Shown here piece by piece: positions 1-64,000 of a stretch of 64,000 bases of DNA (its first letter is position 1; every line of letters starts with the position of its first letter). The DNA comes from Paraburkholderia megapolitana. GTDB lineage: Bacteria; Pseudomonadota; Gammaproteobacteria; Burkholderiales; Burkholderiaceae. Where the stretch lies: NCBI RefSeq assembly GCF_007556815.1, contig NZ_CP041743.1, forward strand, positions 2,949,001-3,013,000, read 5' to 3'. A program made the translations under genes and the position numbers. The notes below the pieces were generated by a model. The model worked only from the letters and a program-made list of their open reading frames with translations. It searched no databases and was not told where the DNA came from.

Positions 1-872
1 AACCAGATGTTCGCCCCGTCATCATGAAACCGCGGATGCCAGTGCTGCCGCAAGCCGAACGGCGGCAACGCAACCGGCGGCGGCAGAATGCGCACCGTGC
101 CGAGCTTCGCGAACACATTGCCGAGTTCGAGCGGCACCGTGGCGATCAGATCGGGATGCTGGTCGATCAGGAGCGGGACGACGAGAAAGTGTGGCGTCGA
201 CAGGTAGACGTTGCGGCGAATGCCGTATTCGTCGAAGGCGTTATCGTAGGCCGCGCCGGCCGGACCTTCGAGCATCACGACGATATGGCGCATCGTTTCG
301 AACTGCTCGCGCGTGATCGTTTTGCCGACCGCCGTGTTGCGCACGCTCACCATCGTCACGAACGAATGCATGAAGAGTTGCTGCTGGAACAGTTCGTCGG
401 GCGCCGCGCGGAACGACCCGAGCGCGAGATCGGCCTCGCCGGTTGCGAGCGTACCGGCGATCTGTCCAAACGGGACCTGGAGGCTGCGCAGCGTGCAGTC
501 AGGCGCCTCCCGGCGCAACTGACGGATCAGCGGCGGCAGGAACACCAGTTCACCCATGTCCGTCATGCATAACGTGAAACTGCACCGCGCGGTGGCCGGA
601 TGAAACTGCGCCTGCGACACGACATCCTCGCGCAGCGTCGTCATCATGCCGACTATCGACGGACCGAGCAGCGCCGCCTTCGGTGTCGGCGTCATGCCCG
701 TGGGCGTCTTGACGAACAACGGGTCTTCGAAGAACGCGCGCAGCCGGTTCAGCGCGTGGCTCATCGCTCCCTGCGACAAACCGACCTCCACCGCCGCCCG
801 CGTCACGCTGCGCTCTCGCAGCAGCGCATCGAACACCAGCAGCAGGTTCAGATCGAGATCACGAATATGCAT
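1..872 (-). CDS. LysR-family transcriptional regulator, C-terminus cut by window edge
   Basis: The minus strand is open from the window start. The N-terminus is a LysR winged HTH (HIRDLDLNLLLVFDALLRER, then SVTRAA and LSQGAMSHALNRLR), followed by the substrate-binding domain; about 290 residues are visible. The RDLDLNLL opening is typical of the NodD/NahR/LeuO-like branch. In-frame ATGs lie at 899, 890, 881 and 872. I chose 872 because it gives the usual family N-terminus and has a weak TGGA 9 nt upstream. The gene is divergent from the Rieske oxygenase at 1008, the normal layout for a LysR activator of a catabolic gene, so it probably controls that oxygenase (inference). The inducer is unknown. 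The HTH call is secure; the exact start is not. Confidence 0.85.
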   Translation of the reverse strand, partial: MHIRDLDLNLLLVFDALLRERSVTRAAVEVGLSQGAMSHALNRLRAFFEDPLFVKTPTGMTPTPKAALLGPSIVGMMTTLREDVVSQAQFHPATARCSFTLCMTDMGELVFLPPLIRQLRREAPDCTLRSLQVPFGQIAGTLATGEADLALGSFRAAPDELFQQQLFMHSFVTMVSVRNTAVGKTITREQFETMRHIVVMLEGPAGAAYDNAFDEYGIRRNVYLSTPHFLVVPLLIDQHPDLIATVPLELGNVFAKLGTVRILPPPVALPPFGLRQHWHPRFHDDGANIW

Positions 873-1007
873 GGCGTGCATTCCAGTCATTACGGCCATT
901 GTGTTGACGCATGATGGTGGCGAACCTATCGTGCGGTCAAGCGCCCCCGCAGTCGGGCGCGGCGGCAATGTGGCAATGCAATCGACAACATGACTGGAGA
1001 CAGCACG
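873..1007. promoter_or_regulatory. Divergent promoter region between LysR gene and Rieske oxygenase gene
   Basis: This 135-bp spacer separates the divergent genes and must hold both promoters and any LysR operator. TTGAC at 905-909 and GTCAA at 937-941 form a widely spaced inverted pair. GGAG at 996-999 is the ribosome binding site that sets the oxygenase start at 1008. No convincing -10/-35 pair could be assigned by eye. Confidence 0.4.
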
Positions 1008-2051
1008 ATGTTTATTCAAAACACGTGGTACGTGGCCGCGTGGTCACACGAGATCGACGCGGACGGTTTCTTCGCGCGCACGATTACCGGCATTCCGGTC
1101 CTGATGTATCGCAGCGCCGACAGCACGGTGGTCGCGCTTGAGGACCGCTGCTGTCACCGCGGCGCCCCGCTGTCGCTCGGCCGGCGCGAAGGCGACGACG
1201 TGCGCTGCCTGTACCACGGCCTGAAATTCGACTGCAGCGGTGCCTGCATCGAGGCGCCGGCCCAGGACCGCGTGCCGGCTCAAGCGCGGGTGCGCAGCTT
1301 CGCGGTGGTCGAGCGGCATCGATGGATATGGATCTGGATGGGCGACGCGGCGCTCGCCGACCCAGACGCGATTCCCGACACGCACTGGCTCGACGACCCC
1401 GACTGGCGCAGCCTGCCCGGCTACATTCACTACGACGTGAATTACCTGCTGATCTGCGACAACCTGCTCGATTTCTCGCATCTGCCGTTCGTGCATCCGA
1501 CCACGCTCGGCGGTCCGGAAAGCTACGCGAAGATCCGGCCGTTGGTCGAGCGGCTCGACAACGGCGTACGCGTGACGCGCTGGACCATGGACACCGATGT
1601 GCCGCCATTCGCCGCTGCGGTGAAGGCATGGCCGGGCAAGGTCGACCGCTGGAATATCTACGATTTCACCATTCCGGGCATCCTGCGGATGGACTCGGGC
1701 ATGGCCCCGGTCGGCACAGGCGCATTCGAAGGCCGGCGGATCGACGCCGCCGAGTTTCGCGGCTGCCAGGCGCTGACACCGGAAACTGCTACGTCGACGC
1801 ACTACTTCTTCGGGCATCCGCACAACTTCGCGATCGATCGACCCGAAGTGACACGCGCGATTCACGAGTCGATCGTCGAGGCATTCGATGAGGACCGCGC
1901 GATCATCACCGCGCAGCAGCGCAATCTCGCACGCGATCCCTCGTTCACGATGATGGCCTTCGCCATGGACTCGGCACTCGTGCAGTTTCGCCGCATCGTC
2001 GAACGGTATCTCGACGCGGAGCGTGAGAACCATGCTCAAAGCACTGTTTAA
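1008..2051 (+). CDS. Rieske aromatic ring-hydroxylating oxygenase, VanA-like O-demethylase oxygenase subunit
   Basis: A 347-aa protein with an N-terminal Rieske [2Fe-2S] domain (C48-x-H50 and C67-x-x-H70) and a C-terminal mononuclear-iron domain whose DFSHLPFVH segment supplies H158 and H163 with D155 near by. Size and layout match the vanillate O-demethylase / dicamba monooxygenase class, which takes electrons from a separate ferredoxin reductase. No reductase gene is in the window, so the partner is encoded elsewhere. Start 1008 is preferred over an in-frame ATG at 990 because GGAG lies 8 nt upstream and the protein then begins MFIQNTWYVAAW, as in homologues. The natural substrate is not readable from sequence. 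The stop codon overlaps the stop of the convergent kinase gene. Confidence 0.88.
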   Translation: MFIQNTWYVAAWSHEIDADGFFARTITGIPVLMYRSADSTVVALEDRCCHRGAPLSLGRREGDDVRCLYHGLKFDCSGACIEAPAQDRVPAQARVRSFAVVERHRWIWIWMGDAALADPDAIPDTHWLDDPDWRSLPGYIHYDVNYLLICDNLLDFSHLPFVHPTTLGGPESYAKIRPLVERLDNGVRVTRWTMDTDVPPFAAAVKAWPGKVDRWNIYDFTIPGILRMDSGMAPVGTGAFEGRRIDAAEFRGCQALTPETATSTHYFFGHPHNFAIDRPEVTRAIHESIVEAFDEDRAIITAQQRNLARDPSFTMMAFAMDSALVQFRRIVERYLDAERENHAQSTV

Positions 2052-2722
2052 CGCACCCCAATCCGCGCCACGACCCGGCCCGACGTCGGCGACGGCTCGA
2101 TCGCCATCTCGCCGCCCGAACGCGTACACAAATGGTTCACGAGCCGTAGCCCGAAGCCGGCATCGGTCGCGCGATTGAAGGTGGATGGAAAACCGCGGCC
2201 TTCGTTCTCCACGACGATGCTCACGTATGCCGGCGTACGCTGCACGCCAACCGCAATATCGCCGGTGCCGTACTTGATCGCGTTCGTCACGAGCTCGGTG
2301 ACGATCGATCCCAGCGACATCATCTCGTCGTCGCTTACCGTGAAACGCTCGCTCGGTAGCAGTTCGATACGGCGGGCGTCGAGTGGCGACAGCAATGCGT
2401 CGTGCAGATCGCGCACGAGATTTTCCAGGTATGGGAGCGCATCGCGGGTACGTTGCTGGTCGTGCCCATATAGATGCCCGTGAATACGCGCAAGGCTGTC
2501 GATCCGCTCGACCGCGATCGACAGTGCGCGGCGCACTTCCTCGCTGTCCGATTGCCGTGCCTGCAATTGCAACGTGCACGAGATCAGGTTCAGGCTGTTG
2601 CGCACCCGATGATGCACTTCGCGCATCTGCAGCACGTGCAGTGTGGCGTCGTCGTTCGGCGCAGTGGATTCGACGCCCGCGTGAGCCGGGATGTTTTCGT
2701 CTGTGGATGGACTTTGTTTCAT
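2048..2722 (-). CDS. HisKA_2-type sensor histidine kinase without a sensing domain
   Basis: A 224-aa protein with a HisKA_2 dimerisation/phosphoacceptor helix (REVHHRVRNSLNLISCTLQLQ) and a HATPase_c domain with N box (ELVTNAIKYG), G1 (ENEGRGF) and G2 (GFGLRLV). Only about 30 residues precede the phosphoacceptor region, so there is no PAS, GAF or membrane sensor domain, unlike most relatives. The start at 2722 is a choice; the frame is open further upstream but that stretch looks non-coding and lacks a Shine-Dalgarno. No response regulator adjoins. Such kinases commonly signal to PhyR-like or receiver-only partners (family knowledge; the partner here is unknown). The gene ends tail to tail with the Rieske gene. 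Confidence 0.75.
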   Translation of the reverse strand: MKQSPSTDENIPAHAGVESTAPNDDATLHVLQMREVHHRVRNSLNLISCTLQLQARQSDSEEVRRALSIAVERIDSLARIHGHLYGHDQQRTRDALPYLENLVRDLHDALLSPLDARRIELLPSERFTVSDDEMMSLGSIVTELVTNAIKYGTGDIAVGVQRTPAYVSIVVENEGRGFPSTFNRATDAGFGLRLVNHLCTRSGGEMAIEPSPTSGRVVARIGVR

Positions 2723-3081
2723 GGCAGTGTCGGGGCAACTGGAGTGGGTGCAATGTAGCGCCGCGCGACAACCCCAGCCAGATCGCCCAGGACTAGATCG
2801 CCTGGTACTTCTGTACCTGACCGATGAGGGGCACGCTGCTGTCCGCACATCGATTCCGTCACTACAACGGAACGCAACTCCCCTCTTCGCCACGACGACA
2901 AGCGAATACGCCACCGGCGATATGCATAGCTCAAATACTTTCTTGTCCTGCCCCGTACCGTCGACAAGAATGTTTGTTCCCGTTCGACGCAAGTCATTCG
3001 CGCAGCAAGCCTCACGCTACCTCGGGTTATGCGGGGCTGCGCGTGCCCCTATCTCTTGCCCTGCACTTTCACTCGAACCTC
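2723..3081. other. Intergenic region ahead of the sulfonate-type ABC operon
   Basis: This 359-bp divergent spacer lies between the HisKA_2 kinase (minus) and the ABC binding protein (plus). Reading frames cross it but none has plausible codon use or a Shine-Dalgarno. The part near 2860-2960 is relatively AT-rich and contains the 8-bp palindrome TATGCATA at 2921-2928. Both promoters are expected here; sulfur-starvation control by a CysB/SsuR-type regulator would fit the operon but no site could be proven. Confidence 0.35.
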
Positions 3082-4149
3082 ATGCGCTATCCCCGCTTCC
3101 TGAAACTGCTGCTCGTGCTGTCGACGCTGTCCATCGCCGCGGTCAACGCCCACGCCGACAAGCCGGCGACGATCCGCATCGGCGTCGCCGATCAAGGCAC
3201 CGGCGATCCACCGACCTTCGGCGGTTCGCCCGCGGCGACCGTACAACAGCAGCAACTACTGGAAAAGGAATTCGCCGCCGACGGCATCAAGGTCGAATGG
3301 CTGTTCTTCAAGGGCGCCGGTCCCGCAGTCAACGAAGCGATCGCCAATAAATCACTCGACTTCGCCTTTCAAGGCGATCTGCCCGCGGTACTCGCGCGTG
3401 CCAACGGTTTGAAGACGCGCATCCTGCTCGAATCGGGCGTGCGCGTCGGCATCAAGATCGCCGTGCCGCCCGACTCCGACATCCATTCGATCAAGGACCT
3501 CAAAGGCCGCCGCGTATCGATCTTTCGCGGCACCAACCTGCAGCTCGTCGCCGACAACGTACTGGCCGCGAACCATCTCGACGAACGCGATCTGCGCGTG
3601 CTCAATCTCGACACGGCCAGCTCGCTCGCGGCGCTGGCTTCGAAGGGTATCGATGCGTCGGTCAACGATTATCACCTGTACAAGCTGCGCGACCAGGGGC
3701 TCGCGAAGATCATCTACGAATCGCAGACCGATGGCCCGCAGTTCACGCGGCAATCGCATCTGCTCGTCACCGAAGACTTCGAGCATGCACATCCGGAGAT
3801 CGTCCAGCGCGTGGTGAACGCGTTTGTCAAAGGCGCGCAATGGTCGTCGGACGAGGCGAATCGCGATGCGCTATTCCAGCAGTGGGCGAAGAGCGGTGTA
3901 GGCGTTGCGTCGTGGAAAGCGGAGTTCGCGAACCGGACCTTGAAAGAACGCAACTCGCCGTTGATCGATCCGTTTATCGTCGGGCGCTACAAGGCCGTCG
4001 CGCAAGCGGCGTTGCAGCTCAAGCTGATTCGCCAGCCGGTCGAAGTCGACAGCTGGTTCGAGCCGCGTTACCTCGATAACGCGCTGCGCACGCTGAAACT
4101 CGAGCATTACTGGACGCCCTATGACGCAGCGGGCAAACCGCTCGCCTGA
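3082..4149 (+). CDS. Sulfonate/taurine-type ABC transporter periplasmic binding protein
   Basis: A 355-aa SsuA/TauA-like solute-binding protein with a Sec signal peptide (MRYPRFLKLLLVLSTLSIAA, cleaved near NAHA-DKP), then a two-lobe NMT1-like fold beginning TIRIGVADQG. The segments AIANKSLDFAFQGDLPAVLA and SIKDLKGRRVSIFRGTNLQ are typical of the family. The reading frame extends about 258 nt upstream, but the start at 3082 gives the clean signal peptide. It heads a four-gene unit (binding protein, two permeases, ATPase). The periplasmic protein should capture an organosulfonate or similar anion; the exact ligand cannot be read. Confidence 0.88.
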   Translation: MRYPRFLKLLLVLSTLSIAAVNAHADKPATIRIGVADQGTGDPPTFGGSPAATVQQQQLLEKEFAADGIKVEWLFFKGAGPAVNEAIANKSLDFAFQGDLPAVLARANGLKTRILLESGVRVGIKIAVPPDSDIHSIKDLKGRRVSIFRGTNLQLVADNVLAANHLDERDLRVLNLDTASSLAALASKGIDASVNDYHLYKLRDQGLAKIIYESQTDGPQFTRQSHLLVTEDFEHAHPEIVQRVVNAFVKGAQWSSDEANRDALFQQWAKSGVGVASWKAEFANRTLKERNSPLIDPFIVGRYKAVAQAALQLKLIRQPVEVDSWFEPRYLDNALRTLKLEHYWTPYDAAGKPLA

Positions 4150-4184
4150 GCGACCACACTCGCCCCATCCGACGGAGCGCGACG

Positions 4185-5039
4185 ATGAGCGATACCGCAA
4201 TTCCGCTGCACGCAGCCCCTGGCGATACGACTGTCAGCGCCGCTTCGTCGGGTCGCCGTGCGCGCCACGTGCTGCGCGCACTGGCATGGCATCTCGCGCC
4301 GTGGCTTCTGCCGGTCGCGTTGTTCGCGCTGTGGAGCATCGGTTGCGAGCGCGGCTGGATCGCCCCGCAGATCCTGCCGCCGCCCGAGCGCGTCTACGAC
4401 ACCTTCATCGAACTCGCGCGCAGCGGCGACCTCGCCAGCAATACGTTGATCAGTCTGCAACGCGTGTTGCTCGGCTTTGGCGCCGGCACCGTGGCCGGTT
4501 TTGCGATCGGCGCGGCGCTTGGACTGTCGCGGACGCTCGAAGCGTACGTGCTGCCCTCCTTCAATGCGATTGTGCAGATTCCGGTGCTGGGCTGGCTACC
4601 GTTTCTGCTGTTGCTCGTCGGCGTCGGCGAGCCGCTCAAGTACATCCTGATTGCGCACGCCGCGCTGGTGCCGGTCACGCTCAGTACGCTGCAAGGTTTC
4701 CGGCAAACACCTGCCACGCTCGACGAGGTCGCGCGGGTCTTCAAATACAACCGCTGGCAACGCATCGTTTATCTCGTGCTGCCCGCGGCCGTGCCGACGC
4801 TTGCTACCGGTATCCGGCTTGCGTTTACCAAGGCGTGGCTTGCGCTCGTCGTGGTCGAACTCGTCGCTTCGTCCGAGGGGCTCGGCTATCTGATCGTCTA
4901 CGGCCGGCAGCTATTTCAACTCGATCTCGTGATGGCGTCGGTCGTCGTGGTCGGCGCTATTGGCCTCGCCATGAACCGGTTGCTCGATGCGCTCGAAGCG
5001 CGTCTGCGGCGTGGGCAACCGTCCGCGTTTCGCGAATAA
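4185..5039 (+). CDS. ABC transporter permease, SsuC/TauC type (first copy)
   Basis: A 284-aa integral membrane protein with about six transmembrane segments and the binding-protein-dependent permease (BPD_transp_1) domain. The EAA loop is recognisable at ATLDEVARVFKYNRWQRIVYLVLPAAVPTLATG, which docks on the ATPase. A GGAG Shine-Dalgarno lies about 10 nt before the ATG. It starts 35 nt after the binding-protein gene and is followed 35 nt later by a second, non-identical permease of the same family, so the importer may be a permease heterodimer. That is unusual, since SsuC and TauC normally homodimerise. Confidence 0.88.
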   Translation: MSDTAIPLHAAPGDTTVSAASSGRRARHVLRALAWHLAPWLLPVALFALWSIGCERGWIAPQILPPPERVYDTFIELARSGDLASNTLISLQRVLLGFGAGTVAGFAIGAALGLSRTLEAYVLPSFNAIVQIPVLGWLPFLLLLVGVGEPLKYILIAHAALVPVTLSTLQGFRQTPATLDEVARVFKYNRWQRIVYLVLPAAVPTLATGIRLAFTKAWLALVVVELVASSEGLGYLIVYGRQLFQLDLVMASVVVVGAIGLAMNRLLDALEARLRRGQPSAFRE

Positions 5040-5074
5040 CCCTCGCATCACCGCCTGCGTAGAAGGAGCACACG

Positions 5075-5965
5075 ATGGCGTCGAACCGAATTCCCGCGCA
5101 ACTTCGTCTGCGTCGTCATAACCGGCGCAAGGGGCCGCCGCCGTGCGGCTGCGACGCCGTCGAGCAGGACGCTCTGTCAGCCGCCGACGAAAAATCGTTA
5201 TCGCGTCGCATCGACTGGCGGGGCCTCGTCTTGCCACTCGTGGTCTTTGCGTTGTGGTGGACGGTGAGCGCGGCGCATCTGGTGAAGAGTGGCCTGCTGG
5301 TCAGTCCCGCCGATGTCGCGCATACCGCGTGGGAGCAGATCGTCAGCGGAGCGCTGGTGCGCGCGTTGTCGGCATCGCTCGCACGCGAAGCTAGCGGGTT
5401 CGCGATCGGTAGCATTGCCGGGTTGTTGCTCGGCAGTGCGCTTGGACTGTCGCGTATCGCGACGCGGTTGATCGCGCCGAGCTTCGACACGTTCAAGCAG
5501 ATCTCGCTGTTCGCGTGGATTCCGTTGATCTCCGTCTGGTTCGGTCTCGGCGATGCCGCGAAGGTCGTGTTTCTGTCGCTCGCCGCGCTGCTGCCGGTTG
5601 CTGCACATACCTGTGACGGCATTCATTCCGTGCCGCGCGCGTATATCGAAGTCGCGCGCGCGTTCCGCTATTCGCGCCTGCAACTGATCCGCCATGTGAT
5701 CCTGCCCGCCGCACTGCCGTCGATTTTCACCGGCATCTATCTCGCGTTGATTTACTCCTGGCTCGCGACGCTGGGCGCCGAATATCTACTGGTGGCGGGC
5801 CGCGGCATCGGCAATACGCTGATCGACGGCAGCGAGCAGTTCCGGATGGACCTGGTGCTGTTCGGGATCATCGTCGTCGGTTTGACGGGCTGGGCGCTGA
5901 ATGCGCTTGCGCGTGCAATCGAGCGGGCGGTGTTTGCGCGCCGGCCCGATGCGGTATCAGCCTGA
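5075..5965 (+). CDS. ABC transporter permease, SsuC/TauC type (second copy)
   Basis: A 296-aa BPD_transp_1 permease with an EAA loop at AYIEVARAFRYSRLQLIRHVILPAALPSIFTG. It is paralogous to, but clearly diverged from, the permease just upstream. It carries a basic N-terminal extension of about 45 residues before the first membrane helix, including an odd CGC segment. A strong Shine-Dalgarno (AAGGAG) lies 8-10 nt upstream. Two permease genes beside one ATPase suggest a heterodimeric pore; the alternative is that each permease partners a different binding protein, since a second SsuA-like gene lies just downstream. Confidence 0.87.
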   Translation: MASNRIPAQLRLRRHNRRKGPPPCGCDAVEQDALSAADEKSLSRRIDWRGLVLPLVVFALWWTVSAAHLVKSGLLVSPADVAHTAWEQIVSGALVRALSASLAREASGFAIGSIAGLLLGSALGLSRIATRLIAPSFDTFKQISLFAWIPLISVWFGLGDAAKVVFLSLAALLPVAAHTCDGIHSVPRAYIEVARAFRYSRLQLIRHVILPAALPSIFTGIYLALIYSWLATLGAEYLLVAGRGIGNTLIDGSEQFRMDLVLFGIIVVGLTGWALNALARAIERAVFARRPDAVSA

Positions 5966-6021
5966 GTTGTTTTGCCTCGGTTGTTTTGCCTGAAAACCGC
6001 CCCACTCGCACAGGACCGTTC

Positions 6022-6873
6022 ATGACGACCGCCCCCCTCTCTTCCGAAGGCATCGACATCGTTCACGTCAGCAAACACTACGCGCAGCGCGGTGCGCCGC
6101 TCGCCGTGCTCGACGACATCACGCTGCGCGTGCGGCCTGGCGAATTCGTCAGCGTGGTCGGTGCGAGCGGTTGCGGCAAGTCGACGCTGCTGCGTCTGAT
6201 CGCGGGGCTCGATGCCGACTATCGCGGCACGATCCGCGTGGCCGGCGAGCCGGTGCGCGACACGTCGTTAGAGCGCGGGATCGTGTTTCAGGACCATCGG
6301 CTGTTTCCGTGGCTCACTGCATCGCAGAACATTCACGCAGCGTTGCGCAACGCACCGCTGTCGGCGAAAGAAAAGCGCGATGCCGTCGCTGAGCACATCG
6401 CGCTCGTCGGATTGAACGGTTTTGAGAACGCGTATCCGCATGAGCTGTCGGGTGGCATGGCGCAGCGCGTCGCGATTGCCCGGGGACTCGTGAACCGGCC
6501 GCGCGTGCTGTTACTCGACGAACCATTCGGCGCGCTCGATGCGCTCACGCGTGGTCGCCTGCAGAACGAGCTGCAACGCATCTGGGAACACGAACGCATC
6601 ACGATGATTCTCGTCACGCACGACGTCGACGAAGCGCTCTATCTGGGCGATCGCGTCGTCACGATGGCGCCGCGCCCGGGTCGCATCGAACGTATCGTCG
6701 ACGTTGCATTGCCGCGCCCGCGCGAGCGCAGCGATCCGCGCTTCATTCGTTTGCGCGATGTGGTGCTGGCGGATTTTGTGGAACCTGGTGTGGCTTCGAC
6801 GACGCATGGTGAGCCGCCGCACGGAGGACTGCCTGCGCAACAGCCGGTCACCGCGTGGCGGCTTGCTCGATAA
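6022..6873 (+). CDS. ABC transporter ATP-binding protein, SsuB/TauB type
   Basis: A 283-aa nitrate/sulfonate/taurine-class ATPase with Walker A (GASGCGKST), Q loop (VFQDHRLFPWLT), signature (LSGGMAQR), Walker B (VLLLDEP) and H loop (ILVTHDVDEA). AGGA 7 nt upstream supports the start at 6022; an upstream in-frame ATG at 5986 has none. The C-terminal 35 residues after the family core are low-complexity and probably dispensable. It energises the permeases encoded just upstream. The gene ends 36 nt before the 3' end of the convergent second binding-protein gene. Confidence 0.9.
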   Translation: MTTAPLSSEGIDIVHVSKHYAQRGAPLAVLDDITLRVRPGEFVSVVGASGCGKSTLLRLIAGLDADYRGTIRVAGEPVRDTSLERGIVFQDHRLFPWLTASQNIHAALRNAPLSAKEKRDAVAEHIALVGLNGFENAYPHELSGGMAQRVAIARGLVNRPRVLLLDEPFGALDALTRGRLQNELQRIWEHERITMILVTHDVDEALYLGDRVVTMAPRPGRIERIVDVALPRPRERSDPRFIRLRDVVLADFVEPGVASTTHGEPPHGGLPAQQPVTAWRLAR

Positions 6874-6908
6874 CGCTGTTCACAGCCGGCACATCGGCAA
6901 CACCACCC

Positions 6909-7934
6909 TCACGCCGTCTGCCACCGGGCATCAACAACCTCGATCTTGCGCGGAATCAGCTTCAGGTTCGTGAACGCATCGGCGATCTGCTGTTGATACG
7001 CAAGCGTCGCACTATCTATCGGCTGCACACCGTAGCCCGCGCGTTTAAGCGCGACTTCGAGCGTCGCGGTATCGAGACCGGTAAGCGGCGACAACTGCGC
7101 CGCAACCTCCGGAATGTGATCGCGTGCCCACTCGTCGACCTTCGCGGTTTCATCGAGTAGCGCATGGACCAGTTGCGGTTGCGCAGCGGCAAACTTGCGG
7201 CTCGCGACGTAATACTGCGTGTTGCGCACGAGACCCTCGCCGTCCACGATCACGCGCGCACCGGTCTGACGCTGGGCCGCCGCGTAATACGGGTCCCAGA
7301 TCACCCATGCATCGACGCCGCGCTGCACGAATGCCGCACGTGCATCGGCAGGCGCGAGATAGGCCGGTACGATTTCCTTGTAGTCGACCTGGGCGCTCTG
7401 CAGCGCCTTGACCAGCAGATAGTGAACGTTCGAGCCGCGGTTCAGCGCAACTTTCTTGCCGCGCAGATCGGCGACCGTCTTGATCGGCGAGTCGGCCGGC
7501 ACGATGATCGCTTCGCCCTTCGGCGCCGGCGGCTCGCTGCCCACGTAGACGAGGTCGACGCCACCGGCCTGGGCGAAGATCGGCGGTGTCTCGCCGACTG
7601 TGCCGACATCGACCGCGCCCGCGTTCAAACCTTCGAGCAGTTGCGGTCCGCCCGGGAATTCCAGCCACTGCACCGCGACGCCCTGGGCAGCGAGACGCTT
7701 TTCGAGCGTGCCGCGCGCCTTCAGCACGATGAAGTTGCCGTACTTCTGATAGCCGATGCGCAGCGTCTTGCCGTTGCCTTGTGCGTGGGCCGCCTCGCTC
7801 GCCGCAAATGCCGCGGCGCCGCCCAACAGCGTCGTGCCGCGCGCGACGGCCAGCGTAGCCGCGCCTGCGGCTTTCAACAGTGTGCGACGTGCGCCGTCGT
7901 GCGTGGCGGCGTTGATGTCTTTCTTCGATGTCAT
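6909..7934 (-). CDS. Aliphatic sulfonate ABC transporter binding protein (SsuA-like), Tat-type signal
   Basis: A 341-aa SsuA family protein. The N-terminus has a twin-arginine-like signal (ARRTLLKAAGAATLAVARG with AHA-QGN cleavage), then TLRIGYQKYGNFIVLKARG, the hallmark of SsuA, followed by FPGGPQLLEGLNAGAVDVGTVGETPPIFAQA. The start at 7934 (MTSKKDIN) is preferred over an in-frame ATG at 8012. It is convergent with the adjacent importer operon, so it has its own promoter and may feed the same permease/ATPase or a distant one. Sulfonate-sulfur acquisition is the likely role (family knowledge); the specific ligand is uncertain. Confidence 0.87.
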   Translation of the reverse strand: MTSKKDINAATHDGARRTLLKAAGAATLAVARGTTLLGGAAAFAASEAAHAQGNGKTLRIGYQKYGNFIVLKARGTLEKRLAAQGVAVQWLEFPGGPQLLEGLNAGAVDVGTVGETPPIFAQAGGVDLVYVGSEPPAPKGEAIIVPADSPIKTVADLRGKKVALNRGSNVHYLLVKALQSAQVDYKEIVPAYLAPADARAAFVQRGVDAWVIWDPYYAAAQRQTGARVIVDGEGLVRNTQYYVASRKFAAAQPQLVHALLDETAKVDEWARDHIPEVAAQLSPLTGLDTATLEVALKRAGYGVQPIDSATLAYQQQIADAFTNLKLIPRKIEVVDARWQTA

Positions 7935-8321
7935 ATGCGTGAGTCTCTTCGTGTCCGTCAGCGTGTCTGCCGATGCGTCAATGGCGTCGATATGCCGATG
8001 CGCTTTCCGCACAGCGGCTATGCATCATGCGTGGACCGATCCGCACGGGTCAATGCGCTGCTTCGAGTTTTTTGTGCTATCGATTCCGTCTGCGGGAATT
8101 TGCGCACGCGGCAATGCGTGGCATCGCGGAATCGCTGACGGCTCGCATACGGAAATTTGTATCGGCATGTATCTATCTTCCTGAGGGATACACAGCCCGA
8201 CAAGAATCCCCTCGCAACGACTTCGAACGCGCCTAAGGTTTGGATCAAGCGGTGCACCGCTTTACTCATGGCATGTGATCGTCATCGTCATGCCTGTTAT
8301 CCAGACTGAAGGAGCACAACC
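7935..8321. promoter_or_regulatory. Divergent intergenic region with perfect 16-bp palindrome
   Basis: This 387-bp spacer separates the SsuA-like gene (minus) and the cupin gene (plus). A perfect palindrome AAGCGGTGCACCGCTT sits at 8247-8262, 60 nt before the cupin start, a plausible operator position. AAGGAG just before 8322 is the cupin Shine-Dalgarno. The AT-richer stretch near 8150-8190 could hold the SsuA promoter. No coding sequence is evident. Confidence 0.5.
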
Positions 8322-8732
8322 ATGCTGAATAGACGCGGTTTCGTATCTGGCGCGCTTGGCGCCGCGGTTGGTCTAGCTTTGTTTCAAGGCAACGCCGATG
8401 CGCAGGATGCGCCGAAATACCCCCTCAGGTTCCTCGCGAAAACGGAGTACCCCGGCGACAAGTACGCCTGCATCCTTGTTTCGGAAGATCTCTCGCCAGG
8501 ACAGCGCGTCGCGCGGCATATGCATTCGGGCGTCGAATCCAGCTATATCGCCACGGGCAGCATCACACTGTCGATACAGGGCGAGCCGGACCTCGTTGTA
8601 AAAGCCGGCGACGGCTATCAGATTCCGCCGCTTACGCCACATAGCGTACAAAACGGCCCCGAAAAATCGACGATTGTTGCCACGTTCATTGTCGAGAAGG
8701 ACAAGCCGTTGGTGCAGTCGGTACCGGAGTGA
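8322..8732 (+). CDS. Secreted cupin-domain protein
   Basis: A 136-aa protein with an N-terminal signal containing a twin arginine (NRRGFVSGALGAAVGLALF, cleaved near ADA-QDA), then a single cupin_2 barrel. The first cupin motif is recognisable at HMHSGVESSYIATGSITLSI and the second at GDGYQIPPLTPHSVQNG, so metal-binding His/Glu residues are present. An AAGGAG ribosome site precedes it. Single-domain periplasmic cupins of this type are common in Burkholderiaceae and lack a settled function; a small enzymatic or sensing role is possible. The 16-bp palindrome at 8247-8262 may regulate it. Confidence 0.8.
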   Translation: MLNRRGFVSGALGAAVGLALFQGNADAQDAPKYPLRFLAKTEYPGDKYACILVSEDLSPGQRVARHMHSGVESSYIATGSITLSIQGEPDLVVKAGDGYQIPPLTPHSVQNGPEKSTIVATFIVEKDKPLVQSVPE

Positions 8733-8858
8733 GTCGGGACTTTGGCGCATGGCGGTCAATGCATGCGGTTGTGTGTATGCTTTCGTGCGCCCCTCTCTGA
8801 GGGGTGTCGCTGACGAAGCACATACAGGTTCTTCAACCGCCACCAAAGGTGAACGCCA

Positions 8859-9341
8859 ATGGACAGCAAAACGCCGCAATCCGACGCATTCTGGCGTGCC
8901 TATGCATCGCACGCCGGGATCGGCCCGACTAGCTATGAGGTGGTCAGTTTCGGCGACAGCGCTGAGATGGCGAATGAGCTGGCCGAACTCGTTGTCGCCG
9001 GGACCAAGCGTGCGACCGCATCGCTCGCACGCTACTACGCGCAGGCACCCGACACACTGCCGAAGCCTGGCGACTACGTGGTGCTCGTCGACGGCGACGG
9101 TGTGCCATGCGCGATCTGGCGCACCACCGAGGTCACCGTGAAGCCGCTCATCGCCGTCGACGACCGCTTTGCATGGGACGAAGGCGAAGGCGACCGCAGC
9201 CGCGCCTTCTGGCTCGACGCGCACCGCGCATTCTTCGGCGCCCAGGCCGCCGAAGACGGTTTCGACATGCACGATCAGATCGACACGGTGTTCGAACGCT
9301 TCGAGATCGTCTGGCCGCCGGCAATCGCCGATGTGCCCTGA
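8859..9341 (+). CDS. ASCH-domain protein
   Basis: A 160-aa cytoplasmic protein of the ASCH superfamily. Diagnostic segments are VVSFGDSAEMANELAELVVAGTKRATAS, PKPGDYVVLVDGDGVPCAIWRTTEV and FAWDEGEGDRSRAFWLDAHRAFF. The PUA-like ASCH fold binds RNA, and some bacterial members hydrolyse N4-acetylcytidine (family knowledge); this protein matches the longer 150-160 aa class. The gene stands alone, 126 nt after the cupin gene, with its own ribosome site. Function is inferred from the domain only. Confidence 0.8.
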   Translation: MDSKTPQSDAFWRAYASHAGIGPTSYEVVSFGDSAEMANELAELVVAGTKRATASLARYYAQAPDTLPKPGDYVVLVDGDGVPCAIWRTTEVTVKPLIAVDDRFAWDEGEGDRSRAFWLDAHRAFFGAQAAEDGFDMHDQIDTVFERFEIVWPPAIADVP

Positions 9342-9494
9342 TTGCCTTGATTCCGGTAACGGTTAGCTTTCAAGACACCTTCCTGTAATAAATTGAAACT
9401 ATCTTCGCGGCTAGCTTGCGCCCCGACGTGGCTTCAGCGGATGCTTGAGCGTCCCCCTATTTCCGTTATCTCCTGATCTTTCCCGGAGCAATTC

Positions 9495-9665
9495 ATGCAG
9501 ATGCCGGTATTTCGGCTTTTGGCACTGATCGGCCTGTTGGGCGCGACGACGCTCATCGGTGCGTGCGGTGCGGACATCGACCCACCCAAGGCAGCATGTG
9601 GCAACACCACGCTCGCCAATACCAAGATGAGCTGTCCGCCGGGCTTTGTCCCGCCCGCATCCTGA
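9495..9665 (+). CDS. Small lipoprotein (56 aa) upstream of phospholipase C
   Basis: A short open frame encoding MQMPVFRLLALIGLLGATTL followed by a lipobox IGAC (Cys24), giving a mature lipoprotein of about 33 residues with two more cysteines (Cys35, Cys47) that could pair. GGAG lies 7-8 nt before the ATG. The stop is 28 nt before the phospholipase C start in the same direction, so the two are likely co-transcribed. No family was recognised. The signal peptide, Shine-Dalgarno and operon position together argue that it is real; a role in anchoring or assisting the secreted enzyme is only a guess. Confidence 0.65.
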   Translation: MQMPVFRLLALIGLLGATTLIGACGADIDPPKAACGNTTLANTKMSCPPGFVPPAS

Positions 9666-9693
9666 CGATCGAATCCAGCCTGGAACCCCGCGC

Positions 9694-11817
9694 ATGAACT
9701 TCCGCATGAACCCCAAATCCCGTCGCGATTTTTTGAAGCTGTCAGCCGGCGTAGCCGGCGCGACCGTCGCCTCCGCACTGTTTCCCGAGTCGATCCGCAA
9801 GGCGCTCGCCATCGAGCCGAATTCGGTCACCGGCACCATCCAGGACGTCGAGCACATCGTCGTCTTCATGCAGGAGAACCGCTCGTTCGACCACTATCTC
9901 GGTCACCTGAGCGGCGTGCGCGGCTATAACGACCGCTTCCCCGTCACGCTGCCGAACGGCCAGCCCGTATGGTTCCAGCCGCGCCAGGAAGACCAGACCA
10001 AAGTCATCGCGCCGTTTCGCTACGACACGACGAATCCGGGCGTCAACGCGCAATGTATCGGCGGTCTGCCGCATACGTGGAGCACGACGCACGGCGCGAT
10101 AGACGGCGGTCGCGGCGACAAATGGGCCGTGCAGAAAACGAACATGACGATGGGCTACCACGTGCGCGCGGACATTCCGTTCCACTACGCGCTCGCCGAC
10201 GCGTTCACGGTTTGCGATCACTATTTCTGTTCGATCCCGGGCAATACTCACCCGAACCGCATGTACCTGATGACCGGTATGGTCGATCCGAAGGCAACCG
10301 GCGGCGGCCCGCTGCTCGACAACACCGACTACATCGACAACCAGTTCGACAGCATCAAGCTGGCGCCCTTCAACTGGACCACCTATCCCGAGCGGCTGGA
10401 AACGGCCGGCATCTCGTGGCAGATCTATCAGCAAGGCACGGGCTTCGATAATTTCACAGGCAACTACGGCACGAACATGCTGGCCTGTTTCCAGAATTTC
10501 GTAAACGCGCCGGCCGGTTCGTCGCTGCAAAACCGCGGCATGAGCACACGCACGCTCACGCAACTGAAGGCCGACGTCGAAGCCAATGCCCTGCCGCAGG
10601 TGTCGTGGCTGCTGCCGCCGGCGGCCTATTCGGAACATCCGAAGTTCACGCCGCTTTACGGCGCCAACTACATCTCGACGATTCTCGATGCGCTGACGTC
10701 GAACCCGGATGTATGGAGCAAGACCGTTCTGTTCATCATGTACGACGAGAACGACGGCCTGTTCGATCATATGGTGCCGCCGCAGGCGCCGACGCTGCCG
10801 GGCTCGGGCTTGAGCACCGTCGACATTTCGCTCGAACGCCACGACGTCGTCACCGCAACACAAACTACCTATACCGCCGATAACCTGCCCTACGGCCTCG
10901 GCCCTCGCGTACCGATGACGGTGGTGTCGCCGTGGTCGAAGGGTGGCTTCGTCTGCTCGCAGGTGTTCGATCACACGTCGGTGCTGCAATTCATCGAGAA
11001 GCGTTTCGGCGTGACGGAAACCAACATCTCGCCGTGGCGCCGCGCGATCTGCGGCGATCTGACCTCGGCGCTCGATTTCTCGAAGTCGGACCCCGCGGTA
11101 CCGACGCTGCCGAGTACCCAGTCGTATATCGCCCAGTCCGACCAGCAGTGCGCACGTCCGACTGCGCAGACCGCGCCCGCCAGCAACGCACAGCAGGTGG
11201 TTACGGCGCAGGAGCCCGGCACGCGACCTGCACGCGCGCTGCCCTACGAGCTGCATGTGAATGGCCAGTTGCAGGCGCAGGGATACACATTGACGTTTGC
11301 CAACACCGGTAAGCAAGGTGCGCATTTCTGGGTGTACACCGGCGACCCGACTGCAATGCCGCGTCGCTACACGGTGGAAGCGGGCAAGCAGTTGAGCGAT
11401 GTCTGGGCCCTCGATGCGAAGGGCAACTACCTCGTGAACGTCTACGGTCCGAACGGTTATTTCCGGCGCTTCGCGGGTTCCGCCAGTGCGGATGCGGCGG
11501 CAAAACCCGATGTAGTGACCTGCTACGACGTCGCGAATGGCCACGTCTATCTGACGCTCGCCAACGCCGGGGCCACCGCGTTGACCATCACCGCCACCGA
11601 TCTCGCCTACGGCCAGCCGCCGCGCACGCTGAGCGTACCGGCGGGCAAGAGCATCGAGGCGCACTGGGACCTGTCGTGCAGCAACCAGTGGTACGACCTG
11701 CAACTGACGGTCGCAGGAAACGCGAACTGGTTGCGCCGTATCGCGGGTCACGTCGAGACAGGCAAGGTCAGCATCACCGATCCGGCTGCGACTGCGCCGG
11801 TGACGACGGCGATTTAA
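9694..11817 (+). CDS. Phosphocholine-specific phospholipase C (PlcN/PlcH family), Tat substrate
   Basis: A 707-aa secreted enzyme. The Tat signal SRRDFLKLSAGVAGATVASA spans residues 9-28. The phosphoesterase core begins DVEHIVVFMQENRSFDHYLG, carrying metal-binding Glu-Asn and the Asp/His pair, with later FIMYDENDGLFDHMVPPQAP and FDHTSVLQFIEKRFG as in family members. Two C-terminal DUF756 beta domains follow (about residues 515-690). The enzyme hydrolyses phosphatidylcholine or sphingomyelin outside the cell, releasing phosphocholine. An in-frame ATG at 9646 exists, but 9694 places the twin-arginine motif correctly. The haemolytic (PlcH) and non-haemolytic (PlcN) subtypes cannot be separated by eye. 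Confidence 0.93.
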   Translation: MNFRMNPKSRRDFLKLSAGVAGATVASALFPESIRKALAIEPNSVTGTIQDVEHIVVFMQENRSFDHYLGHLSGVRGYNDRFPVTLPNGQPVWFQPRQEDQTKVIAPFRYDTTNPGVNAQCIGGLPHTWSTTHGAIDGGRGDKWAVQKTNMTMGYHVRADIPFHYALADAFTVCDHYFCSIPGNTHPNRMYLMTGMVDPKATGGGPLLDNTDYIDNQFDSIKLAPFNWTTYPERLETAGISWQIYQQGTGFDNFTGNYGTNMLACFQNFVNAPAGSSLQNRGMSTRTLTQLKADVEANALPQVSWLLPPAAYSEHPKFTPLYGANYISTILDALTSNPDVWSKTVLFIMYDENDGLFDHMVPPQAPTLPGSGLSTVDISLERHDVVTATQTTYTADNLPYGLGPRVPMTVVSPWSKGGFVCSQVFDHTSVLQFIEKRFGVTETNISPWRRAICGDLTSALDFSKSDPAVPTLPSTQSYIAQSDQQCARPTAQTAPASNAQQVVTAQEPGTRPARALPYELHVNGQLQAQGYTLTFANTGKQGAHFWVYTGDPTAMPRRYTVEAGKQLSDVWALDAKGNYLVNVYGPNGYFRRFAGSASADAAAKPDVVTCYDVANGHVYLTLANAGATALTITATDLAYGQPPRTLSVPAGKSIEAHWDLSCSNQWYDLQLTVAGNANWLRRIAGHVETGKVSITDPAATAPVTTAI

Positions 11818-11855
11818 GTCCGATGCTTTGGGCCCGCTTCGTGGGCCCGCCTTCG

Positions 11856-11884
11856 TTGACCTGGCGAAAAGCGCGCGTTAGCAT
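11856..11884 (+). promoter_or_regulatory. Candidate sigma70 promoter for the cysS leader
   Basis: TTGACC at 11856-11861 and TAGCAT at 11879-11884 are separated by exactly 17 nt. A start 7-8 nt after the -10 falls at 11891-11892, the first base of the leader-peptide ATG at 11892. This promoter lies between the phospholipase gene and the leader, so cysS need not depend on upstream transcription. It was assigned by eye; 4 of 6 bases of the -10 match. Confidence 0.45.
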
Positions 11885-11891
11885 GCTTCCC

Positions 11892-11975
11892 ATGCTTACC
11901 CGCGCCCTCTCCCATTCCAGCCCCACCCATGCACTCGCATGCTGTTGCTGCCTGCCTGGGGGAGTTCGCGTCTAG
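11892..11975 (+). CDS. cysS leader peptide with four consecutive Cys codons
   Basis: A 27-codon open frame begins at ATG 11892 (an alternative in-frame ATG at 11883 would give 30) and ends in TAG at 11973-11975. Residues 17-20 are Cys-Cys-Cys-Cys, read from TGC TGT TGC TGC at 11940-11951. No Shine-Dalgarno precedes either ATG; if the promoter at 11856-11884 is right, the transcript would begin at or next to this ATG and be translated leaderless. The Cys run, the cysS gene 98 nt downstream and the intervening terminator make it a classic attenuation sensor of Cys-tRNA charging. No such peptide for this gene is known to me. Confidence 0.7.
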   Translation: MLTRALSHSSPTHALACCCCLPGGVRV

Positions 11976-12044
11976 CGCGTCGCTTCGCATCACATCCGCT
12001 TCCCCAAGGCCACCCGTTGAAAAACCGGTGGCCTTTGTGTTTTT
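11907..12044 (+). promoter_or_regulatory. Transcription attenuator controlling cysS (competing stems)
   Basis: Four segments can be drawn. Segment 1 (11907-11914) pairs with the distal part of segment 2 (11957-11964) over 8 bp including one G-U. Segment 2 (GCCTGGGGGAG, 11954-11964) pairs with segment 3 (11999-12010) over 11 bp with one G-U and one bulged A. Segment 3 overlaps the 5' arm of the terminator (12006-12014), which pairs with segment 4 (12027-12035). The Cys codons lie just before segment 2. A ribosome stalled there leaves segment 2 free for the 2:3 antiterminator; a ribosome reaching the stop codon covers segment 2 and lets the terminator form. The pairing is visible; the mechanism is inferred by analogy with trp/his attenuation. 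Confidence 0.7.
12006..12044 (+). terminator. Rho-independent terminator between leader peptide and cysS
   Basis: A perfect 9-bp stem AAGGCCACC (12006-12014) / GGTGGCCTT (12027-12035) with a 12-nt loop is followed by a U-rich tract to 12044. It stands only 29 nt before the cysS ATG. It therefore lies inside the cysS leader rather than ending an isolated upstream gene, since no room for a promoter remains after it. Confidence 0.85.
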
Positions 12045-12073
12045 AAAGCCGCCTTGCCATACGGAGCATCTCG

Positions 12074-13435
12074 ATGCCTCTTGCCCTATACGACACCTGG
12101 TCGCGCACCGTGCGCCCTTTTACGCCGCTACAGCCCGATCATGTCGGCCTGTACTGCTGCGGACCCACGGTCTACGACCACGCGCATATCGGCAATGTGT
12201 TCGAGGACGTGCTGCGTCGCGTCTTGGCGCTGAACGGCTACAACGTGCGGCACGTAGTCAATATCACCGACGTCGGACATCTCACTTCGGATGCGGACGA
12301 AGGCGAAGACAAGATGGAAAAAGGCAGTCGCCGCACCGGACAATCGGCTTGGGATATCGCGGAGCGCTATACCGCAGCCTTTATCGACGACTGGCACGCG
12401 CTCAACCTGCTGGAGCCGACCCTGTGGTGCCGCGCGACCGACCACATCGCCGAACAGATCGCCTTCATCGCCACACTCGAAGCGAACGGCTACACGTATC
12501 GCACCACCGACGGCGTCTACTTCGACACCAGCAAGCAGGACGACTACGGCTTTCTGGCGCGCCTCGACCGTGACGGTCTGCAAGCGGGCAAGCGCGTCGC
12601 ACTCGGCGAGAAGCGCAGCATCACCGACTTCGCGCTATGGAAATTCAGTCCCGCCAATTCCACCCGGCAAATGGAATGGGACAGCCCGTGGGGGCGCGGC
12701 TTTCCTAGCTGGCATATCGAATGCTCGGCGATGTCGGCGAAGTATCTCGGCCCGTGGTTCGATATTCATTGCGGCGGCGAAGATCACATCGCCGTGCATC
12801 ACAGCAACGAGATCGCGCAGACCCAGGCGTGCCACGGCACGCGGCTCGCGAACTTCTGGATGCACGGTCACTTCCTGATGCTGGATGCCGCGAAGATGTC
12901 GAAGTCGAGCGGCGACTTCCTGCGCATCGAGACGCTGGTCGAGCGCGGTTTCGATCCGCTGGCCTACCGTTATCTGTGCCTGACAGCGCACTATCGGAGC
13001 ACGCTGCGGTTCACGCAGGAGGCGCTCGAGGGCGCACAGGCCGCGCTTGATCGACTGCGCAAAGCCTATGCGAGCTGGCCCTCGGGTGGCACCGCGGACG
13101 AAGACTTCGTCGCTCGCTTCGACGCCGAGGTCAACCAGGATCTGAATCTGCCGCGCGCGCTGGCGGTGCTGTGGGAAATGGTCAGGAGCGAACTACCCGT
13201 CGAAACGCGTCGGGCAACAGTCGATCGTTTCGATACGGTACTCGGCTTGAACCTCGCCGCATGGCGGGCAGGCAGCTTCGATATTCCCGCAGACGTCGCG
13301 GAGCTTGTCATCCAGCGCGAGAACGCCCGCGCCGAACGGAACTGGGCAGAGGCCGACCGCTTGCGCGACGCATTGCAGGCGATGGGCTGGCAGATCCAGG
13401 ACAGTGCGGATGGGCAACAACTCAGTCCGTGCTGA
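12074..13435 (+). CDS. cysS: Cysteinyl-tRNA synthetase
   Basis: A 453-aa class I synthetase that charges tRNA-Cys. The N-terminus has LYCCGPTVYDHAHIGN, with zinc ligand Cys29 and the signature at 38-41 reading HIGN instead of the usual HIGH. Other zinc ligands are in WHIECSAMS and HHSNEIAQ, and KMSKS is present at 274-278. The segment DVGHLTSDADEGEDKMEKG marks the subfamily variant seen beside the standard enzyme in some genomes, so this may be a second cysS (inference). GGAG lies 7 nt before the ATG. A Cys-codon leader peptide and terminator directly upstream indicate attenuation control. It is about 8 residues shorter than the E. coli enzyme. Confidence 0.93.
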   Translation: MPLALYDTWSRTVRPFTPLQPDHVGLYCCGPTVYDHAHIGNVFEDVLRRVLALNGYNVRHVVNITDVGHLTSDADEGEDKMEKGSRRTGQSAWDIAERYTAAFIDDWHALNLLEPTLWCRATDHIAEQIAFIATLEANGYTYRTTDGVYFDTSKQDDYGFLARLDRDGLQAGKRVALGEKRSITDFALWKFSPANSTRQMEWDSPWGRGFPSWHIECSAMSAKYLGPWFDIHCGGEDHIAVHHSNEIAQTQACHGTRLANFWMHGHFLMLDAAKMSKSSGDFLRIETLVERGFDPLAYRYLCLTAHYRSTLRFTQEALEGAQAALDRLRKAYASWPSGGTADEDFVARFDAEVNQDLNLPRALAVLWEMVRSELPVETRRATVDRFDTVLGLNLAAWRAGSFDIPADVAELVIQRENARAERNWAEADRLRDALQAMGWQIQDSADGQQLSPC

Positions 13436-13468
13436 AACCGTCATCAAGCCTCCCAACCGCAAAACGAT

Positions 13469-13486
13469 CCGGTGTTGAAGCACCGG
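13469..13486 (+). terminator. Hairpin downstream of cysS
   Basis: A perfect 6-bp inverted repeat CCGGTG/CACCGG with a 6-nt loop lies 34 nt after the cysS stop. No U-tract follows, so it is at best a weak or Rho-assisted terminator. Confidence 0.3.
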
Positions 13487-13601
13487 TCGATGGTCTGTCA
13501 CAACGGTAGGGGCTGCCACGTCTAATGGGTGAGACAGGACGCCCGCATGGATGCGTGCCGATCGTGCGGGAATGCATTCCCATCACTTCACGGAGCAACG
13601 A

Positions 13602-14012
13602 ATGGCAAACGCTAACACCGATTTCCAGCAGTTCTTCAAGGACCGCGAAGCCGCGGGCCAGTCTTTCGTAAACGGTAATGCGGGACCGGTCACGCGGTTG
13701 ATTGCGACTCGCGTACCGGTGACATTCTTCGGCCCTACCGGCACGGTCGAACAGCAGGCCGGGGCCATCGCCGAAGTCTTTCGCAAGCAGGCTGCACCTT
13801 TCAGGCGTGGCGATAGCGAACTCGAAACGCTCCAGGTTCACGTCGACAGCACGTCCGCCTACTGGGTCGGCATTCAGAAGGCCCGCGTGACGATAGGCAA
13901 TCTGGCAACGCCGATGGACATGAATCTGCGCGTGACCGAGCTCTTTCGTCTGGAAGACGGCGCGTGGAAACTCGTTCATCGCCATGCCGATCCGCTCGGC
14001 CCTCGCACCTAA
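13602..14012 (+). CDS. SnoaL/NTF2-like family protein
   Basis: A 136-aa cytoplasmic protein with the NTF2-like alpha+beta cone pattern: an N-terminal helix (DFQQFFKDREAAGQSFVNGNAGPVTRL), strands around VPVTFFGPTG, and a C-terminal VTELFRLEDGAWKLVHRHADPLG, the usual SnoaL/DUF4440 ending. The start at 13602 follows GGAG by about 10 nt and is preferred over an upstream in-frame ATG at 13551. These folds serve as small enzymes, ligand binders or ketosteroid-isomerase relatives; no catalytic assignment is possible here. It is convergent with the amino-acid binding protein gene. Confidence 0.72.
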   Translation: MANANTDFQQFFKDREAAGQSFVNGNAGPVTRLIATRVPVTFFGPTGTVEQQAGAIAEVFRKQAAPFRRGDSELETLQVHVDSTSAYWVGIQKARVTIGNLATPMDMNLRVTELFRLEDGAWKLVHRHADPLGPRT

Positions 14013-14105
14013 GGTCCCGCGCAGCCTAAAGAAGCACGACAGGTATCCCCACCCGACGAGCGCCGCGTGGGTATCGTGTTCCGGCTGAGGTTGCGTACTG
14101 ATCGC

Positions 14106-15251
14106 TCACAACTTGACGACGTCGAGCAGTTGCTTCTTGCCGTCCTTGTACGTGTAAAGCGAAATCACGCCATGCTGCAGATCGCCCTTCGCATCGAAGC
14201 TCGTTTCGCCGATCACCCCGCGATAGTGGGTTGCCGGCATGGCCGCGAGCGTTTTCGCCGGATCGGTGGACTGCGCGCGCTGCATCGCGTCGACGATGAT
14301 GAACACCGCGTCGTACGCAAACGGCGCATACACCTGCAACGGCTGATGAAAGCGGTTCTGGTAGCGCAACGCGAACGCCGTGCCACCTGGCATCCGGTCG
14401 AGCGCCATGCCCGCTTCCGAGCACACCACGTTGTCCGCCGCCGTGCCCGCGAGGTTCGGCAGATCGCCGGAACATACGCCGTCGCCGGCCAGCACCCGGG
14501 CGCGCACACCGAGTTGCCGCGCCTGCTTCGCGAACGGGCCGCCGGTCGCATCCATGCCGCCGTACATGATCGCGTCGGGGTTTTCGCCCTTGATCCTCGT
14601 GACGATGGCGCGGAAATCGATGGCTTTGTCGTTGGTCGCGTCATGCGAGACGACCCGAATACCGAGCGATTTCGCGGTCTTCTCGAATTCGTTGGCGAGG
14701 CCCTGGCCGTAGGCGGTCGCATCGTCGACGATCGCGACCGTCTTCACGTGTAGCGACTGTGCCGCGTAAGTGGCGAGCGCGGGGCCTTGCTGCGCGTCGG
14801 TGGCAACTACACGGTAGGTGGTCTTGAAGCCCTGCTGCGTGTACGCGGGATTGGTCGCGGCCTGGGAAATCTGCACGATGCCCGCGTCCCTGTAGATGCG
14901 CGACGCGGGGATCGACGTGCCCGAATTCAGATGACCGACCACGCCGACTATCTTGTCGTCGACGAGCTTCTGCGCGGCCTGCGTCGCGGCGCGCGGATCT
15001 CCCGCGTCGTCCTGCGAGTCCAGTTGTAACGTGACGCGTTGACCGCCGATCACGAGCCCTTTCGCGTTGATCTCCTCGACCGCGAGCCGCGCGCCGTTCT
15101 CGCTGTCCTTGCCGAGATGCGCGATCGCGCCGGTCAACGGTGCGGAGTGGCCGATCTTTACGACCTGATCGGCGTGCGCTGCGACGGCCTGCGTGCAGGC
15201 TACGGCGATGATCGTCAGCGCCAATGTGCGGTGGCTGGAACTGCCCTTCAT
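14106..15251 (-). CDS. Branched-chain amino-acid-type ABC binding protein (LivJ-like)
   Basis: A 381-aa periplasmic type I binding protein. A signal peptide (MKGSSSHRTLALTIIAVACT, cleaved near AHA-DQV) precedes the Peripla_BP_6 domain starting VVKIGHSAPLTGAIAHLGKD; VGVVGHLNSGTSIPASRIYRDAGIVQIS is the typical ligand-site region. GGAGGAG just before 15251 fixes the start and excludes an ATG at 15266. It is the last gene of a three-gene minus-strand unit after the amidohydrolase-like and ornithine cyclodeaminase-like genes, so its ligand may be ornithine or a polyamine-derived amino acid rather than leucine (inference). No permease or ATPase gene adjoins. Confidence 0.87.
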   Translation of the reverse strand: MKGSSSHRTLALTIIAVACTQAVAAHADQVVKIGHSAPLTGAIAHLGKDSENGARLAVEEINAKGLVIGGQRVTLQLDSQDDAGDPRAATQAAQKLVDDKIVGVVGHLNSGTSIPASRIYRDAGIVQISQAATNPAYTQQGFKTTYRVVATDAQQGPALATYAAQSLHVKTVAIVDDATAYGQGLANEFEKTAKSLGIRVVSHDATNDKAIDFRAIVTRIKGENPDAIMYGGMDATGGPFAKQARQLGVRARVLAGDGVCSGDLPNLAGTAADNVVCSEAGMALDRMPGGTAFALRYQNRFHQPLQVYAPFAYDAVFIIVDAMQRAQSTDPAKTLAAMPATHYRGVIGETSFDAKGDLQHGVISLYTYKDGKKQLLDVVKL

Positions 15252-15308
15252 GGTTGTCTCCTCCATATCTTGAGCGCCGATGGGTGGCGCGTTTGTATCG
15301 ACGATGGA

Positions 15309-16475
15309 TCAGAGCGCCGGCATTGCCGCGCGTGCATGCGTCGAATCGCTTTGCAGTGCGAGCCTTGGGTCGCTCTTTAGTTCGCCTTTTAGTTCGCCAG
15401 TAGATTCACGCAACGACTGCGGCGAGCGTGCCTGCGCTTGTGCGTCGGTTTGCATCTCGCCCGAGGCGAGCACGCGGAACAGATCCTTCGGATCCGCCGG
15501 CTCGGGAATCAGATCGAGCAACGCGCCGATGCTACGTTCCTGCGTGACGTCGTTCAGATAGCGCAGTGCCGAGAAGTCCTCCAGCGCAAAACCAACTGAG
15601 TCGAACACCGTGATCTGCCCATCGAATTCGCGTCCTTTCTCCGCATGCGACAGCACACGATGAAACTCGATGACCGGGTGGTCGTGCGGCAGTTGCTGGA
15701 TGTCGCCCTCGATGCGTGTCTGCGGTTCGAACTCGACGATCACGCGCGCCGCGCGCAACACATCGGGATGCAGTTCGGTCTTGCCGGGGCAGTCGCCGCC
15801 CACCGCATTGATGTGCATACCGGGCTCGATCATGTCGGGCGTCAGGATGGTGGCGTTGGTCTTGTCGGCGGTGACGGTCGTCACGATATCGGCGCTGCGT
15901 ACCGCCTCGGCGGCGGTGTGTGCACGCACCACGCGCAAGCCGCGGAACGGAGCGAGATTGCGGATCAGCTTGTCGGTGGCCGCAGGGTCGGCGTCGTAGG
16001 CTCGGATCTCATCGATACCGAGCATCGTGTGGAACGCGATCGCCTGGAATTCGCTTTGCGCGCCGTTGCCGATCAGCGCCATCGACCGTGCCTCGTTGCG
16101 CGCCAGATACCGAGCGACCAGCGCGGAGGTGGCCGCCGTGCGGATCGCCGTGGTGAGCGTCATCTCGCTGAACAACAGCGGATAGCCGTTATCGACATCC
16201 GCGAGCACACCGAATGCCATCACGGTAAGCATGTCGACACGCGTGTTCTTCGGATGACCGTTGACGTACTTGAACGCGTACAGCTTCGCATCGGCGGTCG
16301 GCATCAATTCGATGACGCCATCCGGCGAATGGCTCGCAATGCGCGCCGTTTTTTCAAACGTGTCCCAGCGCCGGTAGTCCTGTTCGATGTAAGACGCCAT
16401 CGATGCGATGACTTTGCCGACACCCACTTCATTCACGAGTTGGGCGACATGGTTGACATCGATATATCGAGTCAT
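15309..16475 (-). CDS. Ornithine cyclodeaminase family protein
   Basis: A 388-aa OCD/mu-crystallin family NAD-dependent protein. The N-terminal substrate domain leads into a Rossmann fold with the dinucleotide motif SMALIGNGAQSEFQ and the typical GMHINAVGGDCPGKTELHPDVL. Ornithine cyclodeaminase converts ornithine to proline and ammonia; relatives include ketimine reductases and opine-type enzymes. The last 40 or so residues are an unusual tail, partly built from a 12-bp direct repeat (TTTAGTTCGCCT at 15376-15398) that encodes GELK twice. It lies between the amidohydrolase-like and binding-protein genes in one operon. Confidence 0.88.
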   Translation of the reverse strand: MTRYIDVNHVAQLVNEVGVGKVIASMASYIEQDYRRWDTFEKTARIASHSPDGVIELMPTADAKLYAFKYVNGHPKNTRVDMLTVMAFGVLADVDNGYPLLFSEMTLTTAIRTAATSALVARYLARNEARSMALIGNGAQSEFQAIAFHTMLGIDEIRAYDADPAATDKLIRNLAPFRGLRVVRAHTAAEAVRSADIVTTVTADKTNATILTPDMIEPGMHINAVGGDCPGKTELHPDVLRAARVIVEFEPQTRIEGDIQQLPHDHPVIEFHRVLSHAEKGREFDGQITVFDSVGFALEDFSALRYLNDVTQERSIGALLDLIPEPADPKDLFRVLASGEMQTDAQAQARSPQSLRESTGELKGELKSDPRLALQSDSTHARAAMPAL

Positions 16476-16545
16476 GATCACTTTCCTCTATTGATTTGAT
16501 AAAAACGGTCGCGCTCTGCAGTCGAGCGCAAGGATGAACGCACCC

Positions 16546-17580
16546 TCACGCGGCGCGGCCTTCGAATCCCAGCAGCACGTTCACGGCATTCGTGCCGATC
16601 TCGTCGACCATATAGCCGCCTTCCATCACGAACAGCGTCGGCATGCCGAGACGCGCGATCGCTTCGCCAAGACGGATGAAGTCGTTGCTTTTCAGCGCGA
16701 AGTGGCTGATCGGATCGCCTTCGAACGTATCGACGCCGAGCGATACGACCAGCACGTCCGGCGCATAGGCCGTCAAGCGCTTGCCCGCATCGCCGAGTGC
16801 ATGGCTGTAGCGCGGCCAGTCGGTCCCTTCGGGCAGCGGATAGTTGGCGTTGAAACCGAGCCCAACGCCGCGGCCCTCTTCATCGGCGAAACCCGAGAAA
16901 TACGGAAACGACACACGCGGATCGCCGTGCAGCGAGACGAACAGCGCATCGGCGCGCTCGTAGAAAATGTCCTGCGTGCCGTTGCCGTGATGAAAATCGA
17001 CGTCGAGTACGGCGACCCGTCGCGCGCCGTGGGCGAGGCAGCGTTGTGCCGCGATCGCTGCGTTGTTCAGGTAGCAGTAGCCGCCCATGTATTCGCGCGC
17101 CGCATGATGTCCGGGCGGCCGGCACAACGCGAACGCCGCGCGTGCGCCGGCCAGCACGACATCGACACCGGTCAGCGCGACGTTTGCGCTACTGCACACG
17201 GCTTCCCATGTATGGGCGCCGATCGGCGAACCGGCATCCATGGCGTAGTAACCGAGTTTACCGTCGATAAACGAAGGCTCGATATCGTCGCGTAACGTAC
17301 GCACCGGCCAGACAAGTGGCAGCGCATCGTGCTTGCGGCCCGTTGCGGACCATTCGGCCCACGCCGTTTCGAGAAAATGCACGTAGCGGTCGCTGTGCGC
17401 GCCGACGTAGTGCGAGCGGTCGTAGTGCGTCTCGCCGATCACCTCGCCGAGTCCGGCTGCGCGCACGCGTGCGACCACGGTGTCGGCGCGCTGCGGGTTT
17501 TCGAAGGATCGGGCGATCAGGCCATCTTTCAGCTCGATGCCGTAGTGCAAACGATGAGACTCGCTGAATACAGTAAGCAT
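16546..17580 (-). CDS. Histone deacetylase family protein, acetylpolyamine amidohydrolase-like
   Basis: A 344-aa arginase/deacetylase-fold protein. The active-site signatures are ALCRPPGHHAA (catalytic His-His pair), VAVLDVDFHHGNGTQDIFY (Zn ligands Asp and His) and LVVSLGVDTFEGDP (third Zn ligand Asp), with a final VMEGGYMVDEIG. Length and motifs fit bacterial acetylpolyamine amidohydrolases, which deacetylate N-acetylated putrescine, cadaverine or spermidine. Together with the downstream cyclodeaminase and binding protein this suggests a polyamine/ornithine salvage operon. It is divergent from an Lrp/AsnC regulator gene 120 bp away, its probable controller. Confidence 0.87.
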   Translation of the reverse strand: MLTVFSESHRLHYGIELKDGLIARSFENPQRADTVVARVRAAGLGEVIGETHYDRSHYVGAHSDRYVHFLETAWAEWSATGRKHDALPLVWPVRTLRDDIEPSFIDGKLGYYAMDAGSPIGAHTWEAVCSSANVALTGVDVVLAGARAAFALCRPPGHHAAREYMGGYCYLNNAAIAAQRCLAHGARRVAVLDVDFHHGNGTQDIFYERADALFVSLHGDPRVSFPYFSGFADEEGRGVGLGFNANYPLPEGTDWPRYSHALGDAGKRLTAYAPDVLVVSLGVDTFEGDPISHFALKSNDFIRLGEAIARLGMPTLFVMEGGYMVDEIGTNAVNVLLGFEGRAA

Positions 17581-17700
17581 GACGGGTTGGGTCCATACAG
17601 AGTTCAGCGAACAGTGTATCGACCCCGTGGGGCATTTAATTTGCTTTTCGATCTACTCAAACCTACACTTCCCGCACAAACAAACTACTAAATTTGATAT
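17581..17700. promoter_or_regulatory. Divergent promoter region, Lrp-type gene / deacetylase operon
   Basis: This 120-bp spacer has an AT-rich half (17630-17700) containing TTTAATTTGC and CTAAATTTGATATATG runs, as expected for Lrp/AsnC operators. No Shine-Dalgarno is visible before the regulator ATG at 17701. Specific boxes could not be defined by eye. Confidence 0.45.
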
Positions 17701-18213
17701 ATGAGAACGAATCGCCCTAAACCGGAACTCGACGCAACCGATCGCGCGATGCTGCGTTTATTGCAGGAGGACGGCGGGCTGTCGAACGCCGCGTTGAGCG
17801 AGCGTCTCGCGCTGAGCGTGACGCCGTGCTGGAGAAGACGAAAGCGTCTCGAAGACGAAGGCGTGATTCGCGACTACCAGGCGAATCTGGATCGGCGCCA
17901 GCTCGGGTTCGACGTGCTCGCGTTCGTGTTCGTGCGCTTTCTGTCGCATGGCGACAATGCACCGGACCGCTTCGAGAAAGCGGTCGCGAAACTGCCGGAG
18001 GTGCTGTCGTGCCACAAGGTCACCGGCGACGCCGATTATCTGCTGCAGGTGCTGGCCAGCGATCTCGATAGCTACGGCGATTTCATCGAGCGTGTGTTGC
18101 GCAAGCAACCTGGCGTCGCGTCGATACAGTCGAGTCTCGCGCTGCGCGAGGTGAAGTCGACGAGTCATATTCCGGTGCCTGAGGATCTGGAGCAGCCGGT
18201 GAAGCGGCGCTGA
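17701..18213 (+). CDS. Lrp/AsnC-family transcriptional regulator
   Basis: A 170-aa regulator with an N-terminal HTH (LDATDRAMLRLLQEDGGLSN, then LSERLALSVTPCWRRRKRLEDEGVI) and a C-terminal RAM/AsnC ligand-binding domain (LPEVLSCHKVTGDADYLLQVLASDLDSYGDFIERVL). Lrp-type proteins sense amino acids or related effectors. Placement opposite the deacetylase-cyclodeaminase-binding protein operon makes that operon its likely target. Its last 22 nt, including the stop codon, are part of a 26-bp sequence repeated after the adjacent yhcG-like gene. Confidence 0.92.
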   Translation: MRTNRPKPELDATDRAMLRLLQEDGGLSNAALSERLALSVTPCWRRRKRLEDEGVIRDYQANLDRRQLGFDVLAFVFVRFLSHGDNAPDRFEKAVAKLPEVLSCHKVTGDADYLLQVLASDLDSYGDFIERVLRKQPGVASIQSSLALREVKSTSHIPVPEDLEQPVKRR

Positions 18214-18217
18214 TGAG
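18192..18217 (+). repeat. Left copy of 26-bp direct repeat flanking the DUF1016 gene
   Basis: This 26-nt stretch covers the last codons and stop of the Lrp-type gene and 4 nt beyond. It matches 19404-19429 at 24 of 26 positions in direct orientation (differences T/C and G/A). The two copies bracket the YhcG-like gene exactly, suggesting an insertion that duplicated the gene end. Confidence 0.7.
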
Positions 18218-18318
18218 TGGATGGTGACAGGTTCTTGACGACGGATTGTCTCTGCGCTGCGGAGACCATTCGGCCAGGTTTCTCCTTCTGCCATCCCTCG
18301 GTAAGGTGGTCTTTCCCC

Positions 18319-19389
18319 ATGGACCGTGCGATCAGGCACGCTGGCTTTGGCAAGATGACCGATCTTTTTCCTTCAACCCTGCTCGACGATGTGCGGCGCC
18401 TCATTAACACCGCGCGATCGCGGGCCGCTGCGGCGGTCAACGCGGAACTATCGCTGCTCTACTGGCAGATCGGCCACCGGGTGCGCGTGAACATTCTGCG
18501 GAATGCGCGCGCCGGCTACGGCGATGCAACCGTGGCCGGGCTCGCTGAACGCCTGACAGCAGAGTACGGCCGCGGCTGGAGCGAGCGCCAGTTGCGACAC
18601 TGTGTTCGCCTGGCCGAGGTGTTTCAGGATGAACCAATTCTCTCCGCAGTGCGGAGAGAATTGAGCTGGACCCATCTAAAAACGTTGATTTACATCGACG
18701 ATCCGCTGAAACGGGACTTTTACATCGAGTTGTGTCGTGCCGAACGCTGGTCGTCGCGCCAGCTACTGGAACGTGTCAACTCGTTGCTGTTTGAGCGCAG
18801 CGCGCTTTCGCGCAAGCCGGAAGACACAATCCGGCACGAGCTTTCGCTGTTACGCAGTGAACAGCCCACCCCGCCCGACGTCGTGTTGAAAGATCCCTAT
18901 GTGCTCGACTTTCTCGGGCTGAGCGACCGCTACCTCGAAGGCGATCTCGAAAACGCCATCCTGCGCGAAATGGAGCAGTTCCTGCTGGAGTTGGGTGCGG
19001 GCTTTACGTTCGTCGCCCGCCAGAAACGCCTGCAGATCGACAACGACGATTTCTATATCGACCTGCTGTTCTACAACCGCAAGTTGAAACGGCTTGTTGC
19101 CGTCGAGTTGAAACTCGACGCCTTCAAGGCTGAATACAAAAGCCAGATGGAACTCTATCTGCGCTGGCTCACCCGCCACGAGCAGGAACGCGACGAACTC
19201 CCGCCGATCGGCATCATCCTCTGCGCGGGAAAGAAGCAGGAGCAGATCGAACTTCTGGAGCTGGGCAAGAGCGGAATCCACGTCGCGGAATATCTGACCG
19301 TACTGCCGTCTCGCGAAATCTTGCAGGAAAAGCTGCATCAGTCGATCGCAACCGCGCGTGCTCGCCTTGGGAGCAAAGAAGAAGCGTAA
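18319..19389 (+). CDS. YhcG/DUF1016 family PD-(D/E)XK nuclease-domain protein
   Basis: A 356-aa protein with an N-terminal DUF1016_N winged-helix region (ELSLLYWQIGHRVRVNIL, GRGWSERQLRHCVRLAEVF, LSWTHLKTLIYIDDPLKRDFY) and a C-terminal restriction-like domain. The nuclease motif is seen as DDFYIDLLFYNRKLKRLVAVELKLDAFK, giving Asp and Glu-x-Lys. Members accompany mobile elements and restriction systems; the biochemical role is unproven. I used the ATG at 18319, with AAGGTGG upstream; ATG 18355 is an alternative. Imperfect 26-bp direct repeats on both sides mark it as a recent insertion behind the Lrp-type gene. Confidence 0.87.
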   Translation: MDRAIRHAGFGKMTDLFPSTLLDDVRRLINTARSRAAAAVNAELSLLYWQIGHRVRVNILRNARAGYGDATVAGLAERLTAEYGRGWSERQLRHCVRLAEVFQDEPILSAVRRELSWTHLKTLIYIDDPLKRDFYIELCRAERWSSRQLLERVNSLLFERSALSRKPEDTIRHELSLLRSEQPTPPDVVLKDPYVLDFLGLSDRYLEGDLENAILREMEQFLLELGAGFTFVARQKRLQIDNDDFYIDLLFYNRKLKRLVAVELKLDAFKAEYKSQMELYLRWLTRHEQERDELPPIGIILCAGKKQEQIELLELGKSGIHVAEYLTVLPSREILQEKLHQSIATARARLGSKEEA

Positions 19390-19403
19390 AGATTCTTTCA
19401 TGC

Positions 19404-19429
19404 GCAGCCGGCGAAGCGGCGCTAATGAG
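19404..19429 (+). repeat. Right copy of 26-bp direct repeat
   Basis: This copy matches 18192-18217 at 24 of 26 positions and lies 14 nt after the yhcG-like stop. It is non-coding here: it reproduces the Lrp-type gene's C-terminal codons and stop out of context, which points to duplication of a target or recombination site. Confidence 0.7.
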
Positions 19430-19433
19430 ACGG

Positions 19434-19448
19434 TCTAATCTGATTAGA
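19434..19448. promoter_or_regulatory. Perfect 15-bp palindrome TCTAATC-T-GATTAGA, candidate operator
   Basis: Two perfect 7-bp arms lie around one central base, 125 nt upstream of the GST gene and just outside the right repeat copy. The AT-rich arms stand out from the GC-rich surroundings and resemble a dimeric HTH regulator site. The cognate regulator is unknown; none of the neighbours is an obvious candidate. Confidence 0.55.
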
Positions 19449-19573
19449 AACCGCTCTTCGATAAGAAAAGTAGCCAAGAGATGTCGATTTAGCCCGATCT
19501 CGAACGTCGACCAGGTATGCGCCGGGTTGTGTATCCGGCACCTGACAAGACATCAAACAAAGGAGAAGTCAGC

Positions 19574-20239
19574 ATGCCCCCTCCACTGCTCCCCGTTATC
19601 ACCGCCTTTGAACGGTCGCCCGATCGCGGCAAGGGACTCGCACGTGACATGCGGGTTCGCTGGGCGCTTGAAGAAGCGGGCCAGCCTTACGAGGTTCGTC
19701 TGGTGTCGTTCAGTGCAATGAAAGAACCCGCGCATCGAGCGATTCATCCATTTGGGCAGATCCCGACCTACGAAGAAGGCACGCTTGCGCTGTTCGAGTC
19801 GGGGGCGATCGTGTTTCATATTGCAGAGTCCCATACCGGCCTGCTACCCGACGACGCGCACGCCCGGGCACGCGCGATCACATGGATGTTTGCCGCGCTC
19901 AACACGGTTGAGCCGACTATCCTCGATCTCCAGACCGTCAAGTTTCTGGAGCGCGACAAGCCGTGGTACGAGGAGCGCCTGCTGATGGTCCTGGATCGCA
20001 TCCGTGGCCGGCTAGGCGAGCTGTCCGATCGCCTTGGCAGTGCCGACTGGCTCGATGGTGCGTTCAGCGTGGGCGACCTGATGATGATCGCGGTGCTACT
20101 CCGGTTGAAACCATCGGGCCTGCTCGACGAATTTCCGAAGCTCTTCGCCTATGTCGCCCGCGGCGAAGCGCGCCCCGCGTACCAGCGCGCTTTCGCCGCT
20201 CAACTGGCGGTTTTCAACGCCCAGCTGCCGACCGGCTGA
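19574..20239 (+). CDS. Glutathione S-transferase family protein
   Basis: A 221-aa protein. The N-terminal thioredoxin-like domain contains VRWALEEAGQPYEVRLVSF, the cis-Pro region FGQIPTYEEGTLALFESGAIVFHIAE, and a helical C-terminal domain ending LADWLDG-like (SADWLDGAFSVGDLMMIAVLLRL), as in GSTs. AAAGGAG 8 nt before the ATG fixes the start. The role is probably detoxification or redox; the subclass cannot be fixed. The palindromic site at 19434-19448 may regulate it. Confidence 0.87.
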   Translation: MPPPLLPVITAFERSPDRGKGLARDMRVRWALEEAGQPYEVRLVSFSAMKEPAHRAIHPFGQIPTYEEGTLALFESGAIVFHIAESHTGLLPDDAHARARAITWMFAALNTVEPTILDLQTVKFLERDKPWYEERLLMVLDRIRGRLGELSDRLGSADWLDGAFSVGDLMMIAVLLRLKPSGLLDEFPKLFAYVARGEARPAYQRAFAAQLAVFNAQLPTG

Positions 20240-20290
20240 TGTAGCGGCTCTGCACAATCTGCCGGATTCGTGGCGGTCGCCCATATTTAT

Positions 20291-20362
20291 ACCCGGATTT
20301 AATTGACAATGTTTTCACCCGGATATAAATTAGCTCATCGCCACCTGGCCCGAGGACAGGTG
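20291..20362 (+). promoter_or_regulatory. Strong sigma70 promoter with overlapping direct repeats, upstream of carotenoid oxygenase
   Basis: A consensus -35 TTGACA at 20303-20308 and TAAATT at 20326-20331 are 17 nt apart. The direct repeats ACCCGGATTTAA (20291-20302) and ACCCGGATATAA (20317-20328) overlap the promoter elements with 26-bp spacing, a layout expected for a repressor or activator site. In the presumed 5' leader, CACCTG (20342-20347) and CAGGTG (20357-20362) form an inverted repeat. Confidence 0.6.
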
Positions 20363-20439
20363 CGATCACGCAATCGCGCCCGCTTTTGGCGCTGGTGACG
20401 ATGTGTGCCCTACGACGCCCGGATAGAAGGACTACCAAC

Positions 20440-21789
20440 ATGACCACACTCGACTTGAATTCCGGCGCCGGAGCGGCCGTGCCCGATGAAGTCGACCTTA
20501 TCGATCTTCCCGTCACAGGAGCGATTCCGCAGGATCTCAACGGTGTGCTGCTACGCAACGGACCCAACCCTCTGCGTGGCCGCTTCAAGGGAAACGACGT
20601 GCTGGACTGGTGGCCCGAAGATGCCATGCTGCATGCCATCTCGTTGCACGACGGCCACGCAACGGGTTACAGGAATCGCTGGGCTCGTACAAAACGGTGG
20701 GCTGACGTATATAACCCCGATGCCTCACCGACCCTGCTCGATACGAATCCGAACGTGAATGTGCTCTTCCACGCGGGCGAAATACTGGCATTGTCTGAGG
20801 GCGGCCCTCCACTTGCCATGACAGCTGAACTCGAAACACTCGGCGCAACCCGTTGTCATCCTGGGCTGGCAAACGGCATGACGGCCCATCCGAAAATCGA
20901 CCCGGAAACGGGTGAACTGATGAGCTTTCGCGCTGACTGGAAGAAGCCGTTTTTGCGCTATGCCGTGACGGACGCGAGCGGTATGCCGGGTGTCGACATC
21001 GAGATCGAGATGTCGTCGCCCTCGATGATGCACGACATGGCAATCACTGCTACCCGCAGTATCTTTCTTGATCTTAATGTCGGGTACGACTTCTCGATGC
21101 TGTCGAGAGGATATCGAATGCCATTGCGTTGGCGCGACGACCATCAGGCGAGGCTCGGGATCATGCCTCGCCATGGCGGCGAGCTGCGCTGGTTTGACAT
21201 AGCGCCGTGCTTTATCCAGCACGTGCTGAATGCGTACGACGCCGACGAGGCGACCGTTGTGCTGGATGCGATTCGATATCCCCGATATTTTCGTCTCGCT
21301 GATGGAGGGTCAACATTCGAGACCGCTCCATTGGGCATTCCGTGGCGCTACGTCATCGACCTCGACAACGGAACCGTGGCGGAAAGACAAATCGCGGATA
21401 TCCATATCGAACTGCCTCGCATCAACGAAGGACGAACCGGCCGTCCCTATCGATTTTTCTATGCCGCAGAACAACCGACCAATACCGAATTTCGCGGTGT
21501 CGTTCGCTATGATCTCGAGTCCGGTTCACTACAGCGATATAGCGTTCCCGAAGGTGACCAGAACAGCGAACCGGTCTTCGTGGCGCGCCCCGGCGCCTCT
21601 GTCGAAGACGATGGCTGGCTGCTCGTATGTGTCTATCGCCAGGCAACGGATACCAGTGATCTGGTCATTCTCGACGGCAAGAATATAGACAACGCTCCGA
21701 TCGCAACGGTACATCTGCCCAGGCGAATTCCCGCTGGATTTCATGGGGCCTGGTTACCCAATGATTACCAGGTCGCTGCACCCAGTTGA
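20440..21789 (+). CDS. Carotenoid cleavage oxygenase (RPE65 family)
   Basis: A 449-aa protein of the retinal pigment epithelial membrane protein / carotenoid oxygenase family. The four Fe(II)-ligating histidines can be placed: NGMTAHPKIDPETGEL, PSMMHDMAIT, CFIQHVLNAYD and the near-C-terminal GFHGAW. The family cleaves carotenoids, apocarotenoids or lignostilbene-type double bonds with O2. AAGGA upstream supports the ATG at 20440 rather than 20386. No carotenoid synthesis genes are in the window, so a plant-derived or stilbene substrate is equally possible. A near-consensus promoter with direct repeats precedes it. Confidence 0.9.
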   Translation: MTTLDLNSGAGAAVPDEVDLIDLPVTGAIPQDLNGVLLRNGPNPLRGRFKGNDVLDWWPEDAMLHAISLHDGHATGYRNRWARTKRWADVYNPDASPTLLDTNPNVNVLFHAGEILALSEGGPPLAMTAELETLGATRCHPGLANGMTAHPKIDPETGELMSFRADWKKPFLRYAVTDASGMPGVDIEIEMSSPSMMHDMAITATRSIFLDLNVGYDFSMLSRGYRMPLRWRDDHQARLGIMPRHGGELRWFDIAPCFIQHVLNAYDADEATVVLDAIRYPRYFRLADGGSTFETAPLGIPWRYVIDLDNGTVAERQIADIHIELPRINEGRTGRPYRFFYAAEQPTNTEFRGVVRYDLESGSLQRYSVPEGDQNSEPVFVARPGASVEDDGWLLVCVYRQATDTSDLVILDGKNIDNAPIATVHLPRRIPAGFHGAWLPNDYQVAAPS

Positions 21790-21826
21790 ACGAATTTCGC
21801 CGTCCCTCGGTAGTGACGAAGCACAG

Positions 21827-22210
21827 TCAGTTCACAGCATCGGCGTCGGTGCATGCGCGCCAGACCTGCGCCACGACCGGGTCTGCCGGATTCGTGGTGG
21901 TCGCATCGAGGAACAGGTTCGACGGCTGCAACTGTGCGGCGGACCATGTCTGCCCGACGACGAAGCGCTTCGCGATGCGGCGTGCCTTGCGGGCAAACGT
22001 CACCCGTTCGAGCCAGCCCGCATCGAGCGCGTGGCGCGCGAGCCAGATGCGCGCGGATTCGACCAGCTGCGCATCCGTTGATGGTGTGTCGTGAAGTACG
22101 ACTGCCGCCAGTTCGCTCACGGCCAGATAGCACAGCAAGGCTGCTGTGGAATGGGCGCTGAGTTCATCGGCAGACGGTAGCTTGCCGGGTTCATTTGCAT
22201 CCGGAGTCAC
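21827..22210 (-). CDS. Hypothetical protein next to the mutasome locus
   Basis: I do not recognise this 127-aa protein. It starts at GTG 22210, 10 nt after the stop of the small secreted-protein gene, in a likely two-gene operon. It is rich in Ala and Leu with predicted helices (AALLCYLAVSELAAVVLHDT, ESARIWLARHALDAGWLERVTFARKARRIAKRF) and has no signal peptide or membrane segment. The frame runs further upstream to 22285, but that stretch overlaps the preceding gene. Codon use looks genuine. Co-transcription with a gene divergent from imuA could place it under SOS control, which is speculative. Confidence 0.55.
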   Translation of the reverse strand: MTPDANEPGKLPSADELSAHSTAALLCYLAVSELAAVVLHDTPSTDAQLVESARIWLARHALDAGWLERVTFARKARRIAKRFVVGQTWSAAQLQPSNLFLDATTTNPADPVVAQVWRACTDADAVN

Positions 22211-22220
22211 GGGCACTCGC

Positions 22221-22529
22221 TCAGACCTGCAGGACACGGCCGTCCGGGCCGATCTTGCGGGGCAGCATGGGGATGGCAGGCACACCGCGCTTCTTCGGCG
22301 ACTGCGCCAACGCCTGCGCGGATTCGCCGGGCAGCGTGGGCTCGGTCACCCGTTTGGCCAGACGCGGCACCGACACACCGGCATGCGACCGCGTACTGCG
22401 AGAAACACGCGGCACAGGCGGATGCGCACGCGCCTCCGGCGGATTCCAGATTTCGATGTAGGTCTCCGCATGAGCGACCGAAGCCGCGCCGAAGAGTAGC
22501 GTTGTCAGCGCGATAGTGCGGACATACAT
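22221..22529 (-). CDS. Small secreted hypothetical protein divergent from imuA
   Basis: A 102-aa protein with a clear Sec signal peptide (MYVRTIALTTLLFGAASVAHA, cleaved before ETY) and a short, basic, proline-rich mature part (ETYIEIWNPPEARAHPPVPRV). GGAGAG lies before the ATG at 22529. No domain was recognised. The gene shares its 131-bp upstream region, including the LexA box at 22626-22641, with imuA. Confidence 0.7.
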   Translation of the reverse strand: MYVRTIALTTLLFGAASVAHAETYIEIWNPPEARAHPPVPRVSRSTRSHAGVSVPRLAKRVTEPTLPGESAQALAQSPKKRGVPAIPMLPRKIGPDGRVLQV

Positions 22530-22625
22530 GATTCGCTCTCCATTACCTTGTGTCGTGCAATTCCTGCTGACCTGGATGAGTGCCGGAAAGTAGCCGTTTG
22601 CCGTTCCGGTTTTCGGTGTAGGATA

Positions 22626-22641
22626 CTGTACATATATACAG
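22626..22641. promoter_or_regulatory. LexA (SOS) box upstream of imuA
   Basis: CTGTACATATATACAG matches the proteobacterial SOS consensus CTGT-N8-ACAG perfectly, and is symmetric as ACTGTA-N6-TACAGT. It lies 20 nt before the imuA ATG and 97 nt before the divergent small secreted gene. A TAGGAT -10-like element at 22619-22624 directly precedes it. LexA repression of imuA-imuB-dnaE2 is well established in proteobacteria. Confidence 0.92.
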
Positions 22642-22660
22642 TGATTTTTGCAATCAGCCG

Positions 22661-23410
22661 ATGCCCTCTTCTCCGTCCGCGTTCGCGTCTCACCCGGAAG
22701 ACCTGCATCCGTCGCTCTGGCGGGCGTCGCAGCTCGCGCGTCACCATGCGCGCACGCTCGACACCGGCTACGCCGCACTCTCCGCGGAACTACCCGGCGG
22801 CGGCTGGCCGGTCGGCGCGCTCATCGACCTGCTGGTTCAGCAGGCGGGCGTCGGCGAAATGCGGTTGCTGGCGCCGGCGCTCGGTGCGACCGGCGGCATC
22901 GGCGGTACTGGCGGTACCAGCAACAAACGCCCCATCGCGCTGGTCCAGCCGCCGCACGTTCCGAACGGCCCCGGGCTCGACTATATCGGCGTGCCGCTCA
23001 GCCGGCTGATGCTGGTCAAAGCGGCGAAAACCGTCGACGCGCTCTGGGCCGCCGAACAGATCCTGCGCGCCGGCAGTTGCGGCGCGTTGCTGTTCTGGGG
23101 GCAGCACGTGCAGACGTCGTCGCTGCGGCGGCTGCATCTCGCCGCGCAGTCGTCGGACACGCTCTTCGTGATGATCCGGCCGCTGGCGGCCGCGAAAGAC
23201 GCTTCGCCCGCGTTGCTGCGGCTGGCCCTGCGCGCTTGCGGCGATGGCCTCAGCGTCGACATCGTCAAGCGACGAGGTCCGTTGCGCACCGAACCTCTGT
23301 CGCTTCCCCTTCAACCCACACCGGTACTGTTTTCCCGTCATGCGCGTACTGCTCGCCGTCCACTTGCCCCGGTTGCAGCTCGAGGTCTTCAGGCCGAAGT
23401 GGCTGCCTGA
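22661..23410 (+). CDS. imuA: ImuA, SOS mutasome RecA-like protein
   Basis: A 249-aa protein of the ImuA/SulA-RecA-like family. It opens with HPSLWRASQLARHHARTLDTGYAALSAELPGGGWPVGALIDLLVQQAGVGE, the degenerate RecA-like start typical of ImuA, followed by RRLHLAAQSSDTLFVMIRPLAAAKDASPALLRL. ImuA works with ImuB and DnaE2 in damage-induced mutagenesis, probably by binding RecA. A LexA box lies 20 nt upstream. Its 3' end overlaps the imuB start by 71 nt in another frame. No strong Shine-Dalgarno is seen before the ATG. Confidence 0.9.
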   Translation: MPSSPSAFASHPEDLHPSLWRASQLARHHARTLDTGYAALSAELPGGGWPVGALIDLLVQQAGVGEMRLLAPALGATGGIGGTGGTSNKRPIALVQPPHVPNGPGLDYIGVPLSRLMLVKAAKTVDALWAAEQILRAGSCGALLFWGQHVQTSSLRRLHLAAQSSDTLFVMIRPLAAAKDASPALLRLALRACGDGLSVDIVKRRGPLRTEPLSLPLQPTPVLFSRHARTARRPLAPVAARGLQAEVAA

Positions 23411-24815
23411 GCCGGCGCACGGCTGTGCGGTACTGGAGCAGGACCGCGTGCTGGTCGCCAGCCGCACGGCCCGCGCGGCCGGTATCCGTCCCGGCATGAA
23501 GCGCGGCGGCGTGCTCACGCTCGCGCCCGGCGTCGAGATGTTCGAGCGCGACGTGGCGCGCGAAATCGACGCGCAGCGCGCCGTCGCGATCACGCTGATG
23601 CAGTTCTCGCCGGAGGTCGCGCTGGCCGAAGAAGCCACGGTCATCGTCGATATCAGCGCCAGCCTGCGGCTCTTTGGCGGCGTGCTGAATCTGTGCCGCG
23701 CAGCGAAGGCGTTGCTGGCCACGCTCGGCTTCAGCGCGCGCGTGAGTCTCGCGCCAACCGGCCAGGGCGCGTGGCTGCTCGCGAAGCGCGGCAACCGGCG
23801 CCTGCTGAAGATGCGCTCGCTTGAACGGCACCTCGCCACCGTGCCGCTCTGGTCGGTGGTCGAAGTGCGACCGTTCGTCGACTGGTTTGCCGGCCTCGGC
23901 TGCGAAACGATTGCCGACGTACGGCGACTGCCGCGTGCGGGCTTGCAGCGCCGCTGCGGCGAACACCTGCTCGATTCGCTCGATCGCGCATTCGGCACCG
24001 CCCCCGAACTATTCGACTGGCTCGATTTGCCGCCCACTTTTTCCGCCCGCATTGAGTTACCCGATCGTCTCGAACATACCGAAGGCGCGCTCTTTGCCGC
24101 GCATCGGCTGGTCGTGCAGCTATGCGGCTGGCTGTGCGCGAAGCAACTGGCGGTAACCGGCGTGCAGTTGCTGCTGGAACACGAACGCGGCCGGCTCGCC
24201 ATTGCCCCTACCGTCATCGAGATCGCGCTCGGCGAACCGGCATGGCGCGAAGACCATCTGCTCCGTCTGCTCCGCGAACGGCTTGCGCGCCTCACGCTCG
24301 AGGCACCGGTCATCGCGTTGCGGCTCGACGCTGCCCAAGTCCAGGCCGCCGAACCGCCTTCGGGCACGCTCTTCCAGGAACCGGGTGGTTCGGCGGAAGA
24401 TCATGCGCGGCTCGTCGAGTTGCTGGCGGCGCGCCTCGGCAACGAGAACGTGCTGCGCCCCATGCCGGGTGCCGATCATCGGCCGGAAGTCGCTAACCGC
24501 TGGGTGCCGCTTGGCCAGTCCGGCCAAGCGGGTCAGCCCATGCCGTTACCCGTCGGACTGCCGCGCCCCACATGGCTGCTCGAAACGCCGGTGCAACTGC
24601 TGATGCGCAACAATCGGCCGTTCTACGGCTCGCCGCTGAAAATGGCCTCGACCGGCGAGCGCATCGAGGCCGGCTGGTTCGACGAGCAACTCGTCAAGCG
24701 CGACTACTTCGTCGCCCAGGCCGACGACCAGTCGTGCTACTGGATCTATCGCGAACTCATCAGCAGCCGCGACGAAAACGATCCGCACTGGTTCCTGCAC
24801 GGACTCTTTGGGTGA
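23340..24815 (+). CDS. imuB: ImuB, Y-family polymerase-like mutasome hub protein
   Basis: A 491-aa Y-family DNA polymerase homologue. The N-terminal palm that should carry catalytic Asp (D-x-D) reads MRVLLAVHLPRLQLEVFRP, and the expected SxDE segment reads TVIVDISASLRLF, so active-site acids are missing as is characteristic of ImuB. It therefore acts as a scaffold linking the beta clamp, ImuA and DnaE2. The start at 23340 lies within imuA (71-nt overlap), indicating translational coupling; a frame extension to 23244 is unlikely. The stop is 6 nt before dnaE2. Confidence 0.9.
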   Translation: MRVLLAVHLPRLQLEVFRPKWLPEPAHGCAVLEQDRVLVASRTARAAGIRPGMKRGGVLTLAPGVEMFERDVAREIDAQRAVAITLMQFSPEVALAEEATVIVDISASLRLFGGVLNLCRAAKALLATLGFSARVSLAPTGQGAWLLAKRGNRRLLKMRSLERHLATVPLWSVVEVRPFVDWFAGLGCETIADVRRLPRAGLQRRCGEHLLDSLDRAFGTAPELFDWLDLPPTFSARIELPDRLEHTEGALFAAHRLVVQLCGWLCAKQLAVTGVQLLLEHERGRLAIAPTVIEIALGEPAWREDHLLRLLRERLARLTLEAPVIALRLDAAQVQAAEPPSGTLFQEPGGSAEDHARLVELLAARLGNENVLRPMPGADHRPEVANRWVPLGQSGQAGQPMPLPVGLPRPTWLLETPVQLLMRNNRPFYGSPLKMASTGERIEAGWFDEQLVKRDYFVAQADDQSCYWIYRELISSRDENDPHWFLHGLFG

Positions 24816-24821
24816 CGTGCG

Positions 24822-27800
24822 ATGAATCCAGTTGCCCGTCCCCTGCCGGCCTATGCCGAGCTGTTCTGCCTGTCGAATTTCTCGTTCCTGCACGGCGCAT
24901 CGCATGCCGATGAACTCGTGGCACGCGCCGTGCAACTCGGCTACGCAGGACTCGCCATCACCGATGAATGCTCGCTGGCTGGTGCCGTGCGCGCGCACAT
25001 CGCCGCAGAAACCGCGAAGTTGCCGCTCGTCATCGGTTCGTATTTCCGGCTCGTCCATGCCGACGGTTCGCCGGCATTCGGGCTGATCCTGCTCGCGCAG
25101 AACCGCGAGGGCTACGGCAACCTGTCCGAGCTGATCACGCTCGCGCGCACCCGCGCACCGAAGGGTCAATACCGGCTGACGCCACAAGACCTGTCGCGCC
25201 CCGACCCGCAGTACGGTCACCTGCGCGGCATGCCCGATTGCCTCGCCATCCTCGTGCCGGAATTTCCCGCGCAGGAAGAGCGGCTGGATGCACAGATCGA
25301 ATGGCTCGACGAGACGTTCCCGGGCCGCGCCTGGTGCGGGCTGATCCTGCATCAGCGCGCCATGGACGACATCCATCGCGGTGCGCTCGAATATGTTTCG
25401 CAACAGCATGGCGTGCCGGTCGTGGCACTCGGTCATGTCGTGATGCACGTGCGTTCGCGCAAGCCGTTGCAGGACACCATGACGGCGATCCGCGTGGGGC
25501 GCCCGGTGCACGAATGCGGCTACGATCTCGCGCCGAATGCCGAACAGCATCTGCGCGCGCGTCTGCGCCTCGCGCTGCTGTATCCCGAGGCCGCACTCGA
25601 ACAGACGCTGGCGGTCATGGCGCGCTGTACGTTCTCGCTCCGCGAGGTGCGCTACGAATATCCGGACGAACTGATCCCCGACGGTTTCACGCCGACCTCA
25701 TGGCTAAGGCAAGAAACCTATGTCGGCGCGCACGCACGTTTCCCGTCGGGCATTCCCTATGACGTGCAGGAGAAGCTCGAATACGAACTCGATCTGATCG
25801 CCAGTCTCGAGTACGAACCGTTCTTCATCACGGTCTACGACATCGTCCTGTATGCGCGCAGCCAGAACATCTTGTGCCAGGGACGCGGCTCCGCGGCGAA
25901 CTCGCTGGTCTGCTTCTGCCTTGGCATCACCGAGGTCGATCCGAACCGCAGCAGCATGCTGTTCGAGCGTTTCATCAGCAAGGAGCGCGGCGAGCCGCCC
26001 GACATCGACGTCGACTTCGAGCACCAGCGGCGCGAAGAAGTCATCCAGTACATCTACAACAAATACGGCCGCGACCGCGCGGCCATCGCGGCGGCCGTGT
26101 CGACCTACCGTCCGCGGGGTGCGCTGCGCGAAACCGGCAAGGCGCTCGGCGTCGATCCGCAGATCGTCGATGCGGTTGCGAAGACGCATCACTGGTTCGA
26201 TAGCGGCACCGAGTTGCTGAAGCGCTTCGAAGAGTCCGGGCTCGATCCAAGCGCGCCGATCATTCAGTCGTGGGCTTCGCTTGCTGCCCAACTGGTGGGG
26301 TTTCCGCGTCACCTGTCGCAGCATTCGGGCGGCTTCGTGATCAGCCGCGGCAAGCTCACGCGGCTCGTACCGGTCGAGAACGCCGCGATGGCCGAGCGCA
26401 GCGTGATCCAGTGGGACAAGGACGATCTCGAAGCACTGGGCTTGCTGAAAGTCGACGTGCTGGCGCTCGGCATGCTGTCGGTGATCCGGCGCGCGCTCGA
26501 TTTCGTCTCCGAGCAGCGCGGCGAACGCGTCCAGATGCGCGACATCCCCGACGGCGACGACCCGACCTTCGACATGATCTGCAAGGCCGACACGATGGGT
26601 GTGTTCCAGATCGAATCGCGCGCACAGATGTCGATGCTGCCGCGACTGAAGCCGCGTACCTACTACGACCTCGTGATCGAAGTGGCGATCGTGCGGCCTG
26701 GGCCGATCCAGGGCGGTGCGGTGCATCCGTATCTGAAGCGGCGTCAGAAGCTCGTTCCAGTCGACTATCCGAGCGACAAGCTGGAGGCCGCGCTCGAACG
26801 CACGCTCGGCATACCGATCTTCCAGGAACAGGTGATGCAGGTCGCGATCATCGCAGCCGGCTTCACGCCAGGCGAAGCCGACGAACTGCGGCGCGCGATG
26901 GCCGCGTGGAAACGCAAGGGCAATTTGCAGAAGTATTACGACCGCATCGTCACCGGCATGCTCGCGCGCGGCTACGAACGTACGTTCGCCGATGCGATTT
27001 TCGAGCAGATCAAGGGCTTCGGCGAATACGGTTTTCCCGAGAGCCATGCAGCAAGTTTCGCGCTACTCGTCTACGCGAGTAGCTGGCTCAAATGCCATGA
27101 GCCCGAAGCGTTCCTCGCCGCGCTGCTGAACAGCATGCCGATGGGGTTCTACTCGCCGTCGCAACTCGTGCAGGATGCGCAGCGACATGGCGTCAAGGTG
27201 TTGCCGGCCGATGTGACGATCAGCGGCTGGGATGCATCGCTTGAAGCGCAGGGTTCCGAATTGAGGCCGGCGGTGCGGCTCGGACTGTCGCTGGTGCTCG
27301 GGATGCGCGACGGCGCGGCCGAACGCATCGAGAATGCGCGTGCGGTGCGACCGTTCACGAGCGTGATCGATCTCGCCCGGCGCGCGCAACTCGACCGCCA
27401 CGACCTGCATGTGCTGGCCGATGCGAACGCCCTCGCGTCGCTGGCCGGCAACCGGCGCGAAGCGCTGTGGCAATCGGTCGCCGCCGTGCCGGATCGCGAC
27501 ATGCTGGCCGCCGCGCGCACGGAGGACGAGACGCCGCAACTGGGTACGCCGACGGAGGCCGAGACCGTTGTCGGCGATTACCGCTCGGTGGGGCTCACGC
27601 TCGAGCGACATCCGCTCGAACTGCTGCGGCCAACCCTGCACGCGCAACGGCTGATGCCGGCCGCAACGCTGCGCACCTATCGCAACGGCCAGCTGGCGCG
27701 CGCCTGCGGCATCGTGACGGGACGACAGCGACCTGGCACGGCCAAGGGCGTGATCTTCATGACGATCGAAGACGAAACCGGCAACGTCAACGTGATCATC

Positions 27801-27971
27801 TGGCCCAACCTGCTCGAAAGACAGCGCAAGGAAACCTTGAATGCATCGTTGCTGGCCGTCTACGGCACATGGCAATGCGAGGGCGAGGTGCGACACCTGA
27901 TCGCTAAACGACTCGTCGACCTGTCGCATTTGCTTGGCGGACTGGCTACGGTCAGCCGCAATTTTCATTAA
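24822..27971 (+). CDS. dnaE2: Error-prone DNA polymerase III alpha subunit DnaE2
   Basis: A 1049-aa C-family polymerase. The N-terminal PHP domain starts AELFCLSNFSFLHGASHADELV; the catalytic palm contains RGSAANSLVCFCLGITEVDP and PPDIDVDFEHQRREEVIQYI (catalytic Asp pair), then the fingers, helix-hairpin-helix region and a C-terminal OB fold (ARACGIVTGRQRPGTAKGVIFMTIEDETG). Length (about 1050 versus 1160 for replicative DnaE) and the imuA-imuB context identify the SOS-induced translesion enzyme. It starts 6 nt after imuB, so the three genes form one LexA-controlled operon. Confidence 0.95.
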   Translation: MNPVARPLPAYAELFCLSNFSFLHGASHADELVARAVQLGYAGLAITDECSLAGAVRAHIAAETAKLPLVIGSYFRLVHADGSPAFGLILLAQNREGYGNLSELITLARTRAPKGQYRLTPQDLSRPDPQYGHLRGMPDCLAILVPEFPAQEERLDAQIEWLDETFPGRAWCGLILHQRAMDDIHRGALEYVSQQHGVPVVALGHVVMHVRSRKPLQDTMTAIRVGRPVHECGYDLAPNAEQHLRARLRLALLYPEAALEQTLAVMARCTFSLREVRYEYPDELIPDGFTPTSWLRQETYVGAHARFPSGIPYDVQEKLEYELDLIASLEYEPFFITVYDIVLYARSQNILCQGRGSAANSLVCFCLGITEVDPNRSSMLFERFISKERGEPPDIDVDFEHQRREEVIQYIYNKYGRDRAAIAAAVSTYRPRGALRETGKALGVDPQIVDAVAKTHHWFDSGTELLKRFEESGLDPSAPIIQSWASLAAQLVGFPRHLSQHSGGFVISRGKLTRLVPVENAAMAERSVIQWDKDDLEALGLLKVDVLALGMLSVIRRALDFVSEQRGERVQMRDIPDGDDPTFDMICKADTMGVFQIESRAQMSMLPRLKPRTYYDLVIEVAIVRPGPIQGGAVHPYLKRRQKLVPVDYPSDKLEAALERTLGIPIFQEQVMQVAIIAAGFTPGEADELRRAMAAWKRKGNLQKYYDRIVTGMLARGYERTFADAIFEQIKGFGEYGFPESHAASFALLVYASSWLKCHEPEAFLAALLNSMPMGFYSPSQLVQDAQRHGVKVLPADVTISGWDASLEAQGSELRPAVRLGLSLVLGMRDGAAERIENARAVRPFTSVIDLARRAQLDRHDLHVLADANALASLAGNRREALWQSVAAVPDRDMLAAARTEDETPQLGTPTEAETVVGDYRSVGLTLERHPLELLRPTLHAQRLMPAATLRTYRNGQLARACGIVTGRQRPGTAKGVIFMTIEDETGNVNVIIWPNLLERQRKETLNASLLAVYGTWQCEGEVRHLIAKRLVDLSHLLGGLATVSRNFH

Positions 27972-28159
27972 CAGACTGCGTCTGGTGCTGAATACCGGTT
28001 GCCGAAAGAACGCCCTGGTAAATGCAGAGGTTTCCCTTTTCCTATGTCTTTCGGCGTAGTTCACCCCGCTATGTGAATCAACGTACTGTGTTACGTGCCG
28101 CGATAAAAACATTCATAAAAATCCGGCCAGTTCACGAAACCAGTTAGCGGGGTGTAAAA

Positions 28160-29350
28160 ATGTATTCGAGGTTTTTGGTTTTGCTGCGGTACGCGTTTGC
28201 TTGTGGGACAGTCACGATCGCCACTTTATCCACCGCGGCAAACGCTCAACCAGTACCGGGTGCAATAGCGCCTGAGCTGGCAATGTTCTATAGAGCGAGT
28301 TCCTATCCCGCCGGTATTGCACCTTCCGAAATTGATATTGACCAAAGCCCTGGTTCGCTTGGTTTTCTGAGTCCGGGCGTGACATGGGCGTTGGGTAGCG
28401 GTGGTTCGATGTCCGCTGATCCGTTGAATCCGGGTTCCACGGTCCTCGCCAGCCAGGCCTATCTGGTGATCAGGAAACCCTCTCAAGCCAGTTTCCTGCT
28501 CTGCTATTCGGCGCTTAACATGGCTAATAGTCGTCAGAGTAATTTCGATTGTTATACAGGCACCGGCGGACTAGGAACGCCGACACGGGCGTAGTCTTCG
28601 ACAATCGTGAACATCATGAAGCAGGATTTTCAGGACTTGGCCGTGCAACTCGCGGCCGCGAACCCACGATATGGCATCAAGGATGGCCGCGATCGTGGCA
28701 AGGTGGTGTTTAGATGTCCGGCAGGCTATGTGGCCAACCTGAACGCAAAACTATCGATGACTTCCGGCGCGAACGATTGCGTCACCATGTTCACGTGGCC
28801 AGAGCTGGCGATGTCCTACAGGGTGTGGTCATACCCGATCGATATTGCGCCGTCGGAAATCAATCTCAACCAGAGCCCTGGTTCACTGGGTCTTCTCGAT
28901 ACGGGCGCAACATGGGTGCTCGGTAACGACGGTTCGATGTCGGCTGATCCGTTGAATCCGGGTGCCGTGATCGTCGACGCCCAGTCATATCTGGTTGTCA
29001 CCAAACCCTCTCGTGTCCGTTTCCTGCTCTGTTATTCGGCCAGCGACACATCCGGCAATCGCCAGAACAACTTCGGCTGTTATACCGGCACGGGCGGACG
29101 GGGCACGCCGACTCAGGCGGAGTTTCCGACCATCGTGAACACGATGAAGCAGGACTTTCAGGACTTTGCCGTGCAACTCGCGACCGCGAACTCAAGATAT
29201 GGAATCAAGGATGGCCGCGATCGCGGCAAGGTGGTGTTTAGATGTCCGGCCGGCTATGTCGTAAACTCGACGGCGACGTTGTCGCCAACGTCTGGGGAAA
29301 ATTCCTGTATGGCCGCGTCCGGTCCAACCAGCCCTTCTGTGAAAAAATGA
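28160..29350 (+). pseudogene. Secreted tandem-repeat protein interrupted by an in-frame TAG
   Basis: One reading frame of 396 codons is broken once, by TAG at 28592-28594. Before it: a signal peptide (ending STAANA) and repeat 1; after it: the rest of repeat 1 and repeat 2. The two units of about 165 residues share APSEI-(D/N)-(I/L)-(D/N)-QSPGSLG, GSMSADPLNPG, FLLCYSA, CYTGTGG-GTPT, MKQDFQD-AVQLA and RYGIKDGRDRGKVVFRCPAGYV. At the matching place in repeat 2 the codon is GAG, so a single G-to-T change explains the stop. The last codons overlap the next gene's start as ATGA. No family was recognised. If not read through, only the N-terminal 144 residues are made. Confidence 0.75.
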
Positions 29351-30126
29351 TCCAGCACGATGATACGCAGCGCCCCATCAGCATCCTGGTTGCGTCGCCG
29401 ATCTACAACGACCAGTGTTACGGCTCGTATACCCACTCGTTGTTGCAGTTGCAGGCTGCGTTGTATCAACGCGGCATAGGCTTCGAGTATGCATGGACGA
29501 AAAGCTCGAGCGTCATCACGATCGCCCGCAATCTGCTGAGCAACTGGTTCCTCAAGCGAACCCACTGCTCTCACTTGCTATTTATCGATGCCGATATGGT
29601 CTTCCGCAGCGACGACGTGCTGGCGCTGCTGGACGCCGATCTGGATGTGATCGCTGCGATGTGTCCTCGGAAGGAAATCAACTGGCTGAACGTTGCATCG
29701 GCGGCACGTGCCTATCCGGACATGGCGCCGGGTGAACTGGCCAAGGTGGCAGGTTCATATGGAACCTATCAGCTTAAACAACCGGGCCAGGGGTTCAGCG
29801 TCGAGAAACCCGTGGAGGTCGAGGGAATCGGCACAGGAATCATGCTAATCAAGCGGCATGTTTTCCTGGACATGGCCGATGCATATCCCAACGAAGTCAT
29901 GTCGTCTCCGGATCGCGCCGGCGGTAACGAAACCATTCATACGTTCTTCGATATCGGCAAGAACGAGCGTGGCGAGATGCTGTCGGAAGATCTGTTTTTT
30001 TGTAAGCGTTGGCGCGACATGGGTGGGGCTGTTTATGGAGCGCCGTGGTTTGAGGTTGGACACATCGGCAGTTACGAGTTTCGCGGCAGTTTGTCGGATA
30101 TTGCAGCTGTGCAGGGGATTGCATAA
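29347..30126 (+). CDS. Glycosyltransferase-like protein (GT-A fold)
   Basis: A 259-aa protein beginning ISILVASPIYNDQCYGSYTHSLLQL with the nucleotide-sugar fold and a DxD motif at LLFIDADMVFRSDDVLALLDADLDVIAAMCPRKE. Later ITGIGTGIMLIKRHVF-like (EVEGIGTGIMLIKRHVFLDM) and SEDLFFCKRWRDMGGAVY match the GT-A families used on cell-surface or phage-type glycans. The ATG at 29347 overlaps the upstream repeat-protein stop (ATGA), implying coupling: it may modify that secreted protein or contribute to the adjacent exopolysaccharide. No membrane segments are seen. Confidence 0.75.
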   Translation: MIQHDDTQRPISILVASPIYNDQCYGSYTHSLLQLQAALYQRGIGFEYAWTKSSSVITIARNLLSNWFLKRTHCSHLLFIDADMVFRSDDVLALLDADLDVIAAMCPRKEINWLNVASAARAYPDMAPGELAKVAGSYGTYQLKQPGQGFSVEKPVEVEGIGTGIMLIKRHVFLDMADAYPNEVMSSPDRAGGNETIHTFFDIGKNERGEMLSEDLFFCKRWRDMGGAVYGAPWFEVGHIGSYEFRGSLSDIAAVQGIA

Positions 30127-30187
30127 GCGGGATCGCCTGGAGCAGTTCAGACCGAAGTGCCTGACACGCTCCATCGAGCATCAGGTA

Positions 30188-30463
30188 TCAGGTATCGAAC
30201 GGCTTGATATCGAGGATCGCAGCAACGCGATGCAGGATGCCTGCACGCCGCCAAGCGATGAACTTTGCATAGCAGGTCTGCTGCGGTGGGAAATGTGCCG
30301 GCAACCGGTGCCATTTCTCACCGCTCTGGTGTACCCAGAGAATCGCATCGAGGATCTGACGGGCATCGCGGCGCGGGCGGCCACGCGCTGTCACGGGTTC
30401 TGGGGTGTCGAAAAGAGGTTTGACGCGTATCCAGTCCGCGTCTGACATAGGGATTTTAATCAC
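30188..30463 (-). CDS. Orphan DUF4096 (IS5-type transposase N-terminal-like) mini-protein, copy 1
   Basis: A 91-aa protein built only of the IS4/IS5-type DUF4096 helical domain: SDADWIRVKPLF, GRPRRDARQILDAILWVHQSGEKWHRLPAHFPPQQTCYAKFIAWRRAGIL. No DDE catalytic domain or inverted repeats flank it, so it is not an active insertion sequence. It is clearly paralogous to the protein at 48470-48769 at the other side of the exopolysaccharide locus. The start is GTG at 30463, which aligns exactly with the ATG of that paralogue; an internal ATG lies at 30448. A domesticated DNA-binding regulator is one possibility; a transposase remnant is the alternative. Confidence 0.6.
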   Translation of the reverse strand: MIKIPMSDADWIRVKPLFDTPEPVTARGRPRRDARQILDAILWVHQSGEKWHRLPAHFPPQQTCYAKFIAWRRAGILHRVAAILDIKPFDT

Positions 30464-30795
30464 GGGGCTTATGGGAGCTTATCGGGATTCAACGCTGCGG
30501 CATCGCGGGTGATGCATGCGATGCGCACAGCCAACGCACCGGCGCTAGCCGGCGATCAATCGAGCAGTAGTACCGCTCATCGCGCCGCAGATCAACGCAG
30601 CGAACACGATGAAGTTGCTCATGAGGTAGTACGGGTCAATGTTATGCGAAGTAACGGTAGTACTGTTAGTGCTGATGCAGCTAGTCATGCGGAGATTACG
30701 CAGCGTTACATGTCATTGTCTGCCGAGAGTTCCAGAAGCTAACAGCCGGGTCTCGCACTCTACCAGGCAAAGCGGCATGTTGGCGAGCAAACCCC
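30464..30795. other. Intergenic region with a possible small membrane-protein ORF
   Basis: 332 bp between the DUF4096 gene and the lyase gene. The only candidate coding sequence is the 47-codon minus-strand frame at 30545-30688. No terminator with a clear U-tract was found for the long exopolysaccharide operon that ends at 30796. Confidence 0.35.
30545..30688 (-). CDS. Candidate 47-aa single-helix membrane protein
   Basis: The frame starts ATG at 30688 and ends TAG. After a polar Thr/Ser-rich N-terminus it has one hydrophobic segment (SNFIVFAALICGAMSG) followed by TTARLIAG. It would be the last gene of the exopolysaccharide operon, 107 nt after the lyase gene. No Shine-Dalgarno precedes the ATG and the codon bias is weak, so it may be spurious. 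Confidence 0.25.
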   Translation of the reverse strand: MTSCISTNSTTVTSHNIDPYYLMSNFIVFAALICGAMSGTTARLIAG

Positions 30796-31581
30796 TCACG
30801 GTTTCGCAGACGCAAGCAACTGCTCACCGATCTCGACATTACCGTAATACATAGTGCGCTCACTGACGTCCGACGGACGCGTATTCCACCACCACTTGTA
30901 CACGCCGATCTTAAGATAGGCATTTTTATCGTTGGGGTAAGCATTTGGCTTGCCGGCGCTGTGCACCACGAGCACTCCGTCCTTGTACAGGTCCGTCAAT
31001 GCATGCTGCCCCTGGTCGTCCGGGCGGTAACGGAGTACCCACGCTACGACCTTGCCCTCATCCTCAAGCGGCGCACCGAATGTATATGATCGACTCGGTG
31101 TACCCAAGCCACCTCTCACGTCGACCTGATAGTGCGCTCCGGCTAACATCAACGAAAACGGCGGAGAACCCACGCTGCTGCTGTGATGAACCTGCGTAAT
31201 GATCTCCGGCTGCAACGAATCGATCGGATAACTGGATGGGATCATCGTCGTCCATCTCACCTCGTATTCGTGTCCTGGCGCGAAGCGGGCGACTGGTGCA
31301 AAAACCACTTCGGCGCGCGGCACGCCACTAACCTTGTGACTGATGTAGTCGGAACGCCGCATCGTGACCTTGAGTACGGTGCCGTCAAACGGAGGCATTG
31401 TTACCGTCGAAATCGAATCTTTATCGGGCGCCTGGATCGTCAGACGTGGATCGATTCCTGTACGCCACATACTTTTGTAGACCAGCACGTACGTGCCATT
31501 TTCATGCCCGTCAGCCAGTGGCAGACCATAGGTCGCTCCCGCAAAGACGAGACCCGTCAGCCATGCAAGTTTATTTGCCAT
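30796..31581 (-). CDS. Secreted polysaccharide lyase-like protein
   Basis: A 261-aa protein with a short signal-like N-terminus (MANKLAWLTGLVFAGATYG) and a beta jelly-roll of the heparin lyase/PF14099 (polysaccharide lyase family 20-like) type. Recognisable parts are SGVPRAEVVFAPVARFAPGHEYEVRWTTMIPSSY, QPEIITQVHHSS and YLKIGVYKWWWNTRPSDVSERTMYYGNVEIG. It is the distal gene of the exopolysaccharide operon, and its start overlaps the WecG/TagA-type gene by 11 nt. Lyases in such operons trim or release the polymer made by the locus (family knowledge); the substrate here should be a uronic-acid polymer, in keeping with wecC. Confidence 0.75.
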   Translation of the reverse strand: MANKLAWLTGLVFAGATYGLPLADGHENGTYVLVYKSMWRTGIDPRLTIQAPDKDSISTVTMPPFDGTVLKVTMRRSDYISHKVSGVPRAEVVFAPVARFAPGHEYEVRWTTMIPSSYPIDSLQPEIITQVHHSSSVGSPPFSLMLAGAHYQVDVRGGLGTPSRSYTFGAPLEDEGKVVAWVLRYRPDDQGQHALTDLYKDGVLVVHSAGKPNAYPNDKNAYLKIGVYKWWWNTRPSDVSERTMYYGNVEIGEQLLASAKP

Positions 31582-32335
31582 GTTCGTCGACAGTCCGGTG
31601 GAAGATCGATGCAAGACGAATCTTGAGTAACATCATCGCGAACTGGCAATTCGTCACGAGATAGCGTTTCCACATCCGACGCGGCTCCTGCAGAACGCGA
31701 AATGCCCATTCAAGGCCACTGCGCTGCATCCATCGCGGCGCCCGGCGCACTTTGCCCGCCACGACATCGAATGTTCCGCCCACGCCCATGACGAAATCGA
31801 CGCGCAGAAGATCCTTCCAGCGATTGATGAAGTTTTCTTTGCTCGGGGACGTGATTGCAACAAACAACAGGCGCGCCCCGGAGTTGCCGATCTTCTCCAC
31901 CACCTGCGCCTCATCGTTCCAGAAGTACCCGTGATGAAAGCCGGCGATTTGCAGTTTCGGATAACGCTCAGCTACGATTTCGGCCGTCCGCGTCACCACT
32001 GCGTCGGTTGCGCCGAGTAAAAATATCGGCAAACTTCGCTCTTCCGCCATCTGCAACAGATTCTCAAAGAGGTCGACACCTGTTACGCGTTCGGGAACAG
32101 AAAACCCCATTAAACGCGCGCCCCAGACAACGCCCATTCCGTCGATGTTGATCATGTCGCAAGCACGAACCGACTCCGCCAGTTTGAGGTCTTTCTGCAA
32201 GTGAACAAGCTTTGCAACATTGACGACCACGTGTTGCGTGAACTGCCTTCGTTCTATTCTCGAGCGAATCCATTCGACACTCTCGTCCATCGTCGCAACA
32301 TCCATAGGACATGAAAGGAACTCAATTCGCTTCAT
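31571..32335 (-). CDS. WecG/TagA/CpsF family glycosyltransferase
   Basis: A 254-aa GT26 family enzyme. Hallmarks are VVNVAKLVHLQKDLKLAESVRACDMINIDGMGVVWGARLMG, RVTGVDLFENLLQMAEERSLPIFLLGATDAVV and LLFVAITSPSKENFINRW, VDFVMGVGGTFDVVAGKVRRAPRWMQRSGLEWAFRVLQEPRRMWKRYL. WecG transfers ManNAcA from UDP-ManNAcA to a lipid-linked acceptor, which matches the wecB and wecC genes upstream in the same operon. The start overlaps the preceding gene by 14 nt; it lies in the distal part of the long minus-strand operon. Confidence 0.9.
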   Translation of the reverse strand: MKRIEFLSCPMDVATMDESVEWIRSRIERRQFTQHVVVNVAKLVHLQKDLKLAESVRACDMINIDGMGVVWGARLMGFSVPERVTGVDLFENLLQMAEERSLPIFLLGATDAVVTRTAEIVAERYPKLQIAGFHHGYFWNDEAQVVEKIGNSGARLLFVAITSPSKENFINRWKDLLRVDFVMGVGGTFDVVAGKVRRAPRWMQRSGLEWAFRVLQEPRRMWKRYLVTNCQFAMMLLKIRLASIFHRTVDEHGK

Positions 32336-33539
32336 CGCAATGCCTCCGCCAGTTCGATGCTTCTGCTATGTAAAAGCTGAGTGCGTAGAAAGCCCAAGCC
32401 TGAGTCCAGCGAAAATAGTTGATGCGATTGGTCAGCCAGCGTCCCTTCTGGTACGCAAAGCGATTTTCGTTGGCAAGATAAAGCGTTCGATGAGCTCGCG
32501 ACAGCACTACGTCGACCAGTGTACGGTCTTCGTCGGAACCGCCGACCTTCAGTAGCGTGATAACTGCTTGTGCCACCGAATGTGTATCGATGGGCCAGAT
32601 GCAATCGTTGTAGTACTTGACTGTTCCGTCGGGCAGAAAGAAATTCCTCCGGTAATACCTCATCCCTTTGTCGATCACGCGGGAGAATTCTGTGGTCCCG
32701 AAGGCAGCCTGAAGAGAACTCAGTGCCTCCAGGTTATAACCGGTGTGAAATCCGTCAATAAACCCATGATGTGAACGAGCTCCATACGGCCACGAACCGT
32801 CCTCCCTTTGCATCGACGATGACAGCCGCGCAGCAGTCAGCGCCCGCTCTCGCATCCCGCTATCGTTTGAACGAACCGCGCTTTCCGCTACAACTGCAGC
32901 AGACCATAAACTCGCGTTATGCACCAATGTGGTTTCACCGGGAATGTACGCGTAATATCCGGCGTCTTCCGTCGGCACGTATAGATCGTCCAGAAAACGC
33001 CCTGCGTCGACGGCGGCATCCGTAAATCGCGCAAACCCCGTTACGTTGCCCAGCGCATAGAGCGCTCTCGCTATATAACAAGTCGTGATCGCATTCGGCT
33101 TCCCGCATGGCACGTAAAACGCTCGCGCTGCCCAGTCGAAGTGATAGCCCCATGCATAGTGACGCCATACTTTTCGATCGACACTCTGTGCAAGCAGCCA
33201 GTCTCCCAGCGCTACGGCTTCGTCAAGTTCTGTCGCAATCCGATCGACACGACGACGCTCGATGAGTCCGAGAATAACGAGTGCGATCCCCTTGGGATTT
33301 CGCTTCTTCGCGACTCCCACGAGTCCACGAAGATTAATCGGGCTTCGCTTGTGCAATTGCAGCCATGCTATACGTGCGAGAGAAAAGCGCTTCGCCCCTA
33401 GTCTGTCAAACAAAACACTGTTCAATCCATCGAACGGATCGTAGCCGGCAAAATTCTCAAGCCTGCTCTGTGCAAGCAATGAGTCGGCAATTGCCGTTGC
33501 ATCGAAGGTATAAGGGGATGTCGTTCCCATAGCGATCAC
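32322..33539 (-). CDS. Exopolysaccharide-locus protein with predicted (alpha/alpha)6 toroid fold
   Basis: A 405-aa protein without a signal peptide. Repeated aromatic-rich helices (WRHYAWGYHFDWAARAFYVPCGKPNAITTCYIARALYALG, EDGSWPYGARSHHGFIDGFHTGYNLEALSSLQAAFG, NDCIWPIDTHSVAQAVITLLK, TQAWAFYALSFYIAE) resemble the alpha/alpha barrels of glycan-modifying enzymes such as uronyl epimerases or hydrolases. Similar proteins in exopolysaccharide clusters have no settled function. The start is GTG 33539 overlapping the GT4 stop as GTGA, or ATG 33530. I cannot assign a reaction. Confidence 0.65.
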   Translation of the reverse strand: MIAMGTTSPYTFDATAIADSLLAQSRLENFAGYDPFDGLNSVLFDRLGAKRFSLARIAWLQLHKRSPINLRGLVGVAKKRNPKGIALVILGLIERRRVDRIATELDEAVALGDWLLAQSVDRKVWRHYAWGYHFDWAARAFYVPCGKPNAITTCYIARALYALGNVTGFARFTDAAVDAGRFLDDLYVPTEDAGYYAYIPGETTLVHNASLWSAAVVAESAVRSNDSGMRERALTAARLSSSMQREDGSWPYGARSHHGFIDGFHTGYNLEALSSLQAAFGTTEFSRVIDKGMRYYRRNFFLPDGTVKYYNDCIWPIDTHSVAQAVITLLKVGGSDEDRTLVDVVLSRAHRTLYLANENRFAYQKGRWLTNRINYFRWTQAWAFYALSFYIAEASNWRRHCDEAN

Positions 33540-34645
33540 GTCACGTTGTCGTATATTGAAACGAGGCTGTGGACGGTCTTCTGTATCGTGAACTGATCAA
33601 GAAACCGTCGACGCGCGGCGTCGCCGAGACGGCGACGTGTGGCTGCATCGCCAAGCAGCAGCGATATCGCATCGCGCAACCCACCGATATCATCGGGTTC
33701 GACCAGCAAACCCTCCAGCTCTGGCCGGATGGCATCCATTACGCCCGGAATTCGCGTGGATACGATCGCCGTACCGAAAGCCATCGCCTCAACAATCGAT
33801 ACCGGAAAACCTTCGCTTCTCGATGGCAGCACAAATATCTCGGTATCAGCGAGCAATTGGGTCTTTGCTTCGCCGGTCACCCAACCGCCGAAAACCACTC
33901 GATCGTCCAGGCGATATTTTCTCGACAATTCAGAAAGCGCCTCGACCTCTCCCTCCCCACCAACAAACAGGCGATATCGCGGACTGGATTCTGGGAGTAA
34001 CGCGAGCGCCTCCAGTAACCTGAATATCCCTTTTTGTTCGGATAATTTTCCCAGAAAGGTAAGCGCTATGTCGGACGACGACGATGTTTTTCGTGTTTCC
34101 ATGCCGATCGGTTCCGCGATACCGTTGTACACGAGTCGACATTTCTCACGTGTCGTCAGTCGCATCGAAATGAGTTGCTTCTGCGCGTGTCCGGACAGAC
34201 AAATAACATACTGGGCGCTCGTCAGTACTGTGCGGACAATCCGCCATGCGAAGCCGGGAAGACCGGCACAGTACGCCGGAAACATCCCGCTATGAACATG
34301 AATGACGTACTTCTTGCGAAACAGCATGCAGGTTATTGCAAATACCAGTTTTCTCAGCAGCGAGCCTTTTATCGATACATGGATATGCACGACATGAACC
34401 TGCTCGCTTAGAGACAGGATCACCAATTTGATCCATGCCAGGAAAAATACTCCCAGGGCACCACGTCCGGACCCAGCACCGCTTGAGATGAACAGCAGTC
34501 GGTAACCGAACGCTTCGAATCCGTCCCGATGCAACGCGTAGGCGGACAGCACGGAAGCGATCCCGCCATGCGCCGACATATCCGGTCCGATCTGGACAAT
34601 GAGACGAGGTGCGTCTGCACTACGCATTTTTTTAGATGGCTTCAT
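33536..34645 (-). CDS. Glycosyltransferase family 4 (second in operon order)
   Basis: A 369-aa GT-B fold retaining transferase. The N-terminal Rossmann domain has VQIGPDMSAHGGIASVLSAYA and VVHIHVSIKGSLLRKLVFAITCMLF; the donor-binding domain shows LTFLGKLSEQKGIFRLLEALALLP, LFVGGEGEVEALSELSRKYRLDDRVVFGGWV and the E-x7-E region PSRSEGFPVSIVEAMAFGTAIVSTRIPGVMDAI. The start at 34645 overlaps the Wzy stop as ATGA. It presumably adds a sugar to the lipid-linked repeat unit; linkage and sugar are unknown. Confidence 0.9.
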   Translation of the reverse strand: MKPSKKMRSADAPRLIVQIGPDMSAHGGIASVLSAYALHRDGFEAFGYRLLFISSGAGSGRGALGVFFLAWIKLVILSLSEQVHVVHIHVSIKGSLLRKLVFAITCMLFRKKYVIHVHSGMFPAYCAGLPGFAWRIVRTVLTSAQYVICLSGHAQKQLISMRLTTREKCRLVYNGIAEPIGMETRKTSSSSDIALTFLGKLSEQKGIFRLLEALALLPESSPRYRLFVGGEGEVEALSELSRKYRLDDRVVFGGWVTGEAKTQLLADTEIFVLPSRSEGFPVSIVEAMAFGTAIVSTRIPGVMDAIRPELEGLLVEPDDIGGLRDAISLLLGDAATRRRLGDAARRRFLDQFTIQKTVHSLVSIYDNVT

Positions 34646-35877
34646 GATCCGCTCAATACACCGTTGGGGTTCGGATACTTTCGCGAGAAGACATACATGG
34701 TCAGCAACGCGGAAAACACGTAGGAGGGAGACAGGATGGCCATCGAAAAAAGATTGTCGAAGCAGAACGCTCCAACAATGAACAGCCACGGGGCATTCCA
34801 CCTCCGACCTTGACCGTAAAGCAACACCAGTAGCATCCAGATCGTTGCTCCGATCAATCCCAACTCGACAAAAAGATGAGGGTAGAAAGTATCGGTAGTC
34901 TTTAGAATGTCCCCGAGGCCGTACCAGTTGAAGTGATATTCACTGTAAAGGGGCGAACCATACTTGACCGAAGCAGGACCGCCAAACGATCCGAGGCCCT
35001 CTCCGATGAGATTGATCTTGCCCAGAGACTCAAACATCACCCGGTACGATTCTGCTCGGGCCGAATTCCCGGCGATCACGTAAAACGACAGCTTCGCCGC
35101 GGCAACCCCCAGAAGAGAGTCGAGATAACCGTTGGCCAGCAAAAACAGGACGACACAGATAACCGCCACCAGAGCCAGCCATACCCGCAGCGATCCCTTC
35201 TTGATGATCAGCGGATAGAAGATCAGCGGCGCAAACAGCTTGAACGAAAAACCCAGAACTGCGAACAGCATGTAACCCCATGACATAAACCGGGCGAGCT
35301 TCGTCGGCCTGTACCATCGGCAAAGCATGAAGGCACAGAAGTTGATGAAACTGAACTCCGAGAAAAATCCAATCCAGCCTTGAGCCCGCAGAAATAGCCC
35401 TGAATCAATACGTATTGGAAGCAGCAATGGCATTCCCGTGAGGTACGCCGCGTAGAAGTAGCACTGAAACAGATCGTTGCTGATCACTACGGCCAGGAAC
35501 ACCTTCACCAGTCCATCCAGTCTGTCTCGATACGCAAACAACGTCATCGTAATGACGATCGGAAACAGAAAGCGGAGAAATTCCTCCCATCCGGCGTCGT
35601 AATTGAACGATCGCATCAGTCCGATCAGTAGCAGCACGAGCAAAGGAGCGCAGAGTAGAATCAATCGGTGAAATCGCGGACGCATCGCGAGCGCCAGCAA
35701 GAGAAGACCGAACGCACAAATCTTGATTACCTGAGAGCGATCGTCGTCCAGCGCAAGCATCGTGTCGCTGATACAGAACGCGAGATACGAAATCGCCAGA
35801 ACGGCAAATCCCACAGCACCGCAACTGAGTTGTCGACGCGCTAAACGCGCGGATACCTCGAAAGACAATGTGCTCAT
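34642..35877 (-). CDS. wzy: Wzy-like O-antigen/exopolysaccharide polymerase
   Basis: A 411-aa membrane protein with about 10-11 hydrophobic segments and a large periplasmic loop (residues about 280-340, GKINLIGEGLGSFGGPASVKYGSPLYSEYHFNWYGLGD), the Wzy/O-antigen ligase pattern. Sequence identity within this family is low, so topology, the loop and context carry the call. It should polymerise undecaprenyl-linked repeat units on the periplasmic face. Its start overlaps a 36-aa ORF by ATGA and its stop overlaps the next GT by ATGA. The DNA is visibly lower in GC than the flanking housekeeping-type genes. Confidence 0.78.
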   Translation of the reverse strand: MSTLSFEVSARLARRQLSCGAVGFAVLAISYLAFCISDTMLALDDDRSQVIKICAFGLLLLALAMRPRFHRLILLCAPLLVLLLIGLMRSFNYDAGWEEFLRFLFPIVITMTLFAYRDRLDGLVKVFLAVVISNDLFQCYFYAAYLTGMPLLLPIRIDSGLFLRAQGWIGFFSEFSFINFCAFMLCRWYRPTKLARFMSWGYMLFAVLGFSFKLFAPLIFYPLIIKKGSLRVWLALVAVICVVLFLLANGYLDSLLGVAAAKLSFYVIAGNSARAESYRVMFESLGKINLIGEGLGSFGGPASVKYGSPLYSEYHFNWYGLGDILKTTDTFYPHLFVELGLIGATIWMLLVLLYGQGRRWNAPWLFIVGAFCFDNLFSMAILSPSYVFSALLTMYVFSRKYPNPNGVLSGS

Positions 35878-35984
35878 TGCAACGATCCGTGTTCGGTGTA
35901 CGTCACTTTCATCTCGACTGGCTGCGTGTGTTCCCTACCGAAACACATCGTCAGTCCGATCATTGAAAGCAGTCTGCGTTTCAT
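35874..35984 (-). CDS. 36-aa ORF coupled between GT4 and wzy
   Basis: A short frame starting MKRRLLSMIGLTMCFG and ending EHGSLQ. Its ATG (35984) overlaps the stop of the upstream GT4 gene as ATGA, and its own TGA overlaps the wzy start as ATGA, so it is stitched on both sides by 4-nt overlaps exactly like the other genes of this operon. The N-terminus is hydrophobic enough for a short membrane or signal segment. It may be a real small membrane peptide, or a device to carry ribosomes to wzy; no homologue was recognised. Confidence 0.5.
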   Translation of the reverse strand: MKRRLLSMIGLTMCFGREHTQPVEMKVTYTEHGSLQ

Positions 35985-37063
35985 GCGTTGAACCCCGCGA
36001 CCTTCATGTAGCGGTCGCCTATGATGTCGAGCGAGAAATCCCTGGATCGCGCAATCTGTCTCATCGAATCGACAGTCGTTCCCAACGCTGCGACGATCGC
36101 GTCCGCGAGCGCACGCTCATCACCAACCGGTACCAGAGTTCCGTATCGACCGCCTTCGAGAATCTCCTCGGGTCCATGCCTGCATGCAGTTGAAACAACC
36201 GGGAGACCGAACGACAGCGCCTCCACGATCACGTTTCCAAAACCCTCTGCACGCGAGGAGCAAACGAAGAGATCGGCACACTGGTACGCACCGGCGATAT
36301 CTCGTGAGAAACCCGGTAACGCGATGCTCTCCTGCAAGCCGTATTGCGCCACCAACGCCTCTAGTTTCAGGCGTTCTGGACCTTCACCCAGAATCGTCAG
36401 TTGGGCATCGGCCACTCTTTTCCTGACATCGCGAAATGCCGAAATCAGTGTGTCAAAGCCTTTCTGCGGAACCAGTCTTCCGACCGCCAGAATGGTCTGG
36501 TTTTGCGCGTCCCCAGATGGACACGAATCGTATATTTCCGTTATGCGGCAGGGGTTATAAATAACCACGATCTTGTGGGAGATCGCCTTTCCGAGCCGCA
36601 TTCTCAGATCTGCGGCGATGCCTTCCGACACCGCAACGATGCAGTCGCTTCGCTTATACAAAAGAGTGAGAAGCGCAAACTTGATACGCTCCTTGAGACT
36701 GGGATGCCCCAACTCCACGGACGAAAGGTGCTCGCTTACCACGAGTCGCGGGCGTTGCCTCACCCATAGATTAGCGAGTAGCGACACCAGATTGGCATAG
36801 GGAAGAAACGACACCACCGTCTGCACTTCTACGTTGCGCAATAGTGCACGAAACTCCAGAACACGCCCGATGTGTCCGTTGCTGCGCGAAACGATTACGT
36901 CGACTCCGGCAGGCAACTCGTAGGCGGATCCGTTTCGATAGATAAAGAGTGCGACAGTCTTCTTTTCGGCGACGAAATGTCGCGCGATGTCTAGCGCCAC
37001 CCGCTCGGCACCGCCGCCCCCCAGTGAAGGAATATGCAAAATTACGTCGTAGCTCTGCTTCAT
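35981..37063 (-). CDS. Glycosyltransferase family 4 (first in operon order)
   Basis: A 360-aa GT-B transferase. It opens DVILHIPSLGGGGAERVALDIARHF, with the classic GGAE motif, and the donor domain contains ILAVGRLVPQKGFDTLISAFRDVRKRVADAQLTILGEGPERLKLEALVAQYGL and SSRAEGFGNVIVEALSFGLPVVSTACRHGPEEIL. The start overlaps the wzx stop by ATGA, and the stop overlaps the next small ORF by ATGA. It should transfer a sugar to the growing undecaprenyl-linked unit on the cytoplasmic face. Confidence 0.92.
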   Translation of the reverse strand: MKQSYDVILHIPSLGGGGAERVALDIARHFVAEKKTVALFIYRNGSAYELPAGVDVIVSRSNGHIGRVLEFRALLRNVEVQTVVSFLPYANLVSLLANLWVRQRPRLVVSEHLSSVELGHPSLKERIKFALLTLLYKRSDCIVAVSEGIAADLRMRLGKAISHKIVVIYNPCRITEIYDSCPSGDAQNQTILAVGRLVPQKGFDTLISAFRDVRKRVADAQLTILGEGPERLKLEALVAQYGLQESIALPGFSRDIAGAYQCADLFVCSSRAEGFGNVIVEALSFGLPVVSTACRHGPEEILEGGRYGTLVPVGDERALADAIVAALGTTVDSMRQIARSRDFSLDIIGDRYMKVAGFNA

Positions 37064-38484
37064 GAGCGCCTCGATAACATCGTACGCAATGCACCAATAT
37101 TGGCGAGGTACATCCCGCTGGCAAACACGACTGCGACAATCCCGGCAGTCGCAATGCCTCGCAAGTGATCGTCCAGAATCCGGAACCAGCCCATCACTGC
37201 CGCGAGGCGGCCGGCGATACCTGCGGTCACCAGCACAACGAGCAGTAAACCGATGCCATCCGTCAGCTTGCGGAGATCGATAAACGCCCTTGAAAAAATC
37301 GCGCTTAGCAAAAGCGAGAGACCGTTCGCGACGGCCAGACCGACCAGCAGACCGTTCAATCCGTCGATGCGCGCTCCGACATACAGCGCGGTAACCGCCA
37401 TGCCAAGCGTTGCAAGATTGAGCATCATCAACGTGCGCGTCCTCGAAAAGAGGTGGTATGTCTGGTCAAAAAAATGCGCCCTAAAGCCTCCGACGACGGT
37501 AATTGCCAGTAACGGAAGAACTAAAGACTGTGCCGCCTCGCCGATATCGTTACCCAGCAGCAAAGGCATTGCGACACCACGAGCGCAGTACATTGACGTC
37601 GACACCGCTAGCACACCACCGAGCATCAGGAGCCCGGTCTGGACATGCAGCCGTCGATAGTCGGCGGCCGTACGCCGTTCTTTCTCGCGCAACAGCCACG
37701 GATAGGCTGGCGTCACTACGAGCAGACACGCCGCCGAAATGACATTGGACACAAGCGTTGCGGTCGCTGCATAGATACCTACAATGCGTGCAGGTTCGAA
37801 TTGCGCGAGGATTGGACGGTCGAGACGCGTCATCGCAACGGTGGCGACGAACACGGGGATCAGCGGCAAGCCATACCTCAACATCGCACGAAAATGACCG
37901 CGCCGGAACCTGCCACGCAAGCCGGTTTCTCCTCTTCTCCATCCACACACGACAGCGGTGCAGGCAAACACGACGGTCGACGCCACCAGTATTGCGACTA
38001 TCGAATGACTGACCCGGTACGCCTCGACACCCACAGCGGCACACACGAGCGTCATTAAAAGCGAACCGACCGCATAGCGCAGGCCTGCCCCCGACGCTCG
38101 CGCAAGCTCCTGTGCGTACAGTGCAGCACTCTTGCCTACGCCCATCGCAGCGGCTGCCAGCCATTCAACTGGCGGTCGACTGCCGACCGTCACGATTGCC
38201 AGTCCAGCTACCACGACTACACATGCCATCCCCACCCACGTCAGATGGCTGGTCGCCAGATACGACGCAAGATCGGCGTCCTCGTTGACCGCCCAGAATT
38301 TCACGACCGCTAGCCGATGCCACTGGAACAGCACTCCTTGAATCGCTTCGACTAATGCCAGGTAAACAGCGAGCCGCCCATAATCAGCGGGGCCGAGTAC
38401 GTGGGCGTACAACACCAGCGCACCGATTCCGCCGATCAACGAAGTCGCGTAACCGGCCGCCAGGCCAAGTCCTCGCCTAGCCAT
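37060..38484 (-). CDS. wzx: Wzx-like polysaccharide flippase
   Basis: A 474-aa MATE/MOP superfamily membrane protein with about 12-14 hydrophobic segments, opening GLAAGYATSLIGGIGALVLYAHVLGPADYGRLAVYLALVEAIQGVL as in PST-type flippases. It should move the lipid-linked repeat unit across the inner membrane. The start at 38484 overlaps the wecC stop by 8 nt and gives the expected N-terminus; the frame extends to 38508. The call rests on topology plus locus context. Confidence 0.85.
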   Translation of the reverse strand: MARRGLGLAAGYATSLIGGIGALVLYAHVLGPADYGRLAVYLALVEAIQGVLFQWHRLAVVKFWAVNEDADLASYLATSHLTWVGMACVVVVAGLAIVTVGSRPPVEWLAAAAMGVGKSAALYAQELARASGAGLRYAVGSLLMTLVCAAVGVEAYRVSHSIVAILVASTVVFACTAVVCGWRRGETGLRGRFRRGHFRAMLRYGLPLIPVFVATVAMTRLDRPILAQFEPARIVGIYAATATLVSNVISAACLLVVTPAYPWLLREKERRTAADYRRLHVQTGLLMLGGVLAVSTSMYCARGVAMPLLLGNDIGEAAQSLVLPLLAITVVGGFRAHFFDQTYHLFSRTRTLMMLNLATLGMAVTALYVGARIDGLNGLLVGLAVANGLSLLLSAIFSRAFIDLRKLTDGIGLLLVVLVTAGIAGRLAAVMGWFRILDDHLRGIATAGIVAVVFASGMYLANIGALRTMLSRRS

Positions 38485-39721
38485 GCGACAACACCCCCCG
38501 CGTATCAATCACCACCTTCGCCTGCAACCTCACCGGATCGATGCGTCGAAACGGCGTGTGATCGACGAGTATCACGACGACATCGGCCTGCGCCAATGCG
38601 CTCGACAGATCGCCAAAGCGCACCCGGCCGTGCAGCGATGGCGGCAATGCGTCGACGTTAGGCTCGACGGCGATCACCTGTCCTTCGAACCGTTGCGCAA
38701 GCTGACTCACGATCTCGATGGCCGGGCTCTCGCGTAGGTCGTCGATATTGGCCTTGAACGCGAGGCCGAGGCAGGCGATCACCGGTTCGCGAAACCGTTT
38801 CGCCGCGCGCTCTACCCGCTCCACCACATAATGCGGCTTATCATCATTAACAGCCCGCGCCGTCCGGATCAACCGCGCCTGCTCCGGCGCCGAATCGACG
38901 ATAAACCACGGGTCAACCGCAATACAGTGCCCACCCACCCCCGGCCCCGGCTGAAGAATGCTCACACGCGGATGCCGGTTCGCCAGCCGGATCAGCTCCC
39001 ATACATTGATGTCGAGCGTGTCCGAAATAATCGACAGCTCGTTGGCAAACGCGATGTTGACGTCGCGAAACGAGTTCTCTGTCAGCTTGCACATCTCCGC
39101 GGTGCGCGCATCGGTCAACACGCACTCGCCGCGCACGAACGTCCGATACAGGTCAGCCGCGACTTCACTGCAGCGACGCGTCATCCCGCCAATCACACGA
39201 TCGTTCTCCACCAACTCGCGAATCACGTGCCCCGGCAGCACGCGCTCCGGACAATGCGCAACACGAATATCCGACGCCTCACCCGCCTGCTGCGGAAAGC
39301 TCAGGTCAGGTCGCATCTCAGCCATCCATGCAGCCACCTTCTCGGTGGTGCCCACCGGGGAAGTCGACTCGAGCACGACGAGATCGCCCGCCTTCAGCAC
39401 CCGTGCAATCGCACGGCTCGCCGCTTCGACATAACTCAGATCAGGTTTGTGGCCTTCGCAGAACGGCGTCGGCACCGCGATCAGAAACGCATCGGCTGGC
39501 TCGGCCTCGGTAGTCGCGCGCAGATGTCCCTGTGTCACCGCGGCACGCACCAGCATGTCGAGTTCGGGTTCGACGATGTGAACATCGCCGCGATTGATCG
39601 TATCGACCGTCTCGCGATTGACGTCGACACCGACGACGGTCTTGCGGCGCGCTGCAAACGCAGCCGCCGTAGGGAGCCCGATATACCCGAGCCCAAGAAT
39701 GGAAACGACATCGAATGACAT
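38477..39721 (-). CDS. wecC: UDP-N-acetyl-D-mannosamine dehydrogenase
   Basis: A 414-aa member of the UDP-glucose/GDP-mannose dehydrogenase family. The NAD site reads VSILGLGYIGLPTAAAFAARRKTVVGVDV. The catalytic Cys region is in PRVSILQPGPGVGGHCIAVDPWFIVD, and the C-terminal domain has VIACLGLAFKANIDDLRESPAIEIV. The PGVGGHCIAVDPWF form is typical of WecC. It oxidises UDP-ManNAc to UDP-ManNAcA. It follows wecB after 45 nt, so the pair supplies UDP-ManNAcA for the WecG-like transferase encoded downstream. Confidence 0.92.
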   Translation of the reverse strand: MSFDVVSILGLGYIGLPTAAAFAARRKTVVGVDVNRETVDTINRGDVHIVEPELDMLVRAAVTQGHLRATTEAEPADAFLIAVPTPFCEGHKPDLSYVEAASRAIARVLKAGDLVVLESTSPVGTTEKVAAWMAEMRPDLSFPQQAGEASDIRVAHCPERVLPGHVIRELVENDRVIGGMTRRCSEVAADLYRTFVRGECVLTDARTAEMCKLTENSFRDVNIAFANELSIISDTLDINVWELIRLANRHPRVSILQPGPGVGGHCIAVDPWFIVDSAPEQARLIRTARAVNDDKPHYVVERVERAAKRFREPVIACLGLAFKANIDDLRESPAIEIVSQLAQRFEGQVIAVEPNVDALPPSLHGRVRFGDLSSALAQADVVVILVDHTPFRRIDPVRLQAKVVIDTRGVLSHG

Positions 39722-39766
39722 AGCGTAGGTCTCTTCGCCTGATTGTTTTGACTGTCTGTAATCGAT

Positions 39767-40945
39767 CTAATGCACGGCATCGGTCTGCTCGGCCTGCAGC
39801 GCGTCCCCCCAGAGCACCGCAGGCAACGCAGCGGCAATCCGCTCGCAAGCCTGTCCGTCGCCGTACGGGTTATGGGCGCGGCTCATCACCTCGTACTCCG
39901 CTGTGTCGTTCAGCAGACGCGCGACCGTGTCCGCAATGCGCTGTGCGTCCGTCCCGACAAGACGCACGGTGCCCGCCGCAACCGCCTCGGGCCGCTCGGT
40001 GGTATCGCGCATCACGAGCACCGGCTTGCCGAGCGACGGCGCCTCTTCCTGGATTCCGCCCGAATCGGTCAGGATCAGCCACGCCCGCGTCATCAGAAAC
40101 ACGAACTGCAGATACTCCTGCGGTTCGATCAGTACGACGTTGCGTACGTTGCCGAGCAGCCGGTTCACCGGCTCGCGGACCTGCGGATTCAGATGCACGG
40201 GATAGACGATCTGCACCTGCGGATGCGATGCAGCGATGCGTCGCAGCGCGGCGCAAATGTCTTCGAACCCCTGCCCAAAATTCTCGCGTCGATGACCGGT
40301 AACGAGGATCATCTTCTTCGTCTCGTCGAGAAACGCGAACGCACTGCGCAAACGCTGCGCAAGGTCGCGCTCGCGATCGAGCCGCGCCTGCACCGTCAGC
40401 AGCGCATCGATCACGGTGTTGCCGGTCACGACGATTCGTCCGGGCGCGATGCCTTCGCGCAGCAGGTTGCCGCGCGACGTTTCGGTCGGCGCGAAATGAT
40501 GTGCCGCGAGTGCGGCAGTCAGCTTGCGATTCGCCTCTTCCGGCCAGGGCGAGTACAGGTTGCCGGTACGCAGCCCCGCTTCCACATGGCCGACCGGTAT
40601 GCGCTGGTAGTACGCAGCAAGCGACGTGACGAAGGTCGTCGTCGTATCGCCGTGGACCAGTACGAGGTCGGGCCGGCTCGCTTCGAGTACCGGGCCAAGT
40701 TTGCCGAGCATGTGTGCGCTCAGTCCGGCCAGCGTCTGGCCCGGCCGCATCACGTCGAGGTCGTAATCGGGTGCGATCGCAAACAGATCGAGCACCTGGT
40801 CGAGCATCTGCCGGTGCTGTGCAGTCACGCACACTTCACAGTCGACGTGCTCCATTGCGCGCAGGCGGCGCACGACCGGAGCCATCTTGATCGCCTCCGG
40901 CCGCGTGCCGAACGTGACGAGAATCTTCTTTCTGCCGATGTCCAT
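39767..40945 (-). CDS. wecB: UDP-N-acetylglucosamine 2-epimerase (non-hydrolysing)
   Basis: A 392-aa WecB family enzyme that interconverts UDP-GlcNAc and UDP-ManNAc. Motifs are [83 protein letters not shown] and [36 protein letters not shown] before the ATG at 40945 supports this start; the frame runs far upstream in the shadow of wzc. It precedes wecC and lies 20 nt after wzc. Confidence 0.94.
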
Positions 40946-40965
40946 GTATCGCTCCGTCAACGTCT

Positions 40966-43215
40966 TCAACGACTGCCAAGCTGTGCTTCCTGCTCGTTGC
41001 CCCGGTAGGCATAACCACCGTAGTTGCCGTACTGCGCCGAGCGCAGGCCCGGCCTGAATCCGTTGAAAACCACACCGGTCACCTTCGCGCCGACACGTTC
41101 GATACGCTTGACCGATTCGAGAATTTCGCCGTTGCTGGTCATCCCCGAGCGCGCGGCGAGCAACACGATTCCCGCATACGGCGCGAACACCGTCGCGTCG
41201 GTCACGGGCAACACGGGCGGCGCATCGAGCAGCACGACGTCGTAGCGTTGCGCGGCCCATGCAAGCACGTCCGCGAGTCCGCCCGCCGAGAACAGTTCGA
41301 CCGGCTGCGAAACCAGTGGTCCAGTGGGCAGGAAGTCGACGTTCGGCGTGATGTCGGCGACGATCGCTTCGCCGAGCGGCGTGGCATCGCGCAGCACGTT
41401 GGTCAAGCCAACGCGGCCGGGCACGCCGAAGTCGGTCGCGAGGTGTCCGCGCCGCAGATCGCCGTCTATCAGCAGCACGCGCTTCTTCGACAGGCCGATC
41501 AACGTCGCCACGTTCGCGGAAATGAACGACTTGCCGATCCCACCGGACGGTCCCGTCATCAGCACGAGGTTGTTGTCCGGCCGTTCGAGCAACGCGAACT
41601 GCAAGGCGGTACACAGGCTGCGCAGCGCCTCGACGGCGGGTTCCTGCGGTCGCGCAAGGGCGAGGATCGACGGGACGAGATCGGAACGCTCGCCGGGTCG
41701 CATCAGCTGGCGCTGCGCGCCGCTGAGCGGAATCGTCGCGATTACGTTCAACATCGCGTCGCGTTCGATATCCATCGGATCGGTCAGACCGCCGAACAGC
41801 GCGGCGCGCACGACCGCCGTGCTCACGCCGCACAGCAGCCCGAGCGCCGCGGCAATCGCGACGATCAGCACGCGTTTCGGCTTGACCGACTCGTCGGGGA
41901 TCACCGCATGATCGATCACGCGTACGTTGCCGATCTTGCTCGCGGTGGCGAGCCGCAATTGCTGCATGCTGTTCAGCAAGCCGACATAGAGATCGGTTTC
42001 GACAGTCACGTCGCGGCGCAGCCGCACGATGTTCTGCTGCGCATCCGGAAGCCGCTGGATCGAGCCGTTAAACGAATCCATGTTCGCGCGCGCCGCCGCG
42101 ATCTGCTGGTCGAGCGCGGCAAGTGCCGGGTGCTCCGGGGTATAGAGCGCGGTGAGTTCCTTGCGTTTCTGTTCGAGTTCGAAGAGGCTCGATTGCGCCG
42201 CCACCGACTGCGTCAGGATGGCCTTCGCCTGTTCGCTGAGATCCACCACTTCGTGCTTGTTCTGATACGCGTTGAGGCGGTCTTCGACAGTGCGCAACTG
42301 GCGCTCGACATCGGGCAACTGCGCGTTCAGAAACTGCAGCGACTTCTCTGCCGTCGCCGCCTTGCGGTCGGCATTCTGGCGCACGTAGTTGTCGGCGATC
42401 TCGTTCAGTACGGCCGACGCAAGCGCCGGATCGGGGTTCTCGTAGGTCACGCCAATCACGCCCGACTGGTCCTTGCCCTTCTCGGTAATGGTCAGGTCTT
42501 TCTGCAGCTTGTCGAGTACCTTCAGCTTCGAATAGCGCTTCACGACGAACTGTGCGTTCGTGCGGCCATTCAGTTGCGCGACCAGCAGCGTGATGTCGCC
42601 CTGCGGCGTGGCGACCTTCAGCGGCGTGCCGACCTGGCCGGTTGCATCGGTGTCGAGGTCGCTGCCCGAGAGGCGGTAGCGGCCGGCACCGAGCGCGGTG
42701 ACCGTGAAGCTGTCCTCTTCGAAGTCTTTCGGTACGTCGAACTGGTTCACCGCGATACTTTCGGCACCCCACGCGTAACCGCCCATGCCCAATAGCCCCG
42801 GCCGCGACAGCGTATGACCGTGGCGCGCGATCCACGCGCCGATCACAGGGAAGTAGTGCGGCTGCGCATCGATATAGAGCCGCAGGTCGTCGACGACCTT
42901 ATCCGTGACGAGCCGCGAGTGGAGAATCTCCATCTCGCCGTCATCGGTCGATTTCACATCGAACAGCGAACTCAATCCGCCAATCAGATTGCCCGCGGCC
43001 GCGCCGGCCAGATCGTCGTTGCTTTCCACCTGCACGGTGATATCGACGCTGTAGACCGGCCGCGCGAGCAGCGCATACAGCGCGCCCACCAGCACGAACA
43101 CCGCCGTCACGGCGACGATGGTCTTTACGTTCTTGATCAGCACATCGAGCACTGCGCGGATGTCGATCTCGTCCGCGTCGCGGGAAAACTGGTGCTGCAG
43201 GTTTGGAGCATTCAT
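40966..43215 (-). CDS. wzc: Wzc-like polysaccharide co-polymerase / BY-kinase
   Basis: A 749-aa inner-membrane protein. Wzz domain: TM1 near residues 32-52 ([20 protein letters not shown]) and TM2 near 447-467 ([21 protein letters not shown]), with a GNVR segment between (PSYADPALASA-like coiled coil, [28 protein letters not shown]). Kinase domain: Walker [19 protein letters not shown], Walker A' [15 protein letters not shown], Walker [16 protein letters not shown]. The C-terminus has a short Tyr cluster ([11 protein letters not shown]) for autophosphorylation. Wzb, encoded upstream, should dephosphorylate it. It controls polymer length and export with Wza. Confidence 0.94.
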
Positions 43216-43281
43216 AGTCGCTACAGGTTGTCGATGCAGATACGGAAAACGATGGAAAACGTCAGGAGCTCATGTGCAGCG

Positions 43282-43734
43282 TCAGTAGCGACTGCTGCGT
43301 GCGAGGCTGGCAATGCGTCTGGTCCAGTCCTGCACGCCGTGGTCGATCAGCGTCAGCGCGTACTCGTAACTACGATGCGGTCGTCCGTACGGGTCCGGCA
43401 CGTCGGTCGGATACGCTTCGGCAAGCCGGTACACACGGCCGCGTGCAATCGGATAGAAGCGCTCGATGGCGTGCTGCTGCGCCAGTTCCATCACGAGAAT
43501 CAGATCGGCGACGCGGCACATCCGCTCGTCGAGCCGGCGCGCCCGATGCGCGGACATGTCGATACCGCGCGCCGCCAGCAACGATGCAGCGACCGGATCG
43601 ATCGCAGTACCGGCAACCGCCGACAGCCCCGCCGACGCCACCACCGTGTCCGCCATCTCACGCCGCAACAGGCCCTGCGCAATCGGGCTGCGGCAGAGGT
43701 TGCCCTCGCACACAACAAGAATCCGTTCGATCAT
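43282..43734 (-). CDS. wzb: Wzb-like low-molecular-weight protein tyrosine phosphatase
   Basis: A 150-aa LMW-PTP. The P-loop ILVVCEGNLCRSPIAQGLL supplies Cys9-x5-Arg15, and the general acid Asp lies in AYPTDVPDPYGRPHRSYEYAL. It removes phosphate from the tyrosine cluster of Wzc, allowing cycles of export. Its ATG overlaps the wza stop by 4 nt, and wzc follows after 66 nt. Confidence 0.94.
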   Translation of the reverse strand: MIERILVVCEGNLCRSPIAQGLLRREMADTVVASAGLSAVAGTAIDPVAASLLAARGIDMSAHRARRLDERMCRVADLILVMELAQQHAIERFYPIARGRVYRLAEAYPTDVPDPYGRPHRSYEYALTLIDHGVQDWTRRIASLARSSRY

Positions 43735-44903
43735 TTCGTCACAATCGCTGCAGTGAGACCGGCGTTGATCCCCGGCAACAACAAGCTCAGTACGCGGCTA
43801 AAGCGCACGAGACCGTTGCCATCCACGTACACGACATCCTTCGGCTGCAGTTCGAACTGGTTCGCGAGCACCACCGACACCGGCGAGCGCGCATCGAGGT
43901 GATAGACCTGCGGCTTCGCTTCGAGCGAGCCGCGAATCACATACAGCTGCGCGGCGTCGGCGCTCGCGGTGTTGAGACTGCCTGCCTGCGACAGCGCATC
44001 GCTCAACGTGAGCTTGCCGGTCTTCATCGGGATTGCAGTCACGGGTTTGTTGACTTCGCCCATGACGTACACGCCGTTGTCGTCGCGCGAGACGACACGC
44101 AACAGGTCGCCTGTCTTCAGCACGATGTCCGACGGGTTCTGGTCGCGCTCCAGCATCCGCGACAGGTTCAGCGAATAGGACACGCCGTCGCGCACGAGCA
44201 CCATGCGGCTTTGATCGGCCGTCGGGTTGAAGCCGCCCGCGCGGCTGATCGCTTCGTAGAGCGTCATCGGTACGTCGTTGACCGGCACGGTTCCAGGCGT
44301 ATGCACTTCGCCGTCCACATAGACCTGTTTGGCGCGAAACGATGCGACCCGCACCGTCACCTGCGGTTTGGCGAAGACCCGAGCGAGCGCCGCGTAAACC
44401 GTCTGTTGCGCCTGATCGGTCCGCAGGCCCGCGACGTGCACGCTGCCCGCATACGGCAGCTGGACGTTGCCGCCGCTGTCGACCACGAAGCCGAGCGCCG
44501 GATCGAATGGACGACCGGCGATCTGCGGTTGCGCTCCGAGCGCGGCCGTCAGTTCGGGGTGGTCCCAGATGGTGATCTGCAGCACGTCGCCGATACCGAG
44601 CGTGTACGGTCCGGGTTTCACCGACAGCTCGCGCAGCTGGTCGACGTTGGCCTGCGCAGCGTCGTCGCGCAGTTGCCGGATCAGCGTCGTATTGATGTCG
44701 GCGATCGGCACCGGCATGTCGGTGGCCGGCGTTTGGGCGTCGCCACCCGTCACCGGCAATGTGGCAGGCGTGATCATCCGCATGCCGGGCGCCACGCCGC
44801 AGGCGGACAACGCAACGCTTGCCACGATACTCAGCGCGAGCGCTGCCGGCCTGCGGCGCCCACCTGTTTTGCCGGCGTTGCACCGGTTCGTCAAAGGTCC
44901 CAT
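43731..44903 (-). CDS. wza: Wza-like outer-membrane polysaccharide export lipoprotein
   Basis: A 390-aa lipoprotein. The signal peptide ends in lipobox LSAC near residue 34 (ALALSIVASVALSAC). The Poly_export domain (YTLGIGDVLQITIWDHPELTAAL) and SLBB repeats (KQVYVDGEVHTPGTVPVNDVPMTLYEAISRAGGFN, GVYVMGEVNKPVTAIPMKTGKLTLSDALSQAGSLN) follow, then a C-terminal helix. It forms the octameric export channel working with Wzc. The start at 44903 gives a proper lipoprotein signal; the frame extends to 45047 without support. Confidence 0.93.
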   Translation of the reverse strand: MGPLTNRCNAGKTGGRRRPAALALSIVASVALSACGVAPGMRMITPATLPVTGGDAQTPATDMPVPIADINTTLIRQLRDDAAQANVDQLRELSVKPGPYTLGIGDVLQITIWDHPELTAALGAQPQIAGRPFDPALGFVVDSGGNVQLPYAGSVHVAGLRTDQAQQTVYAALARVFAKPQVTVRVASFRAKQVYVDGEVHTPGTVPVNDVPMTLYEAISRAGGFNPTADQSRMVLVRDGVSYSLNLSRMLERDQNPSDIVLKTGDLLRVVSRDDNGVYVMGEVNKPVTAIPMKTGKLTLSDALSQAGSLNTASADAAQLYVIRGSLEAKPQVYHLDARSPVSVVLANQFELQPKDVVYVDGNGLVRFSRVLSLLLPGINAGLTAAIVTK

Positions 44904-44979
44904 CTGATTCACCCCGTATTGCTTGCAATTCTTTTTTTGCGTGTACCGCGCGCGCCGCCTGTGCGGCACGTTCGCGCCG

Positions 44980-46437
44980 TCAAAATGCGTTGCTGTCGCT
45001 AAAGCCTCTTGCGATCGTCGCCGCGACGATGCGCATGTCGAGCGCAAACGACCAGTTGCGCAAGTAGTACAGGTCGTGCTCGACGCGTCCCTGCATCTTC
45101 TCGACGCGATCGGTTTCGCCGCGAAAACCGTTCACCTGCGCCCAGCCGGTGATCCCTGGCTTGATCCGGTAACGGTGGATGTAGCCGCTGACCACCTTCT
45201 GGTACAGCTCGTCGTGTTCGAGCGCATGCGGACGCGGCCCCACCACCGACATCTCGCCGCGCAGCACGTTGACGAACTGCGGCAGCTCGTCGAGGCTCGT
45301 GCGGCGCAGAAAGCGGCCCAGCGACGTCACGCGCGCATCGCTGCGGGTTGCCTGGGTAACGACGCCGGCCGCTTCGTCGTGCGTGCGCATCGTGCGGAAC
45401 TTGTAGATGCGAAATACGCGGCCGTCCGCGCCCTTGCGCCGCTGCTTGAACAGCACCGGGCCGCGCGAAGACACCTTGACGGCCAGCGCGATGGCGATCA
45501 GTAGCGGCGTCAGTGCGAGTAGCGCGAGCACCGCGAACACGCGATCGAACAGTTCCTTCTTTGCGAGCGCATGCGGCGGCAGCGGCGATGCGGCGAGGTT
45601 GATCGCCGGCACACCGATCAGATCGATCATGCCGCCGTCGAACAACGCAAGACTGCTGATGTCCGGAATGAAACGGATGTTGATGAGGTCGTCGCGGAAC
45701 TCGCTGACGAGGCGCAGCATCGTGCGTTCTTCCGACAGCGGCAACGCGAGCCACAGCTCCTGCCACCCTTGCTCGCGAACATGGCGGATGAACTGCGTGA
45801 GATCGTCGAAGGTCGGCACGCCTGGCATGGCGGCGTTGCTTGCGGGAACAACGTTCGGAGCGACATCGAACACAGCGGCCGCGCGAAACCCGCTCGCCGG
45901 CGACGCCACGATATTGCTCACCACGTCGTGGCAATGCACACCGCGCCCGACGACCGCGACGTTGCGCAGATTCAGCCCCGCATGGCGCACGCGCCGCAAC
46001 ACGGCATGCGTTGCGAGCCGCGAGACGATCAACCCGCCGCCGGTAATGCCGGTCCAGTACGCGAACCACAGTCGCGAGATGAAATCCGTGCGGTGCAGCG
46101 AGAACATCAACACCAGCGCACAGCCCTGCACGACCACCCATGCCAGCGATATCTGGCTCGCGAGTCGCAGCAGCGAACGACCGCGCCACGACTGATAGAT
46201 GCCGAACACCGGAAACAGCGCCAGCGTGAAGGCTGTTGCAAACGCAACGAACGCGGCATCGAGGCGGCTGTGTGCGACGTGCTCGAAGCGGATCTGTGCC
46301 GCAGCCGCCGCACCGCCGACGATCAGCAGCACGTCGACTGCGCGCGCGAGCAGCCCTGGCGGTCCGGAACCCTGCGTGCTGCGTCGTGTGAAAGCGAAGT
46401 CGGCGGTACTCACGTCGGCATCCCCGTATGCCGGCAC
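44980..46437 (-). CDS. wcaJ: Undecaprenyl-phosphate sugar-1-phosphate transferase (WcaJ-like)
   Basis: A 485-aa polyprenyl-phosphate hexose-1-phosphate transferase: N-terminal membrane helices (LLARAVDVLLIVGGAAAAAQI and following), a CoA-binding-like domain (NLRNVAVVGRGVHCHDVV) and a C-terminal catalytic domain preceded by KELFDRVFAVLALLALTPLLIAIALAVKVSSRGPVLFKQRRKGADGRVFRIYKFRTM, with DELPQFVNVLRGEMSVVGPRPHALEH and YRIKPGITGWAQVNGFRGET. It loads the first sugar phosphate, usually glucose-1-P, onto undecaprenyl phosphate. It is the first gene of the minus-strand exopolysaccharide operon, 76 nt before wza. Confidence 0.93.
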   Translation of the reverse strand: MPAYGDADVSTADFAFTRRSTQGSGPPGLLARAVDVLLIVGGAAAAAQIRFEHVAHSRLDAAFVAFATAFTLALFPVFGIYQSWRGRSLLRLASQISLAWVVVQGCALVLMFSLHRTDFISRLWFAYWTGITGGGLIVSRLATHAVLRRVRHAGLNLRNVAVVGRGVHCHDVVSNIVASPASGFRAAAVFDVAPNVVPASNAAMPGVPTFDDLTQFIRHVREQGWQELWLALPLSEERTMLRLVSEFRDDLINIRFIPDISSLALFDGGMIDLIGVPAINLAASPLPPHALAKKELFDRVFAVLALLALTPLLIAIALAVKVSSRGPVLFKQRRKGADGRVFRIYKFRTMRTHDEAAGVVTQATRSDARVTSLGRFLRRTSLDELPQFVNVLRGEMSVVGPRPHALEHDELYQKVVSGYIHRYRIKPGITGWAQVNGFRGETDRVEKMQGRVEHDLYYLRNWSFALDMRIVAATIARGFSDSNAF

Positions 46438-46498
46438 GACGCATGCTGCTCGCGCAGCAGGAGGCGGGTCGCTGTACCGCGGTGCGATCGGTTTGTTC

Positions 46499-46678
46499 TC
46501 ATGCTCTGGTCGTCCTCTGCTTCGCCCACGCGCAATCGCCCATCAGGCGGCACGTCGTCTGCGAATGGTCGTCGTATGTCACCGCCAAGCCGGTTGCGTC
46601 CAGCCGTTGCGTTTCGCGCGGCAACACTTCTCCCCGCACGCGAAAAAGCGCGCTGCTACGCACCGCCGCCTGTCGCAT
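46499..46678 (-). CDS. Candidate 59-aa ORF upstream of wcaJ
   Basis: The frame starts ATG 46678 with AGGCAGG 5 nt upstream and ends TGA 62 nt before the wcaJ ATG. The encoded peptide is polar (MRQAAVRSSALFRVRGEVLP onward), with two Cys near the end. About three quarters of codon third positions are G or C, only moderately above background. No homology was recognised. It could be a real small gene or leader; it could equally be chance. Confidence 0.25.
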   Translation of the reverse strand: MRQAAVRSSALFRVRGEVLPRETQRLDATGLAVTYDDHSQTTCRLMGDCAWAKQRTTRA

Positions 46679-46771
46679 CGAACCTGCCTGTCGTACGGAC
46701 GCACGAACGCCGTACGGAACAATCAGTCCGTCATGCCGATCAAGCGGTCTTCAGTACTTGCGTTTTACGAA

Positions 46772-46981
46772 CTACTTGGATCCGGCATCGCACAATCGAT
46801 ACGACTGCGCGCCCGGCTTGGACGGGTCCGTGCAGAACACACGGACCGGGGTGGTGAGGAGAAGAACCGCTGGCTCGCCCCGGACCAGAACGGTTGATTC
46901 AAACAGATAGTCATTTACGGATCCTGTCTTATTGATGTCAGGTTGTGCACTGCGCCATCGAATAAGCAGCATCCATGCCAA
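46772..46981 (-). CDS. Candidate small ORF (up to 69 aa) upstream of wcaJ
   Basis: The C-terminal 45 residues (YLFESTVLVRGEPAVLLLTT, then VRVFCTDPSKPGAQSYRLC) look protein-like and keep the local codon bias. The N-terminal part does not, and the start is uncertain (ATG 46981 or 46972). It could be a truncated remnant of a longer gene. No family was recognised. Confidence 0.25.
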   Translation of the reverse strand: MAWMLLIRWRSAQPDINKTGSVNDYLFESTVLVRGEPAVLLLTTPVRVFCTDPSKPGAQSYRLCDAGSK

Positions 46982-47323
46982 TTGTCGGACAACGTTCTAT
47001 CGAAAACTCGTACACGGTCCTAAGGAGCGCATGTGCTATGCGTTTTGAGTTAATGTTGTTGCGCTGATTCGTGCTTCGGGACCTCGCGGCGCATGCAAAG
47101 AAAACGCGCCCGTTACGTAACGCTCCGCCGTAACAGGCCGGAACAAACGCGCGTGTGACCGATGCGAAGCGCGGTCCTTCAGTGCGAAATACGACGCGCA
47201 AAACCGCGACTACACACGTGCGTGTAGCGCGCACAACGGGTTCGTGCCGATCCCAATCGATGGCATGAAACGTGCTGATTCCCGCAGGGGTAATGTGGCC
47301 TCGCGCGATCTGAAAGAGTGACC

Positions 47324-48247
47324 ATGAAAAAAAGCGCGCATGCGAATCGACACGGCAAAAGACGGGGACCTCCGGTGCAAATCGAACACATACGACAGGC
47401 AGTCGCAATCGATCCAATCGACGCACTCGACACGCCGGTGCGCAACCGTCTCGGCCAGCGCATCCAGCAAGGCTTGAGCGCGGGCGAATTTCATCTGGTG
47501 TTTCAGGGCATCTATGGCGCGCGCACGCTCGAGCTCGAGCGCATCGAAGCGTTGATCCGCTGGAACCATCCCGACTACGGTCTGCTGTTGCCGGACGCTT
47601 TTGTTCCTGCGCTTCACGACGATCTCGAGGTCGCCGTCGACGTCACACACTTCGTGATCGATCGCGCCTGCGCGCAACTCGCGACATGCCTGCGCGCGGG
47701 ACAAAAGGCGCTTCCGCTCGCCGTCAACGTACCGCCTTCGGTTGCGGCACAGGAAAATTTCGCCGCCGAAGTCGAAGCGATCGCGCAGATGCACGGCGTC
47801 GCACCCGCGTTGCTCGAAATCGAACTGGTGGAAACGGAAGACACGGCGAAGATCCTCGCGACGAGAACGCTGACCCGGCCGTTGCGCGAAGCGGGCATCC
47901 GCATCTCGATGGACGACTTCGGTACCGGCTACTCGTCGTTTGCGCTGCTCAGCGAGATGGACGTCGACACGGTGAAGCTCGCGCGCGAACTGCTGGCTTT
48001 CGTGCCGACGCGTCAGCGGGCGAGCGCGGTGATCGCCGGTATCCTGGCGTTGCTCGAAAAACTCGATATTCGCGTTGTCGTGGAAGGCGTGGAAACCGCC
48101 GATCAGGCGCACTGGCTGGAACAGTGGCCCAACGTGCTGGTACAGGGCTATTACTTCTCGCGACCCACCGGCGATCTGTCTGCCGTGCTCGATGGACTCG
48201 ACGCTACCTGGCGCAGCACGGCCGCGAAGACGCTCGGGCCGCGCTGA
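47324..48247 (+). CDS. EAL-domain c-di-GMP phosphodiesterase
   Basis: A 307-aa protein that is almost entirely an EAL domain; about 60 residues precede it and no sensory domain is seen. Catalytic signatures are intact: IEALIRWNHP (EAL), LAVNVPPSV (Asn), LLEIELVETE (Glu), ISMDDFGTGYSSF (Asp-Asp), VKLARELL (Lys), VVVEGVETADQ (Glu) and VQGYYFSRP (Gln). It should hydrolyse c-di-GMP to pGpG. AAAGAG precedes the ATG at 47324. It is divergent from the exopolysaccharide operon, a layout that links c-di-GMP level to polymer production (inference). Confidence 0.92.
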   Translation: MKKSAHANRHGKRRGPPVQIEHIRQAVAIDPIDALDTPVRNRLGQRIQQGLSAGEFHLVFQGIYGARTLELERIEALIRWNHPDYGLLLPDAFVPALHDDLEVAVDVTHFVIDRACAQLATCLRAGQKALPLAVNVPPSVAAQENFAAEVEAIAQMHGVAPALLEIELVETEDTAKILATRTLTRPLREAGIRISMDDFGTGYSSFALLSEMDVDTVKLARELLAFVPTRQRASAVIAGILALLEKLDIRVVVEGVETADQAHWLEQWPNVLVQGYYFSRPTGDLSAVLDGLDATWRSTAAKTLGPR

Positions 48248-48320
48248 TTCCCGCTTATTCCTGCTTACAGGAGCAGCAACGACGACAGTTCTGTGAAACA
48301 GCTTGTATAAAGATGGAAAA

Positions 48321-48350
48321 TTGTCTGACCTTTTTACTTTATTCAGACAA
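48321..48350. promoter_or_regulatory. Inverted repeat TTGTCTGA-N14-TCAGACAA, candidate operator
   Basis: Perfect 8-bp arms at 48321-48328 and 48343-48350 lie in an AT-rich 222-bp spacer between the EAL gene and the DUF4096-type gene, 120 nt before the latter. The AT richness is exceptional for this window. A terminator of the EAL gene is less likely, as the T-run is in the loop and not after the stem. Confidence 0.5.
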
Positions 48351-48469
48351 ATTGCCAACAAACTGCAAAATTCCTCTAACCAGTCGGGAAAAGCCACCTA
48401 CATTGAATATTCAACCATGCACGGTTTTGGCATAATTCAGTGTACCTACTAGTTAACGAAGTTTGCTGT

Positions 48470-48769
48470 ATGACAACCGTCCCCCTGACAGACGACGCGT
48501 GGCTGCGTGTCTGTCATCTATTTGAGGAACCTGCGGCGGGGCCCACGAACGTCGGCCGGCCGCGCAGACAGTCGCGCGATGTGCTCAACGGCGTGCTGTG
48601 GGTTCTGTTGAATCACGAGAAGTGGCACCACCTGCCGTCCACCTTTCCGCCGTCGCAGACCTGCTACGCCCGCTGGCTGCAATGGAAACGCAGTGGCCTG
48701 ATCGATACGGTCATCGCCGAGCTGGAAAAAAGCGACGACCCGCCGCGCGATAACGGCGCCGGGTCGTAA
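48470..48769 (+). CDS. Orphan DUF4096 (IS5-type transposase N-terminal-like) mini-protein, copy 2
   Basis: A 99-aa protein made of the DUF4096 domain only: LTDDAWLRVCHLF, VGRPRRQSRDVLNGVLWVLLNHEKWHHLPSTFPPSQTCYARWLQWKRSGLID, then a charged tail. No DDE domain, terminal repeats or target duplication adjoin. It shares most conserved positions (GRPRR, LWV, EKWH-LP, FPP-QTCYA, W-R-G) with the protein at 30188-30463 beyond the other end of the exopolysaccharide operon. Conservation of two such orphans around one locus suggests domestication; remnants of one IS family are the alternative. Confidence 0.65.
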   Translation: MTTVPLTDDAWLRVCHLFEEPAAGPTNVGRPRRQSRDVLNGVLWVLLNHEKWHHLPSTFPPSQTCYARWLQWKRSGLIDTVIAELEKSDDPPRDNGAGS

Positions 48770-48817
48770 AACCGCCTTCCATCCGCTGAATCTCCGCTCT
48801 CTGCAGGCCGAACCGGC

Positions 48818-49771
48818 CTATACGAGCGCGTCTTCGTGTGCGTGGTCGAGCGCATCGTCGACCACGCGCGGCGCATCGGCCTGCATGGCGCCGAAGCGCG
48901 CGATGACATGATCGACGAAGGTTCGCACCTTCGCCGGCAGATGGCGGCGGCTCGGATAGGCGACGCTGTACTCGATATGCGGCAGCGTGTAATCGTCGAG
49001 CAACCGCACGAGGCGGCCGTTCGCAAGATCCTCGTCGACCAGATAGGCGGGCAGGATCGCGATCCCCATGCCGAGCAGCGCGCAGCGGCGCAGCATTTCC
49101 GTGTTGTTGGCGACGACCGCACCGGACGGACTCACGCGCACGTTGCCGTCGCTATTCATGAAGGTCTGTGCAGCCGCCCAGGAATCGGACGACTGGCCGA
49201 GCCATGCATGGTCGTTCAGTTGCTCGGGTTGCCGCGGCACGCCGTGCTTCGCGAGATAGGCCGGCGCCGCGCATGCGATCAGATAGGTCGTCGTGAAACG
49301 ACGCGCCACGATGCTGCCGGCCCGCACCTGCGACGACACCAGCACGCCGACGTCGAAGCCCTCTTCGACCAGATCGACGGGCCGGTCGACCAGCGTCACA
49401 TCGGGTGTCACCTTCGGATAGCGCTCGGTGTAGGTCTGCAGCACCTGCCCGAGGTTATGCATGCCGAATTCGACGGGAGCAACGATGCGCAGCGTACCGA
49501 TCGGCTGATGATTGCGCGACAGCACCATCTGTTCGACGTCTTCGAGTTCGCCGAGCACCTGGCGGGCGCGCTCCAGGTAAAGCTGCCCGGCTTCGGTCAG
49601 CGACAGGCTGCGCGTCGTGCGATTCAGCAGGCGCGCGCCAAGCCGCCCTTCGAGGCCGGCCACGTGGCGGGTCACGACGGCGCCCGACACATCGAGGGCC
49701 TGCGCCGCACGGACAAAGCTGCCGAGATCCGCAACGCGAACGAAAATCCGCATCGATTCCAGATGATCCAT
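48818..49771 (-). CDS. LysR-family transcriptional regulator (AaeR/DsdC-like branch)
   Basis: A 317-aa LysR protein: N-terminal HTH (MDHLESMRIFVRVADLGSFV, VSGAVVTRHVAGLEGRLGARLLNRTTRSLSLTEAG) and a complete substrate domain (IGTLRIVAPVEFGMHNLGQV, LLGMGIAILPAYLVDEDL). The start at 49771 gives the usual N-terminus; the frame runs on upstream in GC-rich non-coding sequence. It lies downstream of the efflux operon on the same strand, separated by 332 bp, so it has its own promoter. Target genes are unknown. Confidence 0.9.
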   Translation of the reverse strand: MDHLESMRIFVRVADLGSFVRAAQALDVSGAVVTRHVAGLEGRLGARLLNRTTRSLSLTEAGQLYLERARQVLGELEDVEQMVLSRNHQPIGTLRIVAPVEFGMHNLGQVLQTYTERYPKVTPDVTLVDRPVDLVEEGFDVGVLVSSQVRAGSIVARRFTTTYLIACAAPAYLAKHGVPRQPEQLNDHAWLGQSSDSWAAAQTFMNSDGNVRVSPSGAVVANNTEMLRRCALLGMGIAILPAYLVDEDLANGRLVRLLDDYTLPHIEYSVAYPSRRHLPAKVRTFVDHVIARFGAMQADAPRVVDDALDHAHEDALV

Positions 49772-50103
49772 GAAACGACTCCAGTGGCTCGTGCATCGGA
49801 CCGGCGGGGGCCAGTCCCATTGAACCGTCGCGGCGAATGCAAGAGCGACGGGTACCTCGGTATGGGCACAGTCTAGGCGCGAGGTGCTGTCGGAACACTG
49901 GCTGGAAAATGACCGTTTTGTCATCTGACGGTCAGGCGGGGCGGGGATGGTTGTGGTTGCCCGTGCGTGGGCTGGTTGCGGGAATGTGCGTCGAGCGGGG
50001 CCGGGGCGGATCGACCAGGCAGACCGGACGGCTCGGGCAGACCTCGGCAGATCCGGGCGGGACCCCGGCGGCCCCGGACGAAGCTGGACCGGGCCCAACC
50101 GCC
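49772..50103. promoter_or_regulatory. Promoter region of LysR gene with 7-bp inverted repeat
   Basis: 332 bp between the histidine kinase stop and the LysR start. TGACCGT (49910-49916) and ACGGTCA (49928-49934) form a perfect inverted repeat with an 11-nt spacer about 140 nt upstream of the LysR ATG. The part 49950-50100 is extremely GC-rich, repetitive in GGAC/GGGC words, and looks non-coding in all frames. Confidence 0.4.
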
Positions 50104-51573
50104 CTACGCGCGATTACGCCGGCGCGAAGCGGGAAATAGCAGCGCAGCTTCCGGCACCCGCAACGGCCGCCGCGCGTCGCTGACCGGCCGTTCATCGGGT
50201 GCGTTATGGGCGCTTGCCGCGGCCACCGAAAAGCCAAACGTATTGACACCGTCCTCGCAGCTCACGAACACGCTGCCGCCATGCATCTCGGCCACCGCCT
50301 TGACGATCGCGAGACCGAGCCCGTGGTTCTCGCCGCTGTTCGAGCGAGATTCGTCGAGCCGGTAGAAGCGCTCGAAGATATTCATCCGCAGTTCCGGCGC
50401 GATCGGCGTGCCCACATTCGATACCGCCACGAACACCAGCTCGCCGCGCTGTTGCGCGCTGACCGATACGGTGCCGCCCGGCTGCGAATGCTGGATCGCA
50501 TTGGTCAGCAGGTTGGTCAGTGCCCGGCCGACCAGCGAAGGGTCCACCGATGCACGCGCATTGCCGCTCAACTCGACCCGCAGCTGCGCTTCGTCGAACG
50601 CGATGTCCATGAAATCGAGCATGCGGGTAATTTCGTCGGCCATCCACACGTCGGTCAGGTTGATTGCGCGTTCGCCGCGATCGCGGCGCGACAGGAACAG
50701 CATGTCGTTAACGATCACACGCAGCCGTTCGAGTTCTTCGAGATTCGATTGCAGCGTCTGTTGCAACTGGCCGATCGAGCGGTCGCGGGTCAGTGCGACT
50801 TCGGTCTGGCCGATCAGGATGCTGACCGGCGTGCGCAGTTCGTGCGCAACGTCCGCGTTGAACGACTCGAGCCGACCATACGCGCCGTCGAGCCGCTCGA
50901 GCGCGCCGTTGAACGACGTCGCGAGATCGTGCAGTTCGCCGGGCAACTCGTCGGTGCGCAGCCGCTGCCCGCGGTTACCGGCGCTCACCTGCCCCGCTTC
51001 GTCCGAGAGCCGCGCAAGCGGGCGCAAGCCGAAGCGCGTGACGACGCTGCTCAGCAACAGCACGGTCGCGCATGCCAGCGCGATCAGCGCGGCGAGTGTG
51101 ACCGCGAGGTGGTGCAGCGTGCGTTCGCTCGCGGTACAGTCGCCGGCCACCACGACATCGACGGCCGGACGCACGCCCGCAGCCGGTACCGTGAACTCCG
51201 TCGTCACCATGTCGGCGTTCAGCCCGGCAACCCGGATCACGCGATAACGGCCGTCGGTGGAAAGCTGCTTTTCAGCGGTAAACGGCGTACCGAAACGAAA
51301 CCGCGGATCGGAACTCTGGATAAAGAAGAGCGGCCGCCCCGCCGGCGACAGATCGCTCAGATGCTCGGTGACGAAATGCCATTTTTCCGGCGTGCTCACA
51401 CGCGCGATCACCGAGCGGGCGATCTCGGCGCGAGCGTCGAGCGTTGCGCGTACATCGCCACTCAACTGACGTTCCATCACCACGAAGAGCCCCACGCCGA
51501 CCAGCGTGAACACCAGCAGCGAGACCATCGCGAACATGATCGATAGCCGGCGCGAGATCGACAGGTTCATCAT
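50104..51573 (-). CDS. Sensor histidine kinase of the efflux operon (CusS/heavy-metal-type)
   Basis: A 489-aa membrane kinase: TM1 (IMFAMVSLLVFTLVGVGLFVV), a periplasmic domain of about 130 residues, TM2 (LAALIALACATVLLLSSVV), HAMP, H box FNADVAHELRTPVSILIGQTE, N box LTNLLTNAIQHS and G boxes (GENHGLGLAIVKAVAEMHGG). GAGGGAG before the ATG at 51573 supports the start, 2 nt after the response-regulator stop. Architecture is that of CusS/CopS-like kinases. With the adjacent regulator it probably induces the RND pump genes upstream in the same operon. Confidence 0.92.
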   Translation of the reverse strand: MMNLSISRRLSIMFAMVSLLVFTLVGVGLFVVMERQLSGDVRATLDARAEIARSVIARVSTPEKWHFVTEHLSDLSPAGRPLFFIQSSDPRFRFGTPFTAEKQLSTDGRYRVIRVAGLNADMVTTEFTVPAAGVRPAVDVVVAGDCTASERTLHHLAVTLAALIALACATVLLLSSVVTRFGLRPLARLSDEAGQVSAGNRGQRLRTDELPGELHDLATSFNGALERLDGAYGRLESFNADVAHELRTPVSILIGQTEVALTRDRSIGQLQQTLQSNLEELERLRVIVNDMLFLSRRDRGERAINLTDVWMADEITRMLDFMDIAFDEAQLRVELSGNARASVDPSLVGRALTNLLTNAIQHSQPGGTVSVSAQQRGELVFVAVSNVGTPIAPELRMNIFERFYRLDESRSNSGENHGLGLAIVKAVAEMHGGSVFVSCEDGVNTFGFSVAAASAHNAPDERPVSDARRPLRVPEAALLFPASRRRNRA

Positions 51574-51575
51574 GA

Positions 51576-52256
51576 TCAGACTCCCTCGCGCTCTTCGAGC
51601 ACGTAGCCCATCCCGCGGATGGTATGCAACAGGCGATTCGCAAACGGCCCGTCGAGCTTCGCACGCAGCCGCTTGATCGCCGTCTCGACGATATTCGTGT
51701 CGCTCTCGAAGTTGACGTCCCACACCAGCTCGGTGATCTGCGTCTTCGACAGAATTTCGCCGTGCCGGCGCGCCAGCACGCTAAGCAGCTGGAATTCCTT
51801 CGCGGTCAGTTCGAGCCGTGTGCCGTCGCGGCTCGCGCGCCGGCTGATCAGATCGACCCGCAGATCGCCCACGCAGATCAGCGTCGATTCCTGGGTACGC
51901 GCGCGGCGCGTCAGCGCGTGCAGCCGCTCGACCAGTTCGAGAAACGAAAACGGTTTGATCAGGTAATCGTCGGCGCCGCTGCGCAGACCCTGCACGCGAT
52001 CGTCGACGCGGTCGCGCGCAGTCAGCATGATGACCGGTGTCTGCTTCTGCGCGCGAATCCTCTTCAATACGCTAAAGCCATCGAGCTTCGGCAGCATCAC
52101 GTCGAGAATCACCACGTCGAAGTCGTATTCCATCGCCATGAACGCACCGTCCTCGCCGTCGGTCGCGACGTCGACCACCCAGCCTTGTTCGGAGAGGCCA
52201 TTGCGCAGGTATTCGACGACCTTCGGTTCATCTTCGATCAGCAGTACTTTCATCAC
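51576..52256 (-). CDS. OmpR-family response regulator of the efflux operon
   Basis: A 226-aa regulator: receiver domain (KVLLIEDEPKVVEYLRNGLSEQGWVVDVA, phosphoacceptor Asp in VVILDVMLPKLDG, VIMLTARDRVDDRVQGLRSGADDYLIKPFSFLELVERL) and winged-helix output domain (GTRLELTAKEFQLLSVLARRHGEILSKTQITELVWDV, LDGPFANRLLHTIRGMGYVLE). Its ATG overlaps the outer-membrane factor stop by 4 nt. It is encoded at the end of the pump operon, which implies autoregulation. Confidence 0.94.
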   Translation of the reverse strand: MMKVLLIEDEPKVVEYLRNGLSEQGWVVDVATDGEDGAFMAMEYDFDVVILDVMLPKLDGFSVLKRIRAQKQTPVIMLTARDRVDDRVQGLRSGADDYLIKPFSFLELVERLHALTRRARTQESTLICVGDLRVDLISRRASRDGTRLELTAKEFQLLSVLARRHGEILSKTQITELVWDVNFESDTNIVETAIKRLRAKLDGPFANRLLHTIRGMGYVLEEREGV

Positions 52257-53818
52257 ATCCTCGGATTGTCCGGGCTAGCTGCTGCGGGTGTTACGTCGTG
52301 TGTTATCGGTGCCGCTTGTGCAGTTTGCCCCACACCGCCATTCTGCCGCGCCGCATCGGGCCGCCAGCCGCCGCCGAGCGCCTTTGCCAGTTGCACGACA
52401 AGGGCGGCCTGATCCCCTGCAATCTGCACCTCGGTACGCTGTGCGGTCAATAGCTGCTGTTCGGCGTCGAGCACGTTGATGAAGGCGGTCAGGCCGCCCG
52501 CATAACGGTCGTTGGCGAGGCTCAGCAGGTGCTGCGCATCGACGACGCCCTCGTGCGCGCGCGCATGCGCGTCGTCGAGCACCGCCAGACCGGTCACCGC
52601 GCGCTGCACCTGCTGGAACGCGTCGAGCACGGTTTGCCGGTAGTTTGCCTCAGCCGCGACATAGCCGGCGCGCGCAAACGCCACACCCGCCGCGCGCTTG
52701 CCCCCATCGAACAGCACCTCGCCCGCCGATGCCCCAATCGACCACGCCAGCGCCGGCGCACCGAACAGGCTCGCGAAACGGGTGCTTTCCCAGCCGAGCT
52801 GCGGCGACAGCGTCAGATCGGGGAAGTATGCCGCACGCGCGACGCCGATGCTCGCGTTGGCCGAAGCCATCGCGCGTTCGGCGGAGGCGATGTCGGGGCG
52901 GCGTTGCAGCAGGTCGCTCGGCATGCCGGTGGGCAGCACCGGGATCGGCGGCAGTTCGACGGCAGGGGCGATCGTGAATTGCGGCGCCGGCACGCCGATC
53001 AGCGCAGCGATCGCCGTGTCGAACTGCGCGCGCTGGTTCACGAGCAGTTGCCGCTGCGTGCGCGTCGCGTCGAGTTCCGATTGCTGCTGCAACACGTCGA
53101 GCCCCGACACCGCGCCGCTGTCGTGCTGCGCGGTGACGAACGCGAGCGCCTTCTGCTGCAGTACCGTCGAACGATCGAGCACGTCGATTTCCGCATCGAG
53201 CTCGCGCAGCGCGAAATAGGCGGTGGCGAGATCGGTCGTGACGACGAGGCGCGCGTTCGCGAGATCGTCGCTGGCCTGTTCCGCCGATGCCGTCGACGCC
53301 TCGACTTCGCGGCGAATCCGGCCAAACAGGTCGATGTCGTAGCTCGCACCAATGCCCGCGGTCACATCGTTCTGCACGGTCGATGTGTTCGGGGTCGCAT
53401 AGTTCGTCTGCGGCCGGTCGGCGGACACTCGCTCGCGCGCGAGACCGCCGTTCAACGCGACCTGCGGCGCCTGCGTCGACGCAACCGAGGCCAGCGTCGC
53501 CTGAGCCTGCTCGTAATGCGCGCTCGCGGCGCGCAGCGTCTGGTTACCGTCGAGCGCCTGCTGTTCGAGATCGTCGAGCCGCGCGATGCCGAACGTGCGC
53601 CACCAGTCGGGCTGAAGCGGCGCGTGGCCAGGCTCGGCTACACGCCAGCCCGGATCGGGCGTGGTGCGCCACGCCTGCGGCGTATCGACGCCTGGGCGCA
53701 CGTAGTCCGGGCCGACCGTGCAGGCCGCGAGCCACAGCAGGGCCAGCGCGCCGGCGGGCCAGCGCGCGCGCTGAGTCCAGCGAGTCCAGTGGCTCTGCCT
53801 GATGCGCAAACCCGTCAT
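52253..53818 (-). CDS. Outer-membrane efflux factor (NodT/OprM family lipoprotein)
   Basis: A 521-aa TolC-like channel lipoprotein. Signal peptide WPAGALALLWLAAC ends in a Cys, followed by TVGPDYVRPGVDTPQAW, the standard NodT/OprM opening. Two OEP domains follow (QQALDGNQTLRAASAHYEQAQATLASVAS and ADAYAGG-like LLSLANDRYAGGLTAFINVLDAEQQLLTAQ). It forms the outer-membrane duct of the tripartite pump. The start overlaps the membrane fusion protein stop by 4 nt (ATGA). The C-terminal 35 residues are a Gly/Ala/Gln-rich tail. Confidence 0.93.
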   Translation of the reverse strand: MTGLRIRQSHWTRWTQRARWPAGALALLWLAACTVGPDYVRPGVDTPQAWRTTPDPGWRVAEPGHAPLQPDWWRTFGIARLDDLEQQALDGNQTLRAASAHYEQAQATLASVASTQAPQVALNGGLARERVSADRPQTNYATPNTSTVQNDVTAGIGASYDIDLFGRIRREVEASTASAEQASDDLANARLVVTTDLATAYFALRELDAEIDVLDRSTVLQQKALAFVTAQHDSGAVSGLDVLQQQSELDATRTQRQLLVNQRAQFDTAIAALIGVPAPQFTIAPAVELPPIPVLPTGMPSDLLQRRPDIASAERAMASANASIGVARAAYFPDLTLSPQLGWESTRFASLFGAPALAWSIGASAGEVLFDGGKRAAGVAFARAGYVAAEANYRQTVLDAFQQVQRAVTGLAVLDDAHARAHEGVVDAQHLLSLANDRYAGGLTAFINVLDAEQQLLTAQRTEVQIAGDQAALVVQLAKALGGGWRPDAARQNGGVGQTAQAAPITHDVTPAAASPDNPRM

Positions 53819-55110
53819 GCCGCCGCTCCCGCCGCGGGCTTGCCGCCCTGCCCGCTGTTGCCTTTGCTATTGCCAACGGGGCTGCCACCCGCACCCGCGG
53901 CCGGTGCGATCGTCACCGGATCTCCATCCGCAATCGAATCGGCCGGGTTAAGGACGATGCGATCGTTCGGTCCAACGCCGCTCGCAATTTCCAGCGTCAA
54001 GCCGAAGTCACGCGCAATCACGACCGAGTGCAGCTTCACCCGGTTGTCCGCGCCGACCACGGCCACCTGCGGCCCCTGCGCGCGAAACAGCAACGTGTTG
54101 CCCGGCAGGATCAGCTTGCCCTGCACTGCGCCGGGAAAGCTCACCTGCACATATGCGCCGGGTATCAGCACACCATCGGGATTCGGTAGCCGCACTTCGA
54201 CCTGCAACGAACGCGTACCGACATCGATTGCACCGGAGACATCCGAAATCACCCCGTCGAACACTTTGTCCGGCAATTCGGTCTGACGGATCGCAACATG
54301 CTGCCCGGCCGCGACGGTATTCGAATACGACTGCGGAACCTGCACGAACACGCGCAGCGGATCGGACTGCGCAACCGCGAACAACGCGCGGGTCGAACTG
54401 CCGCTGCCCGCATCGATCAGGTCGCCGGTATCGATGTTGCGCTGGGTGATCACGCCGCTAAACGGCGCGACGATGCGCTTGAACGATTCGAGCTGGTTCA
54501 GGCGTCGCAGGTTCGCTTCGGCGGCCGACATGTTCGCGACGTCCTGGTTGTACGCCCCCTGGCGATCGTCGAGTTCCTGTTGCGACACCGCGTCGCGTTG
54601 TCGTAGCTGCAACGCGCGAGCCAGCGATACCTTGGCGAGCGCGAGCGTCGACTCAGCCTGCTGCCGTTGCGCGCTAGCCTGCGATTGCTCCTGATCCACC
54701 TCGGGTGTATCGAGTTCCGCGAGCAACTGGCCCTGCTGCACATGCGTGCCGATATCGACGTACCAGCGCCGCACATAACCGGTTGCGCGCGCATATACCG
54801 GCGACTCCGAATAGCCGCGCAGCGTGCCCGGCAGCGTCACGTTGGCCTCGGCGGCAGTGGCCGCATCGGCGGGTGTCGGCGACACGATGTTCACGTACTG
54901 GCGAGCGTTCTGTTCGACGGATGAGGACAGCGCGTGGTCGTTGCTGACGTTCGCGAGGATGGTGCGAATCGATCCGGCTACGAGCACCAGTGCGACGCCA
55001 TAGGCCGCATAGCGCGCGCGCCGGCGCACCGTCGCCCGTGACGGCAGGTCCATGCCGCGGTCCGGATCGTCCGCGTGAATCGCAAGGGATTCGTGATGTT
55101 TGTCGTTCAT
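53815..55110 (-). CDS. RND efflux membrane fusion protein
   Basis: A 431-aa periplasmic adaptor. Cytoplasmic N-terminus, a membrane anchor (ARYAAYGVALVLVAGSIRTIL), then lipoyl half-motifs (VYARATGYVRRWYVDIGTHVQQGQLLAELDTPEVDQEQSQA and VAPFSGVITQRNIDTGDLID), an alpha hairpin, beta barrel and membrane-proximal domain (FRAQGPQVAVVGADNRVKLHSVVIARDFG). It links the RND pump to the outer-membrane channel. It begins 16 nt after the RND gene. The Gly/Ser-rich C-terminal tail of about 35 residues is dispensable in appearance. Confidence 0.93.
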   Translation of the reverse strand: MNDKHHESLAIHADDPDRGMDLPSRATVRRRARYAAYGVALVLVAGSIRTILANVSNDHALSSSVEQNARQYVNIVSPTPADAATAAEANVTLPGTLRGYSESPVYARATGYVRRWYVDIGTHVQQGQLLAELDTPEVDQEQSQASAQRQQAESTLALAKVSLARALQLRQRDAVSQQELDDRQGAYNQDVANMSAAEANLRRLNQLESFKRIVAPFSGVITQRNIDTGDLIDAGSGSSTRALFAVAQSDPLRVFVQVPQSYSNTVAAGQHVAIRQTELPDKVFDGVISDVSGAIDVGTRSLQVEVRLPNPDGVLIPGAYVQVSFPGAVQGKLILPGNTLLFRAQGPQVAVVGADNRVKLHSVVIARDFGLTLEIASGVGPNDRIVLNPADSIADGDPVTIAPAAGAGGSPVGNSKGNSGQGGKPAAGAAA

Positions 55111-55126
55111 GTCGGTCGGTGTCGCT

Positions 55127-58100
55127 TCAGGAAAGAGAATCGGTGCCTGCTGCCCGCGCGGCCTGGCGTCGCGCGAGGCGGCTGTGCACCCCCGCGAACA
55201 CCAGCGGCACGAACAGCAGCGTAGAGACCGTCGCGAACAGCAGGCCGCCGATCACCGCGCGGCCGAGCGGCGCATTCTGCTCGGCGCCTTCGCCGAGGCC
55301 GAGCGCCATCGGCACCATGCCGATGATCATCGCGGCCGCCGTCATCAGCACGGGACGAATCCGCGTGGCTCCAGCTTCAAGCGCGGCGACGAGCGGCATC
55401 GCGCCATCGTGCAGCCGCTGTCGTGCGAACGACACCACGAGAATGCTGTTGGCTGTCGCAACGCCAACGGTCATGATCGCGCCGGTCAGCGCGGGCACAC
55501 TCAAATGCGTGCTGGTCAGGAACAGCATCCACGCGATGCCGGCAATCGCCGCGGGCAACGCGCTGATGATGATCAGCGGATCGACCCACGACTGGAAGTT
55601 GATCACCATCAGCAGGTAGACGAGCACGATCGCCATCGCCACGCCTACGCCGAGCCCGACATACGACGAACGCATCGTCTCGACCTGGCCGCGCACGACG
55701 ATATCGGTGCCGCGCGGCAGCGATGCGCGCGCTTTCGTCACGAGCGTATCGATGTGCGATGCCACCGACCCGAGGTCGCTGCCGTCGACGCTCACATACA
55801 GGTCCACCGCGGGCCGGATGTTGTAGTGCGTGACGACGACCGGCTGCACACCGGGCTGCACCGATGCGAGATTGCCGAGTAGTTGCAGATTGTTGCCAGG
55901 GGCACCGGCGGGCACATTAGGAATGGGGGTAACCCCGGGACCAGCCGCAGGCTGCGCCACCGGAATACGCAGCACGTCATCGAGCGATTCGATCTGATAC
56001 TGCGGCGTCTGCACGGTCAGCGGATACTCGACGCCGTTCTGCCGGTTCAGCCAGAACGCGGGCGCCGTCTGCGAACTGCCCGACAACGACACCAGCAGAT
56101 TCTGCGCGACGTTGCTCGCGACGAGGCTCACCTGCTGCAAGCGCGTGCGGTCCATCTGCATGGTCAGCGTGGGGCTGTCGTTGCGCTGCTCGACGTGGAC
56201 ATCGACGGTACCGGGCACCTGGCGCACGTCTTTCATCAGGTGGCTCGCCACCGTCATATCGGAGGTGAGATTGCTGCCCGTTACCTGCACGTCGATTGCG
56301 GCAGGCTGCCCGAAGTTCAGAATCTGCGTGACGATGTCGGCGGGCTGAAAGAAGAACTCGACGCCGGGGAAGCGCTGCGGCAACAGTGCGCGCAGCTGGC
56401 GCATATAGGTTTCGGTCGGCTTGTGATCGGGCTTCAGCGCCACCTGGATTTCGCCGTCGAGTGTGCCGATCGTGCCCGCGTTGCTATACGACAGGTTGAT
56501 CCCGCTATACGGCAGGCCGAGATTGTCGAGGATCGTTTCGAGTTCACTGGCGGGCACGACTTCGCGCACGACGTGTTCGACCTGGTCGGCGAGCCGCGCC
56601 GTTTCCTCGATCCGGTAGCCGCTCGGCGCACGCATGTGCAGACGGATGTCGCCGGCATCGACGGTCGGGAAGAAATCGCGGCCGAGTACAAGCACTAGCC
56701 CTGTCGATACGATACAGAAGCCGACGAACGCAAGCGCATAGAAGCGCCGCCGCGACAGCAGCATGCTGAGCAGCACGATGTAGTTCGCGCGGACCCGCTC
56801 GAAGGCGCCGTCGAATGACCGGTGAATCCGCATGAACGGCCCCGGTTTCGCGGTCGTTGCATGCGCAGGTGCGGCGCGATGGTTCATCATCAGCAGCGCG
56901 AGGGTCGGCACCAGTGTGCGCGACAGGATGTACGACGCGATCATCGCGAACACGACCGCTTCCGCGAGCGGCACGAACAGATAGCGCGCGACGCCCGTCA
57001 GAAAGAACATCGGCACGAAGACGATACAGATACACAGCGTCGACACGAGCGCGGGCGTCGCGATCTCGCCAGCGCCGTTGAGAATTGCGAGTTCGAGGCC
57101 GGAGCCGAGATGCAGATGCCGCTCGATGTTCTCGATCGTCACCGTCGCATCGTCGACGAGAATCCCGACCGCGAGCGCAAGGCCGCCCAACGTCATGATG
57201 TTGAGCGTCTCGCCGAGCGCATGCAGCATCAGCAGCGACGAGAGGATAGACAGCGGAATCGATACGGCGATGATCACCGTGCTACGCCAGTTGCCGAGAA
57301 ACAGCAGGATCATCGCGGCCGTGAGCGCCGCGGCAATTCCCGCCTCGCGAATCACACCGCTGATCGCCGCCCGCACGAACACCGACTGGTCGAAGAGCGG
57401 CGCGATCTTCAGGTCCGGCGGTAACGTGTCGCGTGCATGCGGCAGCAGCGCTTTCAGCGTATCGACGATCTGCAGCGTCGACGCGTCGCCGCTTTTTAGA
57501 ATCGACAGCAGCACACCGCGGTGGCCGTCCTGGCGCACGACGTTGGTCTGCGGCGTGTAGCCGTCGCGCACGTGCGCGACTTCGCGCAGGTACACCGTCG
57601 AACCACCCGATGTGCGCACTGGAATATCGTTGAGCGCGGCAATCGTATCCGGCGAACCGTTCATGCCGATCGTGTATTCGGTCTGTCCTAGCTTTGCGGT
57701 ACCAGTGGGCAGGATCAGGTTCTGCGCGTTGACCGCGTTGACGATATCGGCCGGCGCGAGACCGCGGGCAATCAGCGCGCGCGAATCGAGATCGACGGAA
57801 ATCACGCGCGTCTTGCCGCCGTACGGAAACGGCACCTGGGCACCCGGAATCGTGATCAGCTGCGGGCGCAGAAAATTCAGCGCGATGTCGGCGACGGCCT
57901 GCTCGCTCATCGTCGGGCTCGACAGGCCGAGCTGGATGACGGGAATGCTCGACGCCGAGTAAGTAATGACGAGCGGCGGCGTGGCACCGGGAGGCATCTG
58001 CCGCAACTGCGCCTGCTCCGATGCGACGGTCTGTGCGATCGCGGTCTGCAGGCTCGCGCCCGGCTGCAGGAACAGCTTGATAATCGCGATCCCCGACAGC

Positions 58101-58354
58101 GACTCCGATTCGATGTGCTGGATGTTATTGACGGTCGTCGTAATGCCGCGCTCGTTGACCGACGTGATGCGATCCGCGACATCGCGTGCGGACAAACCGG
58201 TGTAATTCCAGATCACGCTGATCACCGGGATATCGATCGACGGAAAGATATCGGTCGGCATCGTCAGCAACACGAAGGGCGTGGCAAGCAGAATACCGAT
58301 CGCGAGAACGATGAAGGTATAGGGCCGCTTGAGCGCCAGATTGACGATCCACAT
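55127..58354 (-). CDS. RND multidrug-type efflux permease (HAE-1-like)
   Basis: A 1075-aa inner-membrane pump with the 12-TM RND layout, beginning MWIVNLALKRPYTFIVLAIGILL. TM4 keeps the proton-relay Asp pair (GILVDDATVTIENIERHL). In TM10, where AcrB has Lys940 (SAKNAILIVEFA), this protein reads ATANSILVVSFA, so the lysine is Ala; this replacement occurs in a recognised side branch of the family. It has two large periplasmic loops. First gene of the pump-adaptor-channel-regulator-kinase operon. Substrates are unknown; the CusRS-like regulators hint at a stress or metal cue, but the pump itself is not of the HME metal class. Confidence 0.92.
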   Translation of the reverse strand: MWIVNLALKRPYTFIVLAIGILLATPFVLLTMPTDIFPSIDIPVISVIWNYTGLSARDVADRITSVNERGITTTVNNIQHIESESLSGIAIIKLFLQPGASLQTAIAQTVASEQAQLRQMPPGATPPLVITYSASSIPVIQLGLSSPTMSEQAVADIALNFLRPQLITIPGAQVPFPYGGKTRVISVDLDSRALIARGLAPADIVNAVNAQNLILPTGTAKLGQTEYTIGMNGSPDTIAALNDIPVRTSGGSTVYLREVAHVRDGYTPQTNVVRQDGHRGVLLSILKSGDASTLQIVDTLKALLPHARDTLPPDLKIAPLFDQSVFVRAAISGVIREAGIAAALTAAMILLFLGNWRSTVIIAVSIPLSILSSLLMLHALGETLNIMTLGGLALAVGILVDDATVTIENIERHLHLGSGLELAILNGAGEIATPALVSTLCICIVFVPMFFLTGVARYLFVPLAEAVVFAMIASYILSRTLVPTLALLMMNHRAAPAHATTAKPGPFMRIHRSFDGAFERVRANYIVLLSMLLSRRRFYALAFVGFCIVSTGLVLVLGRDFFPTVDAGDIRLHMRAPSGYRIEETARLADQVEHVVREVVPASELETILDNLGLPYSGINLSYSNAGTIGTLDGEIQVALKPDHKPTETYMRQLRALLPQRFPGVEFFFQPADIVTQILNFGQPAAIDVQVTGSNLTSDMTVASHLMKDVRQVPGTVDVHVEQRNDSPTLTMQMDRTRLQQVSLVASNVAQNLLVSLSGSSQTAPAFWLNRQNGVEYPLTVQTPQYQIESLDDVLRIPVAQPAAGPGVTPIPNVPAGAPGNNLQLLGNLASVQPGVQPVVVTHYNIRPAVDLYVSVDGSDLGSVASHIDTLVTKARASLPRGTDIVVRGQVETMRSSYVGLGVGVAMAIVLVYLLMVINFQSWVDPLIIISALPAAIAGIAWMLFLTSTHLSVPALTGAIMTVGVATANSILVVSFARQRLHDGAMPLVAALEAGATRIRPVLMTAAAMIIGMVPMALGLGEGAEQNAPLGRAVIGGLLFATVSTLLFVPLVFAGVHSRLARRQAARAAGTDSLS

Positions 58355-58448
58355 GGGGGCAACCCGAGGTCATGGAAAAGGTGGCCGCCCCGGCTCAGAT
58401 CCGGACAGGCGGATAACGAAATACCCGGGATGCTAGGGGACGGGCCGG

Positions 58449-58474
58449 GCGCCATAATGACGTGAACATGGCGC
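58449..58474. promoter_or_regulatory. Inverted repeat GCGCCAT-N12-ATGGCGC upstream of the RND operon
   Basis: Perfect 7-bp arms (58449-58455, 58468-58474) lie 95 nt before the RND start, in the 208-bp gap after the DUF4148-like gene. It may be an operator for the operon's OmpR-type regulator, although those usually bind direct repeats, or a hairpin ending the upstream transcript. Confidence 0.4.
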
Positions 58475-58562
58475 GGCTGTCAGTATCGCGACGGGAAGCG
58501 GGACGGCGCAGGCAATAGCGGATGGACGAAAGGCGACGCACGCGGTGCGTCGCCCGTTTGCG

Positions 58563-58838
58563 TCAATCGCCCTTGTAGACCGTGTTGTTCAACTGCTGAA
58601 GCTGACCATCGCGCTCGGCGTTGATCAGTTGCTGACGCACGGCCTGACGCGACAGTCCCATCGAACCGCCCGACGCACCCGAGCCGGAATACGTTCCGCC
58701 TACATCGGCCGCGCCGGCGTTCGTCGTTGCGGACTGGTCGGGTGCAGCGGGGTTGGCGGTGGGGGCATCCTGGGCGCTGGCTACGCCGGCAAAGGCGACG
58801 AGCGAGACGAATGAGGCGGCGGCGATAAGCTTGTTCAT
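58563..58838 (-). CDS. Small secreted DUF4148-like protein
   Basis: A 91-aa protein with a Sec signal peptide (MNKLIAAASFVSLVAFAGVA, cleaved near ASA-QDA), a low-complexity Ala/Gly/Ser linker and a C-terminal helix GLSRQAVRQQLINAERDGQL, which matches the DUF4148 pattern of an amphipathic helix in small periplasmic proteins that are much expanded in Burkholderiaceae. AAGGAG precedes the ATG at 58838. Function unknown. Confidence 0.72.
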   Translation of the reverse strand: MNKLIAAASFVSLVAFAGVASAQDAPTANPAAPDQSATTNAGAADVGGTYSGSGASGGSMGLSRQAVRQQLINAERDGQLQQLNNTVYKGD

Positions 58839-59240
58839 GGTGCGGCTCCTTGATGTGGGGGACAACGGGAGTACCGTGCAGCGGCTTCGCGCGAAGGCTG
58901 GGCAAAATCCGCTGAACGTGACCGAAGTCTATGAGCCGCACCGTGGCCCTTTGCTGGCTACAGAATGGCGTGGCTGCCATCGTCGGCGAGCGCCGCTTGC
59001 TCACTCTTCAGACCTGTTTCTTTCATTGCTTTCGGCCGCATTCGCTCTGGTTACGATATGCGGCCGGAAATGCCCCTTAATCGATAGATTGATCCGCGCC
59101 CACTCCGGGTAGAGTCGCCTCGCTGGATCGGGTCAAGCGCGCATCAAGCAGATTTGCAATTTGCGAAATCTGACCTAAAGTTTTGTCTTACAAAACGTCG
59201 ATATTCGATCGGCCAGATTAAAAAAGTTACGGGGGCAACC
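58839..59240. promoter_or_regulatory. Intergenic region with inverted repeat GTTTTGT-CTT-ACAAAAC
   Basis: 402 bp between the divergent DUF4148-like and 82-aa genes. A perfect 7-bp inverted repeat with a 3-nt centre at 59180-59196 lies 45 nt before the 82-aa gene, in an AT-rich promoter-like stretch (59150-59230), and is a plausible operator. Upstream of 59100 nothing is evident; frames there lack coding character. Confidence 0.45.
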
Positions 59241-59489
59241 ATGATTACTTTTATCGATCACGAGATCGCGCATATAGCCAGAGTGATGCGTCCGTCACTG
59301 CTTGGCGACCTCGGCGGTCCGATTCTTCCCGCGCCTTACTGGCGCAAACGTCTGCATCAACTGCTCAACGGCAACCATCTGACCAAGGGCCAGTTGTGCT
59401 CGGTCGATAGCCTGTTGCTCGAGCTCGACGACTACGACCGCATCGCGGTTCCGCCTGTCGACCGCCCGCCGCGCGTACATCACGTCTGA
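59241..59489 (+). CDS. Small hypothetical protein (82 aa)
   Basis: A cytoplasmic 82-aa protein, MITFIDHEIAHIARVMRPSL onward, with a central basic/aromatic part (PILPAPYWRKRLHQLLNGNHLTK) and an acidic Leu-rich helix (SVDSLLLELDDYD). GGGGG 5-9 nt before the ATG is the ribosome site and excludes an in-frame ATG at 59154. The N-terminal HEIAH resembles a zinc motif (HExxH), but the protein is too short for a known metalloprotease. No family recognised; a palindromic site lies upstream. Confidence 0.6.
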   Translation: MITFIDHEIAHIARVMRPSLLGDLGGPILPAPYWRKRLHQLLNGNHLTKGQLCSVDSLLLELDDYDRIAVPPVDRPPRVHHV

Positions 59490-59879
59490 TCCGCAGCCGG
59501 CACGAAAGCGCGCAGCGGCGCACGTCGCTGCGCGAACAATCTTGCGCAGCGCGCAATGGCTTGTCTGCGCGTCTACCTCGCGTTTTCCTGGAAACCGCCG
59601 CGTTTGATTGCGCATCTGCAACGCCCAATGCGCACAGGATGTTACCGACACGTTACGTTTCATTCCCGACTGCTAGCACCGTGCGTGCCGCCGATGCACG
59701 TCCGGGCCAGACCCCGCGCCCGCGCCCCGTTATTGCCTGAACAGGCAAAACGTTAATGGCGTAATGCCGCGAAAAATTCACCCTGCCCCCCGTAATTGAG
59801 TTGCCACGCCGGCTGGCATAGCGTTCAGCCATGGCGGTGAGCGCCTGTTCCGCTCCCGTTGTTCGTCGTGGAGATCCGT
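59490..59879. promoter_or_regulatory. Intergenic region with inverted repeat TTGCCTG-AA-CAGGCAA
   Basis: 390 bp without a credible gene. A perfect 7-bp inverted repeat with a 2-nt centre lies at 59733-59748, about 130 nt before the Tyr-rich secreted protein gene, and may be an operator. GGAG at 59870-59873 serves the downstream GTG start. Confidence 0.4.
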
Positions 59880-60227
59880 GTGAAAAAACTCAATGTTGTA
59901 CTCGGGCTGTCGGCCGCTCTCGTCATCTGCGCGAGCGGAACAGCACAGGCCGCACGTGTTGGCGTGTATATCGGCGGCGGCGGTTATTACTACCCGTGGG
60001 CGCCGTACTACTACCCGCCTGCGCCGGTGGTCGTGCCGGTACCGGTGCCCGCACCCGAGCCGCAGGAATACGTCGAGCAGGGACAGGGACCGGCCCAGGC
60101 CGGGCCGGAGCAGTCGGCCGGTACCTGGTACTACTGCGACGCGTCGAAAACCTACTACCCGTACGTGAAGGAATGCCGCACCGGATGGCGTCCGGTGCCG
60201 GCCCAGCCTTCGGGACCGGGCAACTGA
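59880..60227 (+). CDS. Secreted Tyr/Pro-rich small protein
   Basis: A 115-aa protein from GTG 59880, with GGAG 6 nt upstream. It has a signal peptide (KKLNVVLGLSAALVICASGTAQA-ARV), then a Gly/Tyr-rich segment (YIGGGGYYYPWAPYYYPPAP), Pro/Val repeats, and a C-terminal WYYCDASKTYYPYVKECRTGWRPV module with two cysteines, common in Burkholderiaceae envelope proteins. No enzymatic motif. It is followed 38 nt later by a Gly-zipper lipoprotein, suggesting a shared envelope role. Confidence 0.78.
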   Translation: MKKLNVVLGLSAALVICASGTAQAARVGVYIGGGGYYYPWAPYYYPPAPVVVPVPVPAPEPQEYVEQGQGPAQAGPEQSAGTWYYCDASKTYYPYVKECRTGWRPVPAQPSGPGN

Positions 60228-60265
60228 ACATGCCGCCGAAAACGATCTATCGCAAAGAGAAGCAC

Positions 60266-60799
60266 ATGAAACATTCCAGGTTCGCTCTTGTTACAGCGCT
60301 TGCCTCGCTCGGAATCCTGAGCGCCTGCGCGATCGTGCCGACCGGCCCCAGCGTGATGGCGCTGCCGGGCAGCGGCAAATCCTTTGACCAGTTCCGCGCG
60401 GACGACGGCTCATGTCGCCAATGGGCCTTCCAACAGACCGGCGGCGTATCGACCAACCAGGCCGCCACCGCCAGCGCGCTGGGCAGCGCGGCGATCGGTA
60501 CCGCGCTCGGCGCGGCGGCCGGTGCTGCGTTCGGCGGCGGCCGGGGTGCCGCGATCGGCGCGGGCGCCGGGCTGCTGACCGGCAGCGCGGTCGGTGCGGG
60601 TGCGGCGCAAGGCTCGGCTTACGACGTACAGCGTCGCTACGACTACGCGTACATGCAGTGCATGTACGCGGCCGGCGACCGGATTCCGGTGTCGGCGGGC
60701 AGTATGGGCTCGGCACAGCAGTCGTCGGGCGGTTACGGCTACGCGCCGCCGCCTCCGCCGCCGGGCTCGCCTCCGCCGCCTCCGCCCGGCGCGTACTGA
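60266..60799 (+). CDS. Glycine-zipper lipoprotein
   Basis: A 177-aa lipoprotein. Signal peptide MKHSRFALVTALASLGILSA ends in lipobox LSAC (Cys21). The middle holds YMQCMYAAGD-type and glycine-zipper repeats (GSAAIGTALGAAAGAAFGGGRG, AAIGAGAGLLTGSAVGAG) that can form membrane-packing helices, and the C-terminus is a proline tract (PPPPPPGSPPPPPPGAY). The start at 60266 follows AAGAGA. The long proline tail is encoded by CCG/CCT repeats and may vary in length. It is co-directional with the Tyr-rich protein gene and followed by a strong terminator. Confidence 0.83.
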   Translation: MKHSRFALVTALASLGILSACAIVPTGPSVMALPGSGKSFDQFRADDGSCRQWAFQQTGGVSTNQAATASALGSAAIGTALGAAAGAAFGGGRGAAIGAGAGLLTGSAVGAGAAQGSAYDVQRRYDYAYMQCMYAAGDRIPVSAGSMGSAQQSSGGYGYAPPPPPPGSPPPPPPGAY

Positions 60800-60821
60800 T
60801 CGCTGCAAGTTTCGTTTCGAC

Positions 60822-60853
60822 ACGGCTGCCGTTTCCGACGGCAGCCGTTTTTT
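60822..60853 (+). terminator. Rho-independent terminator after glycine-zipper gene
   Basis: A perfect 11-bp stem ACGGCTGCCGT (60822-60832) / ACGGCAGCCGT (60838-60848) with a 5-nt loop is followed by a run of six T. It lies 23 nt after the stop codon. Confidence 0.93.
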
Positions 60854-61345
60854 ATTTGCACAACGGCAACGCTGTCACAAACCGTACTGCAGCTTTCGTC
60901 GCAATCGGCAACGAGCACCAACAGCCCGCCAGGTCCACCACTAAAACCGCTCCCACACACCGCCCATGTGTAGCGATTTTTTAAACTGCCGCGCTTCATC
61001 ACGCGTTTCGCAAAAATATTTTTCCCAGCGATTCCGTCTGTCGAACAGCCGTTCGCTTAAACGCGTTTTTCGGGCTCGACACCCCGGCCCGCGCCGCCGG
61101 CCGGTTCAGCGATTTTTTTTCTCAAACGCATCGAACGGTGCGTTTGACGCAATCGTTGCCGCAAACGATTGCGCCAAAGACTTCACATTCCCTAAAGTTT
61201 TCCCCCGCCGTTCCGTAGACGCATTCACGCCACCTCTGCAGCGCGATTGAAACAGCGAACGAGCGGCCGCGGTGAGCGTGCTCCGTTTATCGTCCGTGCC
61301 GGCCCCTCCGGCAGGCACGGACGTTCTCACCTAGAGGGAACGCAC
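60854..61345. promoter_or_regulatory. Hairpin-rich leader upstream of the DUF2844-DUF3443 operon
   Basis: 492 bp with no credible gene but three perfect hairpins. TCAAACGCA/TGCGTTTGA (61122-61147, 8-nt loop) and GCAATCGTT/AACGATTGC (61149-61172, 6-nt loop) are one base apart. CGTCCGTGCC/GGCACGGACG (61291-61323) ends about 10 nt before the Shine-Dalgarno of the TTG-started gene at 61346. T-runs occur at 60976-60982 and 61113-61120. The arrangement suggests a structured 5' leader or a small RNA. Confidence 0.5.
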
Positions 61346-61810
61346 TTGAAACCGATGCTTCATACAGGCATTGCCGGCGCAATGCTCGGGGCGACCTTTG
61401 CGCTCTCCTTGCCGGCCTACGCAACGCTCGGCGGCAACGTCAGCAGCGTCGGCAACGACCAGCTCCGCATGCATGCGCTGACGCACACCGCCGCTGCCGC
61501 AGCTTCCTCCGCTTACACCGTGCACACGATCACGCTGCCCTCGGGCACCGTGGTCCGCGAGTACGTCGCGGCCGATGGCATCGTCTTCGGTGTCGCGTGG
61601 GACGGCCCGACGTTGCCCGACCTGAAGGCGACGCTCGGTGCGGCCTTCGATCGCTACGTTGCCGCCAACGCCACACGCCGGGCCACGCCGCTTGCGGTGT
61701 CGAGCGACGACCTCGTCGTGTACTCGGCGGGTCATCTGCGCGCGTTCTCGGGCTACGCCTATCTGCCGCAGGCCGTGCCTGCCGGCGTCGATGTCAGCGT
61801 CATTCAATAA
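61346..61810 (+). CDS. DUF2844 secreted protein
   Basis: A 154-aa protein starting at TTG 61346, with GAGGG 8 nt upstream; the ATG at 61355 is too far from it. Signal peptide (HTGIAGAMLGATFALSLPAYA), then DUF2844: TLGGNVSSVGNDQLRM, YTVHTITLPSGTVVREYVAADGIVFGVAWDGPTLPDL, VVYSAGHLRAFSGYAYLPQAVPAGVDVSVIQ. The family occurs in Burkholderia relatives, nearly always next to a DUF3443 gene as here (10-nt gap). Function is unknown; an extracytoplasmic pair is implied. Confidence 0.87.
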   Translation: MKPMLHTGIAGAMLGATFALSLPAYATLGGNVSSVGNDQLRMHALTHTAAAAASSAYTVHTITLPSGTVVREYVAADGIVFGVAWDGPTLPDLKATLGAAFDRYVAANATRRATPLAVSSDDLVVYSAGHLRAFSGYAYLPQAVPAGVDVSVIQ

Positions 61811-61820
61811 CGGAGCGGTC

Positions 61821-63098
61821 ATGAGTTATCAACGGTCGTTCCTCTTGCGTGTCTTCGCGATCCTGATCTCGCTCGTTGTCGCCGCGTGCGGTGGCGGCGG
61901 CGGTGGCGGCAGCAGCACTACCAGCACGAGCAACAGCTCCAATTCGTCGACTTCGACGCCCACACCGACGACGAACACCGCGCCGACGCCGCAGATCGCG
62001 GTGGCCAACGCCGCGGCCGTGACCGTCGATGCAGGCGTGAGCGGTGTGCCGAACATGCCGTTTGTCAGCGTGACGGTGTGCGCGCCGGGTACGACGCAAT
62101 GCCAGACGATCGATCACGTGCTGGTCGATACCGGATCGTGGGGACTGCGTGTCTTCGCCTCGCAATTGCCCGCATCGGTCGCGCTGCCGCAGGAAACCAC
62201 CGCCACCGGCGGCTCACTCGCCGAATGCATGCAGTTCTTCGATGGCTACACGTGGGGTTCGGTGCGGCTCGCAGATGTGCAGATCAGCGGCGAAAAAGCG
62301 GCCTCGCTGCCGATCCAGGTGATCGATCCCAACTACAGCGCGATCCCGACCGATTGCAAGAACGTCGGCGCGGCACGCAACACGCCGTCGACGCTCGCTG
62401 CAAATGGCATTCTCGGTATCGGCGTGTTCAAGCACGACTGCGGCTTCAACTGCGTGCAGCAGGCGATCCCGGCCACCTACTACACCTGCGCCGGTACGAC
62501 CTGCACATCGACCGCGCTCGCCGAGGCATTGCAGGTCGCGAACCCGATCCCGTACTTCACCACCGACAACAACGGCTCGCTGCTGGTCCTGCCCGCGATC
62601 GGAGCGGGTGGCGCAAAAACAGTGAGCGGCCAGCTGGTGTTCGGTATCGGTACGCAAAGCAACAACGCGCTCGGCAGTGCACAGGTGATCGCCGTGAGTC
62701 CGTCGAACGGGACCTTCACGACGGTGCAGAACGGCACGACGTACTCGAGAAGCATTGTCGACAGCGGCTCGACCGGTCTGTTCTTCCAGACCAGTGCACT
62801 GCCCGTGTGTGCGAGTCCGAATAACGCGTACTACTGTCCGTCGTCGACACAGCAGTTGAGTGCGATGATCCAGGGCGTGAACGGCGTGAACAGTTCGGTC
62901 ACGTTCAACGTCGGCAACGCGGTTGCGCTGTCGCAGACGTATAGCGGCGACTCGGCGATGCCGCTGTTCGCGGGTCCGGCGTTCGTGACATCGGCGGTGT
63001 TCGACTGGGGGCTGCCGTTCTTCTACGGTCGCACGGTCTACGCCGCGGTCGAACAGCAGGTGACGCCGGTCGGACTCGGGCCTTACGTCGCGTACTAA
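61821..63098 (+). CDS. DUF3443 lipoprotein
   Basis: A 425-aa protein with a lipoprotein signal (FAILISLVVAAC), a Gly7 tract and Ser/Thr-rich linker, then the DUF3443 domain: FVSVTVCAPGTTQCQTIDHVLVDTGSWGLRVF and SIVDSGSTGLFFQTSALPVC. The two DTG/DSG segments recall pepsin/retropepsin aspartic-protease active sites (DTGSWGL and DSGSTGL), so a protease-like fold is plausible but unproven. It is paired with the DUF2844 gene just upstream. GGAG precedes the ATG at 61821. Confidence 0.88.
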   Translation: MSYQRSFLLRVFAILISLVVAACGGGGGGGSSTTSTSNSSNSSTSTPTPTTNTAPTPQIAVANAAAVTVDAGVSGVPNMPFVSVTVCAPGTTQCQTIDHVLVDTGSWGLRVFASQLPASVALPQETTATGGSLAECMQFFDGYTWGSVRLADVQISGEKAASLPIQVIDPNYSAIPTDCKNVGAARNTPSTLAANGILGIGVFKHDCGFNCVQQAIPATYYTCAGTTCTSTALAEALQVANPIPYFTTDNNGSLLVLPAIGAGGAKTVSGQLVFGIGTQSNNALGSAQVIAVSPSNGTFTTVQNGTTYSRSIVDSGSTGLFFQTSALPVCASPNNAYYCPSSTQQLSAMIQGVNGVNSSVTFNVGNAVALSQTYSGDSAMPLFAGPAFVTSAVFDWGLPFFYGRTVYAAVEQQVTPVGLGPYVAY

Positions 63099-63116
63099 GC
63101 GTTATCGTGCACGCCA

Positions 63117-63155
63117 CACTGCGGCCGCGAGCTTCGACAGGTCGCGGCCGCAGTG
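63117..63155. terminator. Long hairpin between convergent genes
   Basis: A perfect 14-bp stem (63117-63130 with 63142-63155, 11-nt loop) lies 18 nt after the DUF3443 stop and directly abuts the stop codon of the convergent oxygenase. It lacks a U-tract on either strand, so termination strength is uncertain, but position and symmetry fit a shared bidirectional terminator. Confidence 0.6.
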
Positions 63156-64000
63156 CTATTCGTACGCGCGCTGACGCATCCACTTCGTCATGATCCACTT
63201 CTCGCCGGTCAGCACCGGGGCGCCACCGTGCAGCGTCAGCGGATCGAGTTCGCCGAGGCTGTTCATGTACGAGAAGTAGACTGCGCCGCCCTGCTTCGCG
63301 ACCACCGATAGCCCCGCTTCCGGGAAGATCGTCTCGCCGCCGCCGTCCACATCGTTCAGATACACGATCAGCGTCGCCACGCGCTGCCCGCCGTGCGCCG
63401 TGTGCCGCGCGCTGCCGGCCTGGTCGGGCGGAAAGTAGTCGAAGTGCGGACGGTATTCCCCGCCGCCGTTGTAATGCAGGATCTGGAGACCTTCGCCACA
63501 GTTCATCGGCCAGTTCATCAGTTCGGCAATGCGCTCGTCGAGTGTGGTGATGAACGGGTCCTCGCAGCGCTGGAACCAGATGCCTTCGCTGGTGCGATTC
63601 TGGATCACGTCCTCGCTGCCGTCCGTTTCGTTGACGGTCGTCGAGCGCTTCAGGCGATGCCGCGAGCGCTCCATCAACTCGTGGCACTCGTCTGCGCTAA
63701 GCACGTCGCCGAACACGATCACCTGAGGCCGTTCGCAGCGCAGCAGCACTTTCACATCGCGACCGCCGGCGCGCACGACGTTGCCGGCCGGTACCGGACA
63801 CGGTTCGTAGTGGTAGCCGTTGGAGGTGGCAATGCTGGAGGTGGCAATGCTGGAGGTGGCGGTAGTGGCAGATGCGGCGGATGTCGCGGCAGGCGGCGTG
63901 GCTTGCCCCAGCGCTACCGGCTTGCCGAGGACGATCTGCTTCACCGCCTCGCGCGCCGTGCCGTGATCGAAACCGGAGGCGATCATCGCGTCGATCATCG
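63156..64000 (-). CDS. 2OG-Fe(II) prolyl 4-hydroxylase-like protein, 5' end at window edge
   Basis: At least 280 residues are visible from an ATG at 63998, but the frame may continue beyond the window. N-terminal UBA-like helix (MIDAMIASGFDHGTAREAVKQIVLGKP), a variable Ala/Thr/Ser linker, then the P4Hc domain: VIVFGDVLSADECHELMERS, GGGEYRPHFDYFPPDQAG (Fe ligands His and Asp), GGQRVATLIVYLNDVDGGGETIFPEAGLSV, DPLTLHGGAPVLTGEKWIMTKWMRQRAYE (distal His and 2OG-binding Lys). It should hydroxylate proline in a protein using O2 and 2-oxoglutarate; the target is unknown. The linker has a 15-bp tandem repeat. Confidence 0.88.
   Translation of the reverse strand, partial: MIDAMIASGFDHGTAREAVKQIVLGKPVALGQATPPAATSAASATTATSSIATSSIATSNGYHYEPCPVPAGNVVRAGGRDVKVLLRCERPQVIVFGDVLSADECHELMERSRHRLKRSTTVNETDGSEDVIQNRTSEGIWFQRCEDPFITTLDERIAELMNWPMNCGEGLQILHYNGGGEYRPHFDYFPPDQAGSARHTAHGGQRVATLIVYLNDVDGGGETIFPEAGLSVVAKQGGAVYFSYMNSLGELDPLTLHGGAPVLTGEKWIMTKWMRQRAYE
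63821..63860. repeat. 15-bp tandem repeat (2.7 copies) in the oxygenase linker
   Basis: The unit TGGAGGTGGCAATGC occurs at 63821-63835 and 63836-63850, with a 10-nt partial third copy to 63860. It encodes Ser-Ser-Ile-Ala-Thr pentapeptides in the linker between UBA-like and catalytic domains, so copy-number change would alter linker length without shifting frame. Confidence 0.85.

Follow-up and report, generated by a model that had tools for sequence, protein, structure and literature searches.

How might the second of two cysteinyl-tRNA synthetase genes in one genome be controlled, and for what occasion might it be kept? The genome of Paraburkholderia megapolitana (7.6 Mb, three contigs) holds two cysS genes, one that lies within the stretch of DNA analyzed here (64,000 nt of contig NZ_CP041743.1, hereafter the window) and another, 40% identical to it, on contig C3. 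We refer to the gene in the window and its orthologs (E of 1e-130 or better) as cysS2. An initial annotation of this DNA had proposed that cysS is preceded by a transcription attenuator of the trp type, which reads the charging of tRNA-Cys through a run of Cys codons in a leader peptide; that the gene is a second copy, and that its leader ORF is predicted to be leaderless, did not figure in it. Base-by-base inspection confirmed the claimed promoter, 27-codon ORF, Cys codons, 1:2, 2:3 and 3:4 pairings, U-tract and cysS, which are arranged as follows:

11856-11884, forward strand: sigma70-type promoter TTGACC-N17-TAGCAT (TTGACC at 11856-11861, a 17-nt spacer, TAGCAT at 11879-11884)
11892-11975, forward strand: leader ORF of 27 codons, MLTRALSHSSPTHALACCCCLPGGVRV, from the ATG at 11892 to the TAG at 11973-11975
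11907-11914, forward strand: segment 1, CTCTCCCA, which pairs with segment 2
11940-11951, forward strand: Cys codons TGC TGT TGC TGC (codons 17-20), at which Cys-tRNA charging is proposed to be sensed
11954-11964, forward strand: segment 2, used by both the 1:2 and the 2:3 pairings
11999-12010, forward strand: segment 3, the 2:3 antiterminator, which takes the start of the terminator's 5' arm
12006-12044, forward strand: intrinsic terminator, with a 9-bp stem (12006-12014 with 12027-12035) and a U-tract to 12044
12074-13435, forward strand: cysS2, the second cysteinyl-tRNA synthetase gene (453 aa), lacking four residues after HIGN in comparison with its orthologs

The promoter is the single promoter-like site between 11700 and 12200, where shuffled sequences gave a mean of 0.0 (sd 0.2). 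In the 1:2 pairing, CTCTCCCA (11907-11914) joins TGGGGGAG (11957-11964) in 8 pairs, one of them G-U, while the 2:3 pairing of 11954-11964 with 11999-12010 comprises 11 pairs, with A12006 bulged and one G-U, and consumes positions 12007-12010 of the terminator arm. The 3:4 stem pairs AAGGCCACC (12006-12014) with GGTGGCCTT (12027-12035) and is followed by TTTGTGTTTTT. Further downstream, and outside all of the modelled pairings, lie the ribosome site of cysS2 (GGAG, 12063-12066) and its ATG at 12074. The leader RNA folds with a z-score of -4.39, and none of 200 shuffles was as stable; the covariance models of Rfam (T-box and other curated RNA families) gave no match in the window at their gathering thresholds.

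From this arrangement we infer the following mechanism. Transcription would begin at or next to the leader AUG, and the peptide would be translated without a Shine-Dalgarno site. When Cys-tRNA is charged, the ribosome would reach the stop codon and cover segment 2, so that the 3:4 terminator forms and transcription ends near 12044. When Cys-tRNA is scarce, the ribosome would instead stall at codons 17-20 and leave segment 2 free, upon which 2:3 would form before segment 4 is made and the polymerase would continue into cysS2. A leader that goes untranslated would form 1:2, leading to termination. The direction of the response to cysteine is thus predicted from geometry. On this scheme a spare synthetase would be deployed only when the housekeeping enzyme or the cysteine supply fails; since a Cys-pair leader ORF was found in none of the six housekeeping cysS leaders scanned (330 nt each), the arrangement suggests a spare enzyme brought into play by a fall in charging. 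Speaking against the attenuator reading is the fact that an extra synthetase is useless where cysteine itself is missing.

The CysS2 of the window strain scores 403.9 bits against the NCBIfam cysS model (cut-off 340), and its reading frame, its KMSKS motif and the four presumed zinc-ligand positions are all intact. However, in an alignment of 127 CysS2 rows (near-copies included), a four-residue gap directly after HIGN appears in three rows only, namely the window and its own two loci, whereas the other 124 carry xR(T/S)(Y/F) at this position, and so does the closest relative found, P. acidicola, with a CysS2 93% identical to that of the window. Broken or truncated copies of cysS2 also occur in other loci (L130, L131). 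The window's enzyme may therefore be impaired even though its leader is intact, and a reading in which a genuine attenuator governs an inactive or impaired enzyme in this strain is, in our estimation, quite possible if short of probable; set against it are the intact frame, KMSKS and presumed zinc ligands, as well as the leader, which the strain still conserves. This reading is compatible with attenuation. The presumed zinc-ligand residues are kept in all 127 rows, and a zinc-independent spare enzyme is accordingly not favoured.

We then compared the leaders of cysS2 orthologs with control sequences. Of 129 ortholog leaders, 116 were distinct (13 duplicates were dropped and none was too short; near-copies still stand among the 116, and one fragment, L130, was left out), and as controls we used 445 ORFs at least 150 codons long, picked by a mechanical procedure within the same 80 loci. 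An ATG-initiated leader ORF containing a Cys-Cys pair, together with an intrinsic terminator after it, was present in 71 of the 116 distinct leaders, as opposed to 2 of the 445 control ORFs. By lineage, the combination occurred in 71 of 88 betaproteobacterial leaders and in none of the 28 others; both the conserved Cys-codon runs and the terminators that the initial annotation had named as a check in related genomes are found in these 71. The Cys-Cys leader ORF alone was seen in 76 of the 116 (76 of the 88 betaproteobacterial leaders) versus 21 of the 445 controls, and a Cys-Cys ORF whose promoter stands at leaderless spacing, with no terminator required, in 63 of the 116 versus 0 of the 445. 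Judged by these comparisons, the predicted leader element is more than chance.

Seventeen of the 88 betaproteobacterial leaders failed the rule of ORF plus terminator, including L083, L094, L096-L098, L052, L053 and L068, in which the rule detected no Cys-pair ORF. Individual leaders depart from the pattern in several ways: L049 has AAG at the leader start position, L115 lacks the leader, L108 carries a 1-nt insertion, and in L047, L110, L122 and L126 the stop is changed. In three Janthinobacterium loci (L069, L080, L103), the frame that starts at the leaderless-spaced ATG contains one or two Cys codons but lacks a Cys pair, and in the Undibacterium-type loci Cys runs are present and the terminator is not clear. 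A draw of genomes from across the order gave an in-frame Cys run upstream of cysS2 at all 11 loci beyond the window's own, of which at least two (L180, L183) repeat leaders already counted (as L064 and L089); at nine of the 11, a -10-like box lies 5-9 nt before the ATG under a loose rule that asks for no -35 box.

The Undibacterium-type loci, with their Cys runs and unclear terminators, are what one might expect if the leader ORF acted mainly on translation or mRNA decay and the hairpin were not the main switch. A precedent for such control is the mycobacterial polycysteine system, in which leaderless short ORFs with contiguous Cys codons respond to cysteine at the level of translation (Canestrari et al. 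2020, as cited in the accessible text of PMC9031893 and PMC13236596), and which the polycysteine ORF described here resembles in its predicted leaderless start and its contiguous Cys codons. In contrast to the mycobacterial ORFs as these sources describe them, the leaders of cysS2 belong to another phylum, precede a cysS gene and include a transcription terminator. In the window, as in 71 of the 88 betaproteobacterial leaders, leader ORF and gene are separated by a terminator with its U-tract, and the ribosome site of cysS2 lies downstream of this terminator, outside the modelled pairings. The presence of the predicted terminator argues for control at the level of transcription, and we regard an action mainly on translation or decay as improbable.

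Sigma70 promoters are expected to initiate transcription some 7 nt beyond the -10 box, and in the window the leader ATG stands 7 nt after it. The expected start thus falls at or next to the leader AUG, and the peptide would therefore be read without a Shine-Dalgarno site. Searching for promoters of the TTGACN-N16-18-TANNNT type, without reference to any ATG, we found one in 68 of the 116 distinct ortholog leaders. In 62 of these 68, related leaders that are not mutually independent, the Cys ORF begins with the first ATG that follows the -10 box; the spacing is 7 nt in 56 leaders, 6 nt in 5 and 5 nt in 1. Three of the remaining six have their first ATG 2 nt after the box, which by its predicted position is too close for transcription, and their Cys ORF starts from a second ATG, at 7 nt. 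We retained 69 of the 116 leaders, leaving out 46 without a Cys-pair ORF and suitably placed -10 box and one (L065) without a terminator. Words resembling a Shine-Dalgarno site precede the leader ATG in 13 of the 69, every one of them overlapping a TAGGAT -10 box, and precede cysS2 in 50 of the 69. Within the window, a further ATG of the same frame, at 11883, shares bases with the -10 box and is therefore expected to be untranscribed from the leader promoter; the open frame also extends upstream beyond the leader ATG, so that its openness by itself proves little. On these grounds we predict that the leader peptide is leaderless, its transcript starting at or next to the AUG.

Removal of near-copies reduced the 69 leaders to 64, which are therefore selected for a Cys pair, a -10 box and a terminator. 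Among them the Cys run is 2 codons long in 45, 3 in 16 and 4 in 3, and the first Cys codon, TGC in 34 leaders and TGT in 30, is codon 15 in 51 of the 64 and, likewise in 51 of the 64, stands 33 nt ahead of the stop. With the ribosome placed at this first Cys codon, the freed sequence folds onto the terminator arm in 59 of the 64, taking up 3 nt of it or more. Duplex energies favoured each leader's own partners over swapped ones by modest amounts when set beside a shuffle sd of about 4 kcal/mol (2:3, -16.4 versus -14.5 kcal/mol; 1:2, -14.0 versus -12.3 kcal/mol).

For covariation we used an alignment (A1) of 51 of the 64 leaders, which omitted L033, L056, L057, L059, L061, L062, L064, L089, L092, L093, L100, L105 and L111. 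The terminator stem is paired in 99.8% of its cells and shows a compensatory switch at one pair (A-U in 28 sequences versus G-C in 23), while the inner 1:2 hairpin, which encloses the Cys codons, is paired in 96.7% of cells, with a C-G/U-A switch at one pair (28 and 18 sequences). For both stems the cell-based measures exceeded all 500 shuffles; doubly changed pairs were not above the shuffles, 115 of the 500 having as many for the terminator and 435 of the 500 for the inner 1:2 hairpin. The compensatory signal of each stem rests mainly on one pair, which may go back to a single ancestral event. As for the 2:3 helix, it is paired in 95.7% of cells, but its covariation did not rise above the shuffles, 241 of the 500 were as high on pairing, and a register slid by +1 outscored the true one on covariation (0.147 versus 0.102). 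Of the covarying stems that had been looked to as a check, then, the terminator and the inner 1:2 hairpin bear the expectation out, mainly by one pair each, and the 2:3 helix does not.

A covariance model (R1) built from the 51 leaders was then used to search genomes. In the window's own genome R1 found the window element with E 9.8e-28, the next match having E 1.16; a second strong match, such as a wider regulon would leave, was absent from this genome. Across 144 genomes of the genus, strong matches (E 2.5e-20 or better) occurred in 54, exactly the 54 that carry cysS2, and in 54 of 54 cases the match lies on the same strand, 24-82 nt upstream of the gene. When 65 loci were scanned (62 from the set of 80 named loci, together with 3 from plasmids), 21 matches had an E of 0.1 or better; each lay immediately before cysS2, and the non-betaproteobacterial loci included in the scan gave none. 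R1 misses some betaproteobacterial loci that have a Cys-run ORF, such as L089, L092, L100 and L105, and in the order-wide draw only 3 of the 12 cysS2 genes, counting that of the window, had a match at E 0.001. Of the five order-wide matches, those in the window's own genome, G645 and G544 are at cysS2; those in G497 and G137 are not, and were dropped after inspection of the sequences. A plasmid-borne cysS of Vibrio coralliilyticus, 55% identical (L187), had no R1 match. We also noted 22 weak matches elsewhere in the genus (E 1.4e-5 to 0.0097), one of which (G048, the neighbourhood of L027) was rejected as a terminator-like match before another gene.

That the hairpin is a plain premature terminator or the 3' end of a small RNA, with a Cys-rich ORF beside it by chance and cysS2 under some other signal such as a repressor, would agree with the frame being open upstream of the window's leader ATG and with the Zur control of a second cysS elsewhere (accessible text of PMC10882993 and PMC2770081), but is very hard to credit against a Cys-Cys ORF in 76 of 88 betaproteobacterial leaders versus 21 of 445 controls (with terminator, 71 of 88 versus 2 of 445), the use of both TGC and TGT, start and stop distances that are fixed in most selected leaders, and the linkage of element and gene in 54 of 54 genomes of the genus. 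The trp-type control put forward in the initial annotation passed most of the comparative tests, conservation and the 54/54 linkage among them, and fell short on the covariation of the 2:3 helix. Its basis is the anatomy of the leader, its conservation, its strict linkage to cysS2 and the second copy; we infer the start site, translation and stalling, as well as the direction of the response. We consider it highly probable that the leader is a ribosome-mediated transcription attenuator of the trp type, which would read the charging of tRNA-Cys and control an accessory second cysS.

In its parts this predicted attenuator follows the trp, his and leu attenuators of enteric bacteria, in which a leader peptide with cognate codons is joined to exclusive 1:2, 2:3 and 3:4 pairings and an intrinsic terminator. 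It shares with them the run of cognate codons, the mutually exclusive pairings and the terminator, and differs in its Cys codons, its tRNA-synthetase target and its predicted leaderless leader ORF.

The initial annotation knew of no described attenuator of this kind for a proteobacterial cysS; one has in fact been published, uORFC-8-2, a Cys-codon cysS attenuator motif which the accessible text of PMC8632094 places exclusively in Rhodobacterales (Alphaproteobacteria). Like the leaders described here, uORFC-8-2 is a prediction of ribosome-mediated attenuation of cysS, with tandem Cys codons in a leader ORF, Cys codons within a stem and a terminal U-run, and its tandem Cys codons are usually at 14-15, the betaproteobacterial run starting most often at codon 15 (PMC8632094, same portions). 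Compared by description with what that source offers, our leaders differ in belonging to Betaproteobacteria, in preceding an accessory second cysS (in the window), in their often longer Cys runs and in a promoter that abuts the leader AUG. The window has its nearest relatives in Paraburkholderia, and the records that bear the element come from Betaproteobacteria, which lie outside the Rhodobacterales range of uORFC-8-2. A leaderless attenuator likewise has a precedent in trpL of Sinorhizobium meliloti, a Trp attenuator of trpE whose leaderlessness and translation are reported from data, according to the accessible part of PMC10117765; it resembles ours in a transcript that starts with the leader AUG, here by prediction.

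A second, conditionally expressed betaproteobacterial CysRS is also known, the CysS2 of Cupriavidus metallidurans, which is regulated by Zur, serves in zinc starvation and belongs to an operon with cobW1, folE and queD (PMC10882993 and PMC2770081, in the portions accessible). The gene studied here, likened to it by description and not by subfamily, shares with it second-copy status and, as predicted, conditional expression, and departs from what those sources describe in having no cobW1, folE or queD neighbours and a predicted Cys attenuation. Our literature search, in which most subscription papers and supplements were beyond reach, found no attenuator of a betaproteobacterial cysS; nor did the literature searched contain the combination of Betaproteobacteria, an accessory cysS, a predicted leaderless Cys leader and a terminator. 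The mechanism, in other words, is of an already known kind, whereas this four-part combination was not found in that literature. The leaders would extend Cys-codon attenuation of cysS to Betaproteobacteria and tie it to an accessory second synthetase, and a puzzling second copy thereby gains a testable role, that of a spare deployed only when Cys-tRNA is short. With more than 50 natural leaders in which a predicted leaderless peptide would drive transcription attenuation, they should be useful for asking whether leaderless initiation matters for attenuators.

The same leaders should serve for asking whether such cassettes move as units, a question raised by the distribution of cysS2. The gene occurs in 54 of 144 genomes of the window's genus, in 25 of 299 genomes of a family-wide draw (broken and partial copies counted) and in 12 of 250 of the order-wide draw. 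Among the 24 genomes behind chosen named loci, 17 have a CysRS match besides the cysS2 type; in the other seven (three Undibacterium and four uncultured betaproteobacteria, whose assemblies are possibly incomplete) the cysS2 type is the sole CysRS match. Among the 99 rows of a quick tree, those that bear the attenuator are betaproteobacterial. None of the 27 rows in a clade made up of Chloroflexota, Gemmatimonadota, Latescibacterota and Gammaproteobacteria has it, and some betaproteobacterial rows (e.g., L052, L053, L068, L083, L094, L096-L098) lack it too. Within 5 kb of the gene, no family except cysS2 is common to more than 6 of 47 named loci, a count based on mechanically called ORFs that recovered cysS2 itself in 40 of the 47 and included two loci from Chloroflexota. 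Lacking commonly shared neighbours, the element and cysS2 thus look like a self-contained unit, patchily distributed across Betaproteobacteria.

A bolder reading, which we entertain only tentatively and with some doubt, is that of a portable, self-regulating spare-enzyme cassette, in which promoter, leaderless polycysteine attenuator and foreign-type CysRS would move jointly through Betaproteobacteria, with no fixed neighbours, and would activate themselves when the resident CysRS or the cysteine supply fails. If so, the leaderless start would let intact 70S ribosomes read the sensor under stress. Copies of cysS2 at 70% identity or more are present in seven records filed as Burkholderia or Paraburkholderia plasmids, and both of the plasmid loci examined (L188, L189) carry the element.

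When the CysS2 proteins were aligned (127 rows), the accessory cysteinyl-tRNA synthetase (CysRS) encoded in the window (12074-13435, forward strand) was found to lack the four residues directly C-terminal of HIGN. An xR(T/S)(Y/F) motif occupies this position in 124 of the 127 rows, and the three gapped rows all come from the window's own genome. Judging from the alignment, it is possible that this gap deprives the window CysS2 of its activity.

Two features were recorded upstream of the cysS2 leader:
9646-11817, phosphocholine-specific phospholipase C gene, the upstream neighbour (TIGR03396)
11829-11848, GGGCCC...GGGCCC inverted repeat following the phospholipase C gene, read from the sequence, with no U-tract at the repeat

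Among the ortholog leaders, those of three Janthinobacterium loci (L069, L080 and L103) were all matched by R1, the covariance model of the predicted Cys-codon attenuator built from 51 aligned leaders. At these loci, the frame opened by the ATG at leaderless spacing (5-7 nt past the -10 box) lacks a Cys pair and contains one or two Cys codons in all; at L069 and L080 a Cys pair lies in another frame. Leader ORFs of five Undibacterium-type loci (L055, L058, L085, L177 and L178) carry long Cys runs, positioned at or near the stop codon, and no clear terminator was found at these five loci. This arrangement is possibly another route by which the same Cys sensor is put to use. A genome check covering L055 and L058 identified the cysS2-type gene as the sole CysRS match.

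Two naturally occurring exceptions could be of use as controls: the P. phenoliruptrix locus L049, which retains the element (4179-4327, 135 bits in the R1 search) with AAG at the leader start, and the cysS2 copy of genome G178 (L115), which has no leader.

In family genomes (loci L130 and L131) cysS2 is broken or truncated, suggesting that it is dispensable there. A search of the plasmid collection returned a CysRS-like stretch in 599 records, 488 of them from Klebsiella; identity was below 60% in 592 of the 599, and query coverage reached at least 80% in 175. One cysS, 55% identical, is carried on a Vibrio coralliilyticus plasmid (L187, 1486-4329); the covariance search gave no R1 match at this locus, and genes for serine O-acetyltransferase and phosphopantetheinyl transferase lie close by.
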